Of a stretch of DNA of 64,000 nucleotides, positions 1 through 64,000 are shown one piece after another (within the stretch, counting starts at the first letter, position 1; each line of letters starts with the position of its first letter). A model generated the notes under the pieces. It was not told the origin of the DNA, did not search any database, and worked only from the letters and a program-made list of their open reading frames with translations. The stretch is from Anaerolineae bacterium (GTDB taxonomy: Bacteria; Chloroflexota; Anaerolineae; Aggregatilineales; Phototrophicaceae), in NCBI GenBank assembly GCA_022841825.1, contig JALHQT010000003.1, positions 186,001 through 250,000 of the forward strand. Reading direction: 5' to 3'. A program made the translations under genes and the position numbers.

Positions 1-1
1 G

Positions 2-142
2 GTCGCCTGGGCGATGGACAGCTACACCTCGCTGATCTTCTACAACGGTTCGCTGGCGACGGTGCTGCCGTACATCGGCGTGCTGGCAGGGATGGCGGCG
101 GTCTGCTTCGCGTTCGGCGTAGCGCGCTTCAGGATCGAGTGA
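2..142 (+). CDS. C-terminal end of a membrane protein, possibly an ABC-2 type permease (partial, truncated by window start)
   Basis: Open frame from base 2 to TGA at 140-142: VAWAMDSYTSLIFYNGSLATVLPYIGVLAGMAAVCFAFGVARFRIE; hydrophobic C-terminal helix. Confidence 0.5.
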   Translation, partial: VAWAMDSYTSLIFYNGSLATVLPYIGVLAGMAAVCFAFGVARFRIE

Positions 143-176
143 AAAAGTCTGCTACAATCGACATCATGTAGATGGA

Positions 177-776
177 GTGTTGACCATGCTTGTCGCAAGC
201 CAGGAGAAACAGCGCTATACCATCGCCGATTACGAGGCGTTCATCGCCCTGCCGGAACATGAGGATCGCCGGTTCGAGCTGATCGACGGGGAGATGATCG
301 AAGTGTCACCGAAGCTGCGTCATGGACAGGCAACGCTCAGACTGAGCAGTCGTATTCATGTCTGGTTGATGGACCATCCCATCGGCATCGTCGCCGTCGA
401 AGTCGATCATCAGATGCCGAACGATCCCAACAACGCGCGCCGCCCGGACATCTCCTACATCAGCAACGAACGCCTGCGGGATGCCGACCCGGATGAGACG
501 CTGCCCTTCATGCCCGATCTGGCGGTCGAGATCAAATCGCCGAGTAACAGCGTGAAGGGTATTCGTGGGCTGCGCGAAAAGGCACTTTATTACCTGGAGA
601 ACGGTTCGCGGTTGGTGTGGTTGATCTACCCCGACCGCCAGAGCGCGGAAGCGTGCAGCCGCAGCGCAGAGGGGGCGATCCAGTTTGTCCCGCTCGGCAA
701 AGATGACTCCCTCGACGGCGGCGACGTGCTGCCCGGCTTCAGCATCGCTCTGAGCGCGGTGCTGGGCGGAAGGTAG
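177..776 (+). CDS. Uma2 family (DUF820) restriction-endonuclease-fold protein
   Basis: YTIADYEAFIALPEHEDRRFELIDGEMIEVSP...RRPDISYISNERL...PDLAVEIKSPSNS, typical Uma2 layout. Confidence 0.88.
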   Translation: MLTMLVASQEKQRYTIADYEAFIALPEHEDRRFELIDGEMIEVSPKLRHGQATLRLSSRIHVWLMDHPIGIVAVEVDHQMPNDPNNARRPDISYISNERLRDADPDETLPFMPDLAVEIKSPSNSVKGIRGLREKALYYLENGSRLVWLIYPDRQSAEACSRSAEGAIQFVPLGKDDSLDGGDVLPGFSIALSAVLGGR

Positions 777-943
777 GCGTCAGGGCGTTGCGGGCAGCGC
801 CTCGCCCCGCCCAAACAATGCTCCCCAATATGCCAGCACCATCGTCGTCTGCCTTCTACTGATCGGGATCGGGCGATAGGGATATACGCGCCATTACAGA
901 TCATTGCTGCGGCGATAGCGCATGTGTCAGCCAGTCAAATCGG

Positions 944-2278
944 CTATTGTTCCCACATTTCCTGCTGCCGCTTGCGTTCGACTTCGCATAACTGCGTCAG
1001 CTTCGCGATAACCTGTTCACGAACCTCATCGCGCATCAACGTTCCCTGCCAGACATTCGCCAGCTCATCCGAAAGGCGTTCCAATCGCCAGATCGCAGTT
1101 GCGGGGTTTTCGACCTCGATGGATGAGTCGGTACTCGCCCATATTAGGGCGGGCGTAACCCACTTTTGTATTCCGTCAGCCTTCAGAAACTGCCCCAACC
1201 GCGCGGCGTTCCTACGAGCCTGCTCGCTCGGCTTTTGCTTCTGCCGTAAGCTTGACCATCGCCCCTTCTTCAGATAGAGCCAGTGGTCACCCTGATAGCG
1301 GTACGCGCCATTCCAGTTCTTGATCTCCAACGCCCATAATCCCGTAGGTCCGACCAGAATCATGTCGATGTCACCACTCTGCCCAGGGATCATGACATTG
1401 CGGAAGAGCGTCCACTGCCCGTCGAGAGTGCGTTCGATCACCTCTAACGCCCGCTCTTCGCCTTCCGCGCCACGCTCATGCTGTTTGATCTTCTTCTCTG
1501 TCCACTTTACACATGCCTCAAATGCAACATCAAATAGTTTTAAGCCTCCCAGTAGAATTCCTATGAAGATTACCACCCCGATGATCAGGATGGGGTTTGC
1601 GTTCATTTGATCGACCGCTGCACTTGGATTGAATTGATCGAGTGAACCAAGATTCCAGATCACTGCAACGCCCAATAATGTAAACAACGTACCGTAGAGC
1701 AAGCCCAACAAGAGTGTATATGCGTATGTCCGGCGGATGGCGAAGCTCTTACCGGACGAGACAACCTTTACCGACTCCATCAGGGGTGATGGCTCATCCA
1801 AAGCCTGTTCGAGCCGGGCGCTCATTAGTGTCATCGCTGCCTCGCGCACGCGCGCATTGCGGGCGCGCTCGACGGCGTAACCCAGATCTTTGAGCGTAAG
1901 CTGCTGCGTATCGATCAGCTCGCCCATCGATTGCCCTGCGAACGGTTGAAACGGCCAGGGTGTGCTGCGTGCGTCTGCGAGCGAAAGTCTTAGCTTCAAT
2001 GCATTTTGCTGTGAAGGTGGCGCGGCTTTCGGGGCAGGTGCCGCTTGATGTGGTTGTGCCTGCAAAAGGACGTGCGCAGCCTGTCGCAGCATGGGGCTGT
2101 AGGCTTTTGTCGCCGCCCATTCGAGACGATTACGATCGAGATAACCCTCGTCAAGCAGTTCCCCAAGCGGCTTGGGATTGGTGCGCAACCAGCGCACCTG
2201 CTTCGCCTGTTCGACGGTCATCAGTTGAAGTTGTGCTTCGCTCATGCGATGTGATCCGAACTTATCTGTTGTCTCCAT
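944..2278 (-). CDS. NERD domain-containing membrane protein
   Basis: Two TM segments followed by GAEGEERALEVIERTL...GDIDMILVGPTGLWALEIKNWNG (nuclease-related domain). Confidence 0.8.
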   Translation of the reverse strand: METTDKFGSHRMSEAQLQLMTVEQAKQVRWLRTNPKPLGELLDEGYLDRNRLEWAATKAYSPMLRQAAHVLLQAQPHQAAPAPKAAPPSQQNALKLRLSLADARSTPWPFQPFAGQSMGELIDTQQLTLKDLGYAVERARNARVREAAMTLMSARLEQALDEPSPLMESVKVVSSGKSFAIRRTYAYTLLLGLLYGTLFTLLGVAVIWNLGSLDQFNPSAAVDQMNANPILIIGVVIFIGILLGGLKLFDVAFEACVKWTEKKIKQHERGAEGEERALEVIERTLDGQWTLFRNVMIPGQSGDIDMILVGPTGLWALEIKNWNGAYRYQGDHWLYLKKGRWSSLRQKQKPSEQARRNAARLGQFLKADGIQKWVTPALIWASTDSSIEVENPATAIWRLERLSDELANVWQGTLMRDEVREQVIAKLTQLCEVERKRQQEMWEQ

Positions 2279-2356
2279 TTATCATAAAGTCAGCAGCGTC
2301 GCGCAGAAGCGAAATGTTTTGCAGGTGCATTCTCAGATTTGCGTCAACTGCGACTC

Positions 2357-3223
2357 CTACGGCATCTTCATCAGCCGCGTCAGCGCCATCACCAGCGGCA
2401 GCCCCATCACGAAGGGCGCGATCACATGCAGCGCGTCCGGTCCCGATGAGAGCATGTTTGAGATCATGATGCTTGCATAGGCGAGCAGCGGCAGCAGTGC
2501 GAACAGCCGCGTCATGCCGCCCTCCGGCATGAGCGGGAAGCGCGCTTCGTACAGCCGATAGAGCACGTAGACGGTGAACGTCGTCAGCATCCAGCCGATG
2601 AAGTTCTGCACCGGGATGCCGAAGTATGGACCGCCGCTCGTCCACACCCACGCACCGACTTCCGCGCCGCTCAGGAATGGATCGACCACCAGATCCCACG
2701 CCGTCATCACCATCGCGCTCAGGAATGCCAGCCACAGGATGCCCGTCAGCCTGCGCGGCGAACCGGTCGCTCGATCCTGCGCGATCAGGTTGGCGATCAC
2801 GTAGCTCGGGTAGATCATCATAAACCAGGCGAGCGGGATGAGCAGGGGGACATGACCGAGCTTGAAGCCGAGGAAGTCGGTGTAGTAGTACGGACCGTAA
2901 ATCGCGCCCGTCGCCACGCCGACCTGTTCGAACGCCCACGAGACGACCGCCGTGATGCCGAAGAAGACCAGCGTATGTCGCCAGCCGAGCGCATACGACG
3001 CATGGAGCAGGCTGAACATCAGCAGCAGGAACGTCTGCCCGGAGACTCCACCTGTGATGTCTGGCAGCTCCATCCAGGGATGGACGATGGCGCGGAACGC
3101 CCCGGCGTAGGTGAAGACCAACAGCGCGACTGCCGACAATGCGAGCAGCACGCGCCCGCGCGACGAGTGTTTGCCCGCTTCCGTCGCTACGTTATGGCGT
3201 GGCACCGGAGATACATGAGCCAT
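2357..3223 (-). CDS. carotenoid biosynthesis protein (CruF-like, DUF422)
   Basis: Polytopic membrane protein with FEQVGVATGAIYGPYYYTDFLGFKLGHVPLLIPLAWFMMIYPSYVIANLI. Confidence 0.8.
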   Translation of the reverse strand: MAHVSPVPRHNVATEAGKHSSRGRVLLALSAVALLVFTYAGAFRAIVHPWMELPDITGGVSGQTFLLLMFSLLHASYALGWRHTLVFFGITAVVSWAFEQVGVATGAIYGPYYYTDFLGFKLGHVPLLIPLAWFMMIYPSYVIANLIAQDRATGSPRRLTGILWLAFLSAMVMTAWDLVVDPFLSGAEVGAWVWTSGGPYFGIPVQNFIGWMLTTFTVYVLYRLYEARFPLMPEGGMTRLFALLPLLAYASIMISNMLSSGPDALHVIAPFVMGLPLVMALTRLMKMP

Positions 3224-3382
3224 GACATTCCCCCCAAGTCTCTGATGAGATTGATGCGCTCACCCTAGCGCGCAAGCGCTCATGCAGACAGTGTAGATCG
3301 ACAATGGAGCGCGTGCGAAGGAGCGCGTGCGAAATGTCACGACGAGGTACAGTGGGCGGCAACGGTGTCAGCGCCCAAGCGG

Positions 3383-3841
3383 TTAAGGCGCGTTAGTTGG
3401 ATCATAGTAGATGACCTCACGCACGATTTTGCTATCCTCAATGTCCATGATGGAAACGCCACGGATCTCATACGCCTCGCCTTCATGCGTGCCTGCCCAT
3501 ATCCATTCGACGGTGGCTCGCGTCCCATCAGCAGAGACGAAATAGTCTGTGTCGTCGAGCTGCACGTCAGGGAGCGAAAACAGCCAGTGATACATAGCCT
3601 CCACCTGGGTCTTCCGGGTGAAGTAATCGCCACGAGCCCCATACCCGGGGTCTTCCCAGACAAGACGATCTGCATAAAGCGCAAGTGTCCGGTCCAGATC
3701 AAGCGCTTCCGTTGCAGCCATATACTCGTTGATAAGGGCTTCCGCGTCCGCCTGCGCGCTGCTGTTCTGCGCCTCCGACGGAGATATCGCGACAACAGAA
3801 AGCAGGATGACCAAGGCAGCTAATCCAAGGGAATTTCTCAT
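3383..3841 (-). CDS. SnoaL/NTF2-like secreted protein
   Basis: Signal peptide MRNSLGLAALVILLSVVAISPSEAQ, then NTF2-like ALINEYMAATEALDLDRTLALYADRLVWEDPG; start set at the internal Met. Confidence 0.7.
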   Translation of the reverse strand: MRNSLGLAALVILLSVVAISPSEAQNSSAQADAEALINEYMAATEALDLDRTLALYADRLVWEDPGYGARGDYFTRKTQVEAMYHWLFSLPDVQLDDTDYFVSADGTRATVEWIWAGTHEGEAYEIRGVSIMDIEDSKIVREVIYYDPTNAP

Positions 3842-4079
3842 CAGCTTTTCTCCTTCAGAAACAAACATGGCGTTATACGCTGCTACGCATAACGCCTTAT
3901 TCCCCCTGCAATATATCAATGAGACGACTTGTGTAACAGCTCGTTTGCCCGCAGTCAAACGGTGTGTGCCACCCTAATTCTTATTGTAGGACTACACCTG
4001 GTTGTCCGGCAGTGTCGAACGTCATCTGCTTGGTCGGGCTATGCATTTGGTGCAATGCCTTATCGCGACCTCACACTAT

Positions 4080-4631
4080 TCAGCGTCCCTGCTTGCGCAC
4101 TGCCGCCGCCAGCACGAGCGCCGCGCTGATGAGAATGATGTCCTTGACAATGTACTGTCCGACCAGCGTGAACTGGTAGGGGAAGTTGACGAAGATCAGG
4201 TCAGGGCGCAGCACCAGCGGCGACATCGCGCCCACCATCTGCGCCAGCATCAGGAAGATCGTCAGGCGGGGGAACTTGCCGCTCAGGAAGAGCAGTCCGA
4301 CGCCAACTTCCCAGACCGCCAGCAGCGGATACAGGATTTCCAGCGGCATAAAGCCCATCGCTTCGAAGATGAAGCCCTGGATTGGGCTGACGCCGGGGAA
4401 CAGCTTGAGCGTGCCAAACCAGACGTAGACGATGCCGAGCGAGAGGCGCAGGAGCGTTAGGCTGTTGCGGGCGCACCAGGCGATGATCTCACGGTCGAGT
4501 CTGCGCAGGCGCAGCGTGAGCTGGGCGGCAGTGGTGACAAGTGTACGGTCGTTGCTTTGCGAGATGTTCATGTTTTCCCTCATATGCGAACTGTCAATGC
4601 CCTCATTAAACGCTTTTTCGGGCGCGCGCAC
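4080..4631 (-). CDS. DoxX/DoxD-like membrane protein
   Basis: LTLLRLSLGIVYVWFGTLKLFPGVSP...LLAVWEVGVGLLFLSGKFPRLT; start uncertain (a Met at 4574 is also plausible). Confidence 0.75.
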   Translation of the reverse strand: MRAPEKAFNEGIDSSHMRENMNISQSNDRTLVTTAAQLTLRLRRLDREIIAWCARNSLTLLRLSLGIVYVWFGTLKLFPGVSPIQGFIFEAMGFMPLEILYPLLAVWEVGVGLLFLSGKFPRLTIFLMLAQMVGAMSPLVLRPDLIFVNFPYQFTLVGQYIVKDIILISAALVLAAAVRKQGR

Positions 4632-4775
4632 TTTCTTCGTTCGAGGGATTCCGGTGTGGGGCTTGAGGCGGCAGGCAAGACGCTACGAGCGGAGGATGGA
4701 CGTGATGCTAAAGGAGGAGAGCAAGGTTTCAGGTACCGAGCCGCCGCATCGCTCCGTCCCCATTTAGCCCACAAA

Positions 4776-4912
4776 CCTCACCCCCAACCCCCTCTCCGTG
4801 TACAGAGAGGGGGAGCTTGAAGCGTTTTCGAGCCGATTCTGCGATTGCGCAACACTCTGGAAGTCCCTTCTCTGTACACGGAGAAGGGATTTAGGGATGA
4901 GGTTCCTGTAAA
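4776..4912. repeat. Intergenic inverted repeat, CCTCACCCCC...GGGATGAGG type (family C)
   Basis: CCTCACCCCCAACCCCCTCTCCGTGTACAGAGAGG ... CCCTTCTCTGTACACGGAGAAGGGATTTAGGGATGAGG. Confidence 0.75.
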
Positions 4913-4933
4913 CACGCGCAACTAGCAATCACG

Positions 4934-5045
4934 GTTCTCGAAGAGGCTGCAAGACGCGGCGGCACTCTCGTATGACCGAATTGAGAGCCGCTTCAGCGGC
5001 TTTTGGCTGGTCTTGCAGCCTGAAGCTTTGAGCTTCAGGTGGCGA
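4934..5045. repeat. Multi-hairpin intergenic repeat (family D), copy 1
   Basis: TTCTCGAAGAGGCTGC, AGCCGCTTCAGCGGCT (4986-5001) and CCTGAAGCTTTGAGCTTCAGG (5019-5039); the same modules occur at 62780-62930. Confidence 0.8.
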
Positions 5046-5138
5046 AATGCGATTGAAGCGATGACCGCGCAGGGGGCATCATCCAGAATAGCCGGGGCAA
5101 TTCATACCCTGGCGGATGCAAGCGAACGCTGCACATCC

Positions 5139-5669
5139 TTAGCCCGCCGCAGGATGTAACCCGTAGCGCACGACCGCTCCAAGAACCGCACCATAGACCA
5201 GATGCATGACAATCGAGATGCCGAACCACTGGGCAGTCTGCGATGCGTCCATCTGCAAGAGGATCGCGGCAGCCGTCAGCAGAGGAAGACTCATCGCCTC
5301 GACGTACAGAATGCCGGCAACGAGGATCTTCTTCATGGAATCGACGCGAATGGCTCTCACGCGCAGGATAGCTTCGGCGAAGATGACGCCAAACACAAGC
5401 CCAATTAGATAGTGCAGCATCGCCCCCAGCGGCAGCCCGCCCGCCACAATTATCCCAAGGCGAGCCAGGAAACTCGCCGCGGCATCTCCAATGACTGAGA
5501 AGGACAGACTAGCGGGACCTCCCATGAGTATGAAGATGCCCGCTCCAAACAGATCCATGATAATCGTGCCGACCAAGCCGCCAATCAACCCGACGAGGAA
5601 TATCTTGCGAGAGGGGGTGGTGCTGGGAATACGTGCTACGTGCCAATCCTGATGTAACCGCTGATTCAT
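5139..5669 (-). CDS. hypothetical polytopic membrane protein
   Basis: Four or more hydrophobic helices; no family confidently recognised. Confidence 0.6.
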   Translation of the reverse strand: MNQRLHQDWHVARIPSTTPSRKIFLVGLIGGLVGTIIMDLFGAGIFILMGGPASLSFSVIGDAAASFLARLGIIVAGGLPLGAMLHYLIGLVFGVIFAEAILRVRAIRVDSMKKILVAGILYVEAMSLPLLTAAAILLQMDASQTAQWFGISIVMHLVYGAVLGAVVRYGLHPAAG

Positions 5670-5855
5670 GGCTTGATGCCTCCTTACGCCTGCCCCGTAG
5701 AAAGCTCAGTTGCCGATGAAATCTGTTTGGAGCTGATTTTCAAACGCGGCGTGCGCGAATGCGAATAAGCGCTTTTCGCCTTTCAAAGGGCGATAAAAGC
5801 ACCCACATATCTTTGCCCAATTACAGCCTAATCCTGCTTGAATACGCTGTCAACC

Positions 5856-6695
5856 TCACTTCACCGCGCCGCTCGTCAGCCCGCGAATGAGCTGCCGCGA
5901 GAAGAGGATGTAGAGGATGATGACCGGGATCGCCGCCAGCGTCAGCGATGCCAGCACCGCGTTGTAGTCGTTGGCGAACTGCCCGAGGAACTGCTGCGCT
6001 CCCAGCGTCACCGTCTTGCTCGCTTCGCCGGGCGCGAGGATGAGCGGGAACCACAAGTCATTCCAGATCGGGATCATGTTGAAGACCATCACCGTGCCAA
6101 TCGCCGGGCGGATGAGCGGGATCGTCATCCAGTAGATGCGGTACTCGCTCGCGCCGTCCACGCGCGCCGCGTCCTTCAGGTCGCGCGGCACCTGGCGCAT
6201 GAACTGCGACAGCACGAAAACCGCCAGCGGCAGCCCGCTCGCCGTGTAGACCAGGATCAGCGCCCACAGCGTGTCGTTGAGATCGAGGTTGACGATCAAG
6301 CGCAGGATAGACACCGTACCCAGGCGGATCGGCACCATGATCCCAATCGAGAGATACAACCCCAGCAGCGTATTGCCGGGGAAGCGATACTCCGACAATG
6401 CATACGCCGCCATCGTGCCCGCGATGAAGATCAGCAGCAGCGCGCCGACCGTGACCATGATGCTGTTGGCGAAGTAGTTGGGGAAGTTGCCGCGCCCGAA
6501 GACCGTCTCGAAGCCAGCGGTCGAAAACGTCTCGGCGGTCGGGAAGTCGAATGGTGTGCGGAAGATGGCGTTGCGCTCTTTGAACGAGTTCATCACGATC
6601 AGCCCGACCGGGAAGAGCGCCAGCGCCGTATAGATCAGCAGCGCGAGATGCGCGGCGGCGAGCTGGAAGACGGCGCTGAGGGGTGCTCTATTCAT
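5856..6695 (-). CDS. carbohydrate ABC transporter permease (MalG type)
   Basis: EAA loop DLKDAARVDGASEYRIYWMTIPLIRPAIGTVMVF; start at MNRAPLSAVF. Confidence 0.9.
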   Translation of the reverse strand: MNRAPLSAVFQLAAAHLALLIYTALALFPVGLIVMNSFKERNAIFRTPFDFPTAETFSTAGFETVFGRGNFPNYFANSIMVTVGALLLIFIAGTMAAYALSEYRFPGNTLLGLYLSIGIMVPIRLGTVSILRLIVNLDLNDTLWALILVYTASGLPLAVFVLSQFMRQVPRDLKDAARVDGASEYRIYWMTIPLIRPAIGTVMVFNMIPIWNDLWFPLILAPGEASKTVTLGAQQFLGQFANDYNAVLASLTLAAIPVIILYILFSRQLIRGLTSGAVK

Positions 6696-6821
6696 GATTA
6701 CTCCTGAATCGCGCAGCCAGCACCAGCGGGATTTGCAGGATGGCGTGCCGCTTGAGCGGGTTGTAGGGTTCTTGTTCATTCGGCATTGTTGGCGGCTCCG
6801 CGTAGTTCATCCCAGCACTCG

Positions 6822-7736
6822 CTACATCTCCACCGTATTCGCCACCAGGCGGCGCTGAATGGTGAAGAGATAGATCAGTACACCCGCCAGGATGATCAGG
6901 AACATGACGCCCGCGACGGCAGTCCCCATCGTCTGATTGGGGAGCTGAAGCTGGAAGCCAAAAAAGGTGCGATAGAAGAGCGTGCCGAGCAGGTCGGTGC
7001 TGTAGTCCGGTGCGCCGAGTGCGCCCTGCGTCGTATACACCAGGTCGAAGGCGTTGAAGTTGCCGACGAACGTCAGCACCGCCACGATGCCGACCGTCGG
7101 CATGATCAGCGGCAGCTTGACGCGCCAGAAGACATCCAGCGCCGTCGCGCCATCCACGCGCGCCGCCTCGATCAGCTCGTCGGGAATGCTGATGAGCGCC
7201 GCCAGGAACAACATCATCGGCACGCCGACCCACTGCCAGACGCTGATCAGCGAGACGACCGGCAGGGCGGTTTCGACCTGCCCCAGCAGCGGCGGCAGCC
7301 GGATGCCGATCTGCGCGAAGAGCGCGCGCCCGAAGACGGGCGACAGGATGAGCTGCCAGATGAAGCCGATCAGCACGACCGACAGCACGCTCGGCGTGAA
7401 GATCAGCGTGCGGTAAATCGCTCGTCCGGCGACGAAGCGCGATGCCAGCAGGGTCGCCAGCAGCAGCGCCAGCGGGTTCTGCACCAGCATGTGGAAGACA
7501 AAAAACTCAAACGTGTTCGCCAGCGCGCGCGTGATCTGCGGCTGCCAGAACGGATCTGTAAACAATCGTTGATAGTTGCCCAAGCCGATGAAGACTTCCG
7601 CTCCGCCCTGTTCCGGCACGGTGTACAGGCTCAACCGCAGCGAATCGAGCAGCGGATAGATCATGAACAGCGTGTAGATGATGACCGCTGGGGCGAGGAA
7701 GACGACGATATGCCAGGGAAATGCTTTTTTTGACAT
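6822..7736 (-). CDS. carbohydrate ABC transporter permease (MalF type)
   Basis: IPDELIEAARVDGATALDVFWRVKLPLIMPTVGIV. Confidence 0.9.
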   Translation of the reverse strand: MSKKAFPWHIVVFLAPAVIIYTLFMIYPLLDSLRLSLYTVPEQGGAEVFIGLGNYQRLFTDPFWQPQITRALANTFEFFVFHMLVQNPLALLLATLLASRFVAGRAIYRTLIFTPSVLSVVLIGFIWQLILSPVFGRALFAQIGIRLPPLLGQVETALPVVSLISVWQWVGVPMMLFLAALISIPDELIEAARVDGATALDVFWRVKLPLIMPTVGIVAVLTFVGNFNAFDLVYTTQGALGAPDYSTDLLGTLFYRTFFGFQLQLPNQTMGTAVAGVMFLIILAGVLIYLFTIQRRLVANTVEM

Positions 7737-7749
7737 TATGTTTTGGGGG

Positions 7750-7780
7750 TGTAGGGGCGACCCGTCGGGTCGCCCCTACA
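7750..7780. repeat. REP-like hairpin (family A)
   Basis: TGTAGGGGCGACCCGTCGGGTCGCCCCTACA, 14-nt arms with 3-nt loop, between binding-protein and permease genes. Confidence 0.9.
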
Positions 7781-7787
7781 CAAGAAT

Positions 7788-9044
7788 CTACTGCTGCGGT
7801 TCGAACCAGGCTTCGAGACCCGCCTGCACCGTGTCCGCACCTTCCTGCGCGGTCACTGTGCCGTTCAGGATCGAAGCGCTGACTTCCCAGAGCTGGGTTT
7901 CGTTGTTCGGCTCGCCGCGCGAGAGGATCTGGTAGGACGAGCGGATCGTGCTGGCGCATTCGTTACGCCAACCGACGAATTCCGCCGCCACCGGGTCTTC
8001 GACCACGACTGGTTCCGACGACAGCGAGAAGAAGCCGGGGAGCGCGTTGCTGTAGAGCGTGGCGAACTCGGCGCTGGCAACCCACGACAGGAAGGTCTGC
8101 GCGGCTTCGGCGTTCGGGGTCGCGGCGTTCATGCCGATGGCGATGTCGGTGTGGTCGCTGATGTAGCATTCATCCTGACCATCCGGCACGGGCGGCTTGA
8201 AGGCGCCGAACTCAAATTCGGCGGTGCTGTTGAAGACCGAAATGTCCCACGATCCTGAGGGATAGATGGCACCCAGTCCGAGCGCGAAGATGTTCTGCGA
8301 ATCGGGGTAGGTCTGCGCCTGATAGCCATCGCCCAGGTACGGTGCCCATTCGCCCAGTGCCTCGAACGCCGCCAGGAAGCCGCCTTCGTTGTACTTGGCG
8401 CTGCCGTCGATCAAGCCGAGGCGTCCGGTCTCGCCCATCCAGTAGTTGGGTCCGATGTTCTGGAAGCCCATCGTCGCCGACTCCCACTGGTCAGCCGTGC
8501 CCATCACGAGCGGGGTGTAGTTGCCGTCTGCCTTGATGGCTTCCAGCACCGCGTAGAATTCGCTGACGGTCGCCGGTTCTTCGAGACCGAGTTCGGCGAA
8601 GATGTCCATGTTATAGATGAAGCCGTGAATGACCGACGCCATCGGCACGCAGAAGACATCCGCGCCGTCGTCTGTGATCCACGCGCTGCGCGCGACATCG
8701 CTGAAGTTCTCCATCCCGGACAGGTCGTTGAGCGACGCCAGGTAGCCGGACTGGTAGAGCGCCAGCGACGCATCGAACGGACGGCAGGTGATCAGGTCGC
8801 CTGCGGTGCCGCCTTCGAGCTTGCTGTTGAGTGCGGCGTTGTATTCCGCCGGGGCGGTTGGGGAGAAGACCACGTCAATATTCGGATACTGCGCCTCGAA
8901 GACCGGGAGGATGGTGTCTTCCCAGATCGTCAGGTCGTCGTTGCGCCAGCTCTCGATTGTGAGCGTGACGGTGTCCTGCGCGCTCGCTACGCCGACCAGC
9001 AGCGTAAGCGCCAGGCACAGGATCAACAGGGTACTCTTCTTCAT
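7788..9044 (-). CDS. extracellular solute-binding protein, carbohydrate ABC transporter
   Basis: Signal peptide MKKSTLLILCLALTLLVGVASAQ; ITVESWRNDDLTIWEDTILPVFEAQYPNI-type family 1 binding protein; operonic with two permeases. Confidence 0.9.
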   Translation of the reverse strand: MKKSTLLILCLALTLLVGVASAQDTVTLTIESWRNDDLTIWEDTILPVFEAQYPNIDVVFSPTAPAEYNAALNSKLEGGTAGDLITCRPFDASLALYQSGYLASLNDLSGMENFSDVARSAWITDDGADVFCVPMASVIHGFIYNMDIFAELGLEEPATVSEFYAVLEAIKADGNYTPLVMGTADQWESATMGFQNIGPNYWMGETGRLGLIDGSAKYNEGGFLAAFEALGEWAPYLGDGYQAQTYPDSQNIFALGLGAIYPSGSWDISVFNSTAEFEFGAFKPPVPDGQDECYISDHTDIAIGMNAATPNAEAAQTFLSWVASAEFATLYSNALPGFFSLSSEPVVVEDPVAAEFVGWRNECASTIRSSYQILSRGEPNNETQLWEVSASILNGTVTAQEGADTVQAGLEAWFEPQQ

Positions 9045-9503
9045 GCTTTCACCTCATCGCAGCAGAAATCGATAAGTATCTGCACGGGCGACAAGACACC
9101 CCGCGCAGCCGCCTCATCAAAGGCGGATTGATGGAGAGCATAACGCGGCTATTCACGTTGTGCCAATGTTCGTACAGGTGTGGATAGCGGCGGACGGCAA
9201 GGAGCCGCTGTTCGGCATTTGGGCGAATCAGCACATCGACTCGAACGTGCGCGCGACCGTGCTTTCAATGCAGAGCCAGACCGACGCATAAGCGGCTCTG
9301 AACTGCCGACGACGCACCACGAGGAATAAAGTCGGAATCGCCACTCCGCCACAGGACGGACGAGCCTGCGGCGCATCTCCTTTATGCTTGCGGCATCGCA
9401 AATCAGGGATGAGGAATGCGCGATGAGTAGGGCGTGCCACACAATCGGGCTGCGCAAGGAAAACTCATCACCCATCACTCATTCACTTTCCACCGAGGCA
9501 GGC

Positions 9504-10805
9504 ATGTTCAGCATTCTTCGCGGCATCGGCATCTTCATCATTCTCACACTCATCGGCGTCAGCACCACCTCTGCCCAGCGCGAGGCGACGGGGGAAGACG
9601 GCAGTTACTCGATCAGCGGCATCCAAACGGATGGCACTCCATACAGCGGCGCGCTTTTTCTGACCGATGTCATCGGGCAGGAGCCTCTGATGATTGCGAC
9701 CGGGCACTTCGAGACCCCCTATCGTGGCATTGGCTATGTCCTTGAAGGTGTCGCCGGAATCGTCTATGGGGGGCAGCAGTGTTCGCTCGGCATGTATCAG
9801 CTTACGGATCATGGGATGCGCGGCATCTGGTCGATGCCCACGCTCGACGGCGTACGCGCGCAGGAAGCGAGCGTCACCGACTTTGAAGAGGGCGCAAGTA
9901 TCCTCACGTTCAATCTCACCAGTGTGCTGGGTGAGGACAAGGCGCAGTTTGGCGACCTGGTGCTGGAAGACAGCGGCGAGACCGCCCGCGTCACGATGAC
10001 CATCGGAGGCGAGGAATACCTCGGCACCGGGCTGGTGGTCTCCGACATCCTGGTGGTCGCTTATGGCGATGCGGCGTGCGGTGTGAGCGCTTACGACACG
10101 CCAGCGCCGACTGTGCTCGATGGCTTGAATACACGCTGGGGCAGCGATGTTACTGCGCAGGAACGCGGCGAGATGGCGTCGCTCGCGGGCGACTATGCTG
10201 TCGCGGGGACGAACCCGGATGGCAGCGCCTACCAGGGCGCGCTCACCATCACCAGCGAGACGTACCATCACACGTTCACCTGGCAGATCGGTGAGACGAC
10301 CTACACAGGCGTGGCGCTGCTGCGCGGCGGTGTGATGGGCGTTGGCTTTGGCGGCGAGACCTGCGGCGTGACGACTTACAACATCTCGCAGGCGGGGCAT
10401 CTCGACGGCGACATCTTCTTCCCCGGTTATGAGCGGCAGGGCTGGGAGACCGCCGAGCGTCTTGATGCGGTTGTGGGCGCGTATGGCGAACGGATTGCAG
10501 GCAGCTATCGCGTGGTGGATCGGCAGAACCCCAGCGGCGAACGCTTCACCGACACTGACATTACGGTTACGATCACACCTGTCAGCGACGAAGGACATGG
10601 CGCGCTCTACGATGTGCGCTGGGATTTCCCGGATGACACATTCATGAATGGCATTGGCATCTACCTGTACAACACGCTCTCGGTCGGCTTCGGCGGGGAA
10701 CAGTGCGGGGTGGTGGCGTATGAAGTCTCAGGCGGCGCGCTCCGCGGCGGATGGGCGACGGTTGGCGGGCGCGCGCTGGGGACGGAGGACGCGCAGGCGG
10801 GGTAG
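9504..10805 (+). CDS. secreted protein with about four internal repeats of a Cys-containing domain
   Basis: Signal peptide MFSILRGIGIFIILTLIGVSTTSAQ; repeated YxGxG...VxFGGxxCGVxxY motif. Confidence 0.75.
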   Translation: MFSILRGIGIFIILTLIGVSTTSAQREATGEDGSYSISGIQTDGTPYSGALFLTDVIGQEPLMIATGHFETPYRGIGYVLEGVAGIVYGGQQCSLGMYQLTDHGMRGIWSMPTLDGVRAQEASVTDFEEGASILTFNLTSVLGEDKAQFGDLVLEDSGETARVTMTIGGEEYLGTGLVVSDILVVAYGDAACGVSAYDTPAPTVLDGLNTRWGSDVTAQERGEMASLAGDYAVAGTNPDGSAYQGALTITSETYHHTFTWQIGETTYTGVALLRGGVMGVGFGGETCGVTTYNISQAGHLDGDIFFPGYERQGWETAERLDAVVGAYGERIAGSYRVVDRQNPSGERFTDTDITVTITPVSDEGHGALYDVRWDFPDDTFMNGIGIYLYNTLSVGFGGEQCGVVAYEVSGGALRGGWATVGGRALGTEDAQAG

Positions 10806-10815
10806 GAGACTTAAG

Positions 10816-10839
10816 GGGGCGGAGCCATGGCTCCGCCCC
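10816..10839. repeat. REP-like hairpin (family A)
   Basis: GGGGCGGAGCCATGGCTCCGCCCC, perfect 24-nt palindrome followed by TAG. Confidence 0.85.
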
Positions 10840-10854
10840 TAGGGAATCGTCGTC

Positions 10855-10882
10855 GTAGGGACGCCATTGATGGCGTCCGCCC
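10855..10882. repeat. REP-like hairpin (family A), paired with the 10816 hairpin
   Basis: GTAGGGACGCCATTGATGGCGTCCGCCC. Confidence 0.85.
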
Positions 10883-10888
10883 ATTTCT

Positions 10889-12346
10889 CTACTTATGCCA
10901 GTACGTGCTCCAGCCCAGGTATTTGTTGAACGCTTCGTTCACGCTCGCCGCCACGTTCGTCTGGTTAATCGTGACGTGGTGCTCATACCCATTGTCGCAG
11001 ATGTACGCCAGCAGCTCCTGGAAGCGCGGCACCTGGACGACGCCGTAGCCACCGAACGTGTTGATCGGATCGTCGGTGAAGACGCCTTCGCCCGTGTAGG
11101 CGATGATCTTGCCGTTGAAGTCGTCGGTTGAGATGCGCAGGTAGGTGAAGGGGTTCTTCTTGACGCGCCCGTACATCGTGCCATAGGTGTTGTCGATGCC
11201 AACAGACCCGGCGATGATTTCCTGGTAGGTCATGACCGGGATGTCATCCACGAAGACATCTTTCGGCAGGTTGGAGCAGTGGAAGACGACGCCCTTATCC
11301 GGGTCATCGCCGTAGTTGTTGTTCCAATCGACCAGCGCCGACGGACGCCCGGACGCGAGCTGAAGCGCCAGCATCGCCAGCGCGCCGACGATGTCGGTCT
11401 CGCACGCCGAGGGATTGAGCTTGTTGCTGCTCATGCTCATGAGCGTACAGGGCACGACGCCGAAATATTCTTCCATCGAGGTCCAGCACTGGATCGCCGT
11501 CGCGTCGAGCAGGTTGTCGTCCATCCAGCCATCCAGCACGACGCCGAACTTCGCCATGCGATACAGCGAGAGTTCCGGCACACCCTGGGTGCGCGCATAG
11601 TTGCGAATTTCGCCCAGTTTCGCCTGGACGCGCGCATCTTCGTCCGTCAGCTTCCCGATCCGCCCATAGACTTCGGACAGATCGAGCGTCTCGACGCTGA
11701 TGCCCGCCTGATCCAGCAGCTTTTCGCTGAAGCGTACGGTCTTGAATGCCTCCGGACGCGCGCCCATCATGCCCATGCGCGCCGTGCGCATCCCGCGCAC
11801 CACGCGGCAGACGGCGGCGAAGTTTTGCAGGTCGCGCATGAAAGCGGGCGATTCCGGGTCCATCGTGTGCAGGCTGGTCAGCGTGTAGGGGATGCCGTAC
11901 TGCTTGAGGTTGTTGCAGGCGCTCATTTTGCCGCAGAAGCTGTCGCGGCGGTGCTTGAGATCCATCTTGGTCGCGTCATCGGGGAAGGCGTGGATCAGCA
12001 CGGGGACGTTCAGCCCGGCGTAGCGCAGCGTATTGGCGATGGCGCGCTCGTCGCCGAAGTTCGGCAGCGTCACTAGCACGCCGTCGATCTCGTCACGGTG
12101 CTCGCGGAAGAGGTCAGCGCACAGGCGCGCTTCCGCCAGCGACTCAATCGAGCCGACGTTGGTATCCGCTTCCGGGGTGATGATGACGCGGATGCCCGCT
12201 TCCGCCAGCACGCGCAGGATGATCTCGCGTCCTTCGCCTGCCAGCCAGTGCGGGAAGAAGCCGCGATTGCCGACGATCACGCCGAGCGTGACGGGGCGGG
12301 TGTTCAGGCGAGAGGCGGGGAGGACTGAAGGTTGTGGAAGAGCCAT
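10889..12346 (-). CDS. L-fucose/L-arabinose isomerase family protein
   Basis: VTLGVIVGNRGFFPHWLAGEGRE..., VLVTLPNFGDERAIANTLRYAGLNVPVLIHAFPD, MGMMGARPEAFKTVRFSEKLL. Confidence 0.8.
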   Translation of the reverse strand: MALPQPSVLPASRLNTRPVTLGVIVGNRGFFPHWLAGEGREIILRVLAEAGIRVIITPEADTNVGSIESLAEARLCADLFREHRDEIDGVLVTLPNFGDERAIANTLRYAGLNVPVLIHAFPDDATKMDLKHRRDSFCGKMSACNNLKQYGIPYTLTSLHTMDPESPAFMRDLQNFAAVCRVVRGMRTARMGMMGARPEAFKTVRFSEKLLDQAGISVETLDLSEVYGRIGKLTDEDARVQAKLGEIRNYARTQGVPELSLYRMAKFGVVLDGWMDDNLLDATAIQCWTSMEEYFGVVPCTLMSMSSNKLNPSACETDIVGALAMLALQLASGRPSALVDWNNNYGDDPDKGVVFHCSNLPKDVFVDDIPVMTYQEIIAGSVGIDNTYGTMYGRVKKNPFTYLRISTDDFNGKIIAYTGEGVFTDDPINTFGGYGVVQVPRFQELLAYICDNGYEHHVTINQTNVAASVNEAFNKYLGWSTYWHK

Positions 12347-12458
12347 ATTCTACTCCTGAAGCATTCTAAATAAGGATGCGCAGGAGTGTAACGCGCGCGC
12401 AGGCAAAAGGGGTATGGATTGCCCGACATCCTCCACGCGCGCCTGGGTTTCCGCCGCC

Positions 12459-14600
12459 TTAGCCCTCAAACGTGACCGTGCCGAAACTCGCTTTCATGAA
12501 CGCTTCCTGCGAGGAGACGGCGCGCTCGCCGGGCTGCGGCGCAAGCCGCGTGTAGCTGCCGTCGGCGTTCAGCATCCACGCCTGCGTGTTGTCCGCCAGC
12601 GAGGTTGCCAGCACGTCGAGCGCCTGCTGCTGCAAGCGTGGGTCGAGCAGCGGGAAGACGACTTCGACGCGGTTGTAGAGATTGCGCCGCATCAGGTCGG
12701 CGCTGCCCAGGTAGACGCGCTGGTCAGCAGGCGCGTTGGCGAAGTAGAAAACCCGACTGTGTTCGAGGAAGCGCCCGACGATGCTGCGCACGCGGATCGT
12801 CTCGCTGTAGCCGGGCACGCCGGGACGCAGGCAGCACAACCCGCGCACGATCAGGTCGATCTCCACGCCTGCCTGCGATGCCTGATAAAGCTTCTGTATC
12901 ATCAGGTCTTCTTCAAGCTGGTTCATCTTGAAGATCAGGCGGGCGGCTTTTCCCTCGCGGGCGGCAGCGATCTCATGATCGATCAAGTCCATCAGCGTGC
13001 GCCGCAGGTATTCCGGTGCGACGAGCAGTCGCTTGTAGGTCGTGGTGGGCGCGAATCCGGTCAGGCGGTTGAACAGACGCAGCGCATCATTGCCGATCTC
13101 GCGGTCGCAGGTCAGCAAGCCGATGTCCGTATACAGGCGGGCGGTGCTGGCGTTGTAGTTGCCGGTGCCCAGGTGGACATAACGGCGCGCGCCGTCGTCT
13201 TCTCGGCGGACGACCATCGTCACCTTGGCGTGCGTCTTGACGGGCAGCTCTTCGACCCCGTAGAGGACATGGACGCCCTTTTCTTCCATCATGCGCGCCC
13301 ACTCAAGATTGTTCTCTTCGTCAAAGCGCGCCTTCAGTTCGACCAGCGCCGCCACCTGCTTGCCATTCTCACGCGCCTTGAGCAGCGACTGCACGATGGG
13401 CGAGTTACGCCCCACGCGGTAAAGCGTCGCTTTGATCGCCAGGACATTCTCGTCATTTGCCGCCTGCTCAAAGAACTGCTCGACCGCTGCGAACGAGTCG
13501 TAGGGGTGATGCAGGAGCCAGTCGCGTTCGCGGATGGCTGCGAAGATGTCCGGGTAGTTTTCGATGCAGCCGGGGACGCGCGGGATATAGGCTTCCTGTT
13601 TCAGATCGGGACGGTTGACGCCCATCAGTTCAAAGAGCGCGCTGCCGCCCAGCGCCCCATTGACCTTATAGACATCGCGCTCAGGATGCACCTTGATCTC
13701 TTCGACCAGCTTTGTCAGCGCTTCCGGGCTGGTGTTCTCCATGACTGCCAGCCGGACGATGTCGCCGAATTCGCGGTCGCGCAGGCTCTCCTGGATGACG
13801 AGGTTGATCTTGCGGTGGTCTTCGCGCTCGTTTTCGTAGTCGATGTCGGCGTTGCGGGTGACGCGGAACGGCGTTTTTTCAAAGACGATCATGCCGGGGA
13901 AGAGCAGGTCGAGGTTGTGGCTGATAATGTCTTCCAGCCAGACGAAGGTGTCTTTGATGACCTGCCCGCCGTAACGCTTGAGGATCGGTTCCAGCGCGAT
14001 CAGGCGCGGCAGTGAATCCGGGATCTTCAGGCGGACAAATTCATCATCTTCGCCGCTTTTTGTCCCTTCGCGGCGCAGACGAATGGCGAGGTTGAGGCTG
14101 AGGTTCGAGATGAACGGGAATGGTCGTGCGTGATCGACCGCCAGCGGCGTGAGAACCGGGAAGACTTCTTCCTCGAAGTAACTGCGGATCGCTTGCTTCC
14201 AGTCCTCCGCCATATGCGCAATCTCGAGGATGGCGACGCCTTCTTCCGCCAGCCGGTTGAGGACATCGTGAACCAGTACACGCTGCTCATGCATCAGTTC
14301 GCCGACTTCCTGACGAATTCTGTAGAGCAGCGGCTCTGGTTGAATCCCATCCGGGCGGCTGGTGCCCGCGCCCGCGTTGACCTTATTGTGGAGATATGCC
14401 ACGCGCACCATGAAGAATTCATCGGTGTTGTTGCTGACGATGGCGAGGAACTTGATGCGTTCCAGCAGCGGCAGCGAGCTATCGCGCGCCTGCGCCAGCA
14501 CACGACGGTTGAACTCGATCCAGCTCAACTCGCGGTTGATGAATGTTTCGGGCGTCAGCGCGGGCAGTAGCGCCTGCATCTCTTGGGTGTCAATCGACAT
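12459..14600 (-). CDS. ppk1: polyphosphate kinase 1
   Basis: FINRELSWIEFNRRVLAQA, FPVLTPLAVDHARPFPFISNLSLNLA, YVHLGTGNYNASTARLYTDIGLLTCD, VIVRGLCCLRPGVPGYSETIRVRSIVGRFLEHSRVFYF. Confidence 0.96.
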   Translation of the reverse strand: MSIDTQEMQALLPALTPETFINRELSWIEFNRRVLAQARDSSLPLLERIKFLAIVSNNTDEFFMVRVAYLHNKVNAGAGTSRPDGIQPEPLLYRIRQEVGELMHEQRVLVHDVLNRLAEEGVAILEIAHMAEDWKQAIRSYFEEEVFPVLTPLAVDHARPFPFISNLSLNLAIRLRREGTKSGEDDEFVRLKIPDSLPRLIALEPILKRYGGQVIKDTFVWLEDIISHNLDLLFPGMIVFEKTPFRVTRNADIDYENEREDHRKINLVIQESLRDREFGDIVRLAVMENTSPEALTKLVEEIKVHPERDVYKVNGALGGSALFELMGVNRPDLKQEAYIPRVPGCIENYPDIFAAIRERDWLLHHPYDSFAAVEQFFEQAANDENVLAIKATLYRVGRNSPIVQSLLKARENGKQVAALVELKARFDEENNLEWARMMEEKGVHVLYGVEELPVKTHAKVTMVVRREDDGARRYVHLGTGNYNASTARLYTDIGLLTCDREIGNDALRLFNRLTGFAPTTTYKRLLVAPEYLRRTLMDLIDHEIAAAREGKAARLIFKMNQLEEDLMIQKLYQASQAGVEIDLIVRGLCCLRPGVPGYSETIRVRSIVGRFLEHSRVFYFANAPADQRVYLGSADLMRRNLYNRVEVVFPLLDPRLQQQALDVLATSLADNTQAWMLNADGSYTRLAPQPGERAVSSQEAFMKASFGTVTFEG

Positions 14601-14841
14601 GGTATAGCGCCTGGGCATAAGGTCAAACTCACAGTGATGCCGGATTGTAGGGCATCAGAACATAAGCCGTCCACCAAGAATACGGGTCTCTTGTAATATT
14701 TAATCAGAACTTAAAACTCGTTCGTGCGCAAGAACTCCTCTGACAAGAGGCGCGTGCGCAAGAAACCTTTACCAAAAGGCACGCCTCCAGGCGTCCGCTA
14801 TAATGGCACTTTGTGCGGCTGCGGACAGAGGCGGGTAACCG

Positions 14842-16860
14842 ATGTGTGGCATTGTGGGCATGGTCGATATGCGCGGGCATGGGCGGGCGGATGAGGCGCG
14901 CGTCCGGCAGATGGCGGCGGCGATCCGCCATCGCGGACCCGACGGCGATGGCTTCTTCTCCACGCCCGATGTCGCGCTGGGGATGCGCCGCCTGAGCATC
15001 ATCGACGTGATGGGCAGCGACCAGCCGCTCTACAACGAAGACCGAACGCTGGCGCTCGTCTTCAACGGCGAAATCTACAACTACCGCGAACTGCGCGAGG
15101 GATTGGCGGCGCGCGGGCACCGCTTTCACACGGCGGGCGATGGCGAGACGATCCTGCATCTGTACGAGGAATGCGGCTTGGATCTGTTCGCGCAGCTTCG
15201 CGGCATGTATGCCATTGCGCTGTGGGACAGCACCCGCGCCCGGCTGGTCGTCGCCGTCGATCACATCGGCATGAAACCACTCTATCTGCACGAACGCGAT
15301 GGCATGACGTACTTCGCCAGCGAGGTCAAGGCGCTGGCAGCGGTGGGTGCGCCGGAGCGCGCCCTCAACCTGGAGACGCTCGATACCTACCTTTCGTTCG
15401 GTTATATGATCGGCGAGGAGACGCTCTTCGCGGGGGTGCGACGGCTCATGCCGGGGCACGCCTTGGTCATCGAAGGCGGCGCGGCGAAGACGGTGAAATA
15501 CGGCAATCCGGGCACCCCTACGGGCGATCCTGTAGGGACAGGGCATGCCCTGTCCGCAATGTCTGCGAATGGAGTGGACGCGGTAGGGCGGACGAGGCGC
15601 GCCTCGTCCCTACAGGAATCCTCTTCGCACCCCGCACCACGCACCCCGCACTCGCCAGAAGCAATCATCGCCGATGCTCGATCCCTCCTCCAGGCGTCCG
15701 TCCGCCTTCACCTGCGCAGCGATGTGCCGCTCGGCTTGTTCCTCAGCGGCGGCGTCGATTCGGCGGCGATGCTGGCGCTGATGACGCGCGAGGTGGGCGG
15801 GCGTGTGCTGACGTACACCGTCGGTTATGTGGGGGAGACGCCCGACAACGAACTGGAACAGGCGAAGCGCACGGCGGCGCACTTCGGCTCGCAGCATGTC
15901 GAGCGCATCATCACGCCCGACGACTGGTGGGATGCGCTGCCGCGCTACGTTGACCATCTCGACGAGCCGGTCGCCAATTCGTCGGCGGTCGCCCAAATGC
16001 TGCTGGCGGAGGAGACGGCGAAGCACGTCAAAGTGGTGTTGACTGGGCTGGGCGGCGATGAACTGTTCGGCGGCTATGCCAGTCATCGGATGATTCCCTG
16101 GTTGGTGCGGACGCACGAACGTCTGCGCGCCTTCGAGTGGTTCGCGGCTCCGCTCGGCGCGCTGGAGGCGCTCTACCCCCGCATGAAGAACTATCGTGTG
16201 ATCGGCGCGCTGCCGACGTACCTGCCACGCCTCCGGCAGGTGCTGCTGCCGGTCGCCGACGGCTTGCGACGGATGCTGTCGTATGATGGCATGGTCATGA
16301 GCGACGCGCTGCGGGGCGCATTCTACGGCGCGGATCTGCGGGCGGCGTGGGGGCGGGCGCAGCACAAGGAGCGGACGTTCGCGGGCATCCTGGCGCGGAG
16401 CTGGCACGACGATCCGGCGGATACCGCCCATGCACTGATCCAGAACACCTGGCTGCACGGCAACGCGCTGCTCTATTGCGACAAGGTGACGATGGCGCAT
16501 TCGCTGGAAGCGCGGGTGCCGTTCTTCGATCCGGTCATGCTGCGGTTCGCGGCGGAGACGCCGGTCGATGTGCGAATGCGCGGCAACAAGTACATCCTGC
16601 GCGAGGCGATGCGCCCGTACCTGCCGGATTTCGCGCTTGAACGCCCCAAGCAGCCCTTCAGCACGCCGATCCGCGGCTGGTTCGACACGACGCTGCGCTC
16701 GCGCATCGCCGAGGTGCTGTTGGATGGCGGCGCGCGCGTCCGCGCGTACTTCGACCGCGCTGGCTACGAGCGCCTCGTTCGCGCGCACATGGACGGGCGC
16801 GCCAAACACGAAGAAGTCATCCTCCGTCTGCTGCTGCTGGAGCTGTGGCTCAAACAATAG
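14842..16860 (+). CDS. asnB: asparagine synthase (glutamine-hydrolysing), with an in-frame repeat-derived insertion
   Basis: MCGIVGMVDMRG N-terminal Ntn-type GATase, SDVPLGLFLSGGVDSAAMLALM synthetase signature; extra residues approx. 15505-15657. Confidence 0.95.
   Translation: MCGIVGMVDMRGHGRADEARVRQMAAAIRHRGPDGDGFFSTPDVALGMRRLSIIDVMGSDQPLYNEDRTLALVFNGEIYNYRELREGLAARGHRFHTAGDGETILHLYEECGLDLFAQLRGMYAIALWDSTRARLVVAVDHIGMKPLYLHERDGMTYFASEVKALAAVGAPERALNLETLDTYLSFGYMIGEETLFAGVRRLMPGHALVIEGGAAKTVKYGNPGTPTGDPVGTGHALSAMSANGVDAVGRTRRASSLQESSSHPAPRTPHSPEAIIADARSLLQASVRLHLRSDVPLGLFLSGGVDSAAMLALMTREVGGRVLTYTVGYVGETPDNELEQAKRTAAHFGSQHVERIITPDDWWDALPRYVDHLDEPVANSSAVAQMLLAEETAKHVKVVLTGLGGDELFGGYASHRMIPWLVRTHERLRAFEWFAAPLGALEALYPRMKNYRVIGALPTYLPRLRQVLLPVADGLRRMLSYDGMVMSDALRGAFYGADLRAAWGRAQHKERTFAGILARSWHDDPADTAHALIQNTWLHGNALLYCDKVTMAHSLEARVPFFDPVMLRFAAETPVDVRMRGNKYILREAMRPYLPDFALERPKQPFSTPIRGWFDTTLRSRIAEVLLDGGARVRAYFDRAGYERLVRAHMDGRAKHEEVILRLLLLELWLKQ
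15531..15614. repeat. Two REP-like palindromes inside the asnB coding region
   Basis: TGTAGGGACAGGGCATGCCCTGTCC (15531-15555) and GTAGGGCGGACGAGGCGCGCCTCGTCCCTAC (15583-15613). Confidence 0.9.
16797..16850 (+). repeat. Direct repeat, copy 1 (3' end of asnB)
   Basis: GCGCGCCAAACACGAAGAAGTCATCCTCCGTCTGCTGCTGCTGGAGCTGTGGCT. Confidence 0.95.
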
Positions 16861-17082
16861 TCCATTAATTGATCTCAATCCAAGCACAGAGGCGAATCAA
16901 GTATCTGAGTTTCAAATTCTTGCAGAAACCTTAATGATTTCGTCGTGTGAGGCTGTTGCACATGCTATATAAGAGGATATATTTTGGGCAGGTACCTCTG
17001 GCTGATATTACATTTGTACGCTCTTCCATTGAGTTGGGGTAACAAGCTTTGTCAGTGATTGCAGGTTGGGAAGCCAAGTAGC

Positions 17083-18762
17083 ATGAACGAACCTACGCAG
17101 AAGGACGCTCCACAGACTCAGCGCGAAGATCACAGCGCACCGATAGTTGAACCTAGCAGTCCAAGTCCGATACTCGCGCAGCGCACGAATCGCTTCCGCC
17201 TGACACCAGAAATTATCCTTAGCATCATCGGCGTCGTCATTGCCATCATTACGCTATGGGTACAGGCAAATCCACACATCCCAATTACGGCCACCCCCGA
17301 ATCCTTTTCCACTGCCGCGCCTCGTCTCATCGCTACCGCAGAACCCGGCGAAATTCTAATTTTGGTAGAACGTTTCGACGGGACTACTGAAAATGCCGAA
17401 GCTGTGCGCGATTTGGTTTGGTCTGCCATTGACGACGCCGTCATGCGTCTGCACAGTCAGCAGCTTTACGACATCCGTGTAGAATCACTGGGTGATGGCG
17501 TTGCCATTACATCCCGACAAGAGGCAATTAACCTTGGCAGGCGGTACGGGGCATCACTGGTTGTCTTCGGGTCGTTCGATTCGCTAATCGGTCTCAATGT
17601 CAGCTTCGCGGCTGTAAGTCGCTCGCTATCGTCCCATGTCGATGGAAGCATTGACCGCTCAATTTCCATCCCTATGGAAAATCTGGGTGTCCAAATAGTG
17701 GATGTGCGCTCGTTCATCATGACAGCAGCCGCGGTCGTCTATAACCTCAACGACCGTCCTCAGGATGCGCTGCGAGCACTGGGTTTCGCTCACGAAGAAC
17801 GCGATCCGGATTCAACGACTTGGGAAGCATCGGTTGGTTATGCCTACTACCTTGCCTTAGGTTTAGCGCACTACAATGTCGGCGAATTCGCAGAAGCGAT
17901 CCAAGCCTATGACCAAGCACTACAAATAGAACCGCGTAGTGCCGATACACTCAACTCGCGCGCGAGCGCAGAGGTCGGACTAGAGCAGTATGAGAAAGCT
18001 GAGTCAACTTACCTTGAGGTGCTGGAAATCAATCCATCATTCGCTCTTGCGCAATTTGATCTTGGATCTCTTTACAAATACTACCTAATTGATGGTCGTG
18101 ACCCTCAATTGTACTTTGAAAGAGCGATTGAACTCCTGACCACCCAAATAGAGGACGACCCAGAAAATGTCTTCCTTCTGCACTACCGGAGCAAAGCCTA
18201 CACCGAAGTGGGTAATCACGCGAATGCTTTGGTAGATGCCCAGGCAGCGTCAGAATTAATGCCCGACCATTCTGATTTGACGCTTCATCTCGCTCTTGCC
18301 TACTATTATGCGGGAGTTTATGAGGAAGCGCTGACGACATTGAACGCAATCGAAGCAGACTTTGTCGAAAATGCCACATACTATGATTTGCGTGCCAATG
18401 TCCACCTCAGGGATTCGTTGCACGAAGAAGCCCTGCGGGATGCGCAGCGCGCGCTCGAACTTTCGCCAGATAACTCCAACTACATGTTCACACTGGCGAT
18501 CATCCATTATCATCTGCGCCAGTACGAGGATGCGCTCGCACACCTCGAAGCTGCTGCATCGGATCTTGTTAACAACCTGAATTATTTTGATTGGCTTGGC
18601 GCAACCTACTACCAACTATGCCGTGTGGATGATGCACGCACAACCTACGCTACTTATTTCGGACTGGGAGGTGATACGGATGTCTGGTGGATGACCGAAA
18701 TCAACCGGACTCCGGACGCCTGTCCCAACCCGTCACCCGCCCCTAGTGGCGGCGGTCAATAG
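17083..18762 (+). CDS. membrane-anchored TPR-repeat protein
   Basis: One TM (IILSIIGVVIAIITLWV), then multiple TPRs (ALGLAHYNVGEFAEAIQAYDQALQIEPRSADTLNSRA...). Confidence 0.85.
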   Translation: MNEPTQKDAPQTQREDHSAPIVEPSSPSPILAQRTNRFRLTPEIILSIIGVVIAIITLWVQANPHIPITATPESFSTAAPRLIATAEPGEILILVERFDGTTENAEAVRDLVWSAIDDAVMRLHSQQLYDIRVESLGDGVAITSRQEAINLGRRYGASLVVFGSFDSLIGLNVSFAAVSRSLSSHVDGSIDRSISIPMENLGVQIVDVRSFIMTAAAVVYNLNDRPQDALRALGFAHEERDPDSTTWEASVGYAYYLALGLAHYNVGEFAEAIQAYDQALQIEPRSADTLNSRASAEVGLEQYEKAESTYLEVLEINPSFALAQFDLGSLYKYYLIDGRDPQLYFERAIELLTTQIEDDPENVFLLHYRSKAYTEVGNHANALVDAQAASELMPDHSDLTLHLALAYYYAGVYEEALTTLNAIEADFVENATYYDLRANVHLRDSLHEEALRDAQRALELSPDNSNYMFTLAIIHYHLRQYEDALAHLEAAASDLVNNLNYFDWLGATYYQLCRVDDARTTYATYFGLGGDTDVWWMTEINRTPDACPNPSPAPSGGGQ

Positions 18763-18766
18763 GCGC

Positions 18767-18820
18767 GCGCGCCAAACACGAAGAAGTCATCCTGCGTCTG
18801 CTGCTGCTGGAGCTGTGGCT
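18767..18820 (+). repeat. Direct repeat, copy 2 (duplicate of asnB 3' end, then GCGCGGGAAGTGA)
   Basis: GCGCGCCAAACACGAAGAAGTCATCCTGCGTCTGCTGCTGCTGGAGCTGTGGCT, 53/54 identical to 16797-16850. Confidence 0.95.
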
Positions 18821-19011
18821 GCGCGGGAAGTGATGCGCCGCCTGATGCCTTGCATATTTCTGAAAAGCATAAATTTTCCATTGGCTTACGCCTGAGTTGC
18901 TCATTCGTCGCTTACGCTATATAGAGCGAGCAACGTAGCATTTGCTGGAGATGGGGCACTTCATCTTTTATTGCCCCTCGCAAGTATCTGCTTCAATCGG
19001 GAGTACGTCGA

Positions 19012-20046
19012 ATGCATCCACAGCAGCAACATCATCCACATGAAGCGGGGCAAGGAGTGACTGAATATGCGCTCCTGATCTCTTCGATAGCCATCGTCAT
19101 TATTCTGATTCTGAATCTTCTGACCCAGTCCACACGCGGTACGTTTGCCAACCTGATGTGCAACCTCCAGCCAGGCGGCATGTGTCCCTCGCTGGCAGAG
19201 CAGCTTGGGCACGGCGGCAGCGGCGGCGGCAATGGCGTTTCCGACACGAATAACGGTGGCGGCGGCGGTGGTGGCGGTGGTGGATCGGTACCAACGCCGA
19301 CCAACACGCCGAACCCAGCGCACACACCGACCAACACGCCGAACCCGGCGCATACGCCGACCAACACGGCGACGACTGCGCCGACCAGCACCAGCACGCC
19401 AACCGCGACAGCGACAGCGACGGCAACGGCGACGACGACCGCTACGGCTACGACGACTGCTACGCCAACCATTACCGCGACCGCCACGATCGGTCCGACG
19501 GCGACGCCAACGCACACGCTGACGCCGGTGCCGACCAATACGCCCGTGCCGACTTCGACGCCGACGGAGACGCCGACCTCGACGCCGACGGCGACGACCG
19601 CTCCGCCATACATCATCTACGGCGATACAGCACTCAGCAATGGATGGATGAACTGGTCCTGGCAGATGGCAAGCGGTTCACCCAACTTTGCCAACAACAG
19701 TAACAACTATGCGGGTACAACCAACATCCGTGTCCAGTATACACAGGCATGGGCGGCACTTTATCTCCGCTCACCCTCGCAGATCAGCGGCAACTACAAT
19801 ACGCTGACTTTTGCAGCGCGACGCAACAACAACAACAGCCCCTCCACGCTGCGCATCCTGTTCTACAATCAGGCGGAAGTGGTGACGCATGTTCAGACAA
19901 TTACGCTGACGAATAGCTGGCAGGTATTCAACGTCTCGCTGGGGTCCTATGCGTTGAGCAGTCTATATGGGGTTGCATTCCAGCCAGAGACCTTGCCCAA
20001 CAGTCCCATTTTCATGATCGATGAGGTGAGGTTGGTGCGCAACTAA
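19012..20046 (+). CDS. Flp-pilin-like N-terminus, Gly-rich hinge, Thr/Pro-rich stalk and CBM/jelly-roll-like C-terminal domain
   Basis: [25 protein letters not shown] resembles Flp/type IVb pilins; [16 protein letters not shown]... low complexity; C-terminal beta-rich domain ending [11 protein letters not shown]. Confidence 0.75.
19296..19604 (+). repeat. Degenerate tandem repeat encoding the T/P-rich stalk
   Basis: ACGCCGACCAACACGCCGAACCC[A/G]GCGCA 30-bp unit twice, then GCGACNGCNACG trinucleotide-biased tract. Confidence 0.8.
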
Positions 20047-20065
20047 CGCGCTGACGAACAGGCAC

Positions 20066-20103
20066 AAAAAAGCGGCGGATCACATGATCCGCCGCTTTTT
20101 TAT
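20066..20103 (+). terminator. Rho-independent terminator
   Basis: AAAAAAGCGGCGGATCACATGATCCGCCGCTTTTTTAT. Confidence 0.9.
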
Positions 20104-20106
20104 TGC

Positions 20107-20133
20107 GTGGGGCGCAAGGCATTGCGCCCCTAC
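20107..20133. repeat. REP-like hairpin (family A)
   Basis: GTGGGGCGCAAGGCATTGCGCCCCTAC. Confidence 0.85.
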
Positions 20134-20151
20134 AGCACTTTCTAGCCGGGT

Positions 20152-21816
<1,665 letters not shown>

Positions 21817-21869
21817 TTAGTGGGTGTGATAAAAGAAAAATCCTGTGCTTGTCTTCGTCGCGCGGGTGC

Positions 21870-22169
<300 letters not shown>

Positions 22170-22231
22170 GCAGTGCCTCCTCAAAATAGTTACAAGGGAC
22201 AAATTCGGATTGTGCCTTGTTCAGACACAAT

Positions 22232-22258
22232 TTAGCACTCAAATCTTCCGAGTGCTAA
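22232..22258. promoter_or_regulatory. CIRCE element (HrcA operator)
   Basis: TTAGCACTC-AAATCTTCC-GAGTGCTAA, exact 9-9-9 consensus upstream of groES. Confidence 0.97.
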
Positions 22259-22314
22259 TTCATGTCCTTAAGATAGCAGAACTGGTGCTGCGGGTCAAGA
22301 TACAGCCGGTGTCT

Positions 22315-22341
22315 CTAGCACACTTCTTATGTGCGTGCTAA
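22315..22341. promoter_or_regulatory. Second, degenerate CIRCE-like element
   Basis: CTAGCACAC-TTCTTATGT-GCGTGCTAA, same 9-9-9 layout, 15/18 arm positions match consensus. Confidence 0.6.
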
Positions 22342-22451
22342 GGCAGCGGGCGGCGCTGGGCAAATGTGCTTCTAACGCAATCTCACATCATATTCCGCGA
22401 TAGTCCAAGTTCACTCACTCTTAAGATTTATTGCGCATCTTCTCAAACCTT

Positions 22452-22709
22452 ATGCCCATTTACGTCGATTGGCTGGATGAAACGCATACTGTGATTGTGC
22501 AGAGGTTCCACAAAGCGTGGACGCTGGAGGAGTTTCGCGCCTCCGTCGCAGACATCAATGCACTTCTCGATATGACTACATATCGTGTTGATGTTATCGC
22601 CGATGTCAGAACCAGCGGTATGCCATCCTTACGCCGAACGCTAAACGCTTCCCGTGCCAATCGCTGTGCGCCATTCAACATGAAGACGACAGATTTAAGT
22701 CAGATTTAA
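22452..22709 (+). pseudogene. Truncated paralogue of the 29301-29723 STAS-like gene
   Basis: MPIYVDWLDETHTVIVQRF... aligns with the N-terminal half of MPITIEWDNEAHTILLHTY...; C-terminal half absent. Confidence 0.5.
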
Positions 22710-22710
22710 G
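22692..22710. promoter_or_regulatory. Direct-repeat operator, putative OmpR-family response-regulator site
   Basis: GATTTAAG-TCA-GATTTAAG, 11-bp period; identical 19-mer at 28331-28349. Confidence 0.7.
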
Positions 22711-22794
22711 GCGCAGTTGAATGGGCGTTTAAGCACCGAATGCCGAGCTGTCGTATTGTGAAGACAGAGTCGGTAAGGAGCAAAGACACCCACA

Positions 22795-23238
22795 ATGGCA
22801 AACAACGACCGTTCACGCAAACTATTGGTCAGAAGCGCTCTTGTCACCAGCGCGACCATTGCGACCTTCATCGGTGCACAGAATCTGGCGATGCTCGATC
22901 AAAGCCAGCTCGATTTGACGCTTACACCTGCATCGGCACCTACCGCGTCGGCGATAGCACTGATCAGTCCTTCGCCAGAGGCTGCAACCTCTGTCCCCGT
23001 TCAACATGTCGCCCCGCAGTTGATCATTCAACGTGCGCCGCCCAGTATCGTCATCCTGCGTCACTTCGGTCAGCAAACCAGCACTACAAGCACTACACCT
23101 GCTGTGAGCGTCCCTAGCACGACCGTACAGGCGAGCGCGGCGGCGGTTGTGGCACCTCCTGTTCCTGCGCAGATCAGCGTTCCCAACCCGGTCATTGTTC
23201 AACAACCCGTCATGCAGGTGGGGCGGTCAAGCCGATGA
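22795..23238 (+). CDS. hypothetical secreted/anchored Ser/Thr/Pro/Val-rich protein
   Basis: RBS AAGGAG upstream; N-terminal hydrophobic stretch; 4-bp ATGA overlap with the next gene. Confidence 0.6.
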   Translation: MANNDRSRKLLVRSALVTSATIATFIGAQNLAMLDQSQLDLTLTPASAPTASAIALISPSPEAATSVPVQHVAPQLIIQRAPPSIVILRHFGQQTSTTSTTPAVSVPSTTVQASAAAVVAPPVPAQISVPNPVIVQQPVMQVGRSSR

Positions 23239-24161
23239 GCGCACTTTACTACCTCGCCTGGCGAGCAATGGGCTGCGATGTGTCCGTTCAGTTGGAGACG
23301 GACACGGATGGAGCCGCCCTGTTGCGCGAAGTACCCGCGCGGGTAGAAACAATCGAAGCGCGCCTGTCGCGCTTTCGCCCATCCAGCGAACTCATGCAAT
23401 TCAATGAGCAAGCGGGAAGCTGGGTGGTTGTCAGCGACACGCTGTACGCCAACATCAGCGCCGCGAAGCACGCTGCACGCCTGACCAACGGAGCCTTCAA
23501 TCCTCTGGTAATGCCAGCGCTGTTGGCACAGGGCTATGACCGGGATTTCGCCACCATCGACGAACCGATCATCACTTCTGCCCACCCGGCGGCGGATTGG
23601 CACATGATCGAGCTGCATCGTGCCAGCCGCGAAGCGCGCATCCCTTTCGGTTCGGCAGTCGACCTGGGAGGTATCGCCAAAGGCTGGACGGCGGCGCTCA
23701 TCGCGGATGAACTTTCGGTCTTTGGCGCGTGCCTGGTCAACTTCGGCGGCGATCTGGTCGCTCGGAGCGCTCCAGAGGGTCTACCTGGCTGGGAGGTCGC
23801 CATTGCCGATCCCTATGGGGAGTCCTCACTGGCGACGTTCTGGTTGCGTGACTCAAGTCTCATGACCAGCGGTGTCGACTTTCGGCGCTGGGAATCCCGT
23901 GACGGTGTCTCTCACCATCACATCATCGATCCGTCCACCGGGCAGTCGGCTGAAAGCGATGTCTGGACCGTCACCGTTCACCATCCCGACGCTGTGACGG
24001 CGGAGGCTTACACAAAAGCCGTTCTCCTCGCGGGCGGACAGCAGGGATTGTACTGGATCCAGGCGCAGTGGAATGCTGCTGCACTCCTGGTTTGTCGCGA
24101 TGGCGCTGTGCTCGCCACCCCTCAGTTTCTCTCTCACGTTTCCGAAAGGATAGTTCTATGA
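23235..24161 (+). CDS. apbE: FAD:protein FMN transferase (ApbE family)
   Basis: MGCDVSVQLETD, VEARLSRFRPSSELMQFNEQAG, VDLGGIAKGWTAALIADEL, CLVNFGGDLVARS, HHIIDPSTGQSAESDVWTVTV. Confidence 0.93.
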   Translation: MSALYYLAWRAMGCDVSVQLETDTDGAALLREVPARVETIEARLSRFRPSSELMQFNEQAGSWVVVSDTLYANISAAKHAARLTNGAFNPLVMPALLAQGYDRDFATIDEPIITSAHPAADWHMIELHRASREARIPFGSAVDLGGIAKGWTAALIADELSVFGACLVNFGGDLVARSAPEGLPGWEVAIADPYGESSLATFWLRDSSLMTSGVDFRRWESRDGVSHHHIIDPSTGQSAESDVWTVTVHHPDAVTAEAYTKAVLLAGGQQGLYWIQAQWNAAALLVCRDGAVLATPQFLSHVSERIVL

Positions 24162-25282
24162 AACGCTTCTCTATCGTCCTGCTGGTGCTCACCTTGGCGA
24201 GCCTGGCGCTGGTTGTTCCTGCGCTGGCGCAAAACGCGGCGGATGTCATCGTTTTGGATAGCGCCACCCCGGCGATTGATGTGGTGATCTCGCTGCCAGC
24301 CGACACCACCGGTACGATCGCGCTGGATTTCAGCGGTGCATTAGTCCGATTGACGGATGCAAATGGAAACACGGTCTTCGAAGCGGCTGATCCACGCTTG
24401 CATGGTCTTGAATTGAACATTGCCCCCAACAGCGGATCCCATACGTTGACAGTGGAACGGCTGCCCGGCGTCGTCGAGGCGCTCGTCCACGTCTCCTCGC
24501 TGCCGGAGCTGTCACAATTCGGCATCTCAGACCTTGTGCCTGGTCTTTCGATCACACCCGCTCAGGAGGTCTCGCTCTCGTTGGATGCAACTCACCCTGG
24601 CGATACAGTGAATCTCAACATTCCTGGCGACTCGGCAGGCATTGTGACCGCAATTTTCCCAGGACTGGCGGCGACGACACAACTGGTCGATGCTTCAGGT
24701 GTGCTGATGGCACAATCCGGCAGCAGGAGTGTGGACGGCTTGAACCTGCTCGTGGACCCGGGTGCCTATCAATTCACAGTGCTGGGCAGCGATATGCTCA
24801 ACGAAGTGATTGCAGGGGTGCGCCTGGCTTCAGCGCGTGATGCTGGAATCAGCATTTTGCAGGCACCTGAAGCGCCGGTGAACACCGTCTCGGATACGAC
24901 CACTTCCTCGGATAGTGCCGCCCCATGCACGGGTGTCCTGAATGTCAGCTCGGCGAATCTGCGCAGCGGTCCGGGGACCGGATACACCATCCTCGGATAC
25001 GGCTATCGCGATCAGGCGTTCACGATCGGGGGGCGTAACCCTGAAGACAACTGGCTCGTCGTGTCCACAGAAAGTGGGTCGGCGTGGGTTGCACGCAGCA
25101 ATGTTCAGCTTCAGGGCGACTGTAATGCACTCACCACTTTCAATATTCCGCTTCAGGACGCCCAACCTTTCCCGCTGATCATCACGTCGGCGGAACAGCC
25201 CGGCGGTTATCATGACGACGAGGAGGCTGGCGAACACCACGAAAGCGGCGAGCGCGAAGAGGAAGGGGAACATGACGACTAA
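24158..25282 (+). CDS. secreted bacterial-SH3-domain protein with His/Asp/Glu-rich tail
   Basis: Signal peptide; VSSANLRSGPGTGYTILGYGYRDQAFTIGGRNPEDNWLVV; tail GGYHDDEEAGEHHESGEREEEGEHDD; ATGA overlap with apbE. Confidence 0.8.
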   Translation: MKRFSIVLLVLTLASLALVVPALAQNAADVIVLDSATPAIDVVISLPADTTGTIALDFSGALVRLTDANGNTVFEAADPRLHGLELNIAPNSGSHTLTVERLPGVVEALVHVSSLPELSQFGISDLVPGLSITPAQEVSLSLDATHPGDTVNLNIPGDSAGIVTAIFPGLAATTQLVDASGVLMAQSGSRSVDGLNLLVDPGAYQFTVLGSDMLNEVIAGVRLASARDAGISILQAPEAPVNTVSDTTTSSDSAAPCTGVLNVSSANLRSGPGTGYTILGYGYRDQAFTIGGRNPEDNWLVVSTESGSAWVARSNVQLQGDCNALTTFNIPLQDAQPFPLIITSAEQPGGYHDDEEAGEHHESGEREEEGEHDD

Positions 25283-25411
25283 TCACGACTGTTGACACAA
25301 CCTGTCTCACCTCCGACGCCGGGATCAGGGGTGAGCTTCTCGGTTAGAACCCCACCCTTATCTATGCCTGCCCCGAAATTGAACGGATATTCCTGACGAT
25401 AGGAGATTGCC

Positions 25412-26095
25412 ATGAACAAGAAGACTTCATCTCGAAAGGACTTGCTGGTATTGACCGCCAGCTTTATCGTCATCGCTGTCTCCGCGTTATGGATGTTCCT
25501 GAGCGGCACTTTCAGCGTTTCGCTTGCGGCAGACACCAAAGTCGCCTGGCATATGGTGCGCTCGTCCGGCATCGTCGCTTATGTCCTGCTGCTGGGTTCG
25601 ACGATCTGGGGGCTGATTATCAGTGCGCAGTTCGTCAAGAACTGGTCGCCTGGACCCGTGTCGATGACTCTCCACAGCACGATTTCATGGCTTGCGCTTG
25701 TGATCTCCCTGATTCATGCGCTGCTGCTGTTGTTCGATGATTACTTCACCTACACGTTGGGGGATCTCTTTCTGCCCTTCACAGGTCCCTATCGCCCTGA
25801 AGCAGTCGGCTTGGGAACGCTGGCGTTCTGGGGCATTGTCGCGGTAACGCTTAGTTTTCCCTTCAGGGCGTGGATGGGACATCGAGCCTGGAAGACCCTG
25901 CATTATGTCAGCTACGTCGCTTTCACACTCGTCTCGCTGCATGGTCTGTTTGCGGGCACAGAAGGCACGCACATTGGCTTACGGCTGCTTCTGGGTGGCG
26001 GCTTGTTTGGGGTCACGCTGCTGCTGGGCTTGCGCGTGTGGAAGGCGCAGAGCAGGGATAAGAGCAGGACGCACGAAGCCATCGCCGCCGGATGA
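25412..26095 (+). CDS. ferric reductase-like transmembrane domain protein
   Basis: Six hydrophobic helices with conserved His: MVRSSGIVAYVLLLGSTIWGL, LHSTISWLALVISLIHALLLL, WKTLHYVSYVAFTLVSLHGLFAGTE. Confidence 0.8.
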   Translation: MNKKTSSRKDLLVLTASFIVIAVSALWMFLSGTFSVSLAADTKVAWHMVRSSGIVAYVLLLGSTIWGLIISAQFVKNWSPGPVSMTLHSTISWLALVISLIHALLLLFDDYFTYTLGDLFLPFTGPYRPEAVGLGTLAFWGIVAVTLSFPFRAWMGHRAWKTLHYVSYVAFTLVSLHGLFAGTEGTHIGLRLLLGGGLFGVTLLLGLRVWKAQSRDKSRTHEAIAAG

Positions 26096-26131
26096 TGCCG
26101 TTTGGATTGCAGCAGGGTGAGCCTGGCAACG

Positions 26132-27583
26132 CTATGGGGTCACCGGGCGATGCGCGATGCTTGCCTGCTGCAAGTCGATGACGATCTTGAAGAGCGCGCC
26201 CTTGCCAATACCTTTGCTCTCCCCTGTAATCCGACCGCCGTAGAAGTCGAGGATGGCTTTCACGATGGACAATCCCAGACCATTCCCGATAAATCTGCCT
26301 CGTACTTCTTCTGCACGGAAGAAGCGCTCAAACAGATTGGCTGCCATCTCAGGGGAAAACCCGATCCCGGTATCCTGCACTTCAAACAGAACGGTATCCT
26401 TCGCGGAGGCGATGCGCATGTCGACGCTGCCCTGCGTCGTATACTTGACGGCATTTGACAGAAGATTATCAAGCATCAGGCGCAGGTCGTTTGGAGATAC
26501 CGGCAGCTCGGGTGGCAGTTTTGGGTCGAACTGCGCGTTGAAGGTCAGCCCCTTCGCCTCAGCTTCGATACGCCAATGGCGGGCGATGTCATGGAGTGAA
26601 GACACCATGTCCCCGTTGACACTGATCTGCGGCTGTCGTCCTTCGTCAATGCGTGCCAGAATCAGCAGCGACGACACCAATTCCGCCATATGGTCGATCT
26701 CTTGCCGTATCTCGGAAAGGTAAGTGACGCGTTCTGCGGCGGGCAGCGTGACATCTGCGAGCGCCTCGGCACGCAGCTTGAGCGTCATCAGAGGCGTACG
26801 CAGCTCATGGGCAGCGTTGCTCACAAAACTGCGCTGCGTTTTCATCAGCGCCTCGATTTGCCCCGCCATGTAATTGAACGCTTGGGCAAGCTGTCCGAGT
26901 TCATCTTGCGATTGAACACGGATACGCGTATCGAACATGCCCTTTGCCATTTGCAAAGCAGAATTGCGCAGGTGCCGCATGGGCTGCGAAATTGTGCCAT
27001 AGACCCACATCGATGCAGCGATCACCAGCGCCAGCACGGGGATAGTTGCAGATGCAAGCTCGGCATAACGGCGATTGATCTCGGCATAGGCGGGCTGCAT
27101 CGGCTCCGAAAGTACCACAAATCCCAGCGGATCTCCCTCGTACTGGACAGACACTGCTAAATGCAAGGTGTCGTCTCCGGCGTGGTTGGGTCGAATATCG
27201 GAGCCAATCCGCTGTGAAAGTGCCATACTTAACTCCGGCGTTAATGCTGCGCGCGCTCCTGGGACATAGTCCGTGTTGGTTGTGGCGGCGACCACACGGT
27301 AGCTGCTGTCCACAATCAGATAATCGTGCCCGACCTCCTGCTGAAACGTAGAAATCATACGTCCGACACCCTCTTCGCCTTCGCCTTCGAGGAAATGCCC
27401 CAAGGGTTCGGCGAAGGTCGTGGCGACCAGTAAGGCATCGGTTTCAAGATGGTGTTTGTAGAACTCCAAGGTTGTCGCTTCTAGCTGCCGCCCGGCAATC
27501 ACGAACTGCACCAGCCCTCCAACACATGCGATCAGGATGAAGATGATGAGAATTCGCCAGCGGATGGACAAGCGGTTGATCAT
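26132..27583 (-). CDS. sensor histidine kinase (HAMP, HisKA, HATPase)
   Basis: SFVSNAAHELRTPLMTLKLRAEAL H-box; NAVKYTTQGSVDMRI; GNGLGLSIVKAILDFYGG. Confidence 0.95.
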   Translation of the reverse strand: MINRLSIRWRILIIFILIACVGGLVQFVIAGRQLEATTLEFYKHHLETDALLVATTFAEPLGHFLEGEGEEGVGRMISTFQQEVGHDYLIVDSSYRVVAATTNTDYVPGARAALTPELSMALSQRIGSDIRPNHAGDDTLHLAVSVQYEGDPLGFVVLSEPMQPAYAEINRRYAELASATIPVLALVIAASMWVYGTISQPMRHLRNSALQMAKGMFDTRIRVQSQDELGQLAQAFNYMAGQIEALMKTQRSFVSNAAHELRTPLMTLKLRAEALADVTLPAAERVTYLSEIRQEIDHMAELVSSLLILARIDEGRQPQISVNGDMVSSLHDIARHWRIEAEAKGLTFNAQFDPKLPPELPVSPNDLRLMLDNLLSNAVKYTTQGSVDMRIASAKDTVLFEVQDTGIGFSPEMAANLFERFFRAEEVRGRFIGNGLGLSIVKAILDFYGGRITGESKGIGKGALFKIVIDLQQASIAHRPVTP

Positions 27584-27589
27584 GGTGGA

Positions 27590-28285
27590 CTAACTCCGAT
27601 CGGGGTCGTGAAAACGGTAGCCAACACCTCGGATCGTTTGGAGATAGGTTGGGTTTGCCGGGTCAGGCTCCAACTTCGCACGCAACCAGCTCATATGGAC
27701 ATCCAGAGTCCGCGTGTCGCCTAGCCAATCCGTTCCCCAAACCTCATCAAACAAGCGTTCTCGTGTGACGACTTTTCCCAGGTTGGTCATCAGTAAGGTC
27801 AGGATTTCGTACTCTTTCTGTCTCATGCTCAACTGCTGCCCGCCGCGCGTGAGCGTGTGCGCCTCAAGGTTGAGCGTGATGTCCCCTACGCTGATCGATT
27901 GGGGAATCTGGTCTCCTTGGTCAAGTCGCACACGGCGCAGCATTGCACGCACATGCGCCTCCAGCTCCTGGTAGCCGAAGGGCTTGACCAGATAGTCATC
28001 TGCGCCGAGTTCCAGCCCCTTGATGCGGTCTGTGCTGTCATCTAGTGCAGTTAGCATGATGATCGGTGTTGCCATATGTGTTCGTATTGCCTGACAGACC
28101 TGCCAACCGTTCAGCCCAGGCATCATCACATCCAGCACAATAACATCCGGCTTCTCAACCAGGGCAAGACTTAGCCCGGCATGCCCGTCACCAGCAACCG
28201 TGACCTGATAGCCTGCCCGCTCAAACGAAGAGCGCAGCGGGTCGGTCAGTTTGCGTTCATCATCGATCAAGAGAATATGTGTCAT
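27590..28285 (-). CDS. OmpR/PhoB-family response regulator
   Basis: MTHILLIDDERKLTDPLRSSFERAGYQVTVAGDG; DVIVLDVMMPGLNGW; wHTH C-terminus. Confidence 0.96.
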   Translation of the reverse strand: MTHILLIDDERKLTDPLRSSFERAGYQVTVAGDGHAGLSLALVEKPDVIVLDVMMPGLNGWQVCQAIRTHMATPIIMLTALDDSTDRIKGLELGADDYLVKPFGYQELEAHVRAMLRRVRLDQGDQIPQSISVGDITLNLEAHTLTRGGQQLSMRQKEYEILTLLMTNLGKVVTRERLFDEVWGTDWLGDTRTLDVHMSWLRAKLEPDPANPTYLQTIRGVGYRFHDPDRS

Positions 28286-28310
28286 CGAGTACGCCTTAAG
28301 TTCACTCCTC

Positions 28311-28349
28311 ATTCTACTGCCGAAGCCGAGGATTTAAGTCAGATTTAAG
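28311..28349 (-). promoter_or_regulatory. Response-regulator promoter region with direct-repeat operator
   Basis: GATTTAAGTCAGATTTAAG (28331-28349, plus strand); TAGAAT -10-like hexamer on the minus strand (28316-28311). Confidence 0.6.
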
Positions 28350-28502
28350 CTTCGTGCCGGGGCTTGGCAGTCGGCAGGGAACGTGGCATTGCAGCCCAAC
28401 CGCTATGCTTCCATGCCGATCATGCTGTTGGCTGCAACCTCACTCTGCACGCCTGCGTATAAAAAGGTGAATGTAACAACACAGGCGATGGGGAGTAAGC
28501 AC

Positions 28503-29156
28503 ATGAGTATGCAAGGGACACAGGGCAATCAGGCGGGACGCAAAATAGGCGCGCTGCTGCTGATCGTCATCGGCGGGGTTTTCCTGGCGGGGAACTTCTT
28601 CAACTTCAGCTTCAACTTCTGGAATATCGGCTGGCCCCTCTTTGTGCTGGTTCCAGGTCTGGCGTTCCTCTTCTTCGCTATCACGGGCGATAAGAACGCC
28701 GTCGGCTTGATCTTTCCGGGCACGATTGTGACCGGAACGGGGGCAATCCTGTTCTACCAGAACATGACGGGCAACTGGGAGAGCTGGGCATACGTCTGGA
28801 CGCTTTACCCACTGTTCGTCGGTATCGCCCTCAGTTACGAAGGCTACCGCCGCAACCAGCCGCACAACATCGCCACCGGGCGCAACATGATCATGGGCGG
28901 CTTGATTGGTTTCCTGGTCTTCGGCGCGTTCTTCGAGCTGATGATCTTCAACGAGAATGACCAACTGCTCAACATCGGTCTGCCGCTCGTCCTGATCGGC
29001 GTGGGCGCGTTCCTGCTCCTCAACCGCCGGAGCAACCAGCGGAGCGATGGCGACTATGCGCCGCTGCCCAAGCGCAAGAACGAGGCGGATGTTTCGCCGG
29101 AGCTGCGGCGCAAGATTGACGAAGCGCTCGACGAGCCAGAGGTGCCTGTGCGCTAG
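28503..29156 (+). CDS. polytopic membrane protein (DUF5668/LiaF-TM-like)
   Basis: GRKIGALLLIVIGGVFLAGNFFNFSFNFWNIGWPLFVLVPGLAFLFFA. Confidence 0.65.
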   Translation: MSMQGTQGNQAGRKIGALLLIVIGGVFLAGNFFNFSFNFWNIGWPLFVLVPGLAFLFFAITGDKNAVGLIFPGTIVTGTGAILFYQNMTGNWESWAYVWTLYPLFVGIALSYEGYRRNQPHNIATGRNMIMGGLIGFLVFGAFFELMIFNENDQLLNIGLPLVLIGVGAFLLLNRRSNQRSDGDYAPLPKRKNEADVSPELRRKIDEALDEPEVPVR

Positions 29157-29173
29157 AGCGCAGGAAGTCGATG

Positions 29174-29198
29174 CAGGGACGCATAAAGTGCGTCCCTG
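29174..29198. repeat. Family A-like hairpin without GTAG foot
   Basis: CAGGGACGCA-TAAAG-TGCGTCCCTG. Confidence 0.75.
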
Positions 29199-29300
29199 TT
29201 AATTCTTGGGGGAAGGTGTTTTGGAGATTGCTTTATGCTCTTCTATGGAAGAGCCGTGTGATACTGAAGTTACATCCGATTTCAGCAACGGCGATGTCTT

Positions 29301-29723
29301 ATGCCGATTACGATCGAGTGGGATAACGAGGCTCATACCATCCTTCTCCACACCTATGTGGGCAAGTGGATGCTGGCAGAATACGATGCAGCGGCTGCCC
29401 AGGCACGCGAGATGGTTGTGCAGGAAGGTCACCCCGTTTATTACATCATCGATCTGGTACGCAGCGCCGCGCCTCCGTTGGGCGTCGCCGCACGGGTGGT
29501 GCGTGCGACCGAAGGCAGAACAGCGAACGAAGGACTCACCATTCTTGTTGGGCTTAAGCAGCAGCCGATGCTCGCCATGCTCGCAGACCAGGGATCGCGC
29601 TTGTTTCCCCATCTGCGATTGACTTATCAATTTGCCGACAGCCTCGACGAGGCGCGGCAGATGCTGACGGACGTGACAGCGACATCACAAGCCAACTCAC
29701 CGCAGCGCTATCCTCAGGCATAA
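29301..29723 (+). CDS. STAS/SpoIIAA-like hypothetical protein
   Basis: MPITIEWDNEAHTILLHTYVGKWMLAEYDAAAAQAREMV...YYIIDLVRSA; weakly similar to 22452-22709. Confidence 0.55.
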   Translation: MPITIEWDNEAHTILLHTYVGKWMLAEYDAAAAQAREMVVQEGHPVYYIIDLVRSAAPPLGVAARVVRATEGRTANEGLTILVGLKQQPMLAMLADQGSRLFPHLRLTYQFADSLDEARQMLTDVTATSQANSPQRYPQA

Positions 29724-29740
29724 CCGTCGAATAGTCACGC

Positions 29741-30148
29741 TTATTTATACTGCGCCACGTATTCTCCCGACGGCGGGATCACCTGGATCACGTCGATCAG
29801 CACGCCGTTGGGATCGACCGTCGCGAAGTGACGTTGCCCAAAGTCCTCGGTCAGCAGCTCTCGCTTGAGCGGCAGTCCTGCCCCCTGGATCAAGCGGGCA
29901 TATTCCGCATCGACATTATCGACCTCGAAATTGAGCAGCAGCCCCTGCACAGGCTTACGATAGCCTTCGACCACCGTCTCATGGTCATGCTGGAGCAGCG
30001 CCAGCTCAAACCGCCCATCCGCCGACTTGAGGCTGACATACCAGTCTGCGTCAAACGTAACCTGGAAGCCGAAGTGCTGCACGTAGAAGTCGCGGCTGAT
30101 GCTCACGCGGTCGGTCATCAGAACGGGATAGAAGCTGTTGACTTGCAT
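29741..30148 (-). CDS. VOC (glyoxalase/bleomycin-resistance) family protein
   Basis: [48 protein letters not shown]. Confidence 0.88.
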
Positions 30149-30180
30149 GGCTGTCTCTCCATTTGCTATTCTTTATGGGA

Positions 30181-30231
30181 TACGTACAGTCTGTATGTAT
30201 GACTATGATAGATACATACAGTATGTATGTC
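30181..30231. promoter_or_regulatory. Two related palindromic operators in a divergent intergenic region
   Basis: TACGTACAGTCTGTATGTAT (30181-30200) and TACATACAGTATGTATGT (30213-30230). Confidence 0.7.
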
Positions 30232-30273
30232 AAGTGGCGAGACATGAGCATTGGATAAGCGAGGAAGCATCCT

Positions 30274-30882
30274 ATGACGGATCACAAGCCCACGCGCACG
30301 AAGGCAGCACAGCGCGAAATGACCACCGCCCGACTGATCGAGATCGCCCGCGAAATCTTTACGCGAGATGGTTACGCGGGCGCGGCGATGGAGGAGATCG
30401 TCCAGCAGGCAGGCGTGACGCGCGGCGCGCTCTATCATCACTTTGGCAGCAAAGAGGGTCTGTTCAAGGCGGTTGTCAACGCCGTGCAGGAGGATGTCGG
30501 GCGGCGTGTGCTAACGGCGGCGGAGCGCAATCCGGACGCCTGGGAGAGCCTGATGGCGGGATGCGCGGCGTTCTTGCAGGCGAGCCTCGACCCGCAGGTG
30601 CAGCAGATCATGCTGGTCGATGCGCCGTCGGCGCTGGGCTGGTCGCATTGGCGCGAACTCGACGCGCAGTACAGCATGGCATCGCTGCGCAGCGCGCTCG
30701 CCGAACTGATTGAAAGTGGGCAGACGGTCGCCCTGCCGTTGGATGCGCTGGTGCACCTGCTGTCTGGCGCGATGAACGAGGCGGCGCTGTGGATCGCCCA
30801 GGCGAAGCAGCCACAGGATGCCCTGCGCGACGCGGAAGCTGCGCTGCGGCGGCTGCTGGACGGGCTGCGGGTGGGGGGTTAG
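30274..30882 (+). CDS. TetR/AcrR family regulator
   Basis: TTARLIEIAREIFTRDGYAGAAMEEIVQQAGVTRGALYHHFGSKEGLFKAV. Confidence 0.95.
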   Translation: MTDHKPTRTKAAQREMTTARLIEIAREIFTRDGYAGAAMEEIVQQAGVTRGALYHHFGSKEGLFKAVVNAVQEDVGRRVLTAAERNPDAWESLMAGCAAFLQASLDPQVQQIMLVDAPSALGWSHWRELDAQYSMASLRSALAELIESGQTVALPLDALVHLLSGAMNEAALWIAQAKQPQDALRDAEAALRRLLDGLRVGG

Positions 30883-30925
30883 GGCTGATGTTTGGGCTGC
30901 GCCAGGGCGGACTTATTCTTGATCT

Positions 30926-31918
30926 CTACCCCCGCTGCTGCGCGCGGCGGATCGCCCAGCCGAGCAGCAGCTTCGCCAGCAGTGCCTGGATGAGCGCGGC
31001 GGCGAGCAGCGCCAAGCCGAGGAAGACCCCGTAAGGCACAATCGCCCAGATTTCGCCAAACACGCTCAGATGCAGGAAGCGCAGCCCCCAATCCGCCCAC
31101 GCGCCAAAGCCGAACATCAGCGCGAATGCGGAGGCATCCGGCATGGGCAGCGCACCCTCCATGAAGCGCAGGTAGCCGAAGCCGAGCAGCGCCATCGTCC
31201 CGAAGCGCAGCAGGATCAGCACCACCTGGACGAGCGCGCTGTAGGTGCGCTGACGCACGTAGATCGAGATGAGCAGCCCCAGCGCCGCGTCGAGCGCGAC
31301 GCCTGTGAACGGCAGGAGCAGCCCAGCGGTGAGCATGAACGCCAGCAGCAGGATCGCCACCGCCAGCCCCAGGTCGAGATCGGGGGTGATCGGGATCGAG
31401 AGCTGTGGAACGATGCCGCTGATCAACAGGTCGAGATACTCGCCCTGGAACGCCGTCAAATCCCAAAGAATGCCCGCCACCAGCACGAGGCGGATCAGCG
31501 TGATGGCGATGAGCAGCGGACGCAGGCGGTAGAAGACGGCTGCCCAGCGCGTGCGCAGCGCCAGCTCTGCCCCGCCCGCCGTCGCCCGCAGCGAATCCCA
31601 CTGCTGGCGGCGCACGGCTTCGCCAATCGCGCCTGATGTCAGGCTGTAGGTGGCGAGGATGACGATGATCTGGAGGATCAGCGCGGGCGCGTAGAGCAGG
31701 CGGTTCGCCGATTCGGTGATGTTGGGCGAGAGCGGTTCGAGCAGGAACTGCGTCCCGGTCAGGAAGCCGATACCCACCAGCAGCGCGATGCCGACCAGAA
31801 CGCCGAGCCAGGTGAGGGCGCGGCGGCGCTTGCCGCGCGCACGTAGTTCGTAGCGCAGCAGGGGGTGCGTTTCTTCCGCCCATTCGGGCAGCGGTCCCAA
31901 AAAGAATCTAATCATCAA
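30926..31918 (-). CDS. hypothetical polytopic membrane protein
   Basis: Multiple TM helices; ATGA overlap with upstream helicase gene. Confidence 0.65.
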   Translation of the reverse strand: MMIRFFLGPLPEWAEETHPLLRYELRARGKRRRALTWLGVLVGIALLVGIGFLTGTQFLLEPLSPNITESANRLLYAPALILQIIVILATYSLTSGAIGEAVRRQQWDSLRATAGGAELALRTRWAAVFYRLRPLLIAITLIRLVLVAGILWDLTAFQGEYLDLLISGIVPQLSIPITPDLDLGLAVAILLLAFMLTAGLLLPFTGVALDAALGLLISIYVRQRTYSALVQVVLILLRFGTMALLGFGYLRFMEGALPMPDASAFALMFGFGAWADWGLRFLHLSVFGEIWAIVPYGVFLGLALLAAALIQALLAKLLLGWAIRRAQQRG

Positions 31919-34900
31919 TCTTGCCCCAACACATCACCAATGACCGACTCCAGACCTGCCAGCGCGCCCTGCCAGATGTCGGTGGGGACAGGGATGGTCT
32001 GATTATAACGAATGTAGTGGATATAGATCTCCGGCGTCATCCCGGTCAGCCGCTGCACTGCCGCCGCGTAGACGCCGACCTGAAGATGATAGCGACGGGC
32101 GTGCTCGGCGGCGACATGCTGGTCGTGCCCGCCGCGAAAGGTGCTGCTCTTGTAATCGATGACGGCGTGTGTCCCATCGGCGCGCACGACCAGCGCATCC
32201 AGTTTGCCCTGGATGGTGCGCTTGTCGGTCGCGTAGATCAGCGGCAGCTCCGGATAATGCCTGCCCTTGCGCCGCGCCGAGTCGATCATGTTCCAGAGCG
32301 GCGTGCCGACGAAGGTACGCAGCAGGTTGCGCGCTTCGTTGATGGCAATGTTGATTTGCTCCGGATCGACGATGCCCTCTTCCCACGCGTAGGCGCGCAG
32401 CAGTTCGCGCAGGTCGTCCTTCTCAGACGGGAACTGCCACCAGCGCAGCGCACGGTGGACGATCTCACCGATCTTGCGCGGCGGGATTTGCTGAGCGTCA
32501 TGGCTGCTGACGCGCTCGATGTGGTCGGGGGCATCACGCAGCAGGCTGTGGAGCAGGCGCACACGGTAGATGCCGCGCCTTTCCGGCGCTGTTTCGGCGG
32601 CGTACCCGCCCAACTGCGCGATCTGGGAGGCGGAGAGCGTCCGCGCGGAGGCATCGCGCGCCACACGCACGGAGGCGAGGAGCGGCGGCATGACGGGTTC
32701 CGCGTCCGGTGGCTGCCATTCTGGCGCGCGTGGAGCGCCACCGCGTTCCGGCGCGCTGTCCGCCGGGATGACGCTCAGGACGACCTCTCCCCACTCGCGG
32801 GGATGGGTGCCCGCCGCGCCTTCTCGCAGGTCAAAGGCGTCGAGCACCTGCGCCAGCCAGCCAGTCGTCTTCCAAATGCCGTCTTTTCGCGCCGCGCTGC
32901 CTGTGAAGATCAGCCGATCCTGCGCGCGGGTGGCGGCGACATAGAGCAGGCGGCGGCTTTCGGCATCCTCGCGGGCGGCGCGCAGGCGTTCTGCGCGGCG
33001 ATGTGCGAAGGGCGTGACGTTCGTGTCTTTGGCGGGGTCATAGACCTTGCAGGCAAGCCCCAAGTCGGCGTCGTGGATGAGCAGTCGTCCGAAGCCGGTC
33101 GCCTCGCGCTGGCAATCCACCAGGAAGACGACCGGGAATTCCAGCCCTTTGCTCTTGTGGATGGTCATCAGGGTGACCGCGCCGCTGGCATCGAGCGAGA
33201 CTTCGCCTTCGCGTGCTTCCATCGCGCTGAGATCGACCAGATGCTGCGAAAACTCGCCGAGCGTCAGCTTGCCGCCCGTGCGTGCCATCTCGACCAGCTT
33301 TTCGACATTGCCACGCCGCCGCGCGCCGTCAGGCAGTCCGGTCAGCACGGCGAGATAACCCGTGGCGTCGAGCGCTTCATCCAGCAATTCGGCGATGGTC
33401 ACACGCCCGGCGAGCGTGCGCAGCCGCGTCAGCGTCTCGCTTGCGAAGGCGAGTATGGCGGTTTCGTCGTCGGGCACGCCTGTCGAATCCGCCAGCGCGT
33501 CCCATAGCGGTGGGATCGTTCCGTCGTCGCTGCGGCGCGCGCGCAGGGCGTAGAGCGCGTCATCGCTGAGGGCGAAGAGGGGCGACCGCAGCGCGGCGGC
33601 GAGCGCCAGTGCATCGCCAGGGTGATAGATCGCGCGCAGGAGGTTGAGCATGTCCCAGACTTCCTGGCGGTCGTAGTAGCCCTTGCCCGCAATGGTGACG
33701 AACGGCAGCCCGGCGCTCTTGAAGACCTCCTCGTACAATCCCGCTTCGCTCATGGCACGGAAGAGCAGCGCACAGTCGCCGTAATCGAGCGGGCGAGTCG
33801 TGTTCAATTCGCGGTCGTAGATTGGGGTTTTCGCTTCAACCAGCGCGTGAATGCGCGCGGCGATGGCGGCGGCTTCGGCGCGGCGGGCGGCTTCCATGCC
33901 GTCGTCGCCGTCGTAGTCGCTGCGGTCGATGAGCAGCAGTTCTACAAACGGCGTTTCTGCCGGGGCGTCGGCGCGCGCGGCATCCATCGGCTCGCCCAGC
34001 TCGATCTGGTAATCGGCGGCGATGCTGGCAGGGTCGCGCGTGAGCACGCGGCTGAAGAAGGCGTTGAAGCAGTTCACCAGCGGCGCGTGTGTGCGGAATG
34101 AACGCGCCAGGGCGACCGCTTCGCCGCCGAGCTGCAAGAGCGCATCATGCGCCTGATTGAAGACGCGCACATCGGCGCGCCGGAAGGAGTAGATGCTCTG
34201 CTTAGGGTCGCCGACCAGGAATAGCCCACCCTGTGCATCAGGCGGGGCGAGCAGGCGGACGATGTCCCACTGCGAATCGTTGGTGTCCTGGAACTCGTCC
34301 ACGAGCAGATGGCGGAACTCCGCGCCCTGGTAGCGGCGGCGCACGTCCGGTCTATCGCGCAGCAGGCGGCGCGCCATCGCCTCCAGGTCGTCGAAATCGA
34401 GCGCGCCGCGTTCGCGCTTTGCCTCGCTGTAGGCGGTGCGCATCAGGCGCAGCAGTGTTGCCCAATGGGGCAGCAGGCGTGCGGCGCGCTCGTCCCATTC
34501 GTCGGGCGGCTCGCCGATCAGGTCGAGCGTGTCTTTGGCGTGCTCGCGCAGCATCTTCAGCGCGGCTTTCGCTTCGTCAAAGATTTCTTTGCCGCCCCAG
34601 ACTTTCGCGCTTCCGCCCGTCAGCTTGATCGACTCCTGGAGATGGCGCACCGCCGCGAGCTGTACCGCCCAATCGTGGGTCTTCAGCAGCGTGTCGAGGT
34701 GCATGACGCAGATCTTCCACACGTCGAGGATGCGGTCATCGCCTTGGGGCAGCCCGCCATCCGCCCAGGCAGCCGCCGCGCGAAAAGCCGAATTGCTCAT
34801 CAGGCGACCGAGCATCTGGGTCGCGTCGCTTTCCCAGAGCGCCCGCCAGCGCGCCATCAGGTTGTCGAGCGGGGCTTCGGCGGCTTCCGCGACGAAAGCG

Positions 34901-35424
34901 CGCAGGGTGGCACGCACGTCGCGGGTGTTGTACTGCGTGAAGACCTCGGTCGCCGGATCGCCATCGACCGCCAGCGCGGTCAGCAGGTCGTCCATGACCG
35001 TTTCCAGGAGGATTTGCGCGCCGATTTCGTCCAGCACCTCGAACGTTGGGTCGATACCGGCTTCGGCTGCGTTCTGGCGAAGGATCGCCGTGCAAAGCGC
35101 GTGGATGGTGTCGATGCGGGCGCTGTCCATCGCGCTCAGGCGACGCGACCAAATCGCTGCCCGCGCACCGTCGCGCTCCGCCTGCGCCGCTTCGAGACGC
35201 GCCAGGATCGCGCCGCGCACGCGGTCGCGCATTTCCTGCGCCGCCTTCTGCGTAAAGGTGATCGCGACGATTTGGTTGAGTTCCCACTCGGGGTGGGTAT
35301 CGAGCAGCCTGAGGTAGCGTTCGACCAGCACGCGCGTCTTGCCGGAGCCTGCGCCTGCGACGACCACCAGGTTGCGGTCAAGGGCGTATATGGCACGTTC
35401 CTGAGCGGGAGTGAAAGTGGGCAT
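31915..35424 (-). CDS. UvrD/AddA-like ATP-dependent helicase-exonuclease
   Basis: FTPAQERAIYALDRNLVVVAGAGSGKTRVLVERYL (Walker A), FRHLLVDEFQDTNDSQWDIV, LFLVGDPKQSIYSFRRADV, LMTIHKSKGLEFPVVFL; C-terminal nuclease motif HAVIDYKSS. Confidence 0.94.
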   Translation of the reverse strand: MPTFTPAQERAIYALDRNLVVVAGAGSGKTRVLVERYLRLLDTHPEWELNQIVAITFTQKAAQEMRDRVRGAILARLEAAQAERDGARAAIWSRRLSAMDSARIDTIHALCTAILRQNAAEAGIDPTFEVLDEIGAQILLETVMDDLLTALAVDGDPATEVFTQYNTRDVRATLRAFVAEAAEAPLDNLMARWRALWESDATQMLGRLMSNSAFRAAAAWADGGLPQGDDRILDVWKICVMHLDTLLKTHDWAVQLAAVRHLQESIKLTGGSAKVWGGKEIFDEAKAALKMLREHAKDTLDLIGEPPDEWDERAARLLPHWATLLRLMRTAYSEAKRERGALDFDDLEAMARRLLRDRPDVRRRYQGAEFRHLLVDEFQDTNDSQWDIVRLLAPPDAQGGLFLVGDPKQSIYSFRRADVRVFNQAHDALLQLGGEAVALARSFRTHAPLVNCFNAFFSRVLTRDPASIAADYQIELGEPMDAARADAPAETPFVELLLIDRSDYDGDDGMEAARRAEAAAIAARIHALVEAKTPIYDRELNTTRPLDYGDCALLFRAMSEAGLYEEVFKSAGLPFVTIAGKGYYDRQEVWDMLNLLRAIYHPGDALALAAALRSPLFALSDDALYALRARRSDDGTIPPLWDALADSTGVPDDETAILAFASETLTRLRTLAGRVTIAELLDEALDATGYLAVLTGLPDGARRRGNVEKLVEMARTGGKLTLGEFSQHLVDLSAMEAREGEVSLDASGAVTLMTIHKSKGLEFPVVFLVDCQREATGFGRLLIHDADLGLACKVYDPAKDTNVTPFAHRRAERLRAAREDAESRRLLYVAATRAQDRLIFTGSAARKDGIWKTTGWLAQVLDAFDLREGAAGTHPREWGEVVLSVIPADSAPERGGAPRAPEWQPPDAEPVMPPLLASVRVARDASARTLSASQIAQLGGYAAETAPERRGIYRVRLLHSLLRDAPDHIERVSSHDAQQIPPRKIGEIVHRALRWWQFPSEKDDLRELLRAYAWEEGIVDPEQINIAINEARNLLRTFVGTPLWNMIDSARRKGRHYPELPLIYATDKRTIQGKLDALVVRADGTHAVIDYKSSTFRGGHDQHVAAEHARRYHLQVGVYAAAVQRLTGMTPEIYIHYIRYNQTIPVPTDIWQGALAGLESVIGDVLGQD

Positions 35425-35571
35425 AACGAGGTTGATGAGTCGATTAGACGATTAGCAGTATAGCTTGATAGCAAATTGGCAAATTAGCAAATCGGACGCC
35501 TTTGTAGGGTGCATTCGGTTTTTGGGAGAACCGCTTCGCCGGCGGCTGAATCAATGCCAGAAATTGCCCCC

Positions 35572-35627
35572 TTGACAACTTAGAGTAATTGCTCTAAAGT
35601 AACCACAACTTAGAGTAATTGCTCTAC
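35572..35627 (+). promoter_or_regulatory. TetR-type promoter with duplicated operator
   Basis: TTGACA (35572-35577); TTAGAGTAATTGCTCTAA (35580-35597); second TTAGAGTAATTGCTCTA (35610-35626). Confidence 0.8.
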
Positions 35628-35637
35628 GGAGAAGGCG

Positions 35638-36219
35638 ATGAAGACCAAGGACAGGATACTCGACACAGCGCTGACACTCTTCAACCAGCAGGGTACCGCC
35701 GCCGTCTCGACCAATCACATCGCCGACGCGGCGGGTATCAGCCCCGGCAACCTGTACTACCACTACAAGAACAAGGAAGAGATCATCGGCGCGCTCTTCG
35801 AGAGGCTGTTCGCAGCATGGGCCGTGGGGTTCGACCTACCTACCGACCAGATGCCGACGCTGGCGGATGTCGAGCGGCTGGTGCGCGAAAACTTCCGCAT
35901 TGTTCACCAATACGCTTTCATCCACCGCGAGCTGGTCGCCCTGCTGCGCAGCGACAGCGCGCTGCACGACCGCTTCATCGCCGTGCGGGCGCGTGGACTG
36001 GATGGCTTCCGCGAGATCGTCGGCGCGCTGGAGATGAGCGGGGTACTCAAACCGCTCGCGGCACCCGACGAAGTCGCCCAGCTCGCTAACCTGTGCTGGC
36101 TCATCAGCGAGTTCTGGGTGTCGTCGCTGGAAGTCAGCGGGCAAACGGTCGATGATGATGGAATGCAGCGCGGTGTCGATCTCATGCTCTACGCGCTTAA
36201 GCCATATCTCAACGGGTGA
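35638..36219 (+). CDS. TetR/AcrR family regulator
   Basis: TKDRILDTALTLFNQQGTAAVSTNHIADAAGISPGNLYYHYKNKEEII. Confidence 0.94.
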   Translation: MKTKDRILDTALTLFNQQGTAAVSTNHIADAAGISPGNLYYHYKNKEEIIGALFERLFAAWAVGFDLPTDQMPTLADVERLVRENFRIVHQYAFIHRELVALLRSDSALHDRFIAVRARGLDGFREIVGALEMSGVLKPLAAPDEVAQLANLCWLISEFWVSSLEVSGQTVDDDGMQRGVDLMLYALKPYLNG

Positions 36220-36321
36220 ACCCCGCACCCACCGATTTCTATCTCGCTCTCGTTCTTTTCTCAGCGGATCGCATCTTGCGACCCTGCTCTGTTCAATGCG
36301 CTCCGGCGCAAGGAGAAACTC

Positions 36322-36999
36322 ATGACCACGCTCGATTTCACCGGTCTCGCTCTGATCGTCGTCCCACTGCTGTTCAACGTCGTCTTCTTCGCGCTCGCTC
36401 GTTCGTTTGAATACCCGGACATCCTCCGCAAGCCAACGGATGAAATCCTCCAGCGCTTCACGGCGGGCGGCGCGCGGCTGGTTTCGCTCTGGTACCTGTT
36501 CGCCGTGACTGCGCTGCTGGCTATCCCGATGGCGATCCTGGTCTTCTTCGTCTTCCTCGACACGCAGCCAGCGCTTGCTATCACATCGGCGATTCTGGGC
36601 ACGTTGAGCGGGTTGGTGCAGGCGCTCGGTCTGTTCCGCTGGAGCTTCGTCGTGCCGTCGTTTGCCGCGACCTACGGCGATCCGGCGTCGTCGCAGGCGA
36701 CGCGCGATGCGGTGCGGGTGGCGTTCAGCGCCTTCCATCAGTACGCAGGCGTTGCGATAGGCGAGCACCTCGGCTACCTGTTCACGGCGTCCTGGACATT
36801 CGTCCTCGCCGCGATGATGTTCGGCTCGGCGTTGTTCACCCCCGTGCTGTCGCTGCTCGGCATCGCGTCCGGCGTCGGCATCCTGGTCGGCTTGCTCGAA
36901 CCTGCTGGCTGGAAGCCCGCCGGAATGATCAACGCCATCAGCTACCTCGTCTGGTCGCTCTGGCTCATCCTGGTCGGGATCACCTTCCTGTTCGCGTAG
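36322..36999 (+). CDS. DUF4386-like membrane protein
   Basis: Polytopic; AARLVSLWYLFAVTALLAIPMAILVFFV..., GHLGYLFTASWTF-like motif. Confidence 0.65.
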   Translation: MTTLDFTGLALIVVPLLFNVVFFALARSFEYPDILRKPTDEILQRFTAGGARLVSLWYLFAVTALLAIPMAILVFFVFLDTQPALAITSAILGTLSGLVQALGLFRWSFVVPSFAATYGDPASSQATRDAVRVAFSAFHQYAGVAIGEHLGYLFTASWTFVLAAMMFGSALFTPVLSLLGIASGVGILVGLLEPAGWKPAGMINAISYLVWSLWLILVGITFLFA

Positions 37000-37065
37000 G
37001 TCAGCCTGGCTTACCCCTCCCTAAATCCCTCCCCACTCCGCAAGCTGCGTGGAGAGGGACTTCCA

Positions 37066-37092
37066 GACGGACGATACATGCCTCGTCCCTAC
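37066..37092. repeat. Decayed family A hairpin
   Basis: GACGGACGATACATGCCTCGTCCCTAC. Confidence 0.6.
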
Positions 37093-37126
37093 ACGACAAA
37101 CCCATTTCACCCAAGGACATAATCTC

Positions 37127-37675
37127 ATGAACACAATGACCCACACTCCACACCGCTTCTGGTGGCTCGCCTGGGCTGCCGCATTCCTCGGTTACCCCCC
37201 GGGTGGGGCACTCGCCACCGCCGTCATCGGTCGTCTTGATACGCCTATCGAAGGCATCCTGGGCGGCGCGCTGGCGGGCGCGCTGATCGGCATCGCGCAG
37301 TATCTGGCGCTGGGGCGACTGCTGCCCATTCGCCTGACCTGGATCGCGGCGACCAGCATCGGGCTGGCGGTTGGCGTCGGCGTGGGCGTGCTGTTGTTCG
37401 GCTCGGATACCAGCCTGAACACGCCGCTGCTGCGCGCGCCGTTCGCGGGCTTGGCGCTTGGCATCGCGCAGTGGCTGGTGCTGCGCCAGCATACGCGCAG
37501 GGCATGGCTGTGGGTGCTTGCGCAGACGCTGCTGCACCCGCTCGCCTGGTTCATCACCGCGCAGGTCATTGGGCAGAATATGGAGATCGGCTTTGTGATC
37601 TTCGGCGCGAGCGGCGCGCTTTTCTACCAGGTCGCGTTGGGCGTGGTGCTGGGCTGGCTGATACGGGAGCGATAG
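37127..37675 (+). CDS. hypothetical membrane protein, Gly/Ala-rich
   Basis: Start at MNTMTHTPHRFWWLAWAAAFLGYPPGGALAT; repeated G-A-G-I-A-Q motifs. Confidence 0.6.
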   Translation: MNTMTHTPHRFWWLAWAAAFLGYPPGGALATAVIGRLDTPIEGILGGALAGALIGIAQYLALGRLLPIRLTWIAATSIGLAVGVGVGVLLFGSDTSLNTPLLRAPFAGLALGIAQWLVLRQHTRRAWLWVLAQTLLHPLAWFITAQVIGQNMEIGFVIFGASGALFYQVALGVVLGWLIRER

Positions 37676-37681
37676 CCCTGG

Positions 37682-38413
37682 CTACCAACCGTGCGCGAGG
37701 CGCGCGATCAGGCGTTCGGGCAGGTCTGCCTTCGCCATGCGCTTCTGCACGGATGCCACATCGTAGGGGATGCGGCGGTGTTCCCAGGTGTTGCGCTCGA
37801 CATCGAGGATGGCGTAGGCGGCGTCCGGGTTCTGATCGCGCGGCTGCCCGATGCTGCCGGGGTTGATGATGACGCGGCGACCATTAAGCTGGCGCATGGT
37901 GTTGTACGCCGGGGCGACCATGTCGGTATCGCCCTGGTCGTTGAGCAGCTCGTAGATGACCGGCTGATGCGTGTGCCCGACGAGGCAGTAGGGCGTTTCG
38001 AAATGGGAGAAGTTGAGCGACGCGACAATCGGCTCCAGAATGTACTCCCAGACGGGTTCACGCGGGCTGCCATGCGCCAGCGTGTACTGCCCGATGACGA
38101 AGGTCGTCGGCAGCGCCTCAAGATAGGCAGTGTTTTCCGGGGTCAGCATCTCGCGCGTCCAGTTGACGGCGCGGCGTGCGTCAGGGTTGAACGTGCGGAT
38201 GTCGAGGCGACCGAGTGCCGCCCAATCGTGGTTGCCTGCCAGGCACAGATGCGGCAGCGTCTTGAGCAGCTCGACGCACTCGTTGGGGTCGGGTCCGTAT
38301 CCGACCACATCGCCCAGGCACCAGACGTATTCCCAGCTTCCTTTAGCATCGTCGAGGACGGTTTCGAAAGCGGTGAGATTGGCGTGAATATCAGAGATGA
38401 CGAGGATACGCAT
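37682..38413 (-). CDS. metallophosphoesterase
   Basis: MRILVISDIHANLTAFETVLDD, CLGDVVGYGPDPNECVELL, LAGNHDWA, VGHTHQPVIYE, INPGSIGQPRD. Confidence 0.92.
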   Translation of the reverse strand: MRILVISDIHANLTAFETVLDDAKGSWEYVWCLGDVVGYGPDPNECVELLKTLPHLCLAGNHDWAALGRLDIRTFNPDARRAVNWTREMLTPENTAYLEALPTTFVIGQYTLAHGSPREPVWEYILEPIVASLNFSHFETPYCLVGHTHQPVIYELLNDQGDTDMVAPAYNTMRQLNGRRVIINPGSIGQPRDQNPDAAYAILDVERNTWEHRRIPYDVASVQKRMAKADLPERLIARLAHGW

Positions 38414-38697
38414 GTATGACCTAAAAAGGTAGTGACAGCCCGAATGCCTGACCCGACTTGAACTCATGGTATCATGCTTTCTGGACGCCTGCGAATTAAC
38501 GTATTGTCGCCTTAAGGCTTTCTTTCAGTTTTGTTATGGCGTACTTTGGTCGTATTGCGAACATCATCAAGACTCTGCTGCACAGTGCATTGCCGGGTGC
38601 GGAGTGCGGGGTGCGCGCTGCGAACCGACACAGACCTCTTTCCTCGTTCTCCGGGCTTCTTACTTCGCGCTTCTCAGTTCACCTTTGCGCCACCCTC

Positions 38698-39204
38698 GTG
38701 ATGCTGGTCGTTGCCGCCTGTGCGCCGCAGTCGCCTACTTCGCTGCCGCCGCCGCCAGATGTCGCCACGCCTGTGCTCGCTCTGCCGGTCGTAACGCCCA
38801 CGCCTGCCTACCCCTGGACGGACGAACAGGCTGTCATGGGCGGCGTCTGCTTCGAGGCGGCACTGGACGCATCCGAGCAGCTTTTTATCCTGCGCACAGC
38901 GGAAGATCACATTCGCTTTTACGACCTTGTGGATGAGAGCCGCCTGTGCCGCCGCCCTGTGGCGCGCGTGCCGTTCGATTTTTCGTCCGGGCGGATGCTG
39001 GTGGGGTTATGGAGCGCGGGCGTCGGCTGCCGGGCGTGGCACGAGATCGTGCGCTACGAACGCGATGACGCTGCGCGTGCGTTTACGCTGACGCTGCGCC
39101 TGGTCATCGAAGGCGGGTGCAGTTATGAGCTTGTGCGCCCATTCTGGATCGGGTTGGAGGGCATGGCGGGGTATGCGGTGCGGATAGTGATGAGTAACGA
39201 GTGA
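38698..39204 (+). CDS. putative lipoprotein, unknown function
   Basis: VMLVVAACAPQ lipobox; upstream ORF extension to 38536 runs through family B repeat and is doubted. Confidence 0.6.
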   Translation: MMLVVAACAPQSPTSLPPPPDVATPVLALPVVTPTPAYPWTDEQAVMGGVCFEAALDASEQLFILRTAEDHIRFYDLVDESRLCRRPVARVPFDFSSGRMLVGLWSAGVGCRAWHEIVRYERDDAARAFTLTLRLVIEGGCSYELVRPFWIGLEGMAGYAVRIVMSNE

Positions 39205-39214
39205 CGAGGAGTTA

Positions 39215-39288
39215 GTGCGCAGTGCGCAGTGCGCGGTGCGAACATGCGCGCTCCTGTTTTTTCGCACCACGCACTGCGCACTGCGCAC
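39215..39288. repeat. Family B heptad inverted repeat, between convergent genes
   Basis: GTGCGCAGTGCGCAGTGCGCGGTGCGAA / TTCGCACCACGCACTGCGCACTGCGCAC, 27/28 complementary. Confidence 0.9.
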
Positions 39289-39292
39289 GTAA

Positions 39293-39781
39293 TCAGGATT
39301 CGATAATCGTCACGCTGTTGAGCTTGTCACCCTGAGCGATGGCATCGACCACCTTCTGACCATCCCCCATGACCTTGCCGAAGACAGCATGTTTGCCATC
39401 CAGCCAGGCGGTCTGGACGTGGGTGACGAAGAACTGCGAGCCATTGGTGTTGGGACCGGCGTTCGCCATGCTGAGGATGCCGGGTCCGCTGTGGCGCAGC
39501 TTGAGCGCCGACGGCTCATCCGCCCACTTGTAGCCGGGACCCCCGCGACCGCTGCCTTCCGGGCATCCCCCCTGAATCATGAAATCGGGGATGACGCGGT
39601 GGAAGTTCAACCCATTGTAGAAACCATCCTTCGCCAGGAAGACGAAGTTGTTGACGGTGATGGGTGCCTCTTTGGCGAACAATTGGATTTCGAAGTCGCC
39701 CTTGCTGGTCGAAAAGCGCGCGACATAGTTTTTCGCAGCGTCGATCTGCATGGGCGGCGGGGCGTTGTAGCTCTTGGGCAT
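39293..39781 (-). CDS. cyclophilin-type peptidyl-prolyl isomerase
   Basis: [62 protein letters not shown]. Confidence 0.96.
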
Positions 39782-39821
39782 CGGATTATCCTCTGTTTTT
39801 GGGGATGCAACGGACGACTAG

Positions 39822-39887
39822 CGGTGCGAGGTGCGGAGTGCGCAGTGCGAAAATGCTTGTTCGCACCTCGCACTCCGCACCTCGCAC
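39822..39887. repeat. Family B heptad inverted repeat
   Basis: GGTGCGAGGTGCGGAGTGCGCAGTGCGAA / TTCGCACCTCGCACTCCGCACCTCGCAC. Confidence 0.9.
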
Positions 39888-39892
39888 GTATG

Positions 39893-40618
39893 TTAAACCG
39901 GGCAATTGACGGAGTAGCCGAGCGCGCGCAGGACATCCCACATCAGCGGGATGCGGTCCCACAGGCACAACTGGTCGATCAGGAACGCGCCGCCGATGGT
40001 GCCGCAGCAGCAGAGCAGCGACGCGACCCCGCAGCCGATCAGCACCAGGCGGGTGGTGTTGCGCGGTTCTTCTTCGCGCACGGCATAAGGGTCATAGTCA
40101 TAGCCCGCTGCGGGCGGCTGCACCGCAGGCTGCGGCGCGTTGTAGGCAGGCTGCCCCGGCGCGGGGCTGTAGCCGCCATATGACGGGGGAGGCGGCGACT
40201 GCGGCGCGTAGGAGGGGGGAGCATAGGGGGGCGGTGACATCGGGCGCGCCTGGCTGGCGGCACTCGGCGCGGTCATGCCGGGCGCGTCGGACGCCGGGGC
40301 ACCTGCGCCCGCCGACATTTCATAGGCAAGCGTGACCGTTTCACCCAAGCCGACCATATCGCCGGGGCGGAGCGGGCGCGCGCCCGTCAGCCGCTGCCCG
40401 TTGACAAACGTGCCATTGGTCGAACCGAGGTCTTCGAGCGTGAAGCCGCCTGCCCCCCGGGTGATACGCAGATGATGCCGGCTGCATTCGGGGTCATTGA
40501 TGACGATATCGTTGGTGATGTCACGACCGAGGGTTACGATATCCTTGTTCAAATCGTAGACCTGATTCGGCTGCGGTCCCCGGCGGACGACCAACCGGAA
40601 GCTGTCGCTGCCCTGCAT
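39893..40618 (-). CDS. FHA domain protein with Pro-rich linker and C-terminal TM
   Basis: TLGRDITNDIVINDPECSRHHLRITRGAGGFTLEDLGSTNGTFVNGQRL. Confidence 0.92.
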   Translation of the reverse strand: MQGSDSFRLVVRRGPQPNQVYDLNKDIVTLGRDITNDIVINDPECSRHHLRITRGAGGFTLEDLGSTNGTFVNGQRLTGARPLRPGDMVGLGETVTLAYEMSAGAGAPASDAPGMTAPSAASQARPMSPPPYAPPSYAPQSPPPPSYGGYSPAPGQPAYNAPQPAVQPPAAGYDYDPYAVREEEPRNTTRLVLIGCGVASLLCCCGTIGGAFLIDQLCLWDRIPLMWDVLRALGYSVNCPV

Positions 40619-40750
40619 AGCGTTCCTCCCAAAATGGGCTGGAGCTGCCGCTCAATGTGTATAGGTAATAAATGCGAGGTGAGTATAATGCCGAACGAAG
40701 AGTCGTGTCAAATTGCGGCGCGGGCGCTTACCCGACGCCTGCTCATCGGC

Positions 40751-40779
40751 TTGACAACGCCGAGCCTCCCGCGTATCAT
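40751..40779 (+). promoter_or_regulatory. sigma70-type promoter of tRNA-Gly
   Basis: TTGACA - 17 nt - TATCAT, 11 nt before the tRNA. Confidence 0.75.
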
Positions 40780-40790
40780 GACGCATAAGC

Positions 40791-40862
40791 GCGGGCATAG
40801 TTCAGTGGTAGAACGCTTGCTTCCCAAGCACGATGTCAGGGGTTCGAGTCCCCTTGCCCGCT
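40791..40862 (+). tRNA. tRNA-Gly (anticodon CCC)
   Basis: GCGGGCA/TGCCCGC acceptor, GTTC/GAAC D stem, TTCCCAA anticodon loop, AGGGG-TTCGAGT-CCCCT T arm; CCA not encoded. Confidence 0.93.
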
Positions 40863-40876
40863 CAGAAGACGAATTG

Positions 40877-40905
40877 AAAAGCGCCGCAGAATGGGCGCTT
40901 TTTTG
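40877..40905 (+). terminator. Rho-independent terminator after tRNA-Gly
   Basis: AAAAGCGCCGCAGAATGGGCGCTTTTTTG. Confidence 0.85.
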
Positions 40906-41014
40906 TTGGAAGAATCTCGCCATCCCCACTCGGTGATTCCGCTGTATAATACGCTTTGTAATACGCGCTCGAACTATTGACCCTCTTTTGAACTTCGCCA
41001 GAAGGAGCAATCTC

Positions 41015-41185
41015 ATGGCGCGCAAAGATAGACCCAGGGCAGAACACCACCGACCCGCCAAGCATACGCATGAAGAAGAGATGGAGGCGCGGCGCGAGGA
41101 ACGGCGTGAACAGAAGCACGCCTTCCACATCCTGCGCAGGCGTGTGCAGCGCACCGGTCATTCACAGCCGCAAGCGACGGAGTAA
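41015..41185 (+). CDS. small highly charged hypothetical protein
   Basis: MARKDRPRAEHHRPAKHTHEEEMEARREERREQKHAFHILRRRVQRTGHSQPQATE. Confidence 0.4.
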   Translation: MARKDRPRAEHHRPAKHTHEEEMEARREERREQKHAFHILRRRVQRTGHSQPQATE

Positions 41186-41212
41186 TCGTATCTGTGGGGT
41201 ACGATGGATCGC

Positions 41213-42241
41213 TTATGGGACCACTTTCAGTTCCTTGCGGAAGTAGGTGTCCAGGCGCAACTCCGTGATATCGACGAGCCGACCCAACAGCTTTTCATTC
41301 AGGCGCGCAAGAATTGCGCGCGATTGTGCGATCATGTCTTTGCCGCACTGGTAGGTTTCGCGCACGCGCGCGCTGTCTGCCCGTAAGGTCGCAGCGGTCT
41401 TCTTGTGATCTGTCAACCTGGTGAGTTTGTCAAAACCCAGGGTCACATACGAATAATGCCCGGCAGCCAAATCGGATTCCAGGTCCTGCCAGTCGTCAAT
41501 CAACTGGATCGCAGCACCGAAGAGGAGAAAGATCTGCCAGTAATCGTCGATCAGGTGCGCCTTTCCGAGCCGCTCCAGGCAAAGCATATAGGGGGTGACC
41601 GCATTTGCGCCTTTCGACCCCAATTCTTCCGGGTGGTCAAGGCGATAGGGGCTGGATTTCCCGCGCATCGCCTTCTCCCGAATTTCCGCTTCCAGAAAGA
41701 GCCTGCGCATCCGATGCATGATCTCCAGATTGATCGGGGACACCCCAAATATGCGCAGGGCAAGTGATTCATATTCGGCGATCAGAGCCTGCGCGGTCAG
41801 GATCTCGACTTGCGATGGGGTGTTGCTATCGACGTTCACGTCGAGGATTCCATAGCCCGCCACGGCGAATACGCCCGCGCGCAGCACATCCCCGAAGCGT
41901 GCCACAATGTCGTCCAATCCCTCCTCATCCATCCAGACCGCCAGGAAAGCAAAAACGGGATAAGCATCTTTGAGGTATTGTGAGCGGTTGCTTTTCCAGC
42001 GCGAGACATCGAATCCGAGGGGGGCGCTGAACGCCTTGAGCACCTGATGGGCGTCTGAGTCCAGTCCCCTGAAGGCGGACAGCAGCCCAATATCCACCTG
42101 GAGATGATGCAGCCAGTCCATCAGCGAAATATGATTCGCCAGAAATGGTGCCATGATTGCCGCCCAGAATGCCTCTTTGTCGCGGTGATAGACGCGAAGA
42201 ATAGCCGGAGCAAACTCGTCAAAAGCCCTTGTCGTACTCAT
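41213..42241 (-). CDS. class 1 isoprenoid-synthase-like protein
   Basis: All-alpha protein with IDDWQDLESDLAAGHYSYVTLG (DDxxD motif). Confidence 0.6.
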   Translation of the reverse strand: MSTTRAFDEFAPAILRVYHRDKEAFWAAIMAPFLANHISLMDWLHHLQVDIGLLSAFRGLDSDAHQVLKAFSAPLGFDVSRWKSNRSQYLKDAYPVFAFLAVWMDEEGLDDIVARFGDVLRAGVFAVAGYGILDVNVDSNTPSQVEILTAQALIAEYESLALRIFGVSPINLEIMHRMRRLFLEAEIREKAMRGKSSPYRLDHPEELGSKGANAVTPYMLCLERLGKAHLIDDYWQIFLLFGAAIQLIDDWQDLESDLAAGHYSYVTLGFDKLTRLTDHKKTAATLRADSARVRETYQCGKDMIAQSRAILARLNEKLLGRLVDITELRLDTYFRKELKVVP

Positions 42242-42347
42242 CTGTCCGGCACCCTTTTTTTCCTATAGACTGCTTATGAGATCCACTGCGACGCGCCCAC
42301 CACTCGTCGCGCGTTGTTGAAGATGGCGCGGCGCGAAGAACGCGCTT

Positions 42348-42632
42348 CTACTTCGGTTCTTCCGTCGTCACGCGGTACATCGGCACTGCGAGATCAAGGA
42401 AGGTCGCCCAGCCGTCGCCCGCCATCATCCTGCGCTGTTCGGCGTCCAGCGTGAGGCGCATATTCTGATCGCCCGTGTGCAGGTCGATGGTCAGCAGATC
42501 GCTGCCGTCATCCCGAATTTCCTCGAAACACTGCCGCTCATAGCCCATCGGATTGGCGAGGAACTTGCCCAGACAGCGTTCGCAGATGGGGAGCTGGTGA
42601 TCACAAACGTTGCGGTTGATCTTGACGTACAT
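42348..42632 (-). CDS. conserved-looking small protein with CxxC
   Basis: RNVCDHQLPICERCLGKFL...YERQCFEEIRDDG. Confidence 0.5.
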   Translation of the reverse strand: MYVKINRNVCDHQLPICERCLGKFLANPMGYERQCFEEIRDDGSDLLTIDLHTGDQNMRLTLDAEQRRMMAGDGWATFLDLAVPMYRVTTEEPK

Positions 42633-42903
42633 GCCGCACCTCCCAATAAGTAGTTATGATCAGCGTAGGACGAAGGACAGGGCATCACCAGTGATATATG
42701 TCACGCCTGGAGATCGCCATCCGTCGTGAATGAGACCGGTGCGCGATGCCGTCTCACGGCGCCACCATCCCCATCGACTGACCAGGGCAAAAACTGGTCG
42801 CTGCTGCCGCATCCACATGACAGCCATCACTACCCGGCGTCACCTTGATCGGCGTATCGTGATGATCGGAGATTGTCTGTTTGTGTGTGGGAGGATACTG
42901 AAC

Positions 42904-43380
42904 GTGAACACTTTACGAGAGCGCGTCGATGACTTCATGAGTCAGCCGCGCATCGCAATCGCGGGCGTCGCGCGGGATGGGACGAAGATTGGCAATGCGA
43001 TCTACAAGCGCTTTCGCGATGCGGGCTTCAAGGTTTATCCGGTCAACCCGAATGCCGATGAGGTCGAGGGTACGCGCTGCTACCACAGTGTGCGCGACAT
43101 CCCCGGCGGCGTGGATGGTGTCGTGATTGTGACGCGCCCGCAGTATACCGACCAGATCGTCAGGGACTGCGTAGCGGCGGGTGTGAAGCGGGTGTGGATG
43201 CACGGCGGACCGCACGGACCGGGCACGAGTGTCTCGTCGACGGCGGTGCAGATGTGCCGCGAGAACGACATCACGGTGATCGCGGGGGCGTGCCCGCTGA
43301 TGTTTGGGCAGACGTCGGATGGCTTCCACCGCATCGTTCGTGGCTTCATGAACCTGACAGGGAGCTTTGCGAAGGCGTGA
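42904..43380 (+). CDS. CoA-binding domain protein
   Basis: GTG start after GGGAGGA; RIAIAGVARDGTKIGNAIYKRFRDAGFKVYPVNPNADEVEGTRCYHSVRDIPGGVDGVVIVTRP. Confidence 0.88.
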   Translation: MNTLRERVDDFMSQPRIAIAGVARDGTKIGNAIYKRFRDAGFKVYPVNPNADEVEGTRCYHSVRDIPGGVDGVVIVTRPQYTDQIVRDCVAAGVKRVWMHGGPHGPGTSVSSTAVQMCRENDITVIAGACPLMFGQTSDGFHRIVRGFMNLTGSFAKA

Positions 43381-43383
43381 GGA

Positions 43384-44190
43384 TTACTCCTCGTCGCCCT
43401 TCTTGCCATAGATGATCGGCGGCTGTTCCAGCCAGCGTTTGCAGGCGGTGATGAGCGCCTCGGCAAACGGCACAAAGGCGGGCGTTGTGTAGGCGATCTG
43501 CTCGCCTACACCGTCGCCAACGTGTCGGAAGCGCACGATGCCGTCCGCGCTGGCGACATCACGCCGCTGCATCACTTCTATCCCCTGGATCGTCTCCAGC
43601 GGCAGCGTTCGCACCACCTGGTCGCCCTGCAATTCGATCAGCGTCGCAGGCATCAGGTAGATCGCCAGCGGCTGCGACTCCACTGTCCACACGCCATACA
43701 GGTCTTCCTCGGCACGCCATGCGGGCAGCGGACCCGCATGAATATACGGGCGCTGGCGTCGATACGCGGTGACCTGCTCCGGCGTCGCGATCTGCTTCAT
43801 GGCGCGTACGAAGTGCTGCATGGCATAGTGGGTCGTCCGCAAAGTCAGCACCTGCCACTGCCCGCCACGCTCGTAATGCAGCCAGATGTCGTTGCTGCCC
43901 GGATGGTACTTCTGCGGGCGACCGAACCAGCGCAGGGCAGCAGGCGCAAAGTGGAGGTGAATGTCCCACTTGCGCGTATGCGGGTATAGGTGGATGCCAT
44001 CCAGTTCGACCGAAAACAGGCAGCTTTGCCAGCGCGAAGCTGGTTCCTGGCTCCCGATCACCTGGACGCGAAAGCGCGTGCTGCCGCGAGTGGTGCCGCC
44101 GAACCAATAGAGCGGGTTTCGCGCGCGGATCTCGTCAATGCGTTTCAGGAACGAGCGCGAGAGGAACGTATCTGCCAGCCAGTCAAGCAT
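43384..44190 (-). CDS. hypothetical protein
   Basis: Intact ORF; no family recognised; start at MLDWLADTF. Confidence 0.55.
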   Translation of the reverse strand: MLDWLADTFLSRSFLKRIDEIRARNPLYWFGGTTRGSTRFRVQVIGSQEPASRWQSCLFSVELDGIHLYPHTRKWDIHLHFAPAALRWFGRPQKYHPGSNDIWLHYERGGQWQVLTLRTTHYAMQHFVRAMKQIATPEQVTAYRRQRPYIHAGPLPAWRAEEDLYGVWTVESQPLAIYLMPATLIELQGDQVVRTLPLETIQGIEVMQRRDVASADGIVRFRHVGDGVGEQIAYTTPAFVPFAEALITACKRWLEQPPIIYGKKGDEE

Positions 44191-44203
44191 GTCCAACCTT
44201 GCA

Positions 44204-45049
44204 TCACGCCGAACGCCGCTCGCTCGTCGCCAGCTTGTCGGCAATGCGCTCGATCTCGTGGGTCACTGTCTTTAAATCAGCGCCGCCACCTGCTTCGCGC
44301 GCAAGGGCGACCGGCTGTGACTGCACCACAGGCGCGCGCCGGGGGTCGATCTGGATTCCCAGATACTCATAAAGAATACTCGCGTCGGGCGCGCCGCAGT
44401 ATGCCAGTGCGCCCTCGCGCAGGATGACGACGTCATCGCACCATTTGAGGACGCTGCGGGCATTCTGTTCGACGACCAGCAGCGTCATGCGCTCGCGCAG
44501 CCTATGGAGTGTCGCGAAGACCTCGCTTGCGTAGAGCGGCGAAAGCCCGGCGGTCGGCTCGTCGAGCAGCAGCACCTTCGGCTGTGCCAGCCAGCCGATG
44601 GCGATGGCGACCATCTGCCGCTCCCCGCCGCTGAGATGCCCGGCGCGCTGATAGTGACGCTGGTTGAGGAGTGGAAAGAGGGCAGACACCTCGTCCAGCA
44701 GGCGCGCTCTGGCATGACGATCCAGAGTGCGGACTGCCAGCAGCAGATTTTCGCGCACGGTCATGTCTGCGAACACATTGCTGCGCTGCGGCACATAGGC
44801 AATGCCGTAAGCGCCAACCGCCTCAGTCGGTACCCCTACCATTTCTCGATCATCGATGCGTATCGACCCGCTCGTGACCGTCGCCATGCCGAAGATGCTC
44901 TTGAGCAGAGTGCTCTTGCCGCTGCCATTAGGTCCCAACACTGCCGTGAAGCGATGTGCGGCAATATCGAGGCTCACGTCGTGCAGAATCGTCAGCTTGC
45001 CATATCCGGCGTGCAAATTGCGAATGGTCAGAGTGCGATCAGTAGCCAA
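44204..45049 (-). CDS. livF: branched-chain amino acid ABC transporter, ATP-binding protein
   Basis: GPNGSGKSTLLKSIFGMATVTSGSI, LSGGERQMVAIAIGWLAQPKVLLLDEPTAGLSP. Confidence 0.92.
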   Translation of the reverse strand: MATDRTLTIRNLHAGYGKLTILHDVSLDIAAHRFTAVLGPNGSGKSTLLKSIFGMATVTSGSIRIDDREMVGVPTEAVGAYGIAYVPQRSNVFADMTVRENLLLAVRTLDRHARARLLDEVSALFPLLNQRHYQRAGHLSGGERQMVAIAIGWLAQPKVLLLDEPTAGLSPLYASEVFATLHRLRERMTLLVVEQNARSVLKWCDDVVILREGALAYCGAPDASILYEYLGIQIDPRRAPVVQSQPVALAREAGGGADLKTVTHEIERIADKLATSERRSA

Positions 45050-45797
45050 TGTACACCTCTCTCACCTGGCGATCGGCGGCGACGGCATCGGGCGTCCCAT
45101 GCATGAGGATGCCGCCCTGATGCATCACATAGACCGTGTCGGCAAAATCGAACAGGATGTCGAGGCGATGCTCGACAATCAGGAAGGTCAAGCCGAGCGT
45201 ATGGCGCATCTCGTTGATCTGCTCGAAGATCTGCCGCGCCAGCCTCGGTGCCACACCCGCCGTCGGCTCGTCGAGCAGCAGCAGACGCGGCGCGCCCATC
45301 GTCGAGCGCGCGATTTCGAGGAGCTTCATCTGCCCGCCGGACAGGTCGGACGCCAGCTTTCTGGTATGCCCGTCCAGGTTGACCTGCGCCAGCGCATCCT
45401 GCGCGCTGAGGGCATTCCCCTGCTCTTCGTGCACCCAGAGGTGGCGGCGCGGCGCATTCCAGGGGGTTTCGCCACGCTGCCCCTGGATGGGCAGGATGGT
45501 GTTATCGAGCACGCTCATGTTTACGAAAAGCGCTGGGTCCTGGAAGGCGCGCCCGATGCCGAGACGAAAGATGGCGTCCGGCTTCAGTCTGCTGATTTCG
45601 CGCCCATCGAAGGCGATACTGCCGCGCAAAGGGCGGAGAGTGCCGCCGATCAGGTTGAGGAGCGTGCTCTTGCCGCTGCCGTTGGGTCCAATCAAGCCCA
45701 CGATCTGCCCGACGGGGATCGACATCGAGACGTCATTGATCACGAGCATCCCGCCCAGATCTGCCGATACGTTCTCCAGCGTCAGGATCGCGTTCAC
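45039..45797 (-). CDS. livG: branched-chain amino acid ABC transporter, ATP-binding protein
   Basis: GLIGPNGSGKSTLLNLIGGTLRPLRGSIAFDGREISRLKPDAIFRLGIGRAFQDPALF; GTG start after GGGAGG; the longer ORF to 46472 overlaps livM. Confidence 0.92.
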   Translation of the reverse strand: MNAILTLENVSADLGGMLVINDVSMSIPVGQIVGLIGPNGSGKSTLLNLIGGTLRPLRGSIAFDGREISRLKPDAIFRLGIGRAFQDPALFVNMSVLDNTILPIQGQRGETPWNAPRRHLWVHEEQGNALSAQDALAQVNLDGHTRKLASDLSGGQMKLLEIARSTMGAPRLLLLDEPTAGVAPRLARQIFEQINEMRHTLGLTFLIVEHRLDILFDFADTVYVMHQGGILMHGTPDAVAADRQVREVYIGY

Positions 45798-46846
45798 GAC
45801 GACACCTCCCTGCGCGGCACGAGTGCCACATCGGTCGTGGTGGGCGGCTCCGGAAGCAGCCCGCCGGGACGGTAGTACAGCATGATGAGCAGCAGGACGC
45901 CGAAGACGATGTAGCGCACGTAGTTGAATTCCAGATTCACACCCGTCATGTTGATCTGGATGGCGGCGATTGCCGTCGCGCGATCCAGCAGCGTCACGAT
46001 CAACGCCCCCAGCAGCGCGCCGCGTCTGCTGCCAAGCCCGCCCAGTACCGCCATCACCCACACGTCCATCGTCAGTGCGACCGTATAGTCGTTGGTGCTG
46101 ACAAAGCCCAGGTTGACGGCGAACAGTACGCCGGAAACGGCGGCGATTGCCGAACCGATGCACAGGGCTTGGGCGCGCACCTGCGCCACGTCTTTGCCGA
46201 GGCTGCTTGCAGCGTGGTCGTTGTCGCGCACGGCGCGCAGCAGGCGACCGTAAGGCGAGCGCATCAGCCGCTCGGCGTACCAGTAGGCAGCCGCCGCCAG
46301 CATCAGCACCAGCAGGGCGAACAGCACGGCGGCGCTGCGCGGATCGCCGATCCACGAAAAGGGCTGGACGATCCCGGCGATGCCGTTGGAGCCGCAGGTG
46401 ATGGGTGAGTAGCTGCGGGCGAGAATGCGCACGATCTCGGCGCTGACCAGCAGCATCAGCGCGAGATACCACTCCTGCCTGAGTCTTCGCATGATGATCG
46501 CCGTGGCGTAACCCGCCATGCCGCCGACTGCGGCGGCGATCAGCAGCGTCAGCGCGAAGGCAGCGAAGCCAATCGGTGGGGAAGCCTGCATGATGCTCAT
46601 GCGAAGCTGGAGCGCATCCGCAAGCTGGCTGCCGCAGGGATCGATAAAGGACTGACCCGCCAGCAGTGGCAGCAGTCGGGTGTACGTCAGCCCAGTGACG
46701 TAGGCACCGACCGAGACGAACAGCGCTTTGCCAAAATTGGGGATGCCCGCCATGCCGTACTCGATGTTGAGGCTGATGGACATCAGCGAGGCGATGCCAA
46801 ACGTCGTCAGGAGGGCGATCAACGTGGCGAACAGGTCGAGGTTCAT
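45794..46846 (-). CDS. livM: branched-chain amino acid ABC transporter permease
   Basis: SLNIEYGMAGIPNFGKALFVSVGAYVTGL; FSWIGDPRSAAVLFALLVL; GLGSRRGALLGALIV. Confidence 0.9.
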   Translation of the reverse strand: MNLDLFATLIALLTTFGIASLMSISLNIEYGMAGIPNFGKALFVSVGAYVTGLTYTRLLPLLAGQSFIDPCGSQLADALQLRMSIMQASPPIGFAAFALTLLIAAAVGGMAGYATAIIMRRLRQEWYLALMLLVSAEIVRILARSYSPITCGSNGIAGIVQPFSWIGDPRSAAVLFALLVLMLAAAAYWYAERLMRSPYGRLLRAVRDNDHAASSLGKDVAQVRAQALCIGSAIAAVSGVLFAVNLGFVSTNDYTVALTMDVWVMAVLGGLGSRRGALLGALIVTLLDRATAIAAIQINMTGVNLEFNYVRYIVFGVLLLIMLYYRPGGLLPEPPTTTDVALVPRREVSS

Positions 46847-46851
46847 GCAGG

Positions 46852-47766
46852 CTAACGCTTCCTGATAGACTGAAAGAGCGCCGCGATGCCGTCAGGGCGG
46901 AAGAGCAGCACCGCCAGGATGATGATGAACGGGATGGCGGGCTTAAAGCCGAAGTCCACGCCCAGGAAATAGTTGAGGAGCTGCATGAGCGTGTTTTCGG
47001 AAAAGCTGACGATGTAGGCGGCGACGATGGTGCCGACGAAGCTCGTCATGCCGCCCAGGAAGGTCGCCGCGACCACCGACAGGATCACCAGCCAGCCCAT
47101 CGTCGGGTTGACGCTGGTCTGGAGCGCCCACAGCGCGCCTGCCACGCCCGCCAAACCGCCCGCCAGAAACCAGGTGAGCATCTTCACGCGCTCGACCCGT
47201 ATCCCCATCACACGCGCGAGATCAAAGTTGCCTGCCAGCGCCCGCATTTCGCGCCCCAGCCCCGTGCCGCGCAGCAGCAGGGTGAGCAGAAGCACCAGCA
47301 CGATGCTGGTGGGAACCGCCCAAAAGAACAGGTTGGTCAGGATGAGCGGTGTGCTGCGTATCCAGATTTCAACGGGAACCTGAATGCGTTTGTCGAAGAG
47401 CGAATAGGTGTCCACGATCAGAAACAAGATATATCGAAAGATCATGCCAACCGCAAAGGAGGCAAGCATCAAGGTATAAATCGAGGAGCCTTTGCGCTCC
47501 AGGGGGCGGAACACCAGGCGATGGGAGAGCACCGCCGCCAGCGCCGCCGCGATGAACGCCGCCAGCAGGATGACGGGCACGTTGGTGGAGATGCCCATCG
47601 AGACGAGCAGCGCGGCATAAGCGCCGATTGTGATCAGTTCGGCATGGGCGAAGTTCGGCAGGCGCACCACATTGAATGTCAGCGTAAGACCGATCGCCAT
47701 CAGCGCGTAAAGGCTCCCGGTCTGGATAGAGCGTACAACAGAGTCGACGAGGAGTGCATCCAACAT
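46852..47766 (-). CDS. livH: branched-chain amino acid ABC transporter permease
   Basis: SIQTGSLYALMAIGLTLTFNVVRLPNFAHAELITIGAYAALLV. Confidence 0.92.
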   Translation of the reverse strand: MLDALLVDSVVRSIQTGSLYALMAIGLTLTFNVVRLPNFAHAELITIGAYAALLVSMGISTNVPVILLAAFIAAALAAVLSHRLVFRPLERKGSSIYTLMLASFAVGMIFRYILFLIVDTYSLFDKRIQVPVEIWIRSTPLILTNLFFWAVPTSIVLVLLLTLLLRGTGLGREMRALAGNFDLARVMGIRVERVKMLTWFLAGGLAGVAGALWALQTSVNPTMGWLVILSVVAATFLGGMTSFVGTIVAAYIVSFSENTLMQLLNYFLGVDFGFKPAIPFIIILAVLLFRPDGIAALFQSIRKR

Positions 47767-47796
47767 GATTTTGCGCCGTAAAGTCTTGCGCAGACT

Positions 47797-47830
47797 CGAG
47801 TCCCTCTTCCGCACAGGCGAGAGGGACTCG
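47797..47830. repeat. Intercistronic hairpin between livK and livH
   Basis: CGAGTCCCTC-TTCCGCACAGGCGA-GAGGGACTCG. Confidence 0.85.
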
Positions 47831-47848
47831 GCGGCTGTGTGCCCTTCT

Positions 47849-49057
47849 CTATTCGGCGGACGTCAGCTCAAGGAGGTTCTGGAGTGCGTCGAACGAACCG
47901 ATCTGCATGAACTCGGCGCTGTCGGCGGCAGGCGTGTAGATGCCGTAGTAGGCAATCGCCTGGTCGCCGTTGCCGTCGAGATAGCCCTGCACCGAGGTGC
48001 CGATATAGTGGCTGGAGACGAACGGCAGCATCGACTCGATTGCCGCGCCGTCATTGCCCGCGACCAGCGCGGTGGACATGGCGATGTTGGTGGCGTCGAA
48101 GACCATGTTGGTGAAGGGACCCGGACGGTTGCCGTACGTTTCGACAAAGGCATCGATGAAGCCCTGGGTCAACGGGGTGTTCGTCCGCGCCATCGAGACG
48201 ACGGTGAACTCAACGCTGCGCAGGAAGTCGGCATACACCGCGTCTTCCAGGATGGCGGGCGTGCCGAGGTTTTCGATGCCCATCCAGGGGACGCTGCTCA
48301 GGATCGGGTCCACCTGAGCGACCTGAATCAGCTTCTTGGCGTCTTCGAGATAGCAGATGCACAGCACGGCGGTCGATTCGCCCATGCGGGCGACTTCGGC
48401 GCTCAGAGCAGTGGCTTCGCTGGAAAGGTCGGTCGGGTTCGGCGTGTACTTGATCGAGGCGACCGTGCCGCCCGTCATTTCGGTGAAGCCGTCGCCGAAC
48501 TGCTGCGAGAGGCTGTTGCCATACGGCTCATCGACATAGAGGATGGCGACATTCTGGTAGCCACGCGCTGCGGCAAGCTCGACGAAGGCGCGTGCGGAGA
48601 AGCGATCCGGTGGGTACATGACGCGGAAGATGTTGTCATCCGGGATAGCTGCCGCATTGCTGGCGGATACCGGGGCGACAATCACGATGCCTTCGCTGTC
48701 CGCGAACTGCTTCGCGCCGAGGACTTCGGCGGTGGTCAGCGGTCCGATGATGATCTGCGCGCCGGTCGTCTGGACGACAGTCTCGACTGCGCGGGCAGCA
48801 CCGTCAGGCGTCCCGGTGGTATCCGCGCTGGCGATGACGAAGCGAGTCTCAACGCCAGCGGCGTCCAGGCGCGCATTCATCTGTTCGACCGCCAGTTCTG
48901 CCCCGCGTGCGAACTCCTGCCCATATGAGCCGAGGGGACCCGTGAAGGGCAGGACGACGCCAATCGGAATCTCAACCACTGCGTCCTGTGCGGCGACTGG
49001 CAGCACAAAGAGCAGCGCGCTCACGAGAAGCACAAATATGACAGCGTGTTTCTTCAT
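47849..49057 (-). CDS. livK: branched-chain amino acid ABC transporter, substrate-binding protein
   Basis: Signal peptide; VVEIPIGVVLPFTGPLGSYGQEFARGAELAVEQMNA. Confidence 0.93.
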   Translation of the reverse strand: MKKHAVIFVLLVSALLFVLPVAAQDAVVEIPIGVVLPFTGPLGSYGQEFARGAELAVEQMNARLDAAGVETRFVIASADTTGTPDGAARAVETVVQTTGAQIIIGPLTTAEVLGAKQFADSEGIVIVAPVSASNAAAIPDDNIFRVMYPPDRFSARAFVELAAARGYQNVAILYVDEPYGNSLSQQFGDGFTEMTGGTVASIKYTPNPTDLSSEATALSAEVARMGESTAVLCICYLEDAKKLIQVAQVDPILSSVPWMGIENLGTPAILEDAVYADFLRSVEFTVVSMARTNTPLTQGFIDAFVETYGNRPGPFTNMVFDATNIAMSTALVAGNDGAAIESMLPFVSSHYIGTSVQGYLDGNGDQAIAYYGIYTPAADSAEFMQIGSFDALQNLLELTSAE

Positions 49058-49226
49058 TGTGGTATGACCTCAGTACTGGTAAAGCTGAATAACGCTTCTC
49101 ATACTGTAGGGGAAGATGTTGAAAGAAAGAATAAATTTTCTCAATAAATATGGGAAGAACCCTATTTTCCCCCTATTCTGCAAGGAGAATTTACGTTTTA
49201 CACAGACTATTGAGGTTAAGGGGCGG

Positions 49227-50396
49227 CTACCGGCTGACTCCCTGCACCATCACGCTGAAGGTGGCAGGCTCGCCGCCCAGCTCCGGGATGGCGACCTCGT
49301 AGCGCGCTCTCTCTCCCGGCGCGATCTGCGCCACGCCGACCTCCGCGAAGCCCGCCGCGATCACATTCTGCGCGGCGTCGAAGACCGTCACCACCACGCG
49401 CGGGCTTGCCGCCACCGTGTCGCCGATGTGCTCGATTTGCCCGCTGACGACGAAGCGCCCCAGTGCGTCGAAGCCTGATGTGTCCTCCGTGCGAAACTGC
49501 GCTTCCGAGACGAGCGCGCGCGCATCCGGCGCTGTCTCGCTCCCGCCCACCTGCACATCGAAGCGGACACTGCCCGGCGGCTGCCCCTGCCCAAAGCGCA
49601 GGCTGAACGGCGCGAATCCGCCCGGCAGGATGCCGTAGCCCATCGCTACATCTTCCGCGCCCGCCAGCACCCCGCCGTCCGCGCTCATCAGCACGGCGCG
49701 CACAGGCAGATCGACCAGTGTCGTGCCGCCGAAGTTGGCGACCTCACCCGTGATGAAGAAGACGCCGTCCGCTGTTGACCAGGCGTAGCTGTGGATGATG
49801 CCGATGCTCGCCGGGCGGGCGTTGGCGAGCGCTTCCACGCCGGACGCCTCCAGCGGCGCTGCGGGGTTGATGATGAACGAGTTGATGATTTGCTGCATCT
49901 GCGCCTGTTCACCTGCCGCAGCAGGCATGACAACCTCGATCAGCGCCAGGCGCTCGCCGCTGCGCTGAATGAAGGTATTCAGCGGCTCTGCCCCGCCGCC
50001 CGGCAGCGCCCGCGCGCCCGTCAACCGCCACGATCCATCGCCCATCGCCTGCCGACTGACCTCCACATAGCGCGTCACGTCGGGGCGAAGCTGCGTCTGC
50101 CAGCGGTCGAGCAGCGCGCCAAAGGCGTCGTCGCCCAACGTCGCGCCAAGGTTGACGACGGCGACCAGCAGTACCGGGTCGGTCTCGCCTGGGCGCGAAA
50201 AGGCGGTCGCGGCGAGCGTTGGCGCGTTCGTCTCGTAGAGTGCCCAGTTGCGCGGCGCGATGACGGTGAACGCCCCGCTGGGATGCGCGTAGGGCAGCGG
50301 CGAGAGGTCTGGCGGTGGTGGCGTCGGCGCGAAGACGACTGCATCGCCCGAACACCCGGTGAGCAGCAGGATGAGGAGGAAAAGGGCGGACGCCAT
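49227..50396 (-). CDS. putative lipoprotein, start codon inside a REP-like repeat
   Basis: MASALFLLILLLTGCSGD lipobox; downstream secreted-protein composition. Confidence 0.65.
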   Translation of the reverse strand: MASALFLLILLLTGCSGDAVVFAPTPPPPDLSPLPYAHPSGAFTVIAPRNWALYETNAPTLAATAFSRPGETDPVLLVAVVNLGATLGDDAFGALLDRWQTQLRPDVTRYVEVSRQAMGDGSWRLTGARALPGGGAEPLNTFIQRSGERLALIEVVMPAAAGEQAQMQQIINSFIINPAAPLEASGVEALANARPASIGIIHSYAWSTADGVFFITGEVANFGGTTLVDLPVRAVLMSADGGVLAGAEDVAMGYGILPGGFAPFSLRFGQGQPPGSVRFDVQVGGSETAPDARALVSEAQFRTEDTSGFDALGRFVVSGQIEHIGDTVAASPRVVVTVFDAAQNVIAAGFAEVGVAQIAPGERARYEVAIPELGGEPATFSVMVQGVSR

Positions 50397-50450
50397 GAAT
50401 GGCGTCCCTACACAAACGATTCCGTAGGGACGCCATTCATGGCGTCCGCC
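50385..50450. repeat. BIME-like pair of inverted REP-like hairpins
   Basis: GGCGGACGCCATGAATGGCGTCCCTAC - ACAAACGATTCC - GTAGGGACGCCATTCATGGCGTCCGCC, perfect 27-nt inverted arms. Confidence 0.95.
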
Positions 50451-50564
50451 GTCTGGAAGAGGGTTAGACGTAAACATCATGTCCGCAATTGGAGCGCAGG
50501 ACGGGCGCGGATGCAATACGAAATGCGGTAAAATATGGCGTATGAAGTGGAGAGGACATAGGTC

Positions 50565-50852
50565 ATGGTCATGTTGATGGTGGAAATCGACAAAGCGCTC
50601 ATGGAGCGTCTGCAGGCGAAGGCGCTCGCCGAAGACAAGCCGCTGGAAGCAGTCGTCATCGCCGGGCTGGAGAAGACCGCCGACTCAGAACTCGACCTGG
50701 CAACCGATACCACTGGGCGGGCTTTCCTTCTCGAACTTGCCAGACTTTCTGAGGAACTTGATCTGCGTTCAGGACGGGAAGATGTTTCCGAGAATTTTGA
50801 CTCCGTACTGGCAGAACTTGACGATGTAAACAATGAAGCCCTGCAAGGATAG
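50565..50852 (+). CDS. putative VapB-like antitoxin
   Basis: Small acidic ORF immediately upstream of a PIN-domain gene. Confidence 0.65.
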   Translation: MVMLMVEIDKALMERLQAKALAEDKPLEAVVIAGLEKTADSELDLATDTTGRAFLLELARLSEELDLRSGREDVSENFDSVLAELDDVNNEALQG

Positions 50853-50855
50853 ACG

Positions 50856-51272
50856 ATGGCAGCATCGCTCGTGCTAATGGATAGCAGTTTCCTCTACGCG
50901 ATCACGGATCAGAGCGACCGATTTCACAATCCGGCACGAGCTTATGTCCGCGATAATCGCGTAGAATTCATGATTCCTGATGTCGTTTTGACCGAAGTGA
51001 CCTATAGCCTCCGTAAGCTCGTCGGCAAGCGCGCAGAAATCGCATTTCTTGCTGCGCAAGCCAGCAGCCTTACACAACTGGTTCCAATTACCCACTCCGA
51101 TCTTGCGCGCGTCCACGCTATTATGAGCAAGTACACGCAGTTTGATTTTGTGGACTGCTGCATCCTGGCGATTGCCGAGCGGCTGAACATCACGCACATC
51201 TGCACGTTCGACCGCCGCGACTTCCAGGCGTTTATCCCCGCGCACTGCGAGCGGCTTGAACTGCTGCCCTGA
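50856..51272 (+). CDS. PIN-domain (VapC-like) ribonuclease toxin
   Basis: LVLMDSSFLYAITDQSD, DVVLTEVTYSL, FDFVDCCILAIAERLNITHICTFDRRDF. Confidence 0.88.
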   Translation: MAASLVLMDSSFLYAITDQSDRFHNPARAYVRDNRVEFMIPDVVLTEVTYSLRKLVGKRAEIAFLAAQASSLTQLVPITHSDLARVHAIMSKYTQFDFVDCCILAIAERLNITHICTFDRRDFQAFIPAHCERLELLP

Positions 51273-51359
51273 TTTCTGCTCTTTTTCGCCTGTACATCCT
51301 GCAAATTCCGTTAAAATATTCCTCGGACATCGCGCACATTTCGTAGAAAGTGTTCTTTG

Positions 51360-52463
51360 ATGCTTCGCAGTACAAAGTTCTTCACCACGCTCGTCGTCTG
51401 CCTGTTTATGCTCATGGTCAGCGCCGGCATGAGTGCCGCGCAGCCCGATGCGCTCCAGATCCCCGTTTTAGGGCGGAGCGTCATCTATGTCGTCTCGCCG
51501 GACGGGGCGAGCGCAGCCGTCTATCCCAACGCCGCCCTCGTCCGTGAGGAACCGCCCAATCCGGACGCGACGATCCTCCAGATTGTCGATGTGGCGACGG
51601 GCAGCGTGACGCAGACGCTGCGCGACCTCCCCGATTGGGTGTCCGATGCGGCGTATCTGCCGGACGGCAGGCTGCTGACAGCGCTCGTCAACGGCGACTT
51701 CATCCTGTGGGATGTTGGCAGCGGGGCGGTCGAGCGCCGCTGGTGGACGGGCTTGTATCAGAGCAGCCTGGTCATCTCTCCGGACGGCGCGCGGGCGTAT
51801 GTGCTCGCCTCTGGTGCCGTGAGCACGTTCTTTGAGATGGATCTGGCGAGCGGGGCGCTCCTGCGGGCTTTGGGGCGGCACCCCGCGACACTTTACGACC
51901 TGATGGGCAGCCAGACGGACATCGAGTTCCGGGGCGACTTCAGTTTCGTGACCTTCGACGTATCGCCTGACAGCGAAACGTTTGCCTACGCCAATGCCGA
52001 CGGCGAAATTTTCGTCGCTGACCTCGCCAGGGAGACATTCACCCTGGCGCGCGAACGCTCGGAGCAGCCGTTGGCGTTCGATGTGCGCAGTCTGCGTTTC
52101 GCGCCGGATGGCGCGTCGCTCTTCTATCTGCAATTCGCGCGCGACGCGCGGCAGGTGATGCAGGTCGCGCCCAACAGCGCAGTCATCGCCAGCTTTGGCG
52201 CGAACACGGTCGCCTACGCCGTCTCGGCGGACGGGGCGCGGGTCGCCTGGGTGGAGCGCAGCGACGACGGATCGCGCGTCCTGATGCAGGATGCGGCGGG
52301 CGGCGAAGTGGAGATCATCTATGAGCTGACCGAGGCGGGCTTGGCGACACCTTCAATTGCGACCTTGAGCTTTGCGCTCGATGGGACGCGCCTGCTGCTC
52401 GATGTCAATCCTGCGGATGGCGACGACGAGCAGGCGATCCTGTTGGTTATTCCGGTGGGGTGA
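51360..52463 (+). CDS. secreted beta-propeller-like protein
   Basis: Signal peptide MLRSTKFFTTLVVCLFMLMVSAGMSAAQ; repeated SPDGA-x-A/V motifs. Confidence 0.7.
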   Translation: MLRSTKFFTTLVVCLFMLMVSAGMSAAQPDALQIPVLGRSVIYVVSPDGASAAVYPNAALVREEPPNPDATILQIVDVATGSVTQTLRDLPDWVSDAAYLPDGRLLTALVNGDFILWDVGSGAVERRWWTGLYQSSLVISPDGARAYVLASGAVSTFFEMDLASGALLRALGRHPATLYDLMGSQTDIEFRGDFSFVTFDVSPDSETFAYANADGEIFVADLARETFTLARERSEQPLAFDVRSLRFAPDGASLFYLQFARDARQVMQVAPNSAVIASFGANTVAYAVSADGARVAWVERSDDGSRVLMQDAAGGEVEIIYELTEAGLATPSIATLSFALDGTRLLLDVNPADGDDEQAILLVIPVG

Positions 52464-52498
52464 GTAGGGGCAGACCCGTGTGTCTGCCCATCCCCTAC
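52464..52498. repeat. REP-like hairpin (family A) between convergent genes
   Basis: GTAGGGGCAGACCCGTGTGTCTGCCCATCCCCTAC. Confidence 0.85.
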
Positions 52499-52806
52499 AA
52501 ATACGTCCCCGCCTCCGGCACGAACGGCGTCATGAAGATGCGCGTGTACTCGGTCGTGCAGTCGTTGACCGCCTGACGCCATGCCGCCACGTACTCGGTC
52601 GCGCGATGCGCCTCCAAAGCTGCCTGATCGCGATACATCTCGAAGACAACCAGTTTGAGGGGGTCTTCGTCTTGTCGGTAGATCTCGAAGCGCAGGTTGC
52701 CCGGTTCGAGCACGCTCTGGCGTGCGTCTTCTTCTGCGATCTTCAGGAATTCTTCAACACGGTCGGGCTTTATGGTGATGTGGATCATGAAGGCGATGGG
52801 GGACAT
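52495..52806 (-). CDS. antibiotic biosynthesis monooxygenase (ABM) family protein
   Basis: FMIHITIKPDRVEEFLKIAEEDARQSVLEPGNLRFEIYRQDEDPLKLVVFEMYRDQAALEAHRAT. Confidence 0.9.
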   Translation of the reverse strand: MSPIAFMIHITIKPDRVEEFLKIAEEDARQSVLEPGNLRFEIYRQDEDPLKLVVFEMYRDQAALEAHRATEYVAAWRQAVNDCTTEYTRIFMTPFVPEAGTYL

Positions 52807-52888
52807 GGGTAGACTTCCTTGTTCTTGCGAATGAAGAGAGGAAGATTTAACCGCAAAGACAAGACCGATCCAAATACCGCAAAAACAA

Positions 52889-52951
52889 CGGACGCCATAA
52901 ATGGCGTCCCTACCTCTTGCGATTCTGTAGGGACGGCATTTATGCCGTCCG
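52889..52951. repeat. BIME-like pair of inverted REP-like hairpins with compensatory stem changes
   Basis: CGGACGCCATAAATGGCGTCCCTAC - CTCTTGCGATTCT - GTAGGGACGGCATTTATGCCGTCCG. Confidence 0.93.
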
Positions 52952-52978
52952 TCTCTGCCGGATAGTTACGAGTTGGTG

Positions 52979-55507
<2,529 letters not shown>

Positions 55508-55953
55508 CTTGTTCGCCACGGTTCTCGACCTCCATCGCCATCCGCCCGCCAAGAAAATGGCGGGCAACCATAAACGTTACGTTCCGGCAAGGCTGAAACT
55601 TGCCACATTTTACCACAACGCCAGCGCACGATTCATCACAGAGGGTGGGCGCGGGATTGGGGATATTTTGGGTTATTCCAGTGTAACGGCATATCCCCTG
55701 CCTGCGCCATAAGCCGTTCGTAAGAAATTCGTGCGATTTGTGAGAGTTTCGCCGGAATTGGCGCGCTTTCAACTCCCCAAACGGATAGGCTAACCCAAAC
55801 GGAGCGTGGTACGCATCAATCAACGAGCCTACGCTGATGCGCCCAGTAGGATGATTACTTTGATTTGTTAGGTGTGCTTTAGTGAAGTGAAAGGTTTTGT
55901 AAGTACTGTTAGACAAGGGACCACTTAGTCTCCCAAAAGTATGGGCTACCATT

Positions 55954-56652
55954 ATGCTGCGGCAAATAAGTTTCATCCCGACCAAGAATGTCACGCACAC
56001 CTATGTCGCCCCAGTGACATCTGCTCAACAGCGGATGATCGGCATGAACAGACGGCAGCGGATTGCCAAACGCGCGCTCGATCTTGCGGTGGGAAGTGTC
56101 GCGCTGTTCCTGAGCCTGCCCGTGATGCTGCTTGTCGCTATCGCCATCAGGATCGAGTCCAAGGGACCTGTCCTGTTCCGTCAGCGTCGTGTCGGCGAGG
56201 GTGGTCGCTTTTTCCAGATGTATAAGTTCCGTTCGATGGTGGTCAATGCCGAGGCGTACCAGGCGGGCGTCAACCGGACAAGCCCGAGCGGGCAGACGCT
56301 GCATAAACACAGGGGCGACCCGCGTGTGACGCGCGTCGGCAGATTCATCCGCAAGACCAGCCTGGACGAGCTGCCTCAGCTCCTGAATGTGCTGCGGGGC
56401 GATATGTCGCTGGTGGGACCCCGTCCGGAACTGCCCTGGCTGGTCGAGCAGTACGAGTCGTGGCAGCGTGAGCGTTTCCTGGTTCCGCAGGGCATTACGG
56501 GCTGGTGGCAGATAACGGGGCGCAGCGATAAGCCGTGCCACCTGAGCACGGACGACGATGTGTACTACATCCGCAACTACTCGCTCTGGATGGACATCAA
56601 GATCATCGCCAGGACTATTCCGGCGCTCTTCAAGGGCAAAGGCGCGTTCTAA
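55954..56652 (+). CDS. undecaprenyl-phosphate sugar phosphotransferase (bacterial sugar transferase)
   Basis: KRALDLAVGSVALFLSLPVMLLVAIAIRIESKGPVLFRQRRVGEGGRFFQMYKFRSMV; TSLDELPQLLNVLRGDMSLVGPRPELPWLV. Confidence 0.94.
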   Translation: MLRQISFIPTKNVTHTYVAPVTSAQQRMIGMNRRQRIAKRALDLAVGSVALFLSLPVMLLVAIAIRIESKGPVLFRQRRVGEGGRFFQMYKFRSMVVNAEAYQAGVNRTSPSGQTLHKHRGDPRVTRVGRFIRKTSLDELPQLLNVLRGDMSLVGPRPELPWLVEQYESWQRERFLVPQGITGWWQITGRSDKPCHLSTDDDVYYIRNYSLWMDIKIIARTIPALFKGKGAF

Positions 56653-56752
56653 AGCGCGCGTGTCCAGACCCCACAATCCAGCGAAATCGTCAGTTTCAGC
56701 GCCCCCTCCGGGCGCTTTTGGCGTATAGTGGATGGCGCAAGGAGGTCTGCTC

Positions 56753-57622
56753 ATGCCCCTCACGCATCAATCGACTTACCGTGTTCGCCATTACGAATGT
56801 GATGCCTACGGACACCTGAACAACGCCAACTATCTGCGCTATATGGAGCAGACGGCAATCGAGGCATCGGCGGCGGTCGGCTATGACGACGCGCGTTACG
56901 CGGCGTTGGGCACGCTCTGGCTGATCCACGAAACCGACATCGAGTACCTGCTGCCGCTGCTGGCGGGCGATGAAGTCGTCGTCACGACCTGGGTCGCGGA
57001 CTTCCGGCGCGTGCGTTCGCGGCGGCGCTACGAATTCACGCGCGTGGCAGATGGGGCGCTGGTGGCGCGCGCGGCGACCGATTGGGCATATCTCGACAGA
57101 GCGAGCGGGCGACCCGTCGCCATCTCAGCCGAGATGATCGCGGCGTTCGACCCTGCGAATGAGACGGTAGCGCGAACACCGTTCCCAACGCCGCCGCCCG
57201 CGCCGCCACGCCCGTACACGCTGGCGCGGCGCGTCGAATGGCGCGATATTGACATGGCGATGCATGTCAACAACGCCAACTACCTGAGTTACATGGAAGA
57301 ATGCGGTGTCGAGTCGCTCGGCGCGTTCGGCTGGTCGATGGAGCGCCTGGTGGCGGAGGACATCGCCATCTTCGCGCGGCGTCATCGCATCGAATATCAG
57401 GGGCAGGCAAAGCTGGGCGATCTACTGGATGTGACGACATTTCTGGCTGAGGTGCGGCGTGCGACCGCCGTGCGCCACTTCGCCATTCGCCGCGCGGGCG
57501 ATGGGGCACCGATTGCACGCGCGTATTCACAGTGGGTCTTCATGCATCCGTCGTCGGGGCAGGTGGCGCGCGTCCCGGAGCGCATCCTGGTCGATTTCGC
57601 CGAACACATCGTCCGCGAATAA
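56753..57622 (+). CDS. double-hotdog acyl-CoA thioesterase
   Basis: Two copies of a hotdog signature: YGHLNNANYLRYMEQTAIEA and MHVNNANYLSYMEECGVESL. Confidence 0.85.
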   Translation: MPLTHQSTYRVRHYECDAYGHLNNANYLRYMEQTAIEASAAVGYDDARYAALGTLWLIHETDIEYLLPLLAGDEVVVTTWVADFRRVRSRRRYEFTRVADGALVARAATDWAYLDRASGRPVAISAEMIAAFDPANETVARTPFPTPPPAPPRPYTLARRVEWRDIDMAMHVNNANYLSYMEECGVESLGAFGWSMERLVAEDIAIFARRHRIEYQGQAKLGDLLDVTTFLAEVRRATAVRHFAIRRAGDGAPIARAYSQWVFMHPSSGQVARVPERILVDFAEHIVRE

Positions 57623-57750
57623 TCGATATGTCCCTGTCGTTCACCCTTCCGCCTACAGCAACACTAGTGGTCGTTTTCTCGCCTTCCGCACATAATCATG
57701 CATGTGCGACAAGTTCCATTATTTTCACCGATGACCAGGAGTAAATTGCT

Positions 57751-58989
57751 ATGTCTCGCCGCCTCTTACGCATCTCACTGCTGCTCGCACTGCTGGCACT
57801 TGCGCTGGGCGCAGTGCCGACCTTCGCCCAGGCGACCACGATCACCTTTCTGACGCCGCCCTGGGGCGCGCCGCCCAACCCGGAAGCGCTCGCCGCCTTC
57901 CAGGAAGAAGCGGGCTTCACCGTCGAGGTGCAGTCCGTCCAGATGGCAGACCTCTTCAGCCGTGTCCAGGTCGCCGCCGCCTCCGGGCAGCCCGCCGCCG
58001 ACGTGATCTTCCTGACCGAAGAAGCGCCGTCGAATATCGTTGCCACCGGGAACATGATGGCGCTCAACGATCTGATCGCCGCGACTGCCGAACTCGACCT
58101 GAGCGACTTCAGCAAGGTCGATTTCTGGACCCAGGATGACCAAGTTTACGGCATCCCCACCTATCTCCAGTTGGTGATGATGGACTACAACGCCGCCAAA
58201 CTCGCCGAAGCGGGCTTTGACGCGCCGCCGGCGACCTGGGCAGAGATGCGCGATATGGCGGTCGCCATCCGCGAGCAGGGCATCGACGAGAACCCGATTG
58301 CGTTGGGTGCCATCGACTGGTCGTGGTATCTGATGGCGCTCTCGATGGGCGACCCGATGTTCGATGCCGACCTCAACCCGGTCTTTGCGGACGAAGGCTC
58401 GAAGGGGCGCGAGGCGATGGCGCTGCTGCTCAGTCTGTTCGCCGACGAGCTGATCAGCCCGGAAATGCTGGCAGGCTCGATCAACCAGCACGCACTCTTC
58501 TGGGGCGGCACGGGCGTCTTCCATCAGGGCTGGCAGGGGTCGGTGCAGGTGGGCAATAACCCGGATGTCTCGCAGCAGGCACCAGATGTCGCCTACATGC
58601 TGCTGCCGGAAGTCGGCAACACCTGGAGCTTCCCGGCGGGCATCGGCATCGCAGCCGGGTCGCCCAACGCCGAGCAGGCGTGGCAGTTCATCCAGTGGTA
58701 CGTGGGCGAAGAGAACCAGCGCGCCATCTATGAAGCCGTGGGTCTCTATCCCTCGCGCGTTTCGGTCGCCGCCGCCCTGAGCGAAGAGGGCTTGATCGCG
58801 GGCAATGACGTGATCACCGCACAGAGCGAACTGGTCAACGAGCTGCCGCGTTACGCGCTGTGGTGGGGTCCCTTCACCAATGTCGTGAGCGAGGCGGTCC
58901 TGGAAGCGGCGCAGACCGGCACGTCGGCGGACGACGTGATCGACATGCTGGCGGAAGAGTGGAACGCGCTGAAGGAAGAATATCAGTAG
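57751..58989 (+). CDS. extracellular solute-binding protein, carbohydrate ABC transporter
   Basis: Signal peptide; family 1 binding-protein layout; followed by two permeases. Confidence 0.9.
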   Translation: MSRRLLRISLLLALLALALGAVPTFAQATTITFLTPPWGAPPNPEALAAFQEEAGFTVEVQSVQMADLFSRVQVAAASGQPAADVIFLTEEAPSNIVATGNMMALNDLIAATAELDLSDFSKVDFWTQDDQVYGIPTYLQLVMMDYNAAKLAEAGFDAPPATWAEMRDMAVAIREQGIDENPIALGAIDWSWYLMALSMGDPMFDADLNPVFADEGSKGREAMALLLSLFADELISPEMLAGSINQHALFWGGTGVFHQGWQGSVQVGNNPDVSQQAPDVAYMLLPEVGNTWSFPAGIGIAAGSPNAEQAWQFIQWYVGEENQRAIYEAVGLYPSRVSVAAALSEEGLIAGNDVITAQSELVNELPRYALWWGPFTNVVSEAVLEAAQTGTSADDVIDMLAEEWNALKEEYQ

Positions 58990-59014
58990 AGCGCGAGATA
59001 TAGACGACGCCCAG

Positions 59015-59216
59015 CCGCCCTCACCCCTCACCCCTCTCCCACACATCGCGCCGGAAGAGTCCAAGAGCGATAGACTCTCGTGCGATGGGGGAGAGGGGAA
59101 CCAGAATGTGCGCGCATAGGCGACTCGGCTCCCCTCTCCCTCGATGCGTTTTCGCAAGCATCGCAATCCGCTGGCTGGGCAGCATCGCGTGGGAGAGGGG
59201 CTGGGGGTGAGGGCGG
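59015..59216. repeat. Long imperfect inverted repeat (family C) between binding-protein and permease genes
   Basis: CCGCCCTCACCCCTCACCCCTCTCCCACACATCGCG ... CGCGTGGGAGAGGGGCTGGGGGTGAGGGCGG. Confidence 0.88.
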
Positions 59217-59270
59217 ATTCCGCATACCATCATGCAATCAATTATCCTGAAAATGCTCAGGTCTAGTCCT

Positions 59271-60179
59271 ATGCGACAACGTTTTTTCACGCAAGATCGC
59301 TTATTTATCGCCGTTATCCTGATTCCGCTGCTGCTCTTCATCGCGCTGCTGATCTACGTGCCCGCCGTCGATACCTTCAACACGAGTCTGACCAACCGCA
59401 ACCTGCGCATCAATCGTCCACCGGAATTTCTGGCGTTCGAGAATTACGCGCGCCTGCTCCAGGATGACGAGTTCTGGGAGGTGACCGGGCGCAGCCTGGT
59501 CGTCGTGGCGTTGGTGCTGCCCATCGAGATGACGATTGCCTTCGCCGCCGCGCTGCTGCTCAACGAGCGCTTTCCTGGGCGCGCGGTCGTGCGCACGCTG
59601 GCGATCCTGCCGTGGATGGTGCCGCCCGTCGTCAACGGCTTCTTATGGGGCTGGCTGCTCAACGGCGAGTATGGCGCGCTCAACGGGCTGCTCTACCAGT
59701 TCGGCTTGATCGGCGAGTATCGCTCGTGGCTGCGCGACCCCAACGAGCAGCTTCTGTGGGTCGCCGTCGTGCAAGCGTGGACGCGCTTCTCCTTCCCGAC
59801 GATTGTGCTGCTGGCGGGCTTGCAGGGCATCCCGGACGAGCTGTACGATGCCGCCCGCGTCGATGGCGCGAGCGTATGGAGCCAGTTGACGCGCATCACC
59901 TTCCCGCTGCTGCTGCCGTCGTTCGCCATCGCGCTGGTGGTCGAGTTCATCGCGGCGTTCCAGATCTTCGACGTGGTGTGGACGCTGACGGCGGGCGGCT
60001 CGGCGGGCGGGCAGATCAACCCGTTCACTCGAACACTGATGCTCTATAACTACGAGCTGGTCTTCCGCGATCTGCGCGTCGGGCTGGGCGCGGCGCTGTC
60101 GTATCTGATCCTGCTGATGTCGCTTGGCGTCGGCTTCATCTTCGTCCGCCGGCTGTATAACCAGGGGATCAAAGAATGA
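59271..60179 (+). CDS. carbohydrate ABC transporter permease (MalF type)
   Basis: IPDELYDAARVDGASVWSQLTRITFPLLLPSFAIALVVEF. Confidence 0.9.
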   Translation: MRQRFFTQDRLFIAVILIPLLLFIALLIYVPAVDTFNTSLTNRNLRINRPPEFLAFENYARLLQDDEFWEVTGRSLVVVALVLPIEMTIAFAAALLLNERFPGRAVVRTLAILPWMVPPVVNGFLWGWLLNGEYGALNGLLYQFGLIGEYRSWLRDPNEQLLWVAVVQAWTRFSFPTIVLLAGLQGIPDELYDAARVDGASVWSQLTRITFPLLLPSFAIALVVEFIAAFQIFDVVWTLTAGGSAGGQINPFTRTLMLYNYELVFRDLRVGLGAALSYLILLMSLGVGFIFVRRLYNQGIKE

Positions 60180-61054
60180 CGTGGTTCAACGCCAAACGGC
60201 GACGCCTGCTCCTGCTCTATCTCGCCTCGTTCATCCTGCTCTTCTGGGCGCTGGCACCGATCTACTGGGTGTTCGTGTCGAGCATCTCGAACCGCATCGA
60301 GCTGTATGCTCGCCCGTACAAAGTCTGGTTTCCGTCGGAGCCTACGCTCGATCATTACATCACGCTCTTCACGACCGGGGCGGGCTACCGCGATGGCGGC
60401 TTTTCGCCGACCGCCGGGCTGATGGCTTCCGGGATGCGCAGCAGCCTGATCACGAGCGTCGTATCGTCCGCCATCATCACCGTGATCGCGACGGGCGCGG
60501 GCTATGTCTTCGCGCGGATGAAGTTCCGCGGCAAGCAGGTTTCGTTCTACTTTCTGATGTTCATGATGCCGCTGCCGATCTGGGCGGCGCTGATCTCGCT
60601 CTTCTTCCTGATGACGCGGCTCAACCTGATCGATACGCATCTGGGGTTGATCCTGCTGTATGTCGTCTTCTCGACGCCGCTCTCGGTCTGGCTGATGTCC
60701 ACCTTCATCCGCGACATCCCGTCGGAGATCGAGGACGCGGCGTTCGTGGATGGGGCGAACCGCTGGCAGCTCTTGTGGAGCATCGTCTTCCCGTTGGCGC
60801 GCCCCGGCATGATCGCCGTCTTCCTGGTGGCGCTGCTGACGGCGTGGAACAACTTCCTGCTGCCGCTGATCTTCACCCGCTCGGCGGACGTGCAGCCGCT
60901 GACGGTCGTGCTGACGCTCTTCATCGGGCAGTACGAAGTCGCCTGGGAGGATATGTCGGCGGCGGCGGTGCTGACGATGCTGCCGCCCTTCCTGATGGCA
61001 CTCTTCTTCCAACGCTATCTCGTGCGTGGCTTGTCGATGGGAGCAGTGAAATGA
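60176..61054 (+). CDS. carbohydrate ABC transporter permease (MalG type)
   Basis: IPSEIEDAAFVDGANRWQLLWSIVFPLARPGMIAVFL; ATGA overlap. Confidence 0.92.
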   Translation: MTWFNAKRRRLLLLYLASFILLFWALAPIYWVFVSSISNRIELYARPYKVWFPSEPTLDHYITLFTTGAGYRDGGFSPTAGLMASGMRSSLITSVVSSAIITVIATGAGYVFARMKFRGKQVSFYFLMFMMPLPIWAALISLFFLMTRLNLIDTHLGLILLYVVFSTPLSVWLMSTFIRDIPSEIEDAAFVDGANRWQLLWSIVFPLARPGMIAVFLVALLTAWNNFLLPLIFTRSADVQPLTVVLTLFIGQYEVAWEDMSAAAVLTMLPPFLMALFFQRYLVRGLSMGAVK

Positions 61055-62721
61055 ATGCTGTAGACACTCTTCTCGCTCAGATGACGCTCGAAGAAAAGAT
61101 CGGGCAGATGTTCCTGCTCGCCTTCGCGGGTGACCGGCTGGATGAGGCGCGCGTGCTGTTCGAGCAGCATTTCGTCGGCGCGTCTTACATCAGCAACGAC
61201 AACGTGCCCAGCCCCCAGGCGGCGGTCGATCTCGTCCGCGCGGTGCAGGGCTACGCGGCGAACACCCGCCTGAAGATCCCGCTCATCCTGGGCGTGGATC
61301 AGGAGGGCGCGTGGAGCGTGATGACGCCCGGCAGCAGTCCGGGTCCCGGCAACATGGCGCTCGGCGCGACCGGTCGCCCTGAGGATGCCTACGCGATGTA
61401 TGAGGTGATGGCGCGCGAGCTGCGGGCGGTCGGCTTGAACACGCTGCTCGCGCCATGCGCCGATTGCAACTCCAACCCGCACAACAGCATCATCGGGATG
61501 CGCTCGTTTGGCGAAAAGCCGGGGCTGGTCGGGCAGATGGCGGCGGCGGCGGTGCGCGGTGCGCACGCGGGCGGCGTGATCGCCACCGTCAAGCACTTCC
61601 CCGGGCATGGCGATACCACGCTCGACAGTCATCGCGGCATCCCGACGGTGACGCGCAGCCGTGAAGATCTGCGCAGCATCGACCTGCATCCGTTCGTCGA
61701 GGGTATCCGCGCGGGGACGGATGTCGTGATGACCTCGCACATTCTCTTTCCGGCAATCGACCCGGACAACCCGGCGACGCTCTCGCGTGCCATCCTGCAT
61801 GATGTGCTGCGCGGCGAGATGGGCTTTGACGGCGTGATCATGTCCGACAGCATGAACATGAAGTCGATGGTTGCCAATTATCCGGCTGCGGAGTCCGCCG
61901 TGCGCGCCTTCGCCGCCGGGGTCGATCTGCTCATGCTGGCGGAGGAGCATTACAGCCACGACGCCGCCAGCTACCTGCGCAACCAGACCGTGCTGATCGA
62001 GGCGGTGCGGCAGGCAGTGATCGATGGGCGGCTGCCGCTGGCGCGCGTCGAGGACGCGGTGCGCCGTGTGCTGACGCTCAAACATCAGTACGGACTGTGG
62101 CATGATGCGCCGCCGCCCGTCTGGAGCGCGCGCGAGGTCGGCACTCCGGCGCACGCGCAGGTGGAATTGGAGGTTTCGCAGCATGCCGTCGCCGTCATCC
62201 GCGACCGCGCCGGGCATGTGCCGCTCGCGCCGGATGCGCACATCACGCTGGTCAACGGGACGGCGCGCAGCGGTTACGCGCCGCTCGGCGCGACGCGCGG
62301 CATCGGTCCCAACCAGACGACGCCTGCCTATGATGTATTCGCGGCGGCGCTGCGCGTTCACACGCCGTCGCTTGCGGAGCTGTCGGCGGAGGATGTGCTG
62401 GGCGGCGCGCTGCCCGGCGCAGGCGTGATCGTCGTGGTGACGGAGAACTACCCGCTGCCCGGCATGGACTTTGAGCAGGCGAGCCAGCGCGCGGTCATCG
62501 AACGGCTGCACACGCACGCTGCCGAGCGCCTGGTCGTCGTCGCACTGCGCGATCCGTATGAGCTGGCGGCGCTGCCGGATGTTGGCACGTATGTCTGCGC
62601 GTTCAGCTTCCGCCCGTGCGCGGCGCAGGCGGCGGTCGATGTGCTGCGCGGCGTGGTGCCCGCGGCGGGGCGCTCACCCGTCAGCGTGCCGGGGACAGAA
62701 GTCGCCGCGAATGACTTGTAG
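61051..62721 (+). CDS. glycoside hydrolase family 3 (beta-N-acetylhexosaminidase-like)
   Basis: MTLEEKIGQMFLLAF, GVDQEGAW, VKHFPGHGDTTLDSHRGIP, FDGVIMSDSMNMKSMVANY; ATGA overlap with permease. Confidence 0.93.
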   Translation: MNAVDTLLAQMTLEEKIGQMFLLAFAGDRLDEARVLFEQHFVGASYISNDNVPSPQAAVDLVRAVQGYAANTRLKIPLILGVDQEGAWSVMTPGSSPGPGNMALGATGRPEDAYAMYEVMARELRAVGLNTLLAPCADCNSNPHNSIIGMRSFGEKPGLVGQMAAAAVRGAHAGGVIATVKHFPGHGDTTLDSHRGIPTVTRSREDLRSIDLHPFVEGIRAGTDVVMTSHILFPAIDPDNPATLSRAILHDVLRGEMGFDGVIMSDSMNMKSMVANYPAAESAVRAFAAGVDLLMLAEEHYSHDAASYLRNQTVLIEAVRQAVIDGRLPLARVEDAVRRVLTLKHQYGLWHDAPPPVWSAREVGTPAHAQVELEVSQHAVAVIRDRAGHVPLAPDAHITLVNGTARSGYAPLGATRGIGPNQTTPAYDVFAAALRVHTPSLAELSAEDVLGGALPGAGVIVVVTENYPLPGMDFEQASQRAVIERLHTHAAERLVVVALRDPYELAALPDVGTYVCAFSFRPCAAQAAVDVLRGVVPAAGRSPVSVPGTEVAANDL

Positions 62722-62779
62722 GGGCGCTGACGACAGCCGCAGGCGGAACGCATCGAAACCACAGATGCGTTTTCGCGTC

Positions 62780-62930
62780 GCTGGAAGCTCAAAGCTTCCA
62801 GCTTGAAGGGTGGAAAAGCCTCTCGAAGAGGCTCCAGAGATTTTCTCATGTCGAAAGTACGGGTTAGAGAGCCGCTTCAGCGGCTTTCGACTGGGCTTGT
62901 AGCCTGAAGCTTTGAGCTTCAGGCGGCGAA
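62780..62930. repeat. Multi-hairpin intergenic repeat (family D), copy 2
   Basis: GCTGGAAGCTCAAAGCTTCCAGC, AGCCTCTCGAAGAGGCT, AGCCGCTTCAGCGGCT, GCCTGAAGCTTTGAGCTTCAGGC in series. Confidence 0.88.
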
Positions 62931-63052
62931 ACAGGTTTAATGCGGTTGCCTTCGGCTTGGGCGTGACGCTGGAGGACTACTGGCAGCGCGGCGATACGCC
63001 TGACGCCTGAGCGCCGCCCCATGCTCATGATCGGTGCGCAGGTCCTGAAAAG

Positions 63053-63679
63053 TCATGGACACTCTCGTTGCAGCACCTCACCGACCGCGCGCAGCACATA
63101 GTAGACGGAAGTCGCGCCGGGGTCCTGCGTGCCCAGGCTGCGCTCTTTGAGCACGGCGGAACGCCCGCGCGCCGCCACCATGTCCTTTGTCGATTCCATG
63201 CCCGCGCGCCCTGCATCGAGTGCGCCGCCCCACGCTGCCGGGATGGTCGCGCCCGCGCCTGCCTGCGCTCCAAACGCCTCCGTGAACGGGATGAGCGTGT
63301 CGAGCATGGTCTTATCGCCGAGCTTCGCCTTGCCCAGCTTCATCAGCGCGTCCTGAGCCTTAACGAGGGCGCTATGCACCTGGATCGCGGTCGTCACGTC
63401 GCCTTGCAGCCCGCCGCCCAGCGTCATCAGGTACATGCCGACCAGCGCGCCGGATGCCCCGCCCGCCGCGTCCGAGAATGCCATGCCCGCTTTGGCGATG
63501 ACCTGCCCCGCCGTGCCTGTCCGGTCGGCGGCAGCAGCGGCGCGAAAGCCGCGCGCCATGCCCGCGCCATGATCGCCATCACCCGCGACCGAGTCCAACT
63601 GCGCGAGTTCCGGCTCTTTTTCGAGGATGATCGCCAGCGCAGCGTCAATGCATTGGGCGGCGAGGGTGGATTGATCCAT
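63053..63679 (-). CDS. dhaL: dihydroxyacetone kinase subunit DhaL
   Basis: LDSVAGDGDHGAGMARGFRAAAAA; DAAGGASGALVGMYLMTLG; DPGATSVYYVLRAVGEVL. Confidence 0.93.
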   Translation of the reverse strand: MDQSTLAAQCIDAALAIILEKEPELAQLDSVAGDGDHGAGMARGFRAAAAADRTGTAGQVIAKAGMAFSDAAGGASGALVGMYLMTLGGGLQGDVTTAIQVHSALVKAQDALMKLGKAKLGDKTMLDTLIPFTEAFGAQAGAGATIPAAWGGALDAGRAGMESTKDMVAARGRSAVLKERSLGTQDPGATSVYYVLRAVGEVLQRECP

Positions 63680-63723
63680 GTTGTAACTCCTGCATCCTGC
63701 AATAATCGATCAGGTTCTATTTC

Positions 63724-63807
63724 GAGTGCGAAGTGCGTGGTGCGAAACAACAGGCATCGAAATGTAGGGGCGCAATACATTGCGCCCCTACTTCGCACCA
63801 CGCACTC
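63724..63807. repeat. Nested repeat: REP-like hairpin inside a family B inverted repeat
   Basis: AAGTGCGTGGTGCGAA ... [GTAGGGGCGCAATACATTGCGCCCCTAC 63764-63791] TTCGCACCACGCACTC. Confidence 0.92.
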
Positions 63808-63809
63808 CT

Positions 63810-64000
63810 CTACACATTCGTCCACGCGGGCGTCTCGGTCGGGTAGTCGAGCAGCGCTTGCAGGTCGCTGTCGAGCCACATCAGCGTCAAGCCGCAGCCT
63901 TCCATGTTGAGCGAGGTCGCCAGCTCGCCGACGACGGGCTTGTAGAGGTCAATGCCCGCCGCCGCCAGCCGCTTGTGGATGTCGCCGTACATGACGAACA
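63810..64000 (-). CDS. dhaK: dihydroxyacetone kinase subunit DhaK, C-terminal part (runs off window end)
   Basis: VMYGDIHKRLAAAGIDLYKPVVGELATSLNMEGCGLTLMWLDSDLQALLDYPTETPAWTNV. Confidence 0.88.
   Translation of the reverse strand, partial: FVMYGDIHKRLAAAGIDLYKPVVGELATSLNMEGCGLTLMWLDSDLQALLDYPTETPAWTNV

Follow-up and report, generated by a model that had tools for sequence, protein, structure and literature searches.

Accessory genes between duplicated gene tails in an Anaerolineae genome point to repeated uptake by homologous recombination at conserved gene ends

In our study, we identified in the genome of an Anaerolineae bacterium (GCA_022841825.1) a gene for a TPR protein that lies between two nearly identical copies of the 3' tail of asnB, and we found the same pattern at other genes of this genome. 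We consider it probable that a fragment made up of another lineage's asnB tail and the TPR gene was integrated by a single crossover, and that integration of this kind has recurred at other genes. The anatomy, in which long direct copies of target sequence enclose foreign cargo, matches insertion with long target duplication; the cases described here differ from that known kind in the type of cargo, the concentration at 3' ends, the recurrence in one genome and the allelic nature of the copies. The features of the asnB locus and of the other cases are shown in Table 1, where the window is the whole stretch of 64,000 nucleotides that holds asnB.

Table 1. Features of the asnB locus (window positions) and of the other genes with a partial copy of their own end (contigs C1 to C3).
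Feature	Position	Strand	Repeat	DNA between the copies	Remarks
asnB, glutamine-hydrolysing asparagine synthase, host gene	window 14842..16860	+	54 bp (57 bp by blastn)	TPR gene	ORF; PF00733 (2.7e-84), PF13537 (2.5e-41), TIGR01536
Tail copy A, within asnB	window 16797..16850	+	53/54 identity with copy B
CAAACAATAG, current asnB end (KQ*)	window 16851..16860	+			putative insert-borne end
Low-GC spacer, opening part of the insert	window 16861..17082	+			GC about 0.44 over 16850-17149
Cargo, gene for the 559-aa TPR protein	window 17083..18762	+			Pfam TPR families; GC3 at the 1.1st percentile
Tail copy B, non-coding remnant 3' of the cargo	window 18767..18820	+	matches copy A
GCGCGGGAAGTGA, continuation of copy B (RGK*)	window 18821..18833	+			putative original asnB end
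LuxR-type response regulator	C3:166032-166598		about 43-44 bp, 44/44 identical	histidine kinase	repeat begins 6 bp after the kinase stop
ade, adenine deaminase	C1:1235220-1236923		89 bp	554-aa P-loop protein (ATPase)
fhs, formate-tetrahydrofolate ligase	C2:205522-207216		112 bp	SLFN_AlbA_2 protein
sdhB	C2:533667-534425		95 bp	two HicB-like antitoxin genes
Ribonucleotide reductase, called nrdJ	C2:161664-164219		269 bp	DUF3892
MFS gene	C2:636259-637488		276 bp	7-kb biosynthetic cluster	ordinary GC
TIR/HEAT gene	C2:6723-8942		39 bp	about 160 bp, no cargo	weak case
dnaE-type gene (PHP domain), 5' mirror case	C1:1440841-1444068			DUF5615/DUF433 pair

The two copies of the asnB tail differ at a single base (C16824 in copy A, G18794 in copy B), a synonymous change at the third position of a Leu codon (CTC/CTG). 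A 27-base core of the repeat has just these two copies in the whole genome (5.9 Mb), and a 26-base core is expected 0 times in shuffles of the window. Through copy A, asnB ends ELWLKQ*; in the same frame, copy B would give ELWLRGK*. The copies are 1916 bp apart and enclose one gene, that of the TPR protein, whose stop codon (18760-18762) lies 4 bp upstream of copy B. The GC content of the insert is 0.508, compared with 0.663 for asnB and 0.609 for the window, and the GC3 of the TPR gene is 0.525 against 0.829 for asnB, so that the former ranks in the lowest 1.1% when set against all 1849 genes called across the survey. The sequence-only reading had described repeats identical except for one base, the two alternative protein ends, a TPR gene of lower GC that stops just before copy B, and the lack of an integrase; alignment, translation, coordinates and the comparison of the insert with its flanks bear out these points, and neither the ORF list nor Pfam revealed an integrase or transposase ORF in the insert. 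The 30 bp to the right of copy A have 30% GC and the 30 bp to the right of copy B have 70%; because the flank of copy A is AT-rich, like the insert, we read the KQ* end as insert-borne. The asnB of one relative (G022) ends ELWQREFLRG*, and its resemblance to the LRGK* of the copy B continuation is a weak hint that this continuation may be the original asnB end of the genome.

Two further observations were made at this locus. A palindromic dispersed element (TAGGGACAGGGCATGCCCTGTCC ... GGACGAGGCGCGCCTCGTCCCTACAGG) lies in frame in the glutaminase-synthetase linker of asnB (window 15515-15690); pieces similar to it match many places in the genome, and its core, GGACGAGGCGCGCCTCGTCC, has 8 matches on both strands of 2.45 Mb, that is, about 4 sites, mostly inside called genes. 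Downstream of copy B, the gene at window 19012-20046 has a Flp-pilin-like N-terminus followed by a long Thr/Pro-rich repeat, and no Pfam match was found for it.

With one apparent hydrophobic N-terminal membrane helix and TPR repeats assigned to Pfam TPR families, the cargo protein of the asnB locus looks, from its sequence, like a membrane-anchored protein-interaction scaffold; an AlphaFold prediction from the single sequence was of too low confidence to be informative (pLDDT 40). Its N-terminal half appears to be essentially an orphan: no relative of it was found among 60 relatives, its N-terminus has none in genome, viral, plasmid or phage collections, and residues 1-249 gave one weak match (35% over 102 residues) among 300 other genomes of the phylum. 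A search for a paralogue of the TPR gene beside another duplicated tail gave none: no other gene of the genome matches this N-terminal half.

Comparison with relatives gave limited resolution at asnB. The best asnB among the genus members compared, which are distant, has 65% protein identity, only groEL and asnB match well when the asnB-groEL stretch is compared with them, and a DNA comparison across these genomes, in which the neighbouring genes are not syntenic, yielded no empty site. Concatenated host tails and downstream genes, compared with the genus members, revealed no conserved neighbourhood; in five other cases, the genes beyond copy B do not adjoin the host genes in 14 genus members, as judged from coordinates only. 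No donor of cargo plus tail was found, and the asnB query had no match in genome-contig collections. The sequence-only reading had named the same arrangement in relatives as evidence against an insertion, and this was not found; the asnB without the intervening gene that would have confirmed it was not found in relatives either. As relatives showed no empty site, we infer the direction of insertion.

Special attention was given to lone copies of gene ends elsewhere in the genome. The survey covered contigs C1 and C2 and C3:166001-250000, together 2.45 Mb or 41% of the 5.9 Mb genome, with genes called by our own codon-pair model; we searched for repeat pairs, then for partial gene copies at most 12 kb from their gene, and then for such copies anywhere in the surveyed DNA, and tandem paralogues and dispersed repeats were left out of the tally. 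As a result, we identified 8 genes whose 3' tail alone is repeated further downstream in the same orientation, over 39-276 bp, which amounts to about 3 per Mb within these 2.45 Mb of one genome. In 7 of the 8, cargo lies between the copies, and most inserts measure only 0.6-2 kb. The names of the host genes other than asnB, and that of the cluster at the MFS gene, are our own interpretation of the sequences and do not come from database matches. Nowhere in the 2.45 Mb was a lone 3'-tail copy found far from its own gene, and internal parts of genes gave no convincing case there. The mirror image at the 5' end was seen once: at C1:1440187-1440899, a 52-bp copy of the start of the dnaE-type gene is followed by the DUF5615/DUF433 pair on the opposite strand, which is toxin-antitoxin-like, and then by the full gene, and the two starts show 3 differences, all of them synonymous. 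The ratio of 3' to 5' cases, 8:1, departs from evenness (p = 0.02, or 0.035 without the weak TIR/HEAT case). Among repeats of other kinds, C2:647798-656664 holds a tandem duplication of a unit of about 4.3 kb (a 1200-aa gene and a small gene on the opposite strand) with 93-97% identity, and C1:1386159-1391486 is a region of short ORFs on alternating strands, interspersed with a complex array of direct repeats (up to 250 bp, 100% identical).

Most of the cargo is low in GC3 for this genome: the percentiles are 1.1 for the TPR gene, 0.9 for the ATPase, 0.05 for SLFN_AlbA_2, 4.1 for DUF3892 and 8 for the HicB genes. Some features of the set count against import, namely the ordinary GC of the MFS cargo, the only mildly low GC3 of the histidine kinase (20th percentile) and the TIR/HEAT case, which has no cargo. 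The ATPase resembles ORC-CDC6 proteins below the cut-off, and PADLOC returned no match for the two larger cargo proteins.

The recurrence of the pattern bears on two rival explanations. Copy B could be what is left of a second asnB, tandem or xenologous, that stood 3' of the TPR gene and was deleted except for its tail; allelic differences between the copies would be expected here too, and synteny with relatives is too poor to count against such a history. It would nevertheless need 8 independent deletions, each sparing the cargo and only 39-276 bp of 3' tail, and at asnB the deletion would have to stop 4 bp after the TPR stop codon; comparable local remnants of 5' or internal parts were not seen, save for the one 5' case. 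We regard this history as quite unlikely. A mixture of strains in the assembly could likewise join one strain's tail and cargo to the other strain's tail, and a genome in 21 contigs with 2.36% contamination might supply allelic copies in this way. The cargo-tail junctions, on the other hand, show no overlap able to cause a false join and are free of N gaps (a single run of N occurs in the contigs surveyed, at C2:333266), and eight errors alike, all of them at 3' tails, would be required, so that we find an artefact very improbable.

The sequence-only reading had proposed an insertion at the 3' end of asnB that regenerated the gene end, and the same pattern at other genes supports this. Of the two versions that it offered, the one modelled on integrative elements at tRNA genes is not supported by our results. 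Integrative elements at gene 3' ends, such as e14 in icd, supply a new gene end and leave the old tail at the far side, and they carry an integrase, or once did, and use one site. An element of this type (with an att duplication of the tRNA/icd type) that targeted the asnB 3' end and later lost its integrase would account for the imported tail that completes the gene and for the direct repeats at both edges. No recombinase was found in any insert examined, at asnB or in the other cases; a different gene is used in each case, the inserts share no common core, and no 8-base word is common to the inner junctions (right of copy A, left of copy B) of different cases. The small size of most inserts also speaks against this explanation, to which we give hardly any credence. 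The other version, single-crossover integration of a circle that carries an asnB tail, fits best: the paired copies differ mainly at synonymous sites, which incoming DNA with its own allele of the tail would bring about, and the repeats end at the stop codon.

These two signatures deserve closer description. In 8 of 8 cases, the right boundary of the repeat falls at the end of the stop codon or 0-34 nt before it, and the left boundaries vary; a stop at this place would follow if the homology between a donor with the cargo and a recipient without it ended there. Duplication that preserved the gene could equally have extended into intergenic DNA, and none of the 8 repeats did so. Of the 45 differences between copies A and B, 31 affect third codon positions, or 34 of 48 with the dnaE-type case included, a share well above one third (p = 1e-7) and above the 0.44 expected for a freely drifting copy B (p = 1.6e-4), the latter expectation being our own rough estimate, made without simulation. 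The ade copies have 10 differences in 30 codons, 8 of them synonymous, and the fhs copies each complete the protein in a different manner (DEQGQVVGLF* and DSEGRIVGLF*). This concentration at third positions suggests that the paired copies most likely diverged as working gene ends in separate lineages, that is, as functional alleles. It is important to note that the argument rests on the other loci, since the asnB pair, with its one synonymous difference, has no power here. Copy B of nrdJ has an 11-bp deletion and is decaying, so that copy A is taken as the functional end. The arrangement found is a complete (hybrid) gene, then the cargo, then a truncated copy of the tail.

That the copies look like diverged alleles speaks against a model in which the recipient simply duplicated its own target, where insertion would have created the long repeats and copy B would since have been drifting. 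The single difference at asnB and the full identity of the response-regulator copies agree with such a duplication, and restriction-modification genes of H. pylori are known to show the pattern (PMC1643837, PMC4978471). The third-position excess, the synonymous changes of ade and the two complete ends of fhs are at odds with it, and it leaves the end of the repeats at the stop codon unexplained; we consider it unlikely. Insertion with long target duplication at H. pylori restriction-modification genes (Nobusato et al. 2000, as described in PMC1643837, PMC4978471 and PMC3031569) shares with our cases a cargo that lacks a recombinase and long target-derived direct repeats of variable length. Our cases differ in that nearly all targets are gene 3' tails, the cargo is not a restriction-modification system, the copies look like diverged alleles and the event recurs within one genome.

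Under the single-crossover reading, a donor fragment with the last 55-60 bp or so of another lineage's asnB and the TPR gene downstream of it would enter the cell and have its ends joined to form a circle, or behave as one. One RecA-type crossover inside the asnB tail would then integrate the circle. This would leave asnB closed by an imported end (KQ*) and followed by the TPR gene, then by the original tail, now displaced (copy B, RGK*), and by the native DNA beyond it. Events of this type would have been repeated in this genome, each at another conserved gene that served as the anchor and with other accessory genes as the cargo. The circular intermediate, the dependence on RecA, the direction of transfer and the route of entry are all parts that we infer; natural transformation is a possible route, and a ComEC homologue is present in the genome, although its match is no proof of competence because the same search also matches genomes such as that of E. 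coli. The bias towards 3' ends can be explained, as the host gene stays whole there and an insertion at the 5' end would separate the gene from its promoter. The length of the anchors, 43-57 bp in some cases, is short for RecA-type recombination and also weighs against import.

An experimental parallel with the same outcome comes from E. coli: among 60 recombinants, 56 had part of the homologous gene end duplicated (over 109-950 bp in the 14 that were sequenced), which was ascribed to a single crossover of a trimmed, recircularised molecule (Amarir-Bouhram et al. 2011, PMC3240628). This parallel shares the partial duplication of a gene end around foreign DNA; it concerns laboratory conjugation with about 1 kb of homology, whereas our cases are a genome record with repeats of 39-276 bp. 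Homology-facilitated illegitimate recombination (HFIR), outnumbered 56 to 4 by recircularised single-crossover products in those experiments, also brings in foreign DNA by homology at one end only, but it typically combines insertion with loss of DNA and leaves no flanking duplication (PMC3240628). The minimal mobile element (Saunders and Snyder 2002, as described in PMC8627216) similarly places accessory genes beside conserved genes by homologous recombination only; it differs in that its content varies between two conserved genes across strains and its definition includes no duplicated tail. None of the relatives compared here has the same flanks as the asnB insert. A limited literature search found no description of the present combination of features.

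Taken as a whole, the pattern suggests that this genome has repeatedly taken up accessory genes through ordinary homologous recombination at the ends of conserved genes. For single accessory genes that bacteria acquire with no mobile element involved, an explanation of the route is often missing. If our reading is true, lone duplicated gene tails would be a readable scar of such gains, the codon position of the differences would show whether an allele was imported or a sequence simply duplicated, both features could be scanned for in any genome, and small accessory islands that lack an integrase and lie directly 3' of housekeeping genes would be explained. More speculatively, and with little confidence on our part, gene-tail cassettes may be a standing route of acquisition in this lineage, a mobile unit free of integrase that moves through homologous recombination alone: the repeat-flanked cargo would be released as a circle and could recombine back into that conserved gene end in any related cell, and single toxin-antitoxin, defence-like and other accessory genes could spread in this manner.

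Follow-up and report, generated by a model that had tools for sequence, protein, structure and literature searches.

An in-frame composite of GTAG-type REPs in the interdomain linker of an asnB-type gene from an Anaerolineae bacterium

The window, that is, the whole 64,000-nucleotide stretch of an Anaerolineae genome analyzed here, contains on the forward strand, at positions 14842-16860, an uninterrupted open frame of 672 amino acids, in which the peptide quoted in an earlier, sequence-only reading of this DNA was recovered. The protein scores well above the curated cut-off of TIGR01536 (419 vs 267 bits) and contains two Pfam domains, both whole: the glutaminase domain (GATase_7, residues 33-166; 14938-15339, +) and the asparagine-synthase (ATP-PPase) domain (Asn_synthase, residues 279-671; 15676-16854, +). 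The catalytic motifs, Cys2 of the glutaminase and SGGVDS of the synthetase, are invariant between this protein and its relatives, in agreement with the earlier description of an open frame with intact flanking motifs. By its domain content, the product is a class II glutamine amidotransferase of the asparagine synthase family. This asnB-type assignment holds at the family level and is putative as to the exact substrate because TIGR03108 outscores TIGR01536 on this protein, yet stays below its own cut-off, and the closest fold is that of the hydroxyamidotransferase TsnB9, with E. coli AsnB second.

Comparison with two sister species, G013 and G002, yielded dN/dS values of 0.14-0.36 in the domains flanking the linker, which, by this measure, are under constraint. 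For the synthetase part, the values between the window gene and the sisters (0.24-0.36) exceed that between the sisters themselves (0.20), so that some relaxation of constraint on this part of the window protein is possible. The codon-usage score of the gene is strong, and several further asnB-family genes are present in the genome.

The repeat-derived segment of the linker (15505-15657, +; about residues 222-272) was delineated from the orthologue alignment, an AlphaFold2 model and a predicted RNA hairpin. It includes two perfect 20-bp palindromes, GGACAGGGCATGCCCTGTCC at 15536-15555 and GGACGAGGCGCGCCTCGTCC at 15590-15609, and a CGCACNN tract, all as described in the sequence-only reading; the GTAGGG/CCCTAC feet, however, do not bracket the palindromes as that reading had it, because GTAG (15532-15535) and CTAC (15610-15613) each occur on one side only. 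The palindrome search and the genome census described below thus delineate unit 1 (15532-15555, +) as GTAG followed by GGACAGGGCATGCCCTGTCC, read as VGTGHALS, and unit 2 (15590-15613, -) as GGACGAGGCGCGCCTCGTCC followed by CTAC, read as RTRRASSLQ, with many more copies of the latter in the genome. Unit 2 has a double foot only loosely, via an extra GTAGGG that precedes it (15583-15588, +; GTAGGGCGGACGAGGCGCGCCTCGTCCCTAC is listed there). On the left, CCCTAC (15516-15521, -) is separated from the next GTAG by 10 nt, and because this distance matches the foot-to-foot spacing of other dimers (10-19 nt), it is probably the remnant foot of a third, 5'-truncated unit. The four CGCACNN heptads (15626-15653, +) lie on the foot side of unit 2. 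In the predicted RNA hairpin, units 1 and 2 pair with each other, and the folding energy of 15505-15657 is -71.2 kcal/mol (z -2.7). An Rfam search returned no match, and a literature search with the palindrome string gave unrelated matches only.

To place these units in their genomic context, we surveyed 1.25 Mb of fetched stretches of the same genome, with genes called by a simple home-made ORF caller based on codon usage (~88% of the sequence coding). GTAG-footed palindromes are greatly overrepresented in this sample, with 165 instances compared to 6-38 for seven control feet, and 98 of the 165 are intergenic; likewise, CGCACNNCGCAC occurs 203 times on both strands, compared to 18 for the reversed control string. 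A BLAST search of 15505-15657 against its own genome detected about 70 further matches, several of which span both palindrome and heptads. Heptads adjoin the foot side of the REP in 18 of the 148 GTAGGG units and never occur there in the opposite orientation. Close pairs of REPs in the sample are predominantly inverted (34 of 38): 23 are arranged foot-to-foot, most often 12 nt apart, and 11 stem-to-stem; the other 4 pairs are tandem. Given the GTAG at one end of each short palindrome (15532-15555 and 15590-15613), the high copy number, the mostly intergenic location and the frequent inverted pairs, the linker unit is, by anatomy and distribution, a GTAG-type REP in a BIME-like dimer. The modules at 63724-63807, with which the insert had been equated, are of the same class, with heptads and a double-foot palindrome, but the stem is different.

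In the orthologue alignment, the distance between the FAGVRR and VPLGLF motifs is 105 residues in the window protein, 81 and 79 residues in G013 and G002, respectively, and 65-75 residues in most other members of the order; both sisters lack the insert and any dispersed GTAG repeat at the linker. Relatives conserve a native YWxFG... stretch that is missing from the window protein. A tree built without the linker groups the window gene with those of G013 and G002 (97/93). On this comparison, the insert is lineage-specific and replaced native linker residues rather than being purely added, which is why the net gain over the sister species is about 24 amino acids and not the roughly 50 extra residues originally proposed. 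No orthologue was found to have an equally long, conserved linker free of palindromes. An AlphaFold2 model built with a 24-row alignment is mostly confident in both domains, and the longest low-confidence stretch (pLDDT < 50), at residues 226-266, coincides with the insert, with two short further ones at 451-459; the insert is predicted to be a disordered segment. Together, the alignment, the tree, the census and the structure model bear out the core of the sequence-only reading, namely, that a composite of intergenic repeat modules is tolerated in frame at a domain boundary.

The asnB insert is not a one-off, given that many other genes of the genome contain such units and the orthologous linkers of other genera have been struck as well. 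About a third of the GTAGGG units in the 1.25-Mb sample (49 of 148) lie wholly within predicted genes, and 23, in 15 genes, are located deep inside; N-terminal cases were excluded from the latter count because start calls may be wrong. One N-terminal case lies in the window itself, a foot-to-foot REP dimer within the first 45 codons of the ORF at 49227-50516 (-), the true start of which may be downstream. Several REP-encoded peptides recur (VGTRHASS, ADEARLVPT, ADAINGVPT, GRHEWRPY, VGATHGSPL). All 18 sense units are read in one or other of the two frames in which the TAG within the foot is not a stop codon, whereas antisense units use all three frames; for the sense units, this appears to be what is expected of survivors. 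Among the host genes are GuaA, PhnI, an aldehyde dehydrogenase, HypF and QueG; in QueG, the Fe-S and HEAT parts flank the REP. HypF (L158:1842-4481) harbors three in-frame units, one cluster of which is located in the Kae1-like domain, with the repeat PSLYTERGAGGE.

Most AsnB orthologues have a shorter linker without a palindrome. At the orthologous linker of G036, G064 and G074, however, there are GTAG palindromes with intact feet and stems, and partly decayed ones are present in G022 and G035. These five relatives belong to another clade than the window gene, and the palindrome is read in a different frame, so the window insertion is, on this evidence, independent of theirs. Among the five, the palindrome is read in one frame, and an RPY-type end is common to most, so that their REPs may descend from a single insertion. 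Two more linkers contain repeats of other kinds, a CCCTC..GAGGG repeat with 36 genomic matches in G004 and a GCCAAG repeat with a few genomic matches in G067. Across 18 genomes, 4 exact-pattern matches in the linker were observed against 0.03 expected from copy number and genome size; under the assumption of random placement, recurrence remains significant without the window genome and with G064 and G074 counted once (P ~ 3e-4). The G064 genome (~6 Mb) carries 759 GTAGGG..CCCTAC palindromes of many stem families, far above the other relatives tested.

A second shared address is found in GMP synthase. In GuaA of the window genome (G000:C2:42342-44015, equivalent to L134:2342-4015), an in-frame REP directly precedes the nucleophile motif GICYGMQ, and REP units occupy the loop just before this motif in G064 and G074 as well. 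When the syntenic blocks around asnB and guaA are compared between the latter two species, the sole palindrome of each species sits at the shared site; for either gene, its distance from the conserved 3' sequence is equal in the two species and the 3' junction is identical, but the stems, all perfect or near-perfect, differ: GCGAACCGTCGGTTCGC in G064 and GAGGGTCTGAGACCCTC in G074 for asnB, and GACATGATATATCGTGTC and GAGGGTCTCAGACCCTC, respectively, for guaA. In G074, a single stem family accounts for the local copies. For these two sites, a small number from one species pair, stem renewal at a fixed address would be the simplest account, with reinsertion at permissive sites being a possible alternative. 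Because site and 3' junction are shared in both genes while the stems are not, we tentatively consider a broader reading, to which we give somewhat less than even weight, that in this bacterial family REPs hold fixed addresses in core enzymes over the long term, with their stems repeatedly swapped for the current family of the genome in a process resembling gene conversion. If so, the coding position would be kept while the encoded peptide is exchanged.

The palindromic elements (RPEs) of Rickettsia, such as RPE-1, which had been offered as the precedent, are longer than 24-bp units and form defined Rickettsia families. The likeness is that palindromic repeat DNA is inserted in frame and translated; the unit here, in contrast, is a 24-bp GTAG REP that forms composites in another phylum. 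RPEs are not the closest comparison, and we set this reading aside because the description of GTAG REPs (GTAG foot, short palindrome, inverted dimers) fits better. GTAG REPs consist of a foot and a short palindrome, occur as singles or inverted dimers and are mostly intergenic, a minority being in frame inside genes and encoding some 20-80 residues; linkers and loops have been proposed as tolerated sites, and in recB of two Xanthomonas species, REPs were found at the same site (Di Nocera et al. 2013, PMC3733652). The elements described here share the foot and palindrome, the dimers and the in-frame minority with these REPs, but constitute an Anaerolineae family with heptad tracts on the foot side, and their AsnB and GuaA addresses are shared across lineages with different stems. 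In-frame REP insertions have also been reported in tnpAREP genes, along with "double foot" REPs with GTAG...CTAC (PMC6006769). Frame preservation and double-foot units (here GTAGGG...CCCTAC) are common to both systems, but the hosts here are metabolic enzymes, and a matching transposase was not found beside this palindrome type. As in BIMEs and REPINs, inverted pairs fold together in two preferred arrangements; the differences are the near-perfect palindromic stems and the heptad tracts beside some pairs. In-frame GTAG REPs, both single and dimeric, and a same-site case, recB, are already published; the new aspects are the recurrent AsnB and GuaA addresses with their apparent stem turnover and the heptad-bearing composite.

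The linker is very probably an in-frame GTAG REP composite that replaced an unconstrained part of the native linker and persists, as a disordered translated loop, because it is harmless. A composite consisting of a truncated unit followed by a GTAG...CTAC dimer, potentially a single long hairpin, together with the heptad tract, would have been inserted in frame, presumably by a single-strand mechanism of the RAYT (REP-associated tyrosine transposase) type, in place of a portion of the native linker that joins the glutaminase domain to the synthetase domain and is free of sequence constraint. The insert would now be translated into a disordered loop. As it preserves the frame and has no stop codon, it would, at this position, do no harm to the enzyme and would be close to neutral, one of many such insertions to have survived in this REP-rich genome.

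Alternatively, the insert could be retained by selection, either because the hairpin or a slow stretch pauses ribosomes and aids co-translational folding, or because the peptide itself has a role. The position between two domains and the strong hairpin are compatible with this possibility, as are the perfect palindromes with differing stems that several genera carry at this linker and that would not be preserved under neutral decay alone. We nevertheless consider it unlikely: renewal by gene conversion accounts equally well for the intact palindromes, the encoded peptides vary between species, GuaA and other genes hold units away from domain boundaries, and most orthologues do without a palindrome in their shorter linkers. 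Even less probable is that the gene is decaying, with the insert being an early lesion of a pseudogene the work of which is done by paralogues. The other asnB-family genes, the loss of the conserved YWxF linker motif and the somewhat higher dN/dS toward the window gene than between the sisters would fit such decay, but the frame is fully open, the catalytic motifs are invariant, dN/dS is well under 1 and the codon-usage score is strong. That the linker is native and its palindromes result from chance or codon bias hardly deserves any weight, even in a GC-rich genome, because the segment combines a heptad tract with two GTAG-footed perfect palindromes of 20 bp, all from dispersed families, the sisters lack them, and the census contradicts this explanation.

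The case shows that, in a family of environmental bacteria, repeat DNA regularly supplies new segments of protein, and the core-enzyme sites where such segments arise can be named in advance. The recurrent AsnB and GuaA sites offer a directly testable system for REP insertion, stem renewal and protein tolerance, and the asnB insert clearly exemplifies a route from repeats to protein that is known but has received little study.

Published work points to RAYT/TnpAREP enzymes as probably mobilizing GTAG REPs (PMC3733652, PMC6006769), and a RAYT flanked by REPs of the same type is frequent, but absent from some genomes with GTAG REPs (PMC3733652). A search for such linkage in the window genome and ten relatives identified no clear partner. 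The window genome has five Y1_Tnp genes: none is closely flanked by GTAGGG units, and two are flanked by palindromes of a different family, GTAGCC/GTAGCT. In G064, a GTAGGGGCACGG unit lies about 100 bp or less from each of the two short Y1_Tnp genes, a proximity that is suggestive only, given the 759 palindrome copies in that genome. A RAYT-type mover of the linker REPs is therefore putative. Separately, the Y1_Tnp gene at L078:2539-2955 is flanked by GTAGCCTTAGGTTTCCAACCTAAGGC-type palindromes, which constitute a second REP family, with this gene as its likely RAYT; at position 62898 of the window, there is a similar palindrome. Beside this gene, at L078:1504-2316, there is a TPR-like ORF region that is seemingly broken by several repeats.
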